A DNA stretch of 32,318 nucleotides from Melioribacteraceae bacterium (GTDB lineage Bacteria; Bacteroidota; Ignavibacteria; Ignavibacteriales; Melioribacteraceae), in assembly GCA_028282005.1 (NCBI GenBank), contig JANQIV010000100.1:1-32318 (forward strand), in the 5' to 3' direction. Positions 1 to 32,318 of this stretch are shown one piece after another. A program made the position numbers and the translations under genes. Under the pieces are notes generated by a model that was given only the letters and a program-made list of their open reading frames with translations, was not told the DNA's origin and made no database searches. How positions within the stretch are numbered: position 1 is the stretch's first letter; every line of letters begins with the position of its first letter.

Positions 1-104
1 TAGTAGGGGAGTTATATAAAAAAATTAAAATCGGCCCTTCACATTCGCACGTTAAAAGTCACTCAATTAGGTGGGCAGATTCTAAAAATGAATTTAATAG
101 ATTT

Positions 105-110
105 GAGGTG
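105..110 (+). promoter_or_regulatory. Ribosome binding site for ispF (TTG start)
   Basis: GAGGTG lies 5 bases before the TTG at 116. The nearby ATG at 88 runs into an in-frame stop after a few codons, so this site supports TTG as the real ispF start. Confidence 0.7.
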
Positions 111-115
111 AGATA

Positions 116-607
116 TTGAAAATACCTTATCGTATTGGTTTGGGTTATGATGTTCACTCTTTTGAAGAAGGAAGAAAATTAATTTTAGGCGGCGTACATA
201 TCCCGTTCGACAAAGGACTAAAGGGACATTCTGATGCAGATGCTCTGCTGCATGCAATTTGCGACGCAATGCTTGGTGCCTTGGCATTGGGTGACATCGG
301 TCAGCATTTCCCCGATACTGATCCGCAATACAAAGGAATTGACAGCAAAATTCTTTTGAAAGAAACTTATGAAATTGTCCGAGCAATGAAATATAAAATT
401 GGAAATATTGATTCAACTATTGTAATTGAAAACCCCAAAATGGCTCCACACATAAATCTTATGAGAAGCACGATTGCAGAAATTTTAGAATGTGAAGTAA
501 ACCAAATTTCCATCAAAGCCACTACTTCTGAAAAAATGGGTTTTGTTGGAACTGGTGAAGGTGCGAAGGTTCTAGCAACAGCACTACTAATTTGTGAAGA
601 GGAATAA
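116..607 (+). CDS. ispF: 2-C-methyl-D-erythritol 2,4-cyclodiphosphate synthase
   Basis: IspF is the MEP-pathway enzyme that cyclises CDP-methylerythritol 2-phosphate to MEcPP with release of CMP, a cytosolic step towards isoprenoid precursors. The 163-residue product is full family length. Visible motifs are GYDVHSF (metal ligands D12 and H14), HSDADALLHA (third ligand H46), DIGQHFPDTDP and the C-terminal TTSEKMGFVGTGEG. The start is TTG, chosen because a good Shine-Dalgarno precedes it and the N-terminus matches the family. The stop shares one base with the next start (TAATG), so translation is probably coupled to the DedA-family gene. No other isoprenoid gene is nearby. Identification is secure. 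Confidence 0.96.
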   Translation: MKIPYRIGLGYDVHSFEEGRKLILGGVHIPFDKGLKGHSDADALLHAICDAMLGALALGDIGQHFPDTDPQYKGIDSKILLKETYEIVRAMKYKIGNIDSTIVIENPKMAPHINLMRSTIAEILECEVNQISIKATTSEKMGFVGTGEGAKVLATALLICEEE

Positions 608-1206
608 TGCTCGAACAAATTATAACTACTCTGCAAAGTGTTGACCCAATCTGGATTTATTTTATACTTTTTTTCTTTGCTTACATCGAAAATGTTTTCC
701 CACCTTCACCCAGTGATGTTGCTATAATAGTTGGTGCCAGCTTATTGGGAAATTCTACTGCTGAATTTATCCCCATAGTTTTGATTACAAGTTTGGGAAG
801 TTCACTTGGTTTTATAACTGTATTTCTGCTAGGTAAAAAACTTGGTGATAAATTAATTCGAAATCCAAAAATAAAATTCATTAATCAGGAAGATGTAAAC
901 AAAGTTGAAGCGTGGTTTCAAAAATATGGTTACAGTTTAGTTGTAGCCAACAGATTTTTACCCGGAACGCGGGCGATAATTAGTTTCTTCTGTGGTGCGA
1001 ATCACTTGTCAACTTACAGATCATTTTTGCTAGCTTCGACAAGTGCTCTTTTATGGAACGCATTGATTATTTATGTTGGTTTTTTGCTCGGCCAAAATCT
1101 TGAACTAATTGATTATTATTTAACAACATATTCCAATATAATTTTATTTATTACTGCTGTTGCGATAATAGTTTTCTTAATAAGATACTTCAAAAAGAAA
1201 AAATGA
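607..1206 (+). CDS. DedA family (SNARE-associated/VTT domain) membrane protein
   Basis: This 199-residue inner-membrane protein is of the DedA/VTT type. The family is linked to lipid-carrier (undecaprenyl phosphate or phospholipid) translocation and envelope homeostasis. Family marks are the N-terminal ENVFPPSPSD motif, the central RFLPGTRAIISFFCG motif and a glycine-rich last hydrophobic stretch (GFLLGQ), followed by a basic tail. About five hydrophobic segments are visible. Its start overlaps the ispF stop by one base and its stop overlaps the lnt start by four (ATGA). Which lipid it handles cannot be read from the sequence; the lnt neighbour suggests an envelope role. Confidence 0.9.
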   Translation: MLEQIITTLQSVDPIWIYFILFFFAYIENVFPPSPSDVAIIVGASLLGNSTAEFIPIVLITSLGSSLGFITVFLLGKKLGDKLIRNPKIKFINQEDVNKVEAWFQKYGYSLVVANRFLPGTRAIISFFCGANHLSTYRSFLLASTSALLWNALIIYVGFLLGQNLELIDYYLTTYSNIILFITAVAIIVFLIRYFKKKK

Positions 1207-2876
1207 GCTGGTTAAAAAACTTATTCTTCCCGGTACTTACTCCTGATGAAAGGAAAAAAAGAAAAAGATTTTTCTGGTATTCTGTTTTAAGCGGAATATT
1301 ACTTGGTATTTCGTTCCCACCAATCCCATTACCATTATTGGCTTTCGTAGCTTTTATCCCTCTAATATTTGTATTGAATGAAAAAGATGGATTTGGTGAA
1401 CTAAATAGATATACCTATTTATTCGGTGTTGTATTCAATATTATTACTTTGTATTGGGTTGGGAGCTGGACTGCTGATGCTGATCCCTTTTTGATGATTG
1501 GCGGATCAATACTCGTTTTCTTTAATCCGATATTTTATATGATTCCGTCGTCGTTATTTTATTTTTCGAAAAAGGCGTTTGGCAATAAAGCCGCATTATT
1601 GCTATTCCCTTTGTTTTGGATAGCTTATGAATACGCTTACACTTTAACCGACTTACGTTTCCCATGGTTAACACTTGGTAACTCACAACCTTATTTTAAT
1701 ACATTTATTCAGATAGCTGACATTATCGGTGTTTATGGAATTTCACTTTTGATTTTATATAGTAACGTTTTGTTGTTTTTTATAATCAAAGAATACAAAG
1801 AGAATAAAAAAATAAAATATAATTATGCAATTATAGTTCTTTTGATTTTTATTATTCCTTTAATTTACGGGGCGATTAGAAAGTTAAACTTTAATGAGTC
1901 GGATAAAAAAGTAACGATTGGTTCTATTCAGCCTGACTTTAATCCACATAAAAAATGGGATGCGGGAAATTTACAAGAGCAGCAAGAAGTATATTTAGAA
2001 TTATCTCAAAAGGCAGTTGCTGATGGAGCAGAATTGATTCTATTACCCGAAACAGCATTGCCTGTTTATTTACTCGGCGGAAGTCATCCTGTTGAAGTAA
2101 CAAACTTCAAAAGATTTGCGGACACAAACAGAACACCAATTATAACCGGAATGCCGGATGCAACTTTTTATTTTGATTCAACCAAAGCACCTTGGGATGC
2201 AAAGCCTACCCCTTCTAAAAAAGCTTATTACACTTCATTTAATTCAATACTGCTTTTTAATCCGGACGAATTTGAAATACAGAAATATGCAAAAATTATG
2301 CTTGTGCCTTTCGGTGAGCATGTTCCGTATGTTGAGTATATCCCATTACTGGGCGATTTAATAAAATGGAATGTTGGGATATCAAGCTGGAACAGAGGAA
2401 GAGAAAAAAACAATTTAGTGGCAAGAAATAATTTTAATGCTGGAGTTGATTCGATTGAAGTTTGCGGCTCAGTTTGTATTGAGTCAATCTATCCTGACTT
2501 TACGGCAGAGTTTGTTAAAAATGGTGCCGAGATAATTTTGGTAGTTACAAACGATAGCTGGTACGGAAACACTAGCGGGCCTTATCAGCACAAAGAAATA
2601 TCGGTTTTCAGAGCAGTAGAAAATAGAAGGTACGTTGTACGTAGTGCAAATGGGGGGATAAGCTGTTTTATTGATCCCCTTGGTCAAACAAAGTCCTCTA
2701 CAAAAATGTTTGAAAGAAATTATTTGGTTGATGAGGCATCACTCGAAACCAACTTAACTTTTTATACAAAGTATCCGTTGATAATCCCTTTTATTTGTTC
2801 TTTTACATCTTTAATCACTATTTTAAGTTTCATCTTTTTTCAGATTAACCGGAAAATTAAAAAACGAAATGAATGA
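1203..2876 (+). CDS. lnt: Apolipoprotein N-acyltransferase
   Basis: Lnt adds the third acyl chain to the N-terminal cysteine of lipoproteins at the periplasmic face of the inner membrane. The 557-residue product has an N-terminal block of hydrophobic helices (about residues 20-225) and a nitrilase-like domain (about 235-515). The catalytic triad is visible: E283 in LLPETALP, K364 in YAKIMLVPFGEH, and C425 in the VCIES motif. A final hydrophobic helix (about 525-550) and a basic tail close the protein, as in the family. It overlaps the gene before it by 4 bases and the threonine aldolase gene by 8. A lipoprotein substrate is encoded at 13438. Confidence 0.95.
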   Translation: MSWLKNLFFPVLTPDERKKRKRFFWYSVLSGILLGISFPPIPLPLLAFVAFIPLIFVLNEKDGFGELNRYTYLFGVVFNIITLYWVGSWTADADPFLMIGGSILVFFNPIFYMIPSSLFYFSKKAFGNKAALLLFPLFWIAYEYAYTLTDLRFPWLTLGNSQPYFNTFIQIADIIGVYGISLLILYSNVLLFFIIKEYKENKKIKYNYAIIVLLIFIIPLIYGAIRKLNFNESDKKVTIGSIQPDFNPHKKWDAGNLQEQQEVYLELSQKAVADGAELILLPETALPVYLLGGSHPVEVTNFKRFADTNRTPIITGMPDATFYFDSTKAPWDAKPTPSKKAYYTSFNSILLFNPDEFEIQKYAKIMLVPFGEHVPYVEYIPLLGDLIKWNVGISSWNRGREKNNLVARNNFNAGVDSIEVCGSVCIESIYPDFTAEFVKNGAEIILVVTNDSWYGNTSGPYQHKEISVFRAVENRRYVVRSANGGISCFIDPLGQTKSSTKMFERNYLVDEASLETNLTFYTKYPLIIPFICSFTSLITILSFIFFQINRKIKKRNE

Positions 2877-3900
2877 AGTAATTGACTTTAGAAGCGACAC
2901 ACTTACGAAACCGTCGATTGAAATGCGGAAAGCTATGTATGATGCTGAGGTAGGGGACGATGTTTACAAAGAAGATCCAACAGTGAACGAACTTGAAAGA
3001 TACGTTGCCCAACTGCTTGGCAAAGAAGCAGCCCTTTATATGCCGAGTGGAATGATGGGAAACCAGATTTGTTTAAATGTTCTGACTCAGCCAGGCGATG
3101 AAGTGATCTGTGATAGAGATGCACATATTTTTATTTATGAATCCGGAGCACCTGCAATGTTAAGCGGGATTTCACTTTACTTAGTTGACGGAAAAAAAGG
3201 TATTTTTACTCCCGATCAAGTTGAACCTTTAATTAGGCCTGAGAGCGCTTATTACATGCCGCGGACAAGAGTGATTGAAGTTGAAAACACTCACAACCGT
3301 GCAGGTGGAATTATTAATCCGATTGAAAATATAAAAGCAATAAGAGAGTTAGCTGACAAGCATGGCTTGTTCACTCATCTTGACGGCGCACGTTTATGGA
3401 ATGCGTCAGCAGAGACTGGAATAAGTGTGGCAGATTATTCAAAATATTTTGATACTGTTTCTGTATGTTTGTCAAAAGGATTGGGTGCCCCGATAGGCTC
3501 TGTTATTGTTGGTGATCACGGATTTATTAAAGAAGCTTTCAGAGTACGCAAAGCTTGGGGCGGAGGAATGCGGCAGGTTGGTGTTATTGCCGCTGCCGGG
3601 TTATATGCCATAAAAAATAACTTTGCAAAACTAAAAGACGACCACGAGAAAGCAAAAATTTTAGCAAAGCATTTATCTGAAATAGACAACATTGAAATTG
3701 ATTTAGACTTGGTTCAAACAAACATTTTTATGTTCGGCATAAAAAATATGACTGCCGATGAAGCTTTGAATAAATGTAAAGAACATGGAATTCTATTAAA
3801 TCCTGGTGGAGTAAATACATTGAGAGTTGTAACCCACATGGATATTTCATTTGAGCAAGTAGAAAAATCAAAAGAGATATTTGAAAAAATATTTTCTTAA
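2869..3900 (+). CDS. ltaE: Low-specificity L-threonine aldolase (PLP-dependent)
   Basis: This fold-type I PLP enzyme cleaves L-threonine or L-allo-threonine to glycine and acetaldehyde. The 343-residue product is the usual length. Visible marks are the N-terminal FRSDTLTKP motif, GDDVYKEDPTV, ALYMPSGMMGNQ, the HLDGARLWNA segment that contacts PLP, and the Schiff-base lysine K203 in CLSKGLGAPIGS. The ATG lies inside the 3' end of lnt in another frame (8-base overlap), so the two genes are almost certainly co-transcribed. Stereospecificity (L-allo or low-specificity) cannot be told from sequence alone. Confidence 0.94.
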   Translation: MNEVIDFRSDTLTKPSIEMRKAMYDAEVGDDVYKEDPTVNELERYVAQLLGKEAALYMPSGMMGNQICLNVLTQPGDEVICDRDAHIFIYESGAPAMLSGISLYLVDGKKGIFTPDQVEPLIRPESAYYMPRTRVIEVENTHNRAGGIINPIENIKAIRELADKHGLFTHLDGARLWNASAETGISVADYSKYFDTVSVCLSKGLGAPIGSVIVGDHGFIKEAFRVRKAWGGGMRQVGVIAAAGLYAIKNNFAKLKDDHEKAKILAKHLSEIDNIEIDLDLVQTNIFMFGIKNMTADEALNKCKEHGILLNPGGVNTLRVVTHMDISFEQVEKSKEIFEKIFS

Positions 3901-3905
3901 AGGAG
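3899..3905 (+). promoter_or_regulatory. Ribosome binding site for the thioesterase gene (TTG start)
   Basis: AAAGGAG overlaps the stop codon of the threonine aldolase gene and sits 9 bases before the TTG at 3915. It decides the non-ATG start of the next gene. Confidence 0.65.
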
Positions 3906-3914
3906 AAAATCGTA

Positions 3915-4364
3915 TTGGAAATTTCTGAGTTCAAGCATAAAATTATAGAAGAAGTAAAATTTCATGAAGTGGATATGATGAGCATTTGCAACAATGCTGT
4001 TTACCTTAATTACTATGAAGACGCGCGTATTAGATATTTGCAAGAAATTAAAAAGAAGTATCAATTCACAGAAGTATTGGAAGGTGACAATTATTTTATT
4101 ACTGCGTACAACGATTGTAATTATTTGGAACCGGCATTTTTTGATGAAGTATTGAATGTCTATACAAAAATTAATTATATCAAAAACACAAGCTTTGGTT
4201 TTAAGCATTTAGTTGAGAATGATAGAACTAAAAGAATTATTGCTGAAGGCACAGGAGTTTATGTTTATATAAAATTAAGCACAAAGCAGAAACAGCAGTT
4301 GCCGCAGGAGTTTTACGAAGCTGTTCAAGACTTTGAAAAGGATCTTAAAATAATAAAAGAGTAA
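3915..4364 (+). CDS. Acyl-CoA thioesterase, hotdog fold (4HBT/YbgC-like)
   Basis: This 149-residue protein resembles the 4-hydroxybenzoyl-CoA thioesterase branch of hotdog enzymes, which hydrolyse acyl-CoA or acyl-ACP thioesters. The N-terminal segment fits the family pattern of an acidic residue, then asparagine, tyrosine and an E/D-A-R helix (VDMMSICNNAVYLNYYEDAR), with the Asp in VDMM as candidate catalytic residue. It starts with TTG behind a strong Shine-Dalgarno, 14 bases after the aldolase stop, and ends 3 bases before the exonuclease gene. The substrate is unknown, and the position does not identify a pathway. Confidence 0.8.
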   Translation: MEISEFKHKIIEEVKFHEVDMMSICNNAVYLNYYEDARIRYLQEIKKKYQFTEVLEGDNYFITAYNDCNYLEPAFFDEVLNVYTKINYIKNTSFGFKHLVENDRTKRIIAEGTGVYVYIKLSTKQKQQLPQEFYEAVQDFEKDLKIIKE

Positions 4365-4367
4365 TAA

Positions 4368-5051
4368 ATGAAAATTGTCTTCGACATCGAAACAGTCGGG
4401 TACGATTTTGAATCTCTTCACGAATCCCAACAAGAATTTCTTCTTCGTTATGCGGAGAAAGAAAAAAACGAAGAACTGCGCGAAGAAAAGAAAGATGAAG
4501 CTATTCGCTATTTGAATCTTTATCCTTTCACTGCAAAAGTTGTATCCATTGCATTAATGAATACGGAGACAGAAAACACTTTAGTTTTGTTTGAAGGTGA
4601 AAACGAGAAGTGGGAAGCTGAAGACGGAAAACTAAAGTATGAAGCGCACACAGAAGAAGAAATTGTAAAACTATTTTGGAAGTTTGTTAAAAAAGCCGAC
4701 CAGGTAATAACTTTCAACGGACGTTTATTTGACATCCCTTTTTTAATGCTTCGTTCGGCAGTGCTCAGAATAAAACCGTCAGTTAATCTAATTGGTAATC
4801 GGTATTATTCAACTACCCATGTTGACTTGCTTGAGCAATTTACTTTTCATGGATTAATCAGAAAATTCAATCTAGATTTTTATTGCCGGGCTTTTGGCAT
4901 CGAGTCTCCTAAATCAAAAGAGATAACCGGGATGGAAGTAAATGAGCTTCATAAAGCAGGTAGAGTGAAAGATATTGCTATTTACAATGGCAAAGATGTT
5001 AAAGCCACTTATGAATTATACAAAATCTGGAATGATCATCTAAATTTTTAA
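4368..5051 (+). CDS. 3'-5' exonuclease, DEDDy family (PolB exonuclease-like)
   Basis: This 227-residue protein resembles the stand-alone exonucleases related to the exonuclease domain of family B DNA polymerases. Exo I is FDIETVG at the N-terminus, supplying the first Asp and Glu. Exo II is TFNGRLFDIPFL with an N-G-R-x-F-D pattern. Exo III is YNGKDV, a YxxxD arrangement that places it in the DEDDy class. There is no polymerase domain, so it probably acts in nucleic-acid trimming or repair. The stop codon lies one base from the stop of the convergent gene on the other strand. Confidence 0.85.
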   Translation: MKIVFDIETVGYDFESLHESQQEFLLRYAEKEKNEELREEKKDEAIRYLNLYPFTAKVVSIALMNTETENTLVLFEGENEKWEAEDGKLKYEAHTEEEIVKLFWKFVKKADQVITFNGRLFDIPFLMLRSAVLRIKPSVNLIGNRYYSTTHVDLLEQFTFHGLIRKFNLDFYCRAFGIESPKSKEITGMEVNELHKAGRVKDIAIYNGKDVKATYELYKIWNDHLNF

Positions 5052-5052
5052 G

Positions 5053-5580
5053 CTACTTTATCTTATCCGGAATTTTAAACTCTTTGAAGAGATGAATCAA
5101 GAAATTTATTGTTAGGGCTATGTATATTATTAGACTCAGCCAAAACAAAGATGGCAAAGTTTCTTTCGTGAAATTGTAATAATAGCTATTTAGTGATATG
5201 ATGAATACAAAGCCTGCCGTCAGAATTCCGAATAAGTACGTGAAAGAAGAAATTTTTGCATAAGTCTGGTTTCGCCTTTCTTCAGCTAACCAGTATTCTT
5301 TGTTCGGTAAGTTAACCATTGAATCCGGCACTTTAATTATAAGCCAATCTATAAAGTAGAAAAACACAGCAAAGAAAAGTGTCAAAATAACTTCGATAAA
5401 AATAAAAGATTCTTTAGATGACCAACTGTCTGCTTCGCCTTCGAAATTAAAATGTGATGCAACGGTATCCGGCAAAAGAAAATAGAAAATGGTACTTTTT
5501 GCTAGAAGGAACAAAATAAAATAAACGAAAATATTTTTCAGCCTGGTTTTTCTTTTAATTATAGTGTTTACACTATTCAT
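5053..5580 (-). CDS. DUF1648-like four-helix membrane protein
   Basis: This 175-residue protein has about four hydrophobic segments (near residues 15-35, 60-80, 108-130 and 143-165). The first loop carries the DUF1648 pattern: a LPD motif, then a histidine (VASHFNFEGEAD) and a W-S-S-K segment. DUF1648 occurs in SdpI-type immunity and related small membrane proteins, but no function can be assigned here. The gene overlaps the phosphoesterase stop by 8 bases and so belongs to its transcript. Its own stop almost touches the convergent exonuclease gene, with no terminator between them. Confidence 0.75.
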   Translation of the reverse strand: MNSVNTIIKRKTRLKNIFVYFILFLLAKSTIFYFLLPDTVASHFNFEGEADSWSSKESFIFIEVILTLFFAVFFYFIDWLIIKVPDSMVNLPNKEYWLAEERRNQTYAKISSFTYLFGILTAGFVFIISLNSYYYNFTKETLPSLFWLSLIIYIALTINFLIHLFKEFKIPDKIK

Positions 5581-6373
5581 CGAAAATTACCTGCTTAATA
5601 ATAATTTGGCCGTCATCAATACAAACTAAATCGGTTTCAAGGTTGATGTCAATATATGATACATTCACTTCACGGTTGGGTAACAATGAAAACTGGCGCA
5701 TACCGCTTGCAACACCCGAATAAAGAATTTCATCTTTGAACATTGTAATATTGTTGTGGACGTGTCCGAAGAAAACTCCTCTAACTTTAGATTTATTTTT
5801 TATAAGAATTTCATGAAGCTTTTTCCCATTTTGGATCAGCATTTTTTTATCCATCCATTGAGTATCAATATTAATAGGCGGGAAGTGAACAAAAATAGAA
5901 ACCGGGAATTTTGAAGTTGTTATTTCATTTTCAACTATTTGTAAATGTTCTTCCGGAATTAATCCCTCGGGATCAATTTCATCCGGGCCTCTGGCATCCA
6001 AAGCAATAAACAGATTTTCATTCGTTTCAAATTTATAAAAGAGTTTATCTTTTGATAAATCTAAATCAACCTTTGGTCCCATCTTTAAATATTCATTTAT
6101 GCAGAAAGCATCATCATGATTTCCGTTCACGTAATAAATCGGGATCCTAAGTTTTTGAAAAGCTTCTTTAGCAAGCTGAAATGATTTGTGAGAAGGATTG
6201 TCAACTATATCGCCTGTGTGCAAAATAAAATCCGGCCTAAATTGTAGAGTGTCAATTCTTTCGATTAACTTTTTAGTTCTTGCAAAAGTATTTACTCCGT
6301 GATATAAAAATTCTTCTGTTTCGCCAACGTGTGTATCACTAATGTGAAGGAAATATACTTTTTTGTTATCCAT
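5573..6373 (-). CDS. Calcineurin-like metallophosphoesterase (CpdA-like)
   Basis: This 266-residue cytosolic phosphoesterase has the full two-metal motif set in order: D13 and H15 in ISDTHVG, TGDIVDN, the GNHDD box, HFPPI, and the final GHVHNN. This arrangement is shared with CpdA-type cyclic-nucleotide phosphodiesterases, but also with many phosphoesterases of unknown substrate. No signal peptide is visible. A membrane adenylate cyclase is encoded about 16 kb away, so cAMP turnover is a possible role, although nothing links the two genes directly. It is upstream of and overlaps the DUF1648-like gene. Confidence 0.85.
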   Translation of the reverse strand: MDNKKVYFLHISDTHVGETEEFLYHGVNTFARTKKLIERIDTLQFRPDFILHTGDIVDNPSHKSFQLAKEAFQKLRIPIYYVNGNHDDAFCINEYLKMGPKVDLDLSKDKLFYKFETNENLFIALDARGPDEIDPEGLIPEEHLQIVENEITTSKFPVSIFVHFPPINIDTQWMDKKMLIQNGKKLHEILIKNKSKVRGVFFGHVHNNITMFKDEILYSGVASGMRQFSLLPNREVNVSYIDINLETDLVCIDDGQIIIKQVIFDE

Positions 6374-6484
6374 ATCGATCTCTGAAATTAAAAGTCAAAA
6401 GTTAAGAAATACTGTTATGATATGGAATTAAAACTAAATTAAATAAATATCAAGGATAATAGGAGGGCAGAAATATTCATTGAA

Positions 6485-9400
6485 TTAATTTTTTAAAGTG
6501 ACAATAAATTTTGAGCCTTTACCTTTAATACTTTCTACTCTAATTTTTGCGTCATTTATTTCACAATATTTTTTCACAAGAAATAATCCCAATCCATTAC
6601 CTTCGTATTTTCTTGTATAACCTTGTTCTTCCTGACTAAAGGCTTGAAAAAGTTGTGATAAATATTCTTCGGAAATTCCAATACCAGTATCTTCAACTTC
6701 TACTTCAATTTTCGAGCTGGAAATTTTGACGAGGTTTATTGAAATTTTACCCTTCTGGGTGTATTTAATTGCATTATCAATTAGGTTTGCAAATATTTGA
6801 TTAATTGAATAAATATCTCCAAAAACAATATGATCCCCACCTTCATGATTTATTTCTAGAGACAAATTTTTACTTTCTGCCAACGGTTTATATTCAATTA
6901 TTAATTTAAAAAAGACTTCTTCAACAAGGTCAAACTTTTCTTTACTTGCTTCATAAGATTGTGTTTGCAGTTCAGATACATTGATCAATAAATCAATTGT
7001 TCTGATTATCCGCATACCCGCGTTCTGAATTCCATTAAAACACGATGATAATTCTTCATTTACCTTTTGTTCTAAATCGCTGATAAGTAAAGAAGAGAAG
7101 CTAATCATAGAATTTATTGGAGTTCTAATTTCATGAGAAACTTGTGCGAGAAATTCAGATTTAAGTTTATCTGCTTTCTCAGCTTTATCTTTTGCTTCAA
7201 TTAATTTTTGTTCTGAAATTTTTTGGTGAGTTATATCTTCAATTGCACCTTCAATAATCAATTTTTTATCTGGCAATGTTGTAAGCTTTGCAAATTCTCT
7301 TACATAAATAATCTCTCCGGTTTTTCGTTTATATTTTGCTTCGTACCCGTTTACAGATTTCATGTCAAACAAAATCTCTTTAAATTCATTCCTATCTTTT
7401 TCATTTAAGTAAAAGTCCTTGCCAACTTTATAATTTTGAATTTCTTTAAATGAATTATAACCGAATATAGTTAACCAAGCTTGGTTACAAAGTATAACTG
7501 TTCCGTCCAATGTTGTTTGGTAAATTCCGAACGCTGAATTTTCGAATAGGTTCCGGAATTTTTCTTCACTTTGTTTAATTGCTGCAGCATATTTTTTATT
7601 CTCTGCAATTTGTTCTTCAATTTCTACAGTTCTTTCCTGTACTTCATCTTCAAGCATAGCAGCATATTTCTTTTGGTTTTGATATGAAGTAATAATGTAA
7701 ATAAAGACACTGCCCAAAATCGAAATAACTGCTAAAAACCAAAACTTTAGATAATAAGGTTTGTCAATACTGAATGAAGTAATATATGTTGAATCACTAA
7801 CTAATCCATTGGGGTTTTGAACCTGCATTTTGAAATAATAACTACCCCACGATAAATTTGACAATCTCACATTGTTTTCTTTTGTCATAAATCTATCAAT
7901 CAGAAATTCCTGATCATTGTAGAGTTCAATTAAATATTCGTTATCTTTCTCGTTAAGGAAACTTAATCCCCTAAACTCAACTATTAAACCTGCAGTAGAA
8001 TAGGGGAAATCATTATTATGTTTATAGCAAGTGTGACTATCATTCAAATCACGAATACATAAAATCTTTCCTTTTGGTGGTGTAGACGAGAGATTATCAA
8101 AATCGGGATCGTAAATTGACAAGCCTCCTTCGGTGCCAATCAAAAGCTTATTGTCATTGGTTTTAGCTAATGCTCCCCGGTTTATCTCGGTTCCGGCTAA
8201 ACCGTCATTTGTTGTATATTTTCTTAACATATGACCATCATATTTATAAATACCGATATCCGTGCCGAACCAGATATCATTTTCATGACCGTTTTCTATG
8301 ATAAAAATTGGGGTATTGATTTTTGTTTTACCAATACTGAATTCAGCTAATGAGTCACCTTGAACTCTGTAAAGCCCTTTGCCTGAGCCAACCAATATTC
8401 CAAATTCCGGAGTTTCATGAATAGCATAAATATTATTAGCAGTTTCAAAACTTGACTTGTAATTTTTTACAACCTTGTTGTCATATATAAAAATCCCTTT
8501 ATTTGATGTACAGAAGGCCATTTTACCGTTTAAAAGCTTCTTAACTTTTCTGTAAGAATTTTGAGGAATATCTTCAATCAAATTGTAATTATCGTTTCCA
8601 ATATTGTATTCGTATGCCCCTTCTCTGGTAGCTAGCCAAATAATGTTATCTTCTTTCAAAGCGGAAAAGAATACAAAGTTTTTCTCATTAAAATTTTTCC
8701 ACTCGATTGAAAAATCTTTTTTTAATTTCCCGAATCCTTTATAATAATCTGTTACCCAAACATTGTTGTTATTATCCTTAATGAAATTCCAAATTCTTGC
8801 TACATTATTGTCGGTTTCTCTATCGGTTAGATATCTATAGCTTTTGAGTATTTTACTATCTTTGTTAAAAGTTGCTATAACGCCTTCCTGCCCCAATAAA
8901 ATATTACCGTTTCCTAAATCTAAAACTGAAGTAATCTCATTAGCATTTAGCCCTTCAGATTTTGAGATAATCTCAAACGGAGTTTGCCTAATTTTTACTA
9001 TTCCTCTGTTTGTCGTCATCCAAATATTGTTTTCATAGTCAAACTCAATTGAATTTCTTGCCTGAAGTTGCAGATCGGTTTTGAGTATTACTTCTCTGAC
9101 TTTTGTTGCATCTTTTTTAAGATGGTAGGTTATGTATTCATTCCCGAAATAAATATTGTCGTGCTTATCTGATTTGATATAATAAAATTTATAAGAAGTA
9201 TAGAATTCCGGGAAAGTAATATTCTCGTTTACCGAAATAAACTGCTCCCCATCAAAATATCCAAGCCAGTCTCTACCCAAAAGCCATAGTAAATTCTTGT
9301 TATCCGATGTCAATTCATTTGAAGCATAATTTATAAGTAAACCCGGTAAGCTTTTATTAATCTCATGAAGAAATAAAATTGATTTGCCGTCAAACTTTGC

Positions 9401-9940
9401 CAAACCTTTATTGGTTGATAAATAAAATTCATTTTTGTATGAGACAATACTTTTTATTTCGATATCTTTTTCGACATCAATTTTTTCCCAATTACTTTTA
9501 TTGAAATAGTATAAGTGTTTGAACTCAAATAACAGCAGCAGATTGTTTTCAACAACTGCAATATTATTTGCCCACTTCCCATTTAATTGAGAATCGGAGA
9601 TCAGAGGTAATTTAGACCATTCATTATTTTTTCTAAATGCTATCGGAAACCTGTTTGATTCCGGTAAAATCCAGATACTTTTATTCTTATCTTTTTTTAT
9701 TCTATTGTATCTGGTAGCAAAAATAGTGGAGTCGTTATTAATTCTATTCCAGTTAAAACCGTCATATGTAAAAACTCCAAACTCTGACGCAAACCAAAGT
9801 AATCCGTCCTCAGATTGTAATACATCGAAAGTCCGGTTAGTTGGTAAACCGGTTCTTGTGGTATAATGTTTAGTTAAATATTCTTGGGCAGCTAATTGAG
9901 AAAAAATAAGCAGCACAAAAATTAGAATTCTTGTACACAT
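6485..9940 (-). CDS. Reg_prop/Y_Y_Y sensor histidine kinase with PAS domain
   Basis: This 1151-residue membrane sensor kinase starts with a signal peptide (about 1-18). A long periplasmic region of propeller repeats follows (about 20-630), with recurring W-F/L-A and G-L-x-x-Y/F strands of the Reg_prop type. Next are a Y_Y_Y-like domain (about 645-730), one membrane helix (about 731-752), a short coiled coil, a PAS domain (about 790-905), and a HisKA domain with H936 in SHEIRTP. The ATPase domain closes the protein, with N box NLIDNAIKYT, G1 DTGIGI and G2 GNGLGLF. Such sensors in Bacteroidota are often fused to receiver and AraC domains; here the protein ends after the ATPase domain. No response regulator is adjacent, so it looks like an orphan. 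The ligand is unknown. Confidence 0.93.
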   Translation of the reverse strand: MCTRILIFVLLIFSQLAAQEYLTKHYTTRTGLPTNRTFDVLQSEDGLLWFASEFGVFTYDGFNWNRINNDSTIFATRYNRIKKDKNKSIWILPESNRFPIAFRKNNEWSKLPLISDSQLNGKWANNIAVVENNLLLLFEFKHLYYFNKSNWEKIDVEKDIEIKSIVSYKNEFYLSTNKGLAKFDGKSILFLHEINKSLPGLLINYASNELTSDNKNLLWLLGRDWLGYFDGEQFISVNENITFPEFYTSYKFYYIKSDKHDNIYFGNEYITYHLKKDATKVREVILKTDLQLQARNSIEFDYENNIWMTTNRGIVKIRQTPFEIISKSEGLNANEITSVLDLGNGNILLGQEGVIATFNKDSKILKSYRYLTDRETDNNVARIWNFIKDNNNNVWVTDYYKGFGKLKKDFSIEWKNFNEKNFVFFSALKEDNIIWLATREGAYEYNIGNDNYNLIEDIPQNSYRKVKKLLNGKMAFCTSNKGIFIYDNKVVKNYKSSFETANNIYAIHETPEFGILVGSGKGLYRVQGDSLAEFSIGKTKINTPIFIIENGHENDIWFGTDIGIYKYDGHMLRKYTTNDGLAGTEINRGALAKTNDNKLLIGTEGGLSIYDPDFDNLSSTPPKGKILCIRDLNDSHTCYKHNNDFPYSTAGLIVEFRGLSFLNEKDNEYLIELYNDQEFLIDRFMTKENNVRLSNLSWGSYYFKMQVQNPNGLVSDSTYITSFSIDKPYYLKFWFLAVISILGSVFIYIITSYQNQKKYAAMLEDEVQERTVEIEEQIAENKKYAAAIKQSEEKFRNLFENSAFGIYQTTLDGTVILCNQAWLTIFGYNSFKEIQNYKVGKDFYLNEKDRNEFKEILFDMKSVNGYEAKYKRKTGEIIYVREFAKLTTLPDKKLIIEGAIEDITHQKISEQKLIEAKDKAEKADKLKSEFLAQVSHEIRTPINSMISFSSLLISDLEQKVNEELSSCFNGIQNAGMRIIRTIDLLINVSELQTQSYEASKEKFDLVEEVFFKLIIEYKPLAESKNLSLEINHEGGDHIVFGDIYSINQIFANLIDNAIKYTQKGKISINLVKISSSKIEVEVEDTGIGISEEYLSQLFQAFSQEEQGYTRKYEGNGLGLFLVKKYCEINDAKIRVESIKGKGSKFIVTLKN

Positions 9941-10234
9941 AAATTTTCACTTTCTTGTGCATAAAATCGAATTAAAAATAGTATCAGCACAGTTTATACA
10001 AGTACAGAAATCGAATAATAATAATAATTTACTAGTAATAATGCTAGTTAACATTGACTCAATAATTGATAGTTTAATAGCCATGTGAAGTGACTTTAAA
10101 TAAATGATTTTTGAATTATTTTTTTGGCTCTTGTAAAAAATAATAAATGTTCAATCAGTAAATTTAACTAAGCTTTTACAAGAGATTATAAATGATTATA
10201 TTTTAAGCTATTTTGAAATAAACTTTGAACTGAC
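9941..10234. promoter_or_regulatory. Divergent intergenic region between the sensor kinase gene and purL
   Basis: This AT-rich region must hold promoters for both divergent genes. It contains a short dyad (ACTAG at 10031-10035 with CTAGT at 10044-10048) and the longer inverted repeat listed separately. I could not place a convincing -35/-10 or Bacteroidota -33/-7 promoter. No clear Shine-Dalgarno precedes purL. Confidence 0.5.
10128..10184. repeat. 11-bp perfect inverted repeat upstream of purL
   Basis: CTCTTGTAAAA (10128-10138) is followed after 35 bases by its exact reverse complement TTTTACAAGAG (10174-10184). It ends 50 bases before the purL ATG. It could form a leader stem-loop or be an operator with two half-sites. 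No T-run follows it, so it is not a simple terminator, and no purine-riboswitch core is visible. Confidence 0.6.
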
Positions 10235-12457
10235 ATGAAAGAACCCGAAGTAACTCTTGAACTTGCCTTAGAGCATGGCCTAACTGAAGAAGAATTTAAT
10301 AAGATTTGTGATAAATTGGGAAGAACTCCAAATTTCACTGAACTTGGAATTATTAGTGTAATGTGGAGTGAACATTGCAGTTATAAAAATTCCATCGCGC
10401 AATTAAAGACTTTACCGAGAGAAGGTGGAAGATTATTGGTTGGTGCAGGTGAAGAAAATGCAGGGCTTGTCGACATTGGTGACGGGCTTGCTGTAGCATT
10501 TAAAATTGAAAGTCATAATCACCCGTCAGCTGTTGAACCTTATCAAGGTGCAGCTACAGGAGTTGGCGGAATTTTAAGAGATATATTTACAATGGGGGCT
10601 AGGCCTATTGCGGCACTGAATTCACTAAGGTTTGGAAAACTTGACGACGCTAGGACCAAATATTTGTTTAAAGGAGTTGTAAAGGGAATCGGTGATTACG
10701 GTAACTGTTTTGGTGTTCCTACTGTAGCTGGTGAAGTTTATTTTGATGAATCGTATAAAGGCAATCCGCTTGTAAATGCAATGGCTGTGGGAATTGTTAA
10801 ACATGATAAAACTGTTTCTGCTGTTGCTAAAGGGGAAGGTAACCCTGTAATGATAGTTGGTTCCTCAACGGGCAGAGACGGAATTCACGGAGCTACTTTT
10901 GCATCAGAAGAAATTTCGGAAGAAAGCGAAGCTAAAAGACCGTCTGTACAAGTTGGTGATCCGTTTACTGAAAAACTTTTATTGGAAGCAACTCTCGAAA
11001 TAATTCATGAAGATTTGATTGTTGGTATTCAGGATATGGGTGCCGCAGGTATTTCATGTTCAACTTCTGAGATGAGTGAAAAAGGTAATGTCGGAATGGA
11101 AATAGATTTATCCAAAGTTCCATTACGTGAACAGGGAATGACAGCTTACGAGATTATGCTTTCTGAAAGCCAAGAGAGAATGTTGGTTGTGGGCAAAAAA
11201 GGTTGCGAAAGACGAATTAAGGAGATTTTTGACAAATGGGATTTGAATTGTGTTGATATAGGAACAGTAAAGAATGACGGTATAATTGATATAAGTTATG
11301 AAGGTGAAAAGAAATCATCATTGCCTGCCTGGGATTTAGTATTGGGCGGAGGTGCTCCTGTCTATCAAAGAGAAACAAAGAAACCTGAATATATTGAACA
11401 AAAAAGAAGTTTTGATTTTAATACTTTGCCTGAACCGGAATGTGTTGCTGATGCATTTGAAAAAGTTTTTTCTTCATTGAATATTGTTTCAAAGCAATGG
11501 GTTTACCAACAATATGATTCTACAATTGGGACGAACACCGTTGTAGGGCCTGGCTGTGATTCTGCTGTTGTCAGAATTAAAGGAACCGCTAAAGCGCTTG
11601 CAATGAAAACAGATTGCAACTCGCGCTATGTATATTTGAATCCGAAAGAAGGGACAAAAATTGCGGTTGCAGAATCCGCGAGAAATATTGTTTGCTCAGG
11701 CGGACATCCACTTGCCGTAACAAATTGTTTAAATTTTGGAAATCCTTATAAGCCTGAAGTTTACTGGACATTCAAAGAAGCAATTGCCGGGATGGGCGAA
11801 GCGTGCAGGTTTTTTAACACTCCGGTAACCGGCGGCAATGTAAGTTTTTACAACGAGAGTCCCGAAGCAGCAGTTTATCCTACCCCAGTTATCGGAATGA
11901 TTGGATGTGTAGATAATGTTGATTTTGTTACAACATCTTATTTCAAAAAAGAAGGCGATTTAATTTATTTATTGGGAGAAGATTACGAAGAACTTGGCGG
12001 CAGTGAATACGCAAAAGCTGTTCACAGAAAAGTTGAAGGAAATTGTCCGCGATTAGATTTACAAGCAGAAAAAGATTTGCATTTATTACTTCTAAAACTA
12101 ATTGAAAACAATGTTTTAAGTTCTGCCCATGATATTTCTGAGGGCGGAATTATTTGCTCAATCGCAGAATGTTGTATTACAAATAAAGAAAATCCAATTG
12201 GGGCTGATGTTCACATTCCTGTCAAAACTCGTGAAGATTTTTCATTTTTCTCTGAATCTCAAAGCAGAGTAATAGTTTCAATTGACCCGGAAAAGAAAGA
12301 ACGATTTGAAAATCATGCTTCAAAAAGTTTTGTGCCGTTTCAATCATTAGGTAAAGTTGGCGGCAATAAAATGAAATTAAATTCCCAATATGAATTTTCA
12401 ATTGAAAAGCTAAAAGACGTTTATTATAAAACAATCCCAAACATTATGAATGATTAA
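10235..12457 (+). CDS. purL: Phosphoribosylformylglycinamidine synthase, small-type PurL subunit
   Basis: PurL converts FGAR, ATP and glutamine-derived ammonia to FGAM in de novo purine synthesis. At 740 residues it is the small form, which needs PurQ (glutaminase) and PurS; neither is in this window. Diagnostic segments are [13 protein letters not shown] near the N-terminus, the [18 protein letters not shown] active-site stretch, [23 protein letters not shown], and the second-half repeat [15 protein letters not shown] plus AHDISEGG. The ATG at 10235 gives the normal N-terminus. The YihY-family gene follows after 11 bases, so they probably share a transcript. The inverted repeat upstream is the only visible candidate for control. 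Confidence 0.96.
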
Positions 12458-12468
12458 AAGCTTTTAAG

Positions 12469-13356
12469 ATGAAAAACAAAGTTTTGGATGTAACAAAAAA
12501 CTTTTACCAATATTATCTCGTTAAGTTATTTAAACGAATTGATGAGCACCATCTTTTTCAATCAGCAGCTGCGCTTGCCTATACTTTGCTTTTAAGTTTG
12601 ATCCCTTTATTCATGATATTGTTTTCAATCTTTGGATCAGTCGTTAATGTCGAAGCATTTCAGGATCAAATTTCAGCATTTATTAATGATACCATTCCTT
12701 ATCCTGACGCAGCAAAATATTTGAAAAATGTCATACTGACTCGGGTTCCGGATGTAATTCAATATAAAACTTTTGCAGCTTACGGCGGATCAATTGCATT
12801 GTTCTTTACTGCTACCTGGTTTTTCGGGATGCTGCGGTCAGTGTTAAATAATATTTTTCATGTAAAAGATGAAGTCGGTTTTTTTCTCGGTTTCTTGCGG
12901 GATATCGGGATGGTAATTTTGATAATCATATTTATCATTCTCTCTACTTTTGCATTGCCGACTATTAGTGTTTTCATTAAATCAGCTGAACAAGTAGAGT
13001 TTCTGAGAAAATATGAAATCAGTTATTTATTGCAGTCATTGGTTTCTTTTGTATCCTTTTTGGTGATTTTCATAATGTTGTTTGTTTTTTATTATTTGAT
13101 ACCGTATGAAAAACTTGGAACCAGGGTTCCCATTGTAGCTGCCTTTTGGGCAACGGTTCTCTGGGCTTTTGCAAAAAACTTGTTTGGAATTTACGCTTCA
13201 AATTTTTTGTCAGCCAGCAACATTTATGGTGCATTTATTTTGATAATAGTTGTTGCGTTTTGGATTTTTTATTCGTCAATATTGTTTTTAATAGGTGCTG
13301 AAATTGGTCAGCTATACAGAGAAAGGGTTGAGTTAAAACAAAGCAATTCCACGTAA
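12469..13356 (+). CDS. YihY/BrkB family inner-membrane protein
   Basis: This 295-residue integral membrane protein has about six hydrophobic segments. The family mark is the N-terminal SAAALAYTLLLSLIPL stretch. Also typical are TATWFFGMLRSVLNNIF in the middle, FYYLIPYEKLGTRVPIVAA, the ASNIYGAFILIIV segment, and the ending LIGAEIGQLY. The family was once mislabelled RNase BN; its members are now treated as envelope proteins of unclear activity. It starts 11 bases after purL, across an AAAAGCTTTT palindrome. Confidence 0.9.
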   Translation: MKNKVLDVTKNFYQYYLVKLFKRIDEHHLFQSAAALAYTLLLSLIPLFMILFSIFGSVVNVEAFQDQISAFINDTIPYPDAAKYLKNVILTRVPDVIQYKTFAAYGGSIALFFTATWFFGMLRSVLNNIFHVKDEVGFFLGFLRDIGMVILIIIFIILSTFALPTISVFIKSAEQVEFLRKYEISYLLQSLVSFVSFLVIFIMLFVFYYLIPYEKLGTRVPIVAAFWATVLWAFAKNLFGIYASNFLSASNIYGAFILIIVVAFWIFYSSILFLIGAEIGQLYRERVELKQSNST

Positions 13357-13371
13357 AACACAGAATTGTTC

Positions 13372-13390
13372 ATTTAAGTTTACCTTAAAT
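13372..13390. repeat. Short inverted repeat ahead of the lipoprotein gene
   Basis: ATTTAAG (13372-13378) and CTTAAAT (13384-13390) form a 7-bp perfect stem with a 5-base loop, 16 bases after the YihY-family stop and 48 before the lipoprotein start. It is AT-only apart from one pair and lacks a T-run, so it may be a weak regulatory hairpin or chance. Confidence 0.3.
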
Positions 13391-13437
13391 TCTAAAAATT
13401 ATTTTATTAACTTCATCAACCAAAAACTAAGGAAATT

Positions 13438-14454
13438 ATGAAAAGATTTATTACAATTTTACTCGTTCTTGTTCTTTCAGCTACACTTTTTAGCTGCAGC
13501 AAAAAGGAAGAAAGTAATGAAGCAGAAAACAAATCGGAAGTTAGTAATACTGAAAGTGCTTCGAATGAGAATGGAAGTAATTCGATTGAAAAGGAAAGTT
13601 TTGCAAGTAAAGAAAAGAACAGAAAAGATTTCAGTGCACAGGATTGGGAATATGAAAAATGCAAAAAATTAAATGTTAAGAGTAGAAGTATCTATTCTCA
13701 ATCATACAATTTGAAAAGAGAATTATCTGATAAAAAATATTTAATAGAAAAAATTGAGTTTAATGAAAACGGAAATAGAATAAGCCAAACAACATTCAGA
13801 AGATTTGAAGAAGTTCATATTAGCTGGAATCTTGAATATGACGAAAATGGAAATCATGTGTTATCGGAATCCTATGACCGAGACGGCAATTTAAGACTAA
13901 AGCGCACAATGGAATATGATGATTCCGGTAATGAAATTAAAAGGATTGATAATAGAACCGGTAGAGGTGATATTCTTGAAACAAAGTACGCTTATGATCA
14001 ATTGTATAACTTAATCGAAACTACAACAACTGATCAGACAGGGCTGCAAACCTTTAAGACAACTTATAACTATAAAAACGGTCAACTTGAAAGTCAAAAA
14101 TCTTTCGGTGTAAATGATAAATTAGTAAAAGATGTTAAATATGTGTATGATGAAAGTGGTAATAGAGTGCTTGAATCAATAATTACGGTTAGCGGCCAGA
14201 AAGCAGAAACTAGATATACTTTTGACGAAAATGGAATGGAATTGGAGATTAATGCTCCAATCTTCAAACGAGTTTTTGAATACAATGAAAATAGCGAAGT
14301 TACTTTAGATATTCTTTACAATAGTGATGGGGGGCGTCAGCACAAAATTGTAAATGAATATTATGAAAATGGACTATTAAAGAAAACTACTCGTTTTGAC
14401 AGCAAAGACAATCCGACAAAATATGCTTATTACGAATACGAATTTTACGAATAG
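13438..14454 (+). CDS. Predicted lipoprotein with YD/RHS-like repeats
   Basis: This 338-residue protein begins with a lipoprotein signal: basic MKRF, a hydrophobic core, and lipobox LFSC with the acylated cysteine at residue 20. A charged Ser/Glu/Asn-rich linker follows (about 21-65). From about residue 95 to the end there are repeated segments of the type Y-x-E/D-x-G-N-x, about 20 residues apart (YDENGNHV, YDDSGNEI, YDESGNRV, FDENGMEL, YNENSEV). This pattern resembles RHS/YD repeats, but no toxin or protease module is attached. It is probably envelope-anchored; its function is unknown. It ends 5 bases before the beta-CASP gene, so the two are likely co-expressed. Confidence 0.8.
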   Translation: MKRFITILLVLVLSATLFSCSKKEESNEAENKSEVSNTESASNENGSNSIEKESFASKEKNRKDFSAQDWEYEKCKKLNVKSRSIYSQSYNLKRELSDKKYLIEKIEFNENGNRISQTTFRRFEEVHISWNLEYDENGNHVLSESYDRDGNLRLKRTMEYDDSGNEIKRIDNRTGRGDILETKYAYDQLYNLIETTTTDQTGLQTFKTTYNYKNGQLESQKSFGVNDKLVKDVKYVYDESGNRVLESIITVSGQKAETRYTFDENGMELEINAPIFKRVFEYNENSEVTLDILYNSDGGRQHKIVNEYYENGLLKKTTRFDSKDNPTKYAYYEYEFYE

Positions 14455-14459
14455 TACTG

Positions 14460-15827
14460 ATGATTAGATTTATTCCTCTTGGCGGAGCAGAAGAAATTGG
14501 CGCAAGTTGTTATTATCTTAACTTATTCGGAACTGGAATATTACTCGATTCCGGAATTCATCCCCAAAAAGTTGGAAAAGATGCAATTCCGGATTTTGAT
14601 ATACTAAAAGATGAACCACTTGATTTTGTTTTAATTTCCCATGCCCACCAGGATCACATAGGATCACTTCCATATTTAATCAAAAGATATCCGCATGTAA
14701 AAGTTTATACCACGCCTCAAACAGTACAAATAGCAGACATCACTTTACACAATGCCGTAAGAATATTGAAAAGTAGATTGACTGAAGAAGATGGTATTGA
14801 ATCCTATAATCATCAAGAGATAGATTTGCTGTTAAGATTTGTTAATGACTTCAGTTACAATGAAACATTTAATTTGCGTGGATTAAAACATAAAATTCAT
14901 GAAGATATAAAAATCACCTTTTTTGAAGCGGGCCACATTTTAGGTGCGGCATCAATACTGATTGAAATAGATAATAAAAGGATATTTTATACCGGCGATA
15001 TAAATTTGGGCACACAGTCAATAATGAATGGAGCTGATTTACCAGATGGAAAAATTGATATTTTATTAACTGAAACAACTTACGGCTCTACCGATTCTAA
15101 AAAATTAGGAACATGGCACTCAGAAAAGTTGAGATTTGCTAAAGAAGCCAATAAAATACTCGCAAAGGGAGGATCAATACTAATACCGGTTTTTGCACTT
15201 GGAAAGACCCAAGAGATTCTTTCAGTAATTGATGATTTGATTGAATCCGGAAAAATGACCGATTCATTTATTTATTCGGGCGGTGTTAGCAAACTCATTT
15301 CGAATGTTTATGATGATAACAGATATTTGGTAAAGAGAAATAAAAAGAACTTTGAGTTGAAAAATGTTCCTCAGATCAATTTTATGAATATAACCGACTT
15401 AAATTTTTTTAGAAGGAAACCCGGAATAGTTTTAGCTTCAAGCGGAATGATGCTAAAAGATACAAGTTCATATAAATTAGCAAAATATTGGCTTAACCAG
15501 GTTAATTTTGCTATTTATGTTGTCGGTTATATGGATGTTGATACTCCGGGATATATAATTGAAAATGCAAAAAAGGATGATAAAATTATCTTTGATGATC
15601 CTTTGAAGCCTACCAAAGTTAAATGTGATATAAATAGATTTTATTTCACGGCACATTCAAAAAGAGAAGAATTATTAGGTATAATTAAAAAGCTTAAGCC
15701 GCAAAAAGTAGTATTGCTTCACGGAGAAAAAGAAAGTATTGATTGGATGGGGTCACTGGTATTAAGCAAAAAATTATCCGAGAAACTTTACGCCGCTGAA
15801 ACTAATAAAGAAATTATTTTAGAATAA
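14460..15827 (+). CDS. MBL-fold beta-CASP nuclease-like protein (RNA-specificity MBL)
   Basis: This 455-residue protein has a metallo-beta-lactamase fold with an inserted beta-CASP domain, as in RNase J/CPSF-73-type nucleases. Zinc-binding motifs are visible: H61-A-H63-Q-D65-H66, GHILGAAS, and the YTGDINLG Asp. TETTYGS leads into the beta-CASP region. The SSGMM, VGYMDVDTPG and final AHSKREELLGI and LLHGE segments are the C-terminal motifs of RNA-processing MBL enzymes. It lacks the extra C-terminal domain of RNase J and is closer in length to the stand-alone exonuclease/RNA-specificity type. Substrate is not determined. A structured element follows its stop codon. Confidence 0.88.
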   Translation: MIRFIPLGGAEEIGASCYYLNLFGTGILLDSGIHPQKVGKDAIPDFDILKDEPLDFVLISHAHQDHIGSLPYLIKRYPHVKVYTTPQTVQIADITLHNAVRILKSRLTEEDGIESYNHQEIDLLLRFVNDFSYNETFNLRGLKHKIHEDIKITFFEAGHILGAASILIEIDNKRIFYTGDINLGTQSIMNGADLPDGKIDILLTETTYGSTDSKKLGTWHSEKLRFAKEANKILAKGGSILIPVFALGKTQEILSVIDDLIESGKMTDSFIYSGGVSKLISNVYDDNRYLVKRNKKNFELKNVPQINFMNITDLNFFRRKPGIVLASSGMMLKDTSSYKLAKYWLNQVNFAIYVVGYMDVDTPGYIIENAKKDDKIIFDDPLKPTKVKCDINRFYFTAHSKREELLGIIKKLKPQKVVLLHGEKESIDWMGSLVLSKKLSEKLYAAETNKEIILE

Positions 15828-15844
15828 ACGGACATAAATACGAA

Positions 15845-15953
15845 CCCCCCAAACTTAATGGGGGGCCGCCGTAAGAGTTTCTCATCTTACGAATGGCCTA
15901 ATGGTCCCGAGAGTCCAGCTAAGGATTACCCAAGCCTAGGCCTTAATTTTTTT
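15845..15953 (+). ncRNA. Candidate structured 3' element ending in a T-run (class unknown)
   Basis: Three stems can be drawn: CCCCCC (15845-15850) with GGGGGG (15860-15865); CGTAAGA (15870-15876) with TCTTACG (15885-15891); and GGCCTA (15895-15900) with TAGGCC (15937-15942). The third encloses about 36 bases and is followed by TTAATTTTTTTG, like an elaborate terminator. A competing GGCC (15864-15867) to GGCC (15895-15898) pairing would extend the second stem and exclude the others. It is much more GC-rich than its surroundings. It does not match RNase P RNA, tmRNA, SRP RNA or a riboswitch core that I know. It may only be the terminator of the beta-CASP operon. Confidence 0.4.
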
Positions 15954-16047
15954 GATTGTAAACACTCAATTAAATCATTTGTTGTACATTATCAAGTGAA
16001 AAGAGATTAAAAATCGGTTAAAATTAGAGTTGGATTGAAAGTTTTTA

Positions 16048-16079
16048 ATTGTCATTCCCACTTTCGTGGGAATGACAAT
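16048..16079. repeat. Perfect 14-bp palindrome, REP-like element
   Basis: ATTGTCATTCCCAC (16048-16061) and its exact complement (16066-16079) flank a 4-base loop (TTTC; GAAA on the minus strand, a GNRA-type tetraloop). It lies between the convergent beta-CASP and permease genes. GTCATTCCC...GGGAATGAC hairpins are a common form of dispersed bacterial palindromic repeat. There is no T-run on either side, so it is more like a REP or an mRNA 3'-end stabiliser than an intrinsic terminator. Confidence 0.6.
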
Positions 16080-16100
16080 GTTTGATAAAATATAATTCTA

Positions 16101-18515
16101 TTATTGATTTCTAAGAGAAGTTGCAGGGTTTGCTCGGGCAGCTCTAACTGATTGATAAGAAACTGTTAACAGAGCAATGGCTAAGGCAGCAATCCCAGAA
16201 ATTATAAATGGTGTGAATCCGATTGGTGTCCTGTAATAAAAACCTTCTAACCATAGGCTTACACCGTAATAACTTAATGGCCATGCAATTACATTTGCAA
16301 TAAGAACCCATTTCAAGAAATCCTTTGCAAGCAAATACACAATAGAAGTTTCGCCTGAACCAAGTACTTTTCTTATTGCTATTTCTGATCTTTTTTGCTC
16401 AACAGAATAAGAAACCAAGCCAAGTAAGCCAAGACATCCGATCAAAATTGCAAAGCCAGAAAAATAAGCAAGATTATTTGCAAAATTTCTATCATTATTA
16501 AATTGCTGGTCAAACAAAGCGTCAAGAAACTGGATATTCAAATTATTTTGAGGATACACTTCCTCAAATATTCTTGCAATCTCATCCATAGTTTCTTCAA
16601 TTGAACCACCTGCTAATCTTGCAGTAGTCATAAATGTATTATTTGTATTTAACTGGAAAAACAATGGTTCAACACCCTGGCGGGCATTTGAAAAATGGAA
16701 GTCTTTCACAATTCCAACCACTTGTTTAGAAGTCAAGGAACCATCAATTTCAACCATTTCGAGTCTTTTACCTAAAGCATTATCCCATCCAGCCATTCTT
16801 GCAGCAGTTTCATTTACTAATACAGCATTTGCAGTATCCGAAGCAAAATCTATAGAAAAACTTCTTCCATTCGCCATTTCAATTTCCATAACGTCAAAGA
16901 AATTTTCGTCAATTGCTAACTGCTGGAACATTTGACTTTCTTCTCTGGTAGCTCCTTCCGGAATCACTTCATACCTAATTAAATCACCACCAAAAACTCC
17001 GGCAGACCTTCCTGCTTTAATTACTCCCGGTAAAGCTTCAACTCTGTTTCTAAACAAATCGCTTTGATTATTTGGCGGAGCAAAAAGTCTTACTACCTGG
17101 TCACGATTGTAACCAAGGTCAAGCGATTTCAAATATTCAATTTGATCATGAATTAACATGACGCCAACAATTAAAGAAATTGAAACAGCAAATTGGCAAA
17201 GCACAAGTACTCTTCTCACCAAAGTACCGATGCTGCTTTTTTGGAAATCGCCTTTTAGTACTGTTACAGGTCTGAAGGATGAAAGAATCATTGCCGGATA
17301 AAGACCTGCGGCTATTCCGATTAAAATTGCAATACCTATAAAAGTTACAAGCAGCAATGGATTGGCAAGGAAGTCTATTACTAAAGTTTTACCTAAAATA
17401 TTTTGCAAATAAGGTACACTTACCTGAACTATAATCAACGATAATACCATTGCAATTAATGTTACGAAAACAGACTCACCCAAGAATTGTTGAATTAACA
17501 TTGACTTGGTTGATCCGATCACTTTTCTCATTCCAACTTCTCGTGCACGTTTTGATGCCCTGGCACTTGAAAGATTAATGAAATTTATTGCCGCTACAAA
17601 AATTATCATAACTCCTATAACTGCGAGAGCATAAACAACTGTTGCATCATTGGACCCTTGATTACCTCCATCATATCTGTGTTCGGAAGAACCTAAATGA
17701 ACATCCAATAATGGTTGAAGTTTAGTTCTGTAAATCTCAGGCAGTCCATGAGAAAATGACATCTCAGACATTTTATCAGCAACTAAATCCGGATCGGCAC
17801 CCGGTGTTAAAATTAAATAAGCTGATAGCATTAAATTTTCCCAAGAATCCCACCATTGAGGATTTGTTTCTATTCTGAGCGGGATAATAAATTGGAATTG
17901 AATATGAGAATTTGTCGGAGGCTGTTCGATAATGCCAATTACGTAAGGATCAATTTGGTTGTTTCCCGGACCGGTAAACTGCAGAGTTAAATTCTTTCCG
18001 ATGGGATCTTCATCAGGAAATAACAATTCCGCTGCATCAGTTGTAATTAAAATTCCGTTCGGATCAATCAGTGCTTTTTCCCTGTCGCCGCGGATTATAT
18101 TAAAATTGAAAATGTTCAGAAATTCTTTCTCCGCGATAAAACCCCTTAAGTTAAAGGCGTTTTCAGCACTTAGTTCTCCCGGTGGAACATTGCCCGGTGC
18201 GACAAATGGCTGACCCATTGTAAAAACTCTTGCGGCTTCCACCACCTCAGGAATTGATTCTTTTGATGCCGGGATTAATGGTCCGGCAGTAATTGAATAG
18301 AGCATTTCACCCGTTCTGGATGTTTCAGTAGATAAAACTCGATATATATTTTCCGGATTGTTGTGAAAATTATCGAAAGTTAAATCGTCAACTACATAGA
18401 AAGCAATAATTATCGATATGGATAAACCCAAGGTTAATCCGAAAATATTGATAAATGAATATGCTTTCTGGCGCTTAATGTTGCGGATTGCAACAAGTAT
18501 GAAATTCTTTAGCAT
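16101..18515 (-). CDS. FtsX/MacB-like ABC transporter permease (second of tandem pair)
   Basis: This product of about 804 residues is an ABC-type permease of the large Bacteroidota form, with two MacB-PCD/FtsX units. It has an N-terminal helix (about 20-40), a periplasmic domain (about 45-280), a membrane block with the RAREVGMRKVIGS motif (about 285-440), a second periplasmic domain (about 460-680), and a final membrane block opening with SEIAIRKVLGS. The ATG at 18515 matches the paralogue's MLKNF start; an in-frame GTG one codon upstream is possible. It is alignable end to end with the gene at 18748-21174. No ATP-binding subunit or membrane-fusion protein is encoded nearby. Substrate is unknown; lipoprotein, peptide or antimicrobial export are family options. 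Confidence 0.88.
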   Translation of the reverse strand: MLKNFILVAIRNIKRQKAYSFINIFGLTLGLSISIIIAFYVVDDLTFDNFHNNPENIYRVLSTETSRTGEMLYSITAGPLIPASKESIPEVVEAARVFTMGQPFVAPGNVPPGELSAENAFNLRGFIAEKEFLNIFNFNIIRGDREKALIDPNGILITTDAAELLFPDEDPIGKNLTLQFTGPGNNQIDPYVIGIIEQPPTNSHIQFQFIIPLRIETNPQWWDSWENLMLSAYLILTPGADPDLVADKMSEMSFSHGLPEIYRTKLQPLLDVHLGSSEHRYDGGNQGSNDATVVYALAVIGVMIIFVAAINFINLSSARASKRAREVGMRKVIGSTKSMLIQQFLGESVFVTLIAMVLSLIIVQVSVPYLQNILGKTLVIDFLANPLLLVTFIGIAILIGIAAGLYPAMILSSFRPVTVLKGDFQKSSIGTLVRRVLVLCQFAVSISLIVGVMLIHDQIEYLKSLDLGYNRDQVVRLFAPPNNQSDLFRNRVEALPGVIKAGRSAGVFGGDLIRYEVIPEGATREESQMFQQLAIDENFFDVMEIEMANGRSFSIDFASDTANAVLVNETAARMAGWDNALGKRLEMVEIDGSLTSKQVVGIVKDFHFSNARQGVEPLFFQLNTNNTFMTTARLAGGSIEETMDEIARIFEEVYPQNNLNIQFLDALFDQQFNNDRNFANNLAYFSGFAILIGCLGLLGLVSYSVEQKRSEIAIRKVLGSGETSIVYLLAKDFLKWVLIANVIAWPLSYYGVSLWLEGFYYRTPIGFTPFIISGIAALAIALLTVSYQSVRAARANPATSLRNQ

Positions 18516-18690
18516 CACTCCCCCGCTTCGCTAATGAATTGATTTGGTTATTTTAGTTACAAATGAGAGACGCACAGAAAACGATTTTGTTGCATTAAAG
18601 GTTCTGAGGTCTTTTATTTTGGTATAAATTGGACTTTGGGAGGTATGAACTAGTAGTAAAGAAGCATAAAAAAGAAATAAATTTGAAATA

Positions 18691-18719
18691 AAAAGGCTGA
18701 AAAATTTTTTCAGCCTTTT
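18691..18719 (-). terminator. Intrinsic terminator after the first permease gene
   Basis: AAAAGGCTG (18691-18699) pairs with CAGCCTTTT (18711-18719), with an A/T-rich inner part that can also pair. On the minus strand a TTTTTATTT tail follows. It lies 29 bases after the stop of the permease gene at 18748-21174, so the second permease probably has its own promoter or depends on read-through. Confidence 0.75.
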
Positions 18720-18747
18720 GAATAATTTCAATATAGGGTAACTAAAA

Positions 18748-21174
18748 TCATTCACTTCTTAGTAATTCAACAGGGTTTAATCTTGCTGCTCTAATAGTCT
18801 GAAAAGATAAAGTTAGAAGAGCAATTATCACAGCCAATGACCCGGCAGTAATAAATGGAAGAAAACCTATAGAAGCTTTGTGTACAAATTCGTCAAGCCA
18901 TAATCCGGTCACAAAGAAACTAGCCGGCCATGCAATAATATTTGACATTAACACCCATCTTAGAAATCCTTTTGAAAGTAAAGTGACAATCGATTTTTCG
19001 TTTGATCCTAAAACTTTTCTGACTGCAATTTCTTTTTTCTTTTGTTCAACAGAGTATGCCACCAGTCCGATTAAACCCAGACAAGCAATAAAAATTGCAA
19101 CGCCGGAAAAATATGCTATGTTAGTTGCAAATTCTTTGTCACTATCGTATTGGTTATCAAAAACCTCATCAAAAAATTGGGGACTAAAACTTCTGTTTGG
19201 ATATACTTCAGAATAAGCCGTTTCAATTTTTTCTAAAGTCTCAGGAATTCTTCCACCGGCTAATTTTATCAGAAAATTTGCGGCATATTGAGAATTAAGT
19301 TGGTACATAAATGGTTGTATTTGCTGACGGGAATTCTCAAAGTGAAAATCTTTTACTACTCCTATAATTCTTTTAGAAGGCAAAATCCCATTTTCTTCAA
19401 GATCTTTAAAATCTAATTTTTTCCCCAAAGGATTATCCCAACCCAATTTTTTTGCAGCTGTTTCGTTGATCAGAATCGAATTAGCAGTATCCCCGGGAAA
19501 ACCTTCTGTAAATTGTCTTCCGCTTATGATGTTAATTTCTAATGTCTCAAAGAATGTGTTGTCAATAGAGATTGATTTCATAGGAAATATGTCATCAGAA
19601 GAAGCACCTTCAGGTATCATATTATACCCATTAAAGGATGAACCTATTAAATCATTGGACCTTCCAACCGATTTAACATCTGCTATGTTCAACAATTTGC
19701 TTTTTAACAATTCGTTAGCGTTTGCGTCATAAGCAGCAGTTAAAGTTACTACTTGATCACGGTTATATCCCATATCTATTGTCTTTAAATAATCAATTTG
19801 ATTAAGAATAATAATTACGGCAGAGGTAAGAGCAATTGTTACTGAAAACTGAAAGAGCACTAAAGTCTTTCTTATTACTTCCCCAATTCTACTATGTGTA
19901 AAGCTACCTTTTAATACGGTAACAGGTTTAAATGAAGAAAGTATCAATGCCGGGTATATTCCTGCTAAAATACCGATTACAATTGCTATGCTTATTACAC
20001 TAAATAAAATTAACTGATTGCCTAAGAAATCAATTTGAAGTGTTTTGCCTAAATAATCATTTAAGCCAGGAGATATTAATTGAACAATAATTAGTGCAGC
20101 AGTTGTTGCAATTAAAGTTAAAAAAACCGATTCTCCTAAAAATTGTGTTATTAACATCGTTCTATTCGAACCGATAACTTTTCTCATACCAACTTCACGT
20201 GCTCTTTTAGAAGCTCTTGCGCTGGAGAGGTTAATAAAATTTATTGCTGCAACTGATATTATTAAGAATCCAATTATGGCTAATGTATAAACAATTGTTT
20301 TGTCATTTCTTCCGTGGTTAGCCCAATCATGTCGCAAATCGGTTGATCCCAAATGTACGTCTAATAATGGCTGAAGCTTGACGATTTCTGTTTGGGGCAC
20401 ATTGTTCGAATGAGCCATGTTAGTTAATTTTTGCTCGACACTTTTGATATCACTTCCTTCAGTTAATTTTACATAACCCTGTAAAGAATAAGCTATCCAT
20501 TGATTCCACCACACAGGGTTGTTCTCAGCAATAAACGGAATAATAAAATCGTATTGAATATGAGAGTTTAATGGGGGGGGTTCTACAATTCCAATCACAA
20601 ATAGATTTTGTTGGCCATTACCATTACTCCCTCCTAAATGTTGTAATGTTATTGCTTTGCCGATCGGATTCTCTCCAGGATACAATAATTCTGCTGCTTG
20701 TGGTGTTATTAAAATTCCGTTAGGTGTTATTAGCGCATTTTCTCTATCACCCTCTAAAATTTTAAAAGAAAACACTTCGAAAAAATTTGGTTCAGTCAAA
20801 AAACCTCTTAGTCTAATGGAATTATCGGCACTCAATTCGTCTACCGGAATTCTTTCGGGAGCAGTAAACATAAAACCGCCAAATCCAACAGTACGAGTTG
20901 AAGTTATTACTTCGGGGATATTTTCTTTAGCAGCCGGCAAAAGGGGGCCACTTGTAATGGCATTTGTGGCAGATGTTTTTTTGTTGTGGGTGAGTACACG
21001 GTAAATATTTTCCGCTTCTGGATGAATTCTATCGTAAGATAGATCATCAATTACATATACTGCTATAACTAATGTAATTGCAATACCAACTGTTAAGCCT
21101 AAAATGTTTATAAATGAGTATGATTTTTGACGTTTAATATTGCGGACTGCGACAAGTAAGAAATTCTTTAGCAT
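18748..21174 (-). CDS. FtsX/MacB-like ABC transporter permease (first of tandem pair)
   Basis: This 808-residue permease has the same architecture as its neighbour: N-terminal helix (MLKNFLLVAVRNIKRQKSYS start), a first periplasmic MacB-PCD domain, an FtsX block with RAREVGMRKVIGS, a second periplasmic domain, and a final FtsX block with KEIAVRKVLGS. GGAG precedes the ATG by a few bases. The pair looks like a tandem duplication that has since diverged. The coding strand holds a run of eight C (20573-20580) at Pro199-Pro201, a possible slippage site. A terminator separates the two genes, and the ATPase partner is absent from the window. Confidence 0.88.
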   Translation of the reverse strand: MLKNFLLVAVRNIKRQKSYSFINILGLTVGIAITLVIAVYVIDDLSYDRIHPEAENIYRVLTHNKKTSATNAITSGPLLPAAKENIPEVITSTRTVGFGGFMFTAPERIPVDELSADNSIRLRGFLTEPNFFEVFSFKILEGDRENALITPNGILITPQAAELLYPGENPIGKAITLQHLGGSNGNGQQNLFVIGIVEPPPLNSHIQYDFIIPFIAENNPVWWNQWIAYSLQGYVKLTEGSDIKSVEQKLTNMAHSNNVPQTEIVKLQPLLDVHLGSTDLRHDWANHGRNDKTIVYTLAIIGFLIISVAAINFINLSSARASKRAREVGMRKVIGSNRTMLITQFLGESVFLTLIATTAALIIVQLISPGLNDYLGKTLQIDFLGNQLILFSVISIAIVIGILAGIYPALILSSFKPVTVLKGSFTHSRIGEVIRKTLVLFQFSVTIALTSAVIIILNQIDYLKTIDMGYNRDQVVTLTAAYDANANELLKSKLLNIADVKSVGRSNDLIGSSFNGYNMIPEGASSDDIFPMKSISIDNTFFETLEINIISGRQFTEGFPGDTANSILINETAAKKLGWDNPLGKKLDFKDLEENGILPSKRIIGVVKDFHFENSRQQIQPFMYQLNSQYAANFLIKLAGGRIPETLEKIETAYSEVYPNRSFSPQFFDEVFDNQYDSDKEFATNIAYFSGVAIFIACLGLIGLVAYSVEQKKKEIAVRKVLGSNEKSIVTLLSKGFLRWVLMSNIIAWPASFFVTGLWLDEFVHKASIGFLPFITAGSLAVIIALLTLSFQTIRAARLNPVELLRSE

Positions 21175-21364
21175 TATTTCTCCAAATATGTTAATTATTC
21201 AATATTAGGTAAGTCAATTAATAAAGATGATCTAAAAGAGGATATGTTGTATTAAATTTTTGATTTAGAAAAAAAATAGTTTACAACCGTTTTAGTGCAG
21301 ATATTTATTGGTGCCGATGAGTTTCACGCGAACCTTAAAAAAAAATTCTCTCTTGAAATTAGAT

Positions 21365-22528
21365 TTAAAACTCGACTGAAACTTGAGTTCCAAAAATATT
21401 ATCGTCCGGTTCAGGATTAGCATCAGTGTCATTAATTCTGTAAGAAATTTTCCACAATGTACGCGGACTTAATTTATAACCGAACGCAAATTCAAAAGCT
21501 TTGTGGTCCTCATCCCAATTTTGGTTTCTGTTTGTGAGAGGGTTAAAAATATTGTTGAAATTCAGCATTTCATATTTGCCGGCAACGTAAGCTCCAACAA
21601 GAAAGGGGAGATCAATTTTAAGCGAAGCAAATAATGAGTTAACATTCAAGTCGACTTCGTCAGCTAATAAGCGGGAATTATCTTGAGAAATAACCGGTGC
21701 CTTCCAGGTGTTGTAAATGTATTCAAAGATAAAATCGTAATACATGTAATTGATTCTGAGGTCACCGCCAAAAGCAGTTTGCTTGTATTTATCGATGTCA
21801 AAGTTTTCGTTAACCGGATCTTCTTCAATGAATGCTCCTGTTGAAAAAGACGCACCAAGATTAAGCCACGGTTTCGGTTCAAAAGCAACTCTGCCTATAA
21901 ATCCCGGCTCATTGTTTAATTCAAGGTCAGTTCCATAATTTGAAAGGGGACCGTTTGTAATGGCTAAGTCGTATTGAAATTGCCGATCGAAAAAAGAACC
22001 AAAAGCTTTGACTCCGCTGTAATAAGTTCCGTGGTATGCAATTTCTAAACCGGGATCGGGTTCCCATTTAGCGGGATTAAAAAAACCCCTTTTCCTGGAA
22101 ACATTCATATAATAAACATGGCTCAACGGGAAGGATATAAAAGGGTTATCCGGATTGTGCTGAAGTTCTTTGAATTTCCCGAAAGGAGTCAAAATTCTTC
22201 CGGCCTCCACGTTAATATCTCTGTCGAAAAGATTAACAAAGATTATTGATATCTGATAAATTCTTAACGGACTTAATTTTATGTTTTTGATTGTGTTTGC
22301 TTCAATTTTTGACGAGAAATAAATTTTGTCTGCTTCAATTTCTGTATCTAAAAATAATTGAAGCTTACCTGGGAAAATGTTGAAGTTTTCGTTTGGCAGT
22401 TCATTTATTAATTCACTGCTGTCATCACCCCCTTTTTTAATTTCAAAAGTATAAATCCCGTTCCATAAAATTTGAGAATAAACATTTGTGAAAGTAATTA
22501 ACAAAAGGATGAAAATTGTTTTTTTCAT
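21365..22528 (-). CDS. Outer-membrane beta-barrel (porin-like) protein
   Basis: This 387-residue protein has a signal peptide (about 1-18, ending VYSQ) and then alternating amphipathic strands rich in aromatic residues. Examples are the KIYFSSKIEAN, LEIAYHGTYYSGVKAF, GDLRINYMYYDFIFEYIYN and AFEFAFGYKLSPRTLWKISYRI stretches. It ends in phenylalanine (VSVEF), the usual barrel-insertion signal. A segment containing EAGRILTPFGKF resembles phosphate/porin-type barrels in which a loop follows a GR-x-x-P-F-G motif. It starts 10 bases after the adenylate cyclase stop, so it is the third gene of that operon. The substrate is unknown. Confidence 0.75.
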   Translation of the reverse strand: MKKTIFILLLITFTNVYSQILWNGIYTFEIKKGGDDSSELINELPNENFNIFPGKLQLFLDTEIEADKIYFSSKIEANTIKNIKLSPLRIYQISIIFVNLFDRDINVEAGRILTPFGKFKELQHNPDNPFISFPLSHVYYMNVSRKRGFFNPAKWEPDPGLEIAYHGTYYSGVKAFGSFFDRQFQYDLAITNGPLSNYGTDLELNNEPGFIGRVAFEPKPWLNLGASFSTGAFIEEDPVNENFDIDKYKQTAFGGDLRINYMYYDFIFEYIYNTWKAPVISQDNSRLLADEVDLNVNSLFASLKIDLPFLVGAYVAGKYEMLNFNNIFNPLTNRNQNWDEDHKAFEFAFGYKLSPRTLWKISYRINDTDANPEPDDNIFGTQVSVEF

Positions 22529-22538
22529 TATCTCTCCC

Positions 22539-24263
22539 TTAAGAGTAAATTACGTCATACACTTGAACTGGTTTGCTTATTCCTTTTACGGAGATCGGTT
22601 CTAGTGAATTTGCTTTGACTTTAGTTTTCATCAATCTGTAAGAAGATTCTGACAGTAGAATTTGCCCTGCTTTAGCACTGTTGCAGAGCCTCGCTCCGAG
22701 ATTGACATTGCTTCCCAGCACTGTGTAGTCAAGCCTTTCTTCGCTTCCCATATTTCCCATGAGTACCATTCCTGTGTTTATGCCGATACCGATACGAATA
22801 TTATGGCTTATTTGCTCATTTAAATTTTGCATTTCTTTTTGAATTTCGATTGCGCATAAAACCGAGTTATCAACCATGTTTTCACCTTCGAAGACAGCCA
22901 CCAGTTCATCACCGACATATTTGTCAATTGCTCCACCGTATTTAACGACAAGCTTTGCCTGTTTACTCAAGCACATATTCAGCATGCTGATCACTTCTTC
23001 GGGATCAACTTTTTCGGAGAATGCTGTAAATCCGCGTATGTCCGAAAAGAAGACAGTTACATTTTTTCTTTCTCCGCCAAGCTTTACGCCGTCTTTGTCA
23101 ATTTGCTTAATCATGTTAAGAGTTGATGTGGATACAAACTTTTCCATGTGGAAACGTTCTCGCAACCCTGCCGTCATTTCATTAAATGCTTTAGCTAAAG
23201 TGCCGATCTCATCAGTTGTATTGGGGTTGATTGAAAAATTATAATCCCCCGAACCTATTTTGTGTGCACCTTCTACCAATTTTTTTACCGGATCAGTAAC
23301 ACCTTTTGCAACTAAAAAGCTAATAGCGAAAGTTATTAAGACGGCAACTAATCCGATGAATAAAATAAATTGCTGTAAATCCCGGAGCGGCTCAAGAGCA
23401 GAATCAAGTGAAATCGCGATTGCATACATTACATCAGAAGATGATTGTCCTTCCGATAAAAAAGAGAAGACTACCAGGTATCGTTCATCTTTGAAGATAT
23501 GTTCCATAGAATTTGTTCTGAGGTTGGTCGCTTTTGCTTCTTGAATTTTATCATTATAAACAAAAGTAGATTTAGTGAGATCAACTGCACTTTCTTCATC
23601 GAGAGTAGTTACCAGTAAACGGTGGTTAAGAAAAAAACTAATCTCGCTTTTTGTATCCTCTTTTAGTTGTTCAACTTCTTTATATTTTATTTTGAAACCG
23701 AGAGTGAGAGTTCCAAGAATATCATTGCGAGATAATACAGGTACAGATACAACTCGATAAACATCATTTCCCTCAATATAAATTGATGCATTATCAGGAT
23801 CGTTACCTTCAAGTGCTGAAGCTATGAAAGGCAGTTGTGAGAAGTTTTCTCCGAATTTATCCGTTTGATCAGTGCGAACAATGAGCTCACCTCTTGAGTT
23901 TGTGATAAAGATAATATCGGTGTTTACTAGTTCCAAAAATTCGTTCGCATTAAATAATACTGTTTGGTGAACTTCTTCGTTAATCCCAAATCTTGCTAAA
24001 TCAAGATTAGCTTTGAATTGCGGTTGTTCCGAAATCAAAATACAGGACTCTAATAAGTGATTAAATTGGATCTCTTCAATTCTGTCGAATATGTTTTTTG
24101 TTCTTTCAAAACTAGCCTGAATTTGGTTTCTGGTTTGTACCTCTATCCTATTGCCGATAAACCAAAGTACCCCGGCAAATATTACAACTATTAACCCGCC
24201 AACACCAATAAGCAGTTTGTTTCTTAATCCGAAACGAAGACTGTAAGAAAAATTGATTTTCAT
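22539..24263 (-). CDS. Membrane class III adenylate cyclase with periplasmic sensor and HAMP
   Basis: This 574-residue receptor cyclase has helices near 17-38 and 288-312, a periplasmic Cache-like sensor between them, a HAMP domain (about 313-365), and a class III catalytic domain (about 380-572). The two metal-binding Asp residues are D408 (FSDIRGF) and D452 (GDELVAVF). The purine-specifying pair is K448 and T514 (DYTVLG), which fits adenylate cyclase of the IIIb type (Thr in place of Asp). Asn and Arg of the VNLGAR helix, needed for catalysis, are present. All key residues are therefore intact. It overlaps the cupredoxin-like gene by 4 bases, and the porin-like gene follows. The signal sensed is unknown. 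Confidence 0.92.
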   Translation of the reverse strand: MKINFSYSLRFGLRNKLLIGVGGLIVVIFAGVLWFIGNRIEVQTRNQIQASFERTKNIFDRIEEIQFNHLLESCILISEQPQFKANLDLARFGINEEVHQTVLFNANEFLELVNTDIIFITNSRGELIVRTDQTDKFGENFSQLPFIASALEGNDPDNASIYIEGNDVYRVVSVPVLSRNDILGTLTLGFKIKYKEVEQLKEDTKSEISFFLNHRLLVTTLDEESAVDLTKSTFVYNDKIQEAKATNLRTNSMEHIFKDERYLVVFSFLSEGQSSSDVMYAIAISLDSALEPLRDLQQFILFIGLVAVLITFAISFLVAKGVTDPVKKLVEGAHKIGSGDYNFSINPNTTDEIGTLAKAFNEMTAGLRERFHMEKFVSTSTLNMIKQIDKDGVKLGGERKNVTVFFSDIRGFTAFSEKVDPEEVISMLNMCLSKQAKLVVKYGGAIDKYVGDELVAVFEGENMVDNSVLCAIEIQKEMQNLNEQISHNIRIGIGINTGMVLMGNMGSEERLDYTVLGSNVNLGARLCNSAKAGQILLSESSYRLMKTKVKANSLEPISVKGISKPVQVYDVIYS

Positions 24264-24943
24264 TTTAATTCAAAATCTATGACTTTTGTTTCACCTGCTG
24301 TTATAGTAATTTCAACCGGAGTTGCTTCTGTGCTATGATGCCAAGGATTAACTATATATTTGCCCGGAGGTAAATCTAGAATTTCATAATTACCGTTTTC
24401 ATCTGCCGTAGTAAAGTGGGGATTCTCAAGTACAACTATAAAAGCACTCATGTGTGAGTGAATATCGCAGAACACGCGTACTACTCCAGGATTATCAAAC
24501 GTTTGGGGTACGCTTTCGCCCTGAGGCCTTCTTCCAATATTAAACGGTTTCGGATCAGAAAGTGAGAAAACATTGTGATAAATTTTATCTTCATTTTTGA
24601 TGTCCACTGTTGTCCCTTTCAGAATTGGCAGAACTTTTGGGATGAATTTTGCATCTTTCTGTGTTAGTACCGGTTTTTCAACTCCATAAGAATATTCTTT
24701 TTTGGATTCAACTTCTTCAAGATAAATAATTACATTTTCCGCTTCATTTTTAGATGTTGTCGAAGAATTTTGTGATCGATTATGTTTATAACTACTGCGG
24801 TGTCTCCTTGAAGATTTTACAACTTCTTTTATTTCTATTTTTCCTTTTATAATTCCGTTGTTCTGCGCTTTTAAGTTTTCGTTTTCAGGAATAAGCAAAA
24901 CTGATACTAAAAGAATAATCAGAAAAATTTTAGCTTTTGACAT
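24260..24943 (-). CDS. Secreted cupredoxin-like protein with carboxypeptidase-regulatory-like domain
   Basis: This 227-residue exported protein has a signal peptide (about 1-27) and a basic/Ser-rich stretch at about 43-65. A cupredoxin-like domain follows (about 68-173), then a short CarboxypepD_reg-like beta-sandwich (about 177-227) around YEILDLPPGKY. The candidate type 1 copper ligands are H123 (YHNVF), C159, H162 or H164, and M165 (CDIHSHM). Proteins of this layout are often labelled methylamine-utilisation-like. It is the first gene of an operon with the adenylate cyclase (4-base overlap) and the barrel protein. GAGGAT precedes the ATG. A periplasmic redox or copper-sensing partner for the cyclase is possible but inferred. 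Confidence 0.8.
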   Translation of the reverse strand: MSKAKIFLIILLVSVLLIPENENLKAQNNGIIKGKIEIKEVVKSSRRHRSSYKHNRSQNSSTTSKNEAENVIIYLEEVESKKEYSYGVEKPVLTQKDAKFIPKVLPILKGTTVDIKNEDKIYHNVFSLSDPKPFNIGRRPQGESVPQTFDNPGVVRVFCDIHSHMSAFIVVLENPHFTTADENGNYEILDLPPGKYIVNPWHHSTEATPVEITITAGETKVIDFELK

Positions 24944-25104
24944 AAATCCTCATTGACTTGAAATGTACTTGCAGAATTATCGAACTTTTTCTACTAATAT
25001 AAAATATAAAACAAAATTAAATGTTTATAGTTCTTAATTCATAATTAATCAAAATAAAAAATGGAGAACTATAAAACCAGGTTTCTATGAGGTATAATTT
25101 TTGG

Positions 25105-25135
25105 GTAAAAAAGGCCAAGTAAAAACTCAGCCTTT
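25105..25135 (-). terminator. Intrinsic terminator after the type IX-secreted beta-propeller gene
   Basis: On the minus strand AAAGGCTGAG (25135-25126) pairs over a 6-base loop with CTTGGCCTTT (25119-25110), allowing two G-T pairs. A T-run continues the stem. It is 24 bases after the stop at 25159. Confidence 0.8.
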
Positions 25136-25158
25136 AATTTAGAACGTCGAAGAGATGA

Positions 25159-26418
25159 TTACTTAATGAGCAGCATTTTGTTTACCTGATTTCCTAATGG
25201 AGTAATTAACTCATAAATATATGTGCCACTTGAAAGCTCTCTACTGTAAAAGGTATAAGAATAACTTCCAGGCTGTTGGTTTTCGTTTACCAGTGTTGAT
25301 ATCTCGTTCCCAAGCATATCATAAATTTTAAGAGTAATGAATAACCCCTTTCTTACTCCTTTCCCTTGCGAATGAGAGTGGCGGTGTGGGGTCGGAATGG
25401 TATAGCTGATAACAGTAGCTGGGTTAAAAGGATTTGGATAATTTTGCATCAATTTAAAATCTTTTAAGATATTGTCTCCAGCGTCTTTAATACTTGTTAT
25501 TGTTTCCAAATCAATTACTCTTAATACACTTGGATGATAACTGCTCCCCGTGCTTGCTGCGTCATTTATATACAACTTACTACCCGAAGGATTTACGGCA
25601 ATGCCGTTCGGCAAAGAAAAGGTAGCTTCTAAAGCAACGCCGTTGTCAACTCCTCTAGTCCCCGTTCCGGCAAAGACTGAAGCTTCGCCATCTAGAGTTA
25701 CTTCATATATTTTGTGAATTGAACGGGCGGTAACATATAATTTACCTTTGGCAAAAACTATGTTTACGGCCCTTCCTTCGTTGGCATTACCCGGAATATT
25801 TGCTAATAATGAAGCTGTACCATCACTAGTAATTTTCACAATATTTCCGTTGGTAAAATCACTAACGTATAAATTATTATCATCGTCCATTGTCATTCCG
25901 TTAGGGCAACTAAACAAAGAACTTGAAGCAAATAGACTTACTGAACCAGTCGGAGACACTTTCATAATATTATTTGTGTTGCAACTAGCTACAAATAAGG
26001 TATCGGAATCTTTTGAGGTTATTGCTACCGGACCATTAATCATCGCGAAAGATGATACGCTGCCGGTTGAATCAATTTGGTTTACACTGTTACCGGTATA
26101 ACTTGACCAGAATAATTCCCCAGCTTGTGTGAATCTGCCGCCTGTTAAACCATTTAACAAATTGTCTTGTGCAAATATTTCAACAGACGATCCCTCAGGT
26201 GATATTTTATAGATAGTATTCCCATGGTCGCCTCCGTTCCCCCCTCTGCCGAAATCACCAACATAAATATTTCCTTCTTTATCAACAACAATTCCTCCGC
26301 TGGCAGAAAATCCATTGGATAATGTGGAAACAATTTGTGCCTGTAATGAAAAAGTTGTTATAAAACCAATTATTAAAAGTTGCTTTGCTATTTTTATACA
26401 ATAATTATTGAACGCCAT
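25159..26418 (-). CDS. Secreted NHL/SMP-30-like beta-propeller with type IX sorting domain
   Basis: This 419-residue secreted protein has a signal peptide (about 1-27, ending SLQAQ) and a six-bladed-type propeller at about 30-310. Its repeated blades are of the form G-N/D-x-I/L-Y-V-x-D and x-I-x-K-I-S/T-x-x-G. The C-terminal sorting domain (about 325-419) begins with LMQNYPNPFNPATVISY and ends VNKMLLIK, the type IX pattern. Within it, residues about 343-360 (TPHRHSHS...KGLF) interrupt the usual run from SYTIP to the LKIYDMLGNE strand. GGGGGA precedes the ATG. The terminator lies just downstream. The ligand or enzymatic role is not readable. Confidence 0.87.
   Translation of the reverse strand: MAFNNYCIKIAKQLLIIGFITTFSLQAQIVSTLSNGFSASGGIVVDKEGNIYVGDFGRGGNGGDHGNTIYKISPEGSSVEIFAQDNLLNGLTGGRFTQAGELFWSSYTGNSVNQIDSTGSVSSFAMINGPVAITSKDSDTLFVASCNTNNIMKVSPTGSVSLFASSSLFSCPNGMTMDDDNNLYVSDFTNGNIVKITSDGTASLLANIPGNANEGRAVNIVFAKGKLYVTARSIHKIYEVTLDGEASVFAGTGTRGVDNGVALEATFSLPNGIAVNPSGSKLYINDAASTGSSYHPSVLRVIDLETITSIKDAGDNILKDFKLMQNYPNPFNPATVISYTIPTPHRHSHSQGKGVRKGLFITLKIYDMLGNEISTLVNENQQPGSYSYTFYSRELSSGTYIYELITPLGNQVNKMLLIK
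25339..25392 (-). repeat. Foreign-looking insert within the sorting-domain coding sequence
   Basis: This stretch of about 54 bases codes for residues 343-360 of the secreted propeller and is inserted in frame between two conserved strands of the sorting domain. It is richer in G/C than its flanks and contains partial inverted repeats (ACCCC...GGGGT with ACTC...GAGT inside, read on the minus strand). It looks like a small palindromic element inserted into a gene. Confidence 0.5.
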
Positions 26419-26592
26419 AAATTCCCCCTGTTTAGTTAGTTTAATTATAATCTTTAAAAAGAAATACTTTATCTATTACGGGATCTATTCTTGTAAAAAA
26501 TGACCTGTTAAATATGCGGGTTTAATAATTTGATGTCGTCAAAGCCAAAGGGATTTGTCATAAAATCAAACGATTTTGACTTTTTTATTTGC

Positions 26593-27735
26593 CTAAAGCG
26601 GCCTTAAAGAATTTTTAAACTCAGTGGGAGTTTGCCCGGTGTGTTTTTTGAAAGCTGTATTAAAAGATGTTTTGTTGTTAAAACCCGAATCTAAAGCAAT
26701 GCTTAAGATTGTTTGATTAAGGTAGTCTGGGTCAGCTAGTTTTGCACATGCTGTCTTTATGCGATATCCGTTTACAAAATCAAAAAAATTAGTTCTTAAG
26801 TGTATATTAAATATTTGAGAAAGATTATGAGAAGATATTTTCAATTCTTTAGCTAGTTTATTTAACGTAAGATCACCATCTAAATATAATGAGGATAACT
26901 CCATTGAATTAATCAAAGACTTTGTGTATTTCTCAATTAGTTCATCACTAAGAGCCGATTTTTCATATTTATTCTTGCTGAAAATTGTTAAAGAATCGGT
27001 AAATGATCCTGAAGATCTTAGAGCTACATACCCTATAGCGTAAACAAAGAACCCTGCTGAAAAAGTAATAGAATAATCAATAACTATTGAATAAGGTACA
27101 TTTAAAAAAATTGTTATTGTATAAAAATACCATAGCGCCAAACAGCATCCCAAACCTATAAGTAATTTATTAATTATGCTTAAGCTCCTTTGGGATTTAC
27201 CATTTGAAATTTTGACAGTCCTGTTAAAAGTTTTTTTAATCAGCAATATTGAGATTGTCAAATAAATAACTAAATGTATTGTTTCTGTACCACCGATTAT
27301 AAGAGATTGTAGGTCTACGTTAAATTCTCCTGCAAAAGTATAATTTTCTAAAACGTAAATTTTATCCTCACGGCTCATAAAGTATAATGGAAGCATATAA
27401 ATTAATTTTATTAAGAAAGGAAAAAAATGTAATAATGATTTGTTTGAAAAAACTTCTCTATTATGGATATGAGAACGCACATACAAATATAAAAGTGGAC
27501 CAAACAACAAGTTAAAGGCGCCGGAAATTCCCCAAAAATGCGGAAACTCAATTAAGTAACGACTCCAATAAAGCGCAGTTTGTATTTGATCAATGGAATA
27601 AACAGCGAATAATAAGGAGAGAAGATAAAAGCGTTTACTTCTTTGTGAATGTGTAGCAAGAACTAAGGATAGCAATAAACCTTGAGTGGCAGTTATTAAT
27701 AAGAGCAAATCTGCAAAAGCCATTGCCGGTTCCAT
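26593..27735 (-). CDS. AraC-family regulator with N-terminal seven-helix membrane domain
   Basis: This 380-residue protein has about seven hydrophobic segments over residues 8-245 and an AraC/XylS DNA-binding domain at about 270-378. The two helix-turn-helix units are visible: LTLNKLAKELKISSHNLSQIF, then ILSIALDSGFNNKTSFNTAFKKHTG with the final PTEFK. Membrane-bound AraC regulators of this type are common in Bacteroidota and probably couple a membrane signal to transcription. The start at 27735 is chosen over the ATG four codons later because AGGAG lies 4 bases upstream. It is 174 bases upstream of the propeller gene, so regulating that gene is possible but unproven. Confidence 0.88.
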   Translation of the reverse strand: MEPAMAFADLLLLITATQGLLLSLVLATHSQRSKRFYLLSLLFAVYSIDQIQTALYWSRYLIEFPHFWGISGAFNLLFGPLLYLYVRSHIHNREVFSNKSLLHFFPFLIKLIYMLPLYFMSREDKIYVLENYTFAGEFNVDLQSLIIGGTETIHLVIYLTISILLIKKTFNRTVKISNGKSQRSLSIINKLLIGLGCCLALWYFYTITIFLNVPYSIVIDYSITFSAGFFVYAIGYVALRSSGSFTDSLTIFSKNKYEKSALSDELIEKYTKSLINSMELSSLYLDGDLTLNKLAKELKISSHNLSQIFNIHLRTNFFDFVNGYRIKTACAKLADPDYLNQTILSIALDSGFNNKTSFNTAFKKHTGQTPTEFKNSLRPL

Positions 27736-27739
27736 TATT

Positions 27740-27744
27740 CTCCT
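27740..27744 (-). promoter_or_regulatory. Ribosome binding site for the AraC-family regulator
   Basis: AGGAG on the minus strand sits 4 bases before the ATG at 27735 and decides between this start and the ATG at 27723. Confidence 0.65.
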
Positions 27745-27885
27745 GCAAAATAATACATTTGTTTCGCTGGCTTAGTACTGAAACATGTATTCTGAAATTA
27801 AAAGAAAATTATTAAAAATTCCTAAAATCTTCTTTACTCTTTATTATTATCTACAACAAAATTTTCTATTATTTTTAATGACGGG

Positions 27886-27911
27886 AAAGGTTGAGTAAAA
27901 ACTCAGCTTTT
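27886..27911 (+). terminator. Terminator-like hairpin with no upstream gene
   Basis: AAAGGTTGAG (27886-27895), loop TAAAAA, CTCAGCTTTT (27902-27911), then CTT. A T-rich tail exists only on the plus strand, where no gene precedes it. The loop and right arm match the terminator at 25105-25135, so it may belong to a repeated terminator family. Confidence 0.4.
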
Positions 27912-28010
27912 CTTAGTAGCAGAGGTTTGATCCCGACATCTATTGGGACTTTGTTCATTTAATTTGCTCAGCTTACAACCAAAGCTTCCCTAAAACGCTA
28001 TTTAAAAAAT

Positions 28011-28040
28011 AAAAGCCCCATTCTTTCGAATGAGGCTTTC
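28011..28040 (-). terminator. Intrinsic terminator of the initiator tRNA gene
   Basis: On the minus strand AAGCCTCATTC pairs with GAATGGGGCTT around a GAAA loop, followed by TTATTTTTT. It starts 9 bases after the tRNA 3' end. Confidence 0.85.
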
Positions 28041-28048
28041 TTCTTTAG

Positions 28049-28121
<73 letters not shown>

Positions 28122-28301
28122 ATGTAATTTTTATATTTTCTAAGAACATTCAATTCAAAATTGGATTCCAAAGTTATTAAGTTTGTACTGTAATGTCAAA
28201 CTAAATAGAAAGAAATATAAAATTATTGTTAATTTTTTTTCAATTGCTTTAATTTTATTATGTTATCCTTCGTTTTTGAATTTATCTGTGAAACTTAAAT
28301 C

Positions 28302-30005
28302 ATGTTACAATCTCTTCAAATAAAAGACTACGCCCTTATTGAAAATGTCGAAGTCAATTTCGGACAAGGGTTGAATATCATCACTGGTGAAACTGGTGCG
28401 GGTAAGTCTATTCTAATTGGTGCGCTTGGTTTATTATTGGGTGAAAGAGCATCAACAGAAACAATCCGTAAAGGTTCAAAAAAATCATTTGTTGAAGGAA
28501 TTTTTGATGTTAGTGAAAATCTAAAAATCATCGATCTGCTTAATAAGAATGAAATTGAAGTAAGTGCTGAATTAATTATCCGAAGAGAGATTTCTGTCAA
28601 AGGTTCAAATAGATGTTTTGTAAACGACTCACCTGTCACACTTCAAATGATAAAGGAAGTTGGCGATTTGTTGATTGATTTACACGGTCAGCATGAACAT
28701 CAATCATTGCTAAACGAAGAAACACACATCGAAATGATTGATGAAATAATTAATGTTAAAAATGAACTGAAAGAATTTAGCGAATCGAAAAATAAACTGA
28801 CTGAAAAGTTAAATGAGTTGAATAATCTGCTTAAAAAAGAAAATTCGATAAAAGAGAAAAGGGAATTATTTCAATTTCAGTTAAATGAAATAAATTCAGT
28901 TTCGCCTGAAGAGGGTGAAGAAGAGAAACTCAACAATGAATTAAAAATTTTGGAGAATTCAGAAAAATTGATTGAGCTAACTTCTGAAGCGTTTGTAAAT
29001 CTTTACGAAAATGAAAACGCAGTTTACGATCAGCTTGTGAATGTGAGCAACAGTTTAATTGATTTGAGTACTATTGATGAATCTTTCAAAGAAAAAGTTG
29101 AACAGTGCGAATCAGCTTTGGCAAACATAAATGATATTGCAGAATTTTTGAGGAGTTATAAAGACAGCATTGAAATTAATCCTGAATTACTTGAAGAGAT
29201 TCGTGAGCGTTTGGGCTCTTTTAATATGCTGAAAAAAAAATACGGCGGTTCAATGGAAGCTGTATTTGAGTATAAAAATAAAATTGAAAATGAAATTAAT
29301 ATTGCTGAAAATTTTGATGAAGAAATAGCTTCATTAAACAACGAAATTGAAAGCTTGAGAATTGAATGCGGAAAAGTAGCAAAATCTCTTTCTGAAAAAA
29401 GAAAAAATAATTCTGATCAAATCAGAAACGGTGTTGAGGAAGCACTCAAAAATCTCGGGATAGAAAATTCAATATTTGAAATTAGATTTACCTGCAATCT
29501 GGCAAATGAAAATTCTTCAAACTTTATTATTGTTGAAAATGAAAAAATTCTTTTTAATGAAAATGGAATTGATGAAGTCGTATTTTATATATCCACGAAT
29601 ATTGGGGAGGACCCAAAACCACTTTCGAAAGTAGCCTCAGGCGGTGAGATATCCCGCATTATGCTAGCGTTAAAATCTATTCTTGCTAAAAATGATCAAT
29701 TGCCCCTTTTGGTTTTTGATGAAATTGATACCGGAATTAGCGGACGCATTGGGCAGAAAGTTGGAAAAGCACTCAAGGATTTAGCTGCTTTCCATCAAAT
29801 AATTGTTATTACTCATTTACCTCAAATAGCCGGCTTGTCTGATCATCATTACTCTGTTAACAAAAAAGTTGAAGACAGCAGAGTTATTAGTTTTATTTCA
29901 AAGTTAGATGAAGATGAAAAGATTAACGAGATTGCAAAATTAATGAGCGGCGATAATATAACTGGGGCAAGTATTGAAGGCGCAAAAGAACTTATGGGCC
30001 TATAA
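28302..30005 (+). CDS. recN: DNA repair protein RecN
   Basis: RecN is an SMC-like ATPase that acts in double-strand-break repair. The 567-residue product is full length. It has a Walker A at 29-36 (GETGAGKS), a long coiled-coil middle (about 150-370) rich in Glu/Lys/Asn, and C-terminal motifs SGGEISRIMLALKS (ABC signature), LLVFDEIDTGISG (Walker B and D loop) and VITHLPQIAG (H motif). The N-terminus LQSLQIKDYALIENVEV is typical. It is the first gene of a plus-strand run, without a good Shine-Dalgarno. No LexA-like operator was seen. Confidence 0.95.
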   Translation: MLQSLQIKDYALIENVEVNFGQGLNIITGETGAGKSILIGALGLLLGERASTETIRKGSKKSFVEGIFDVSENLKIIDLLNKNEIEVSAELIIRREISVKGSNRCFVNDSPVTLQMIKEVGDLLIDLHGQHEHQSLLNEETHIEMIDEIINVKNELKEFSESKNKLTEKLNELNNLLKKENSIKEKRELFQFQLNEINSVSPEEGEEEKLNNELKILENSEKLIELTSEAFVNLYENENAVYDQLVNVSNSLIDLSTIDESFKEKVEQCESALANINDIAEFLRSYKDSIEINPELLEEIRERLGSFNMLKKKYGGSMEAVFEYKNKIENEINIAENFDEEIASLNNEIESLRIECGKVAKSLSEKRKNNSDQIRNGVEEALKNLGIENSIFEIRFTCNLANENSSNFIIVENEKILFNENGIDEVVFYISTNIGEDPKPLSKVASGGEISRIMLALKSILAKNDQLPLLVFDEIDTGISGRIGQKVGKALKDLAAFHQIIVITHLPQIAGLSDHHYSVNKKVEDSRVISFISKLDEDEKINEIAKLMSGDNITGASIEGAKELMGL

Positions 30006-30104
30006 CAATTTAATGTGAACCAAATCAATTTCTTAAAATTTTAATTGCTCTCAAGTGGATATATTTTTAAATTGAGATCACTTGTCAAATTAAAACACAT
30101 CATC

Positions 30105-30110
30105 GGAGGG
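30105..30110 (+). promoter_or_regulatory. Ribosome binding site for the DUF6588-like gene
   Basis: GGAGGG is 3 bases before the ATG at 30114, where a clear signal peptide begins. This rejects the upstream in-frame start at 30045. Confidence 0.7.
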
Positions 30111-30113
30111 CGC

Positions 30114-31169
30114 ATGAAAAAAACGTTTACTTTTCTGGTTGTACTCTTTTTGTTTGTTTTTGCATCATCAATTCAATCGCAAGATTTGGAAGAAACTCTT
30201 AGCAACTTGTCTTCTTCAGCAGGCCAAGCTTATCTTGAACCTGTAAGTAATGCGTTTGGCTCAAACTTAAACTCAGGTTGGTATTCAGGATTACCGCAGC
30301 CTGTTAAACAAGGTTTTACATTAAAAGTAAAAGTTGTAGCAATCGGATCATTTTTTAGTGATGATGATCGTACATTTACTGCAGATGGTACTTTTAGATT
30401 TACTTCAAGTCAAGCTGATGAAATATTAATTAACTCAACAAGTCTTCAGCCCGGGACAACACAGTATGATGCCGTAAAAGATGAAATGCTTAACAGAGAT
30501 TGGTCTGTTGGTTTTGCGGGCCCAACAGTCGTGGGAAGTGAAGATGAATTCCTTGAAGTTAGTTTCCCTGGCGCAACTATTCAAGGACAGAGTATAGCTC
30601 AGTATGATTTAGTTGTGGATGAAGTAAAAGGCTTTTTGGACGACCTTTCAATTTTACCTCAAGCTGCAGTTCAGGCAAATTTGGGTACTGTTTTAGGCAC
30701 AAACGTTGCATTAAGATGGTTTCCTGAAATTGATATTCAAGATTTAGGTAAATTTAAAATGTTTGGTTTTGGGTTTGTTCATAATTTCAATACTTGGTTC
30801 CCTAATCCGTTGCCAGTTGATATTGGTGTTGGATTTTACAGTCAAACTCTGGATGTAGGTGATGTTTTTGAAAGTACATCAACACAGTTTGGTGCTTACT
30901 TTAGCAAAACATTCGGAAAAGCCGCAGTTAAATTTACCCCTTACTTAGCTATAACAACAGAAACTGCAGAAACTAAAATTAAGTATGACTACACGTTTGA
31001 TACTCCTGCCGGCCGTCAAAACGCTAAAATAAACTTTGAACTAGAAGGTGAAAATAGTGCAGCAGCTACAGTAGGATTTAATTTAAGATTGGCTGTCATC
31101 GATCTTATCTTTGACTACAAAGCTGCAAAATCAAGCACAGTAAGTGGTGCAATTGCAATAGGTTTTTAA
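30114..31169 (+). CDS. Predicted outer-membrane/secreted protein (DUF6588-like)
   Basis: This 351-residue exported protein has a signal peptide (MKKTFTFLVVLFLFVF core, cleavage near SSIQSQ). The segment after it, AYLEPVSNAFGSNLNSGWY, resembles the N-terminal signature of DUF6588 proteins, a Bacteroidota family of barrel-like proteins. The second half has alternating beta-strands (KMFGFGFVHNFNTWF, GVGFYSQTLDV, FTPYLAITTET, AVIDLIFDYKAAK). Its last residues are IAIGF, a C-terminal phenylalanine of the barrel type. An in-frame upstream start exists at 30045, but its product would bury the signal peptide. A terminator follows. Function is unknown; the family name is from memory. Confidence 0.75.
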   Translation: MKKTFTFLVVLFLFVFASSIQSQDLEETLSNLSSSAGQAYLEPVSNAFGSNLNSGWYSGLPQPVKQGFTLKVKVVAIGSFFSDDDRTFTADGTFRFTSSQADEILINSTSLQPGTTQYDAVKDEMLNRDWSVGFAGPTVVGSEDEFLEVSFPGATIQGQSIAQYDLVVDEVKGFLDDLSILPQAAVQANLGTVLGTNVALRWFPEIDIQDLGKFKMFGFGFVHNFNTWFPNPLPVDIGVGFYSQTLDVGDVFESTSTQFGAYFSKTFGKAAVKFTPYLAITTETAETKIKYDYTFDTPAGRQNAKINFELEGENSAAATVGFNLRLAVIDLIFDYKAAKSSTVSGAIAIGF

Positions 31170-31190
31170 TTCCCGTTAAAATATTTATCT

Positions 31191-31217
31191 TAGGGGCTCA
31201 ATTAGGGCCCCTTTTTT
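31191..31217 (+). terminator. Terminator hairpin abutting the hemW start codon
   Basis: AGGGGC (31191-31196) pairs over a 9-base loop with GCCCCT (31206-31211), followed by TTTTTT directly before the ATG at 31218. It ends the DUF6588-like transcript and leaves no room for a Shine-Dalgarno or promoter between terminator and hemW. Confidence 0.75.
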
Positions 31218-32318
31218 ATGAATAATTCTGCAATTTACATACACATTCCTTTCTGCGATCACAAATGTATTTACTGCGATTTTTATTCATTAATCAATTA
31301 TGACAATGTTGCCAACTATTTAACTGCTCTAAAGAAAGAGATTTCCAAACAATCCCAGTTTTATAAAGACTCTCATAAGTTTAATACAATTTTTTTTGGA
31401 GGTGGTACTCCTTCGTTTATGGAGCCGGCTTACATTGGTGAAATAATTGACCATCTTCAAAAGGGATTGAAATTTGAAGAGCAATTGGAAATAACTATGG
31501 AGTCTAATCCCGGAACAGTTGATTTCAATAAGCTGAAAGACTTTAAAAGCGTTGGTGTAAATAGAATCAGTTTTGGTGTACAATCTTTTGATGAAAATGA
31601 ATTGAAATTCTTGACTAGAATTCATGATAAACAAACAGCTATTGAAAATATCAATGCAGCCGAAAAAGCAGGGTATGAAAATATTAGTCTCGATTTAATT
31701 TTTAATCTCCCAAAGCAAACGAAAAAAAATTGGCGTAAGAATTTAGAGACAGCATTAACTCTTCCGGTTAAGCACATCTCAGCTTACAGCTTAATTTTGG
31801 AGCGGGGAACAATCTTAAATAAAATGCTGCTTGATGGTAAAGTGAAAATGCAAGATGAAGATTATGATGCAGACCTTTACGAAATTACAATTGATTACTT
31901 GACCAACAAAGGTTTTCAACAATATGAAGTGTCAAATTTTTGTTTGCCTGATTACGAATGCGTTCATAACTTAGCTTATTGGAGATACCGCGATTACTTA
32001 GGATTCGGAACATCAGCACATTCATTTATGAATGGTAAACGCTGGTGGAATTATTCTGCTCTTAATTTTTATTTGTCTAATATAAAGAAAAAAGAAAATG
32101 CTATAGCGGGTGAAGAGATTGTTCTAAAGACTCAGCAATATGAGGAATTTGTAATGCTGGCTTTAAGAAGTTATGGAATTGATTTAAATGAGCTTGAATC
32201 TAAATTTGGCAATGTGTTTATGAAAAGCAATTCTGATTTTATTAATGAATTAATAGAAGATAAAATTCTAATAAAAGAAAATAATTTTCTTAAATTTACT
32301 ACAAAGGGCGTAACCCTT
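31218..32318 (+). CDS. hemW: HemW, radical-SAM heme chaperone family (3' end cut by window edge)
   Basis: The frame is open for 367 codons from the ATG at 31218 to the window edge, so the gene is partial at its 3' end. The radical-SAM cluster motif is CxxxCxxC: C13, C17 and C20 in HIPFCDHKCIYCDF. Also visible are FGGGTPS, ESNPGTV, RISFGVQSF, SLDLIFNLPKQT, and HNLAYWRYRDYLGFGTSAHS. The HNxxY pattern there is reported for HemW heme binding. HemW was long annotated as oxygen-independent coproporphyrinogen III oxidase-like; the N-terminus is typical of HemW. It is probably near its end, as the KFTTKGVTL text resembles the family C-terminus. Confidence 0.93.
   Translation, partial: MNNSAIYIHIPFCDHKCIYCDFYSLINYDNVANYLTALKKEISKQSQFYKDSHKFNTIFFGGGTPSFMEPAYIGEIIDHLQKGLKFEEQLEITMESNPGTVDFNKLKDFKSVGVNRISFGVQSFDENELKFLTRIHDKQTAIENINAAEKAGYENISLDLIFNLPKQTKKNWRKNLETALTLPVKHISAYSLILERGTILNKMLLDGKVKMQDEDYDADLYEITIDYLTNKGFQQYEVSNFCLPDYECVHNLAYWRYRDYLGFGTSAHSFMNGKRWWNYSALNFYLSNIKKKENAIAGEEIVLKTQQYEEFVMLALRSYGIDLNELESKFGNVFMKSNSDFINELIEDKILIKENNFLKFTTKGVTL

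Follow-up and report, generated by a model that had tools for sequence, protein, structure and literature searches.

Class III adenylate cyclases of the Cache/CHASE-HAMP type combine a periplasmic sensor, a HAMP domain, and a class III catalytic domain. Some transmembrane receptors are read via a soluble periplasmic partner protein that carries the signal, as in LuxP-LuxQ and TorT-TorS, in which the partners have sugar-binding-protein folds. Blue copper proteins of the amicyanin/plastocyanin type are built on the cupredoxin fold, and C-x2-H-x2-M is the ligand loop of the amicyanin type. Cyc2 proteins are fused cytochrome-porins of iron oxidation, defined by the motif A-x-P-x-F-A-R-[QK]-[TY] ahead of CxxCH (PMC8406198). 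The RegBA pair of A. ferrooxidans, a redox-responsive two-component system near the respiratory genes of iron oxidation, adjoins aa3-oxidase biogenesis genes, and RegB has been proposed to read the quinone pool (PMC2754497).

The locus described here lies in a window of 32,318 nucleotides (the whole stretch of DNA that was analysed; Melioribacteraceae bacterium, contig JANQIV010000100.1) and consists of three genes (Table 1). Its cyclase shares the domain architecture of the Cache/CHASE-HAMP enzymes, but has a fixed blue copper protein and an outer-membrane barrel as partners, and its type of sensor is also found on kinases and HD-GYP proteins. The cupredoxin has the fold and the ligand loop in common with amicyanin and plastocyanin; however, it has a CarboxypepD_reg domain added at its C-terminus and neighbours a signalling receptor instead of methylamine dehydrogenase or photosystem genes. 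As in LuxP-LuxQ and TorT-TorS, a soluble periplasmic protein is proposed to carry the signal, although the partner here would be a redox-active copper protein. Proteins with the motif of Cyc2 fused cytochrome-porins lie next to kin of the window cupredoxin, a histidine kinase also being present at five such loci, whereas the window barrel lacks a heme motif and is partnered by a cyclase. For RegBA, no cupredoxin-linked periplasmic sensor has been proposed (PMC2754497). The original prediction knew of no described system of this kind, and no published description of a cupredoxin/cyclase/barrel module was found in the open-access literature either. The reading preferred here, to which a probability of about 50% is assigned, is that a redox or copper-loading signal reaches, by way of the blue copper protein, a receptor whose output is exchangeable and in this case would be cAMP.

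Table 1. Predicted features of the three-gene locus, in window positions
Feature	Position	Strand	Size or basis
Cupredoxin gene	24943-24260	-	227 aa; first in operon
Predicted secreted cupredoxin with C-terminal carboxypeptidase-regulatory-like (transthyretin-like) domain	24260..24943	-	Pfam, alignment, predicted fold
Overlap of cyclase start and cupredoxin end	24260-24263		4 bases
Class III cyclase gene	24263-22539	-	574 aa
Predicted class III adenylate cyclase of the membrane; periplasmic double-Cache-like sensor between two TM segments, then HAMP and catalytic domain	22539..24263	-	
Intergenic stretch, cyclase to barrel	22529..22538		10 bases
Barrel gene	22528-21365	-	387 aa
Predicted outer-membrane beta-barrel, porin-like fold, without heme motif	21365..22528	-	predicted structure

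The overlap and the gap given in the original prediction match the coordinates of the open reading frames, and all three frames are real genes, as many homologues of each share this arrangement. The same-strand flanking genes are located about 190 and 215 bases from the trio and are unrelated to it, with an NHL/SMP-30-like protein bearing a Por secretion tail upstream and FtsX/MacB permeases downstream. The latter form a tandem of related genes directly after the module, at window positions 16101-18518 (805 aa) and 18748-21174 (808 aa). A scan of flanking genes identified neither a copper pump nor a chaperone or copper regulator.

The cupredoxin matches the Copper-bind family at its Pfam cut-off, and its C-terminus falls just under the cut-off for CarboxypepD_reg. 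The predicted structure (pLDDT 84) has the cupredoxin fold of type 1 (blue) copper proteins, superposing on amicyanin, plastocyanin, and the cupredoxin domain of NirK with Z scores of 12-13 over 82-93 residues; for amicyanin 4p5r, the values are Z 12.9, 85 residues, and 1.8 A. The ligand pattern H123-N-V ... C159-x2-H162-x2-M165 presents the His-Cys-His-Met ligands in the order and spacing required for type 1 copper proteins, and none of the four residues varies, either among 50 relatives or among 29 divergent ones from signalling and respiratory contexts. The original prediction had named H123, C159, H162/H164, and M165 as a full type 1 site, which is supported for the set with H162; H164 is ruled out as a copper ligand, being present in 47 of the 50 relatives and lost in many divergent sequences. 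The protein is predicted to bind copper at a type 1 site.

In the cyclase, the HAMP domain spans residues 318-369 and the class III catalytic domain residues 400-569, with a Guanylate_cyc Pfam match of 1.2e-25 and CyaB (3r5g) as the nearest solved catalytic domain. Every key class III residue had been reported in this enzyme, and all six are indeed there and invariant in 13 relatives: in this family, D408 and D452 hold the metal, K448 and T514 select adenine, and N521 and R525 act in the transition state. Because of the Lys/Thr pair, cAMP is the likely product. The whole genome holds five class III cyclase domains, and the CRP-family or cNMP-binding proteins raised by the original prediction are present in it, with 9 matches above the Pfam cut-off. 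As for the sensor, dCache_3 (PF14827) has no Pfam sequence match in the window cyclase itself, while it is matched in a close relative of 44% identity (L102, E 1.2e-8); of 30 relatives, 14 match it. Judged by sequence, the periplasmic sensor is probably related to dCache_3. No Cys, His, or Met is conserved in the sensor domain, which argues against direct copper binding by this domain, and the sensor therefore probably reads the cupredoxin instead of the metal directly.

The third gene had been called an outer-membrane barrel, and the structural model agrees with moderate confidence (pLDDT 67), giving a porin-like barrel of 14 strands compared with 16 in the porin, with low confidence at residues 12-47, 64-84, and 120-167. 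The nearest solved folds are OprP/OprO (for OprP, Z is 20.6 across 272 residues); no family match above the Pfam cut-off and no solved relative by sequence were found. The protein may act as a pore. A CxxCH heme motif is absent from this barrel and from its 21 aligned relatives, which rules out a Cyc2 fused cytochrome-porin; there is a weak profile similarity to the Cyc2-type porins (hhalign probability 66%, E 5.6e-5). A relationship to DUF3034 (PF11231) was likewise rejected, at an hhalign probability of 0.4% against window-type barrels. In one genome the barrel gene is tandemly duplicated (G149:C34:12732-13925 and 14575-15750).

Whether the trio stays together in related genomes had been set beforehand as one point on which the original prediction could fail, and the module withstood this check. 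Among 395 genomes of the window's phylum, 41 full-length cyclase relatives were recovered from 36 genomes; a window-type barrel adjoins all of them, and the cupredoxin also adjoins 39 of the 41. The other two are in G316, where the start of the cyclase is only about 33 bases away from a contig end, and in G324, where no cupredoxin was detected beside the barrel-linked cyclase. Seen from the barrel, the cupredoxin lies within 3 kb on the same strand in 42 of 45 cases. The genes occur in two orders, cupredoxin-cyclase-barrel and barrel-cupredoxin-cyclase, and the flanking genes vary from locus to locus. The grouping of the trio is not due to chance. Across 17 loci of the phylum, tree distances gave Spearman coefficients of 0.93 for cupredoxin/sensor, 0.79 for cupredoxin/barrel, and 0.90 for sensor/barrel, correlated trees being expected for any co-inherited operon. 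A ferritin-like protein (Ferritin_2), not present in the window, recurs beside the module in two families (L105 10504-11067, L111 3340-3951, and L116 10833-11390).

A search with the cupredoxin in GTDB genomes returned 48 loci, mostly from Acidobacteriota, and the barrel, the cupredoxin, and a homologous sensor are together in 42 of them. Four of the remaining six are interrupted by contig ends (L049, L065, L071, and L072). At a few loci (L048 and L050), the barrel was undetected. The receptors at these loci have other outputs: nine of the ten scanned are histidine kinases (HisKA + HATPase_c) and the tenth, at L048, is HD-GYP; at L027 the receptor is followed by an NtrC-type regulator. Similarly, within the window's phylum, one locus has a kinase with a receiver domain (L107), and at two others (L128 and L129) a HisKA_2 kinase replaces the cyclase while the cupredoxin, sensor, and barrel are kept; in the cupredoxin tree, these two are nested within the cyclase group. 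The original prediction should thus be widened to one periplasmic front end with an exchangeable output, cAMP being only one of several. Two Acidobacteriota-type modules from records of other taxa, L026 (titled Bifidobacterium breve) and L067 (Cyanobacteria), are nested in the Acidobacteriota tree and are probably mis-assigned contigs in those assemblies.

A further combination is found in Burkholderiales and on Novosphingobium plasmids, where the cupredoxin is directly followed by a dCache_3-HAMP-GGDEF-EAL receptor, usually in the company of DUF3034 and a truncated hemoglobin. DUF3034 is a candidate outer-membrane component of this variant; since it is unrelated to the window barrel by profile, the GGDEF-EAL set is a parallel arrangement and not the same trio. 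Neither the annotated plasmid loci nor the scanned neighbours include methylamine dehydrogenase (mau) genes, and the label 'methylamine utilization protein' in those loci is only an automatic product name. At five loci of Caballeronia and Novosphingobium plasmids (L122, L124, L142, L143, and L145), DUF3034 and a truncated hemoglobin of group 1 accompany the cupredoxin and its GGDEF-EAL receptor, hinting that O2 or NO may be part of the signal there. On plasmid pSBC1_4 of Caballeronia sp. SBC1 (L126), the receptor gene, next to an intact cupredoxin, is only a cache fragment (7407-7823) and seems to be a decayed copy.

Members of the cupredoxin family elsewhere keep respiratory company. They adjoin genes for cytochrome c, COX1/COX3, and alternative-complex-III-like proteins, and alphaproteobacterial kin adjoin SCO and cbb3 oxidase genes. 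At five loci (L108, L113, L114, L119, and L133), two of which belong to the window's own family, the cupredoxin is next to or near a protein of about 440 aa with one N-terminal CxxCH; the exact Cyc2 motif is found in four of these proteins, and the fifth has G in place of the first A. A histidine kinase is also present at all five loci, and an NtrC-type regulator at three. In a further family, f26, many genomes encode Cyc2-type proteins no more than 10 kb from the cupredoxin. Shared clusters of Cyc2-type genes and the cupredoxin family were also noted at L146-L150 (G163, G066, G395, G220, and G136), in family f26, which has small genomes, and in G136 (f24), several with 8-heme and 1-heme cytochromes c; such clusters may represent a chain for iron oxidation or electron uptake in which a copper protein is the partner. 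In the cupredoxin tree, the respiratory and Cyc2-linked members are interleaved and stand apart from the window's group, by a weak split (63/78).

In the preferred reading, the three genes would encode one envelope-spanning signalling unit, in which whatever determines the signal would cross the outer membrane through the barrel as a pore, and the secreted amicyanin-type blue copper protein would serve as the periplasmic reporter, with a redox state (or copper loading) that depends on passage or reactions at the envelope. The dCache-type domain would read the cupredoxin, probably by direct protein contact, and the HAMP domain would relay the reading to the class III cyclase, raising or lowering cAMP for CRP-type regulators; the cNMP-binding proteins of the genome could act downstream. 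Relatives would use this periplasmic front end to drive a histidine kinase with an NtrC-type regulator, or HD-GYP. We infer both the contact between cupredoxin and sensor and the nature of the signal. The simplest reading makes the cupredoxin the reporter for the dCache receptor, because it stays as partner when one output is exchanged for another, and because the sensor has no conserved metal-binding or redox residue of its own. A more specific form, considered less likely than not, is that envelope electron flow is read: an outer-membrane conduit or pore and the blue copper protein, both recruited from electron transfer of the Cyc2 or respiratory type, would report the redox state to the dCache receptor, with the output exchanged among cAMP, two-component signalling, and cyclic-di-GMP.

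The invariant copper ligands and the porin-like barrel would also suit a sensor of copper supply, in which copper would enter via the barrel and be bound by the cupredoxin, whose holo and apo forms the sensor would distinguish; the SCO and cbb3 oxidase genes near the alphaproteobacterial kin point the same way. This explanation is nevertheless considered unlikely: the scanned flanks hold none of the copper-handling genes named above, and a complete type 1 site is suited to electron transfer, with kin that accompany electron carriers and Cyc2-type porins. Redox state is tentatively favoured over copper supply as the signal, because the complete site and the respiratory kin both indicate electron transfer. 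The same respiratory associations can be turned differently. If a small molecule entered via the barrel and bound the dCache domain, the cupredoxin would be a co-regulated electron carrier outside signal reception, in keeping with the porin fold, with the same-family cupredoxins that adjoin oxidases elsewhere, and with the small ligands that dCache domains, as a family, usually bind. However, the operon contains no enzyme or oxidase in need of a carrier, and the cupredoxin remains with the sensor across changes of output, so this explanation is regarded as rather improbable. That the three genes are merely co-transcribed, with separate functions, is very improbable; operon neighbours, as is generally known, need not interact, but the same set is kept across two gene orders, two phyla, and several outputs while its flanks change.

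The trio with its exchangeable output points to an undescribed means of reporting the copper or redox state of the cell envelope. If the preferred reading is true, a blue copper electron carrier would be the signal-bearing partner of transmembrane receptors, and a single periplasmic front end would be wired to cAMP, phosphorelay, and cyclic-di-GMP. It would also account for a protein family that at present goes under the labels 'methylamine utilization protein' and 'carboxypeptidase regulatory-like', and would offer a testable route for bacterial sensing of extracellular redox conditions or copper. Moreover, it would provide a regulatory link to the Cyc2-type iron-oxidation conduits, the control of which is poorly known.
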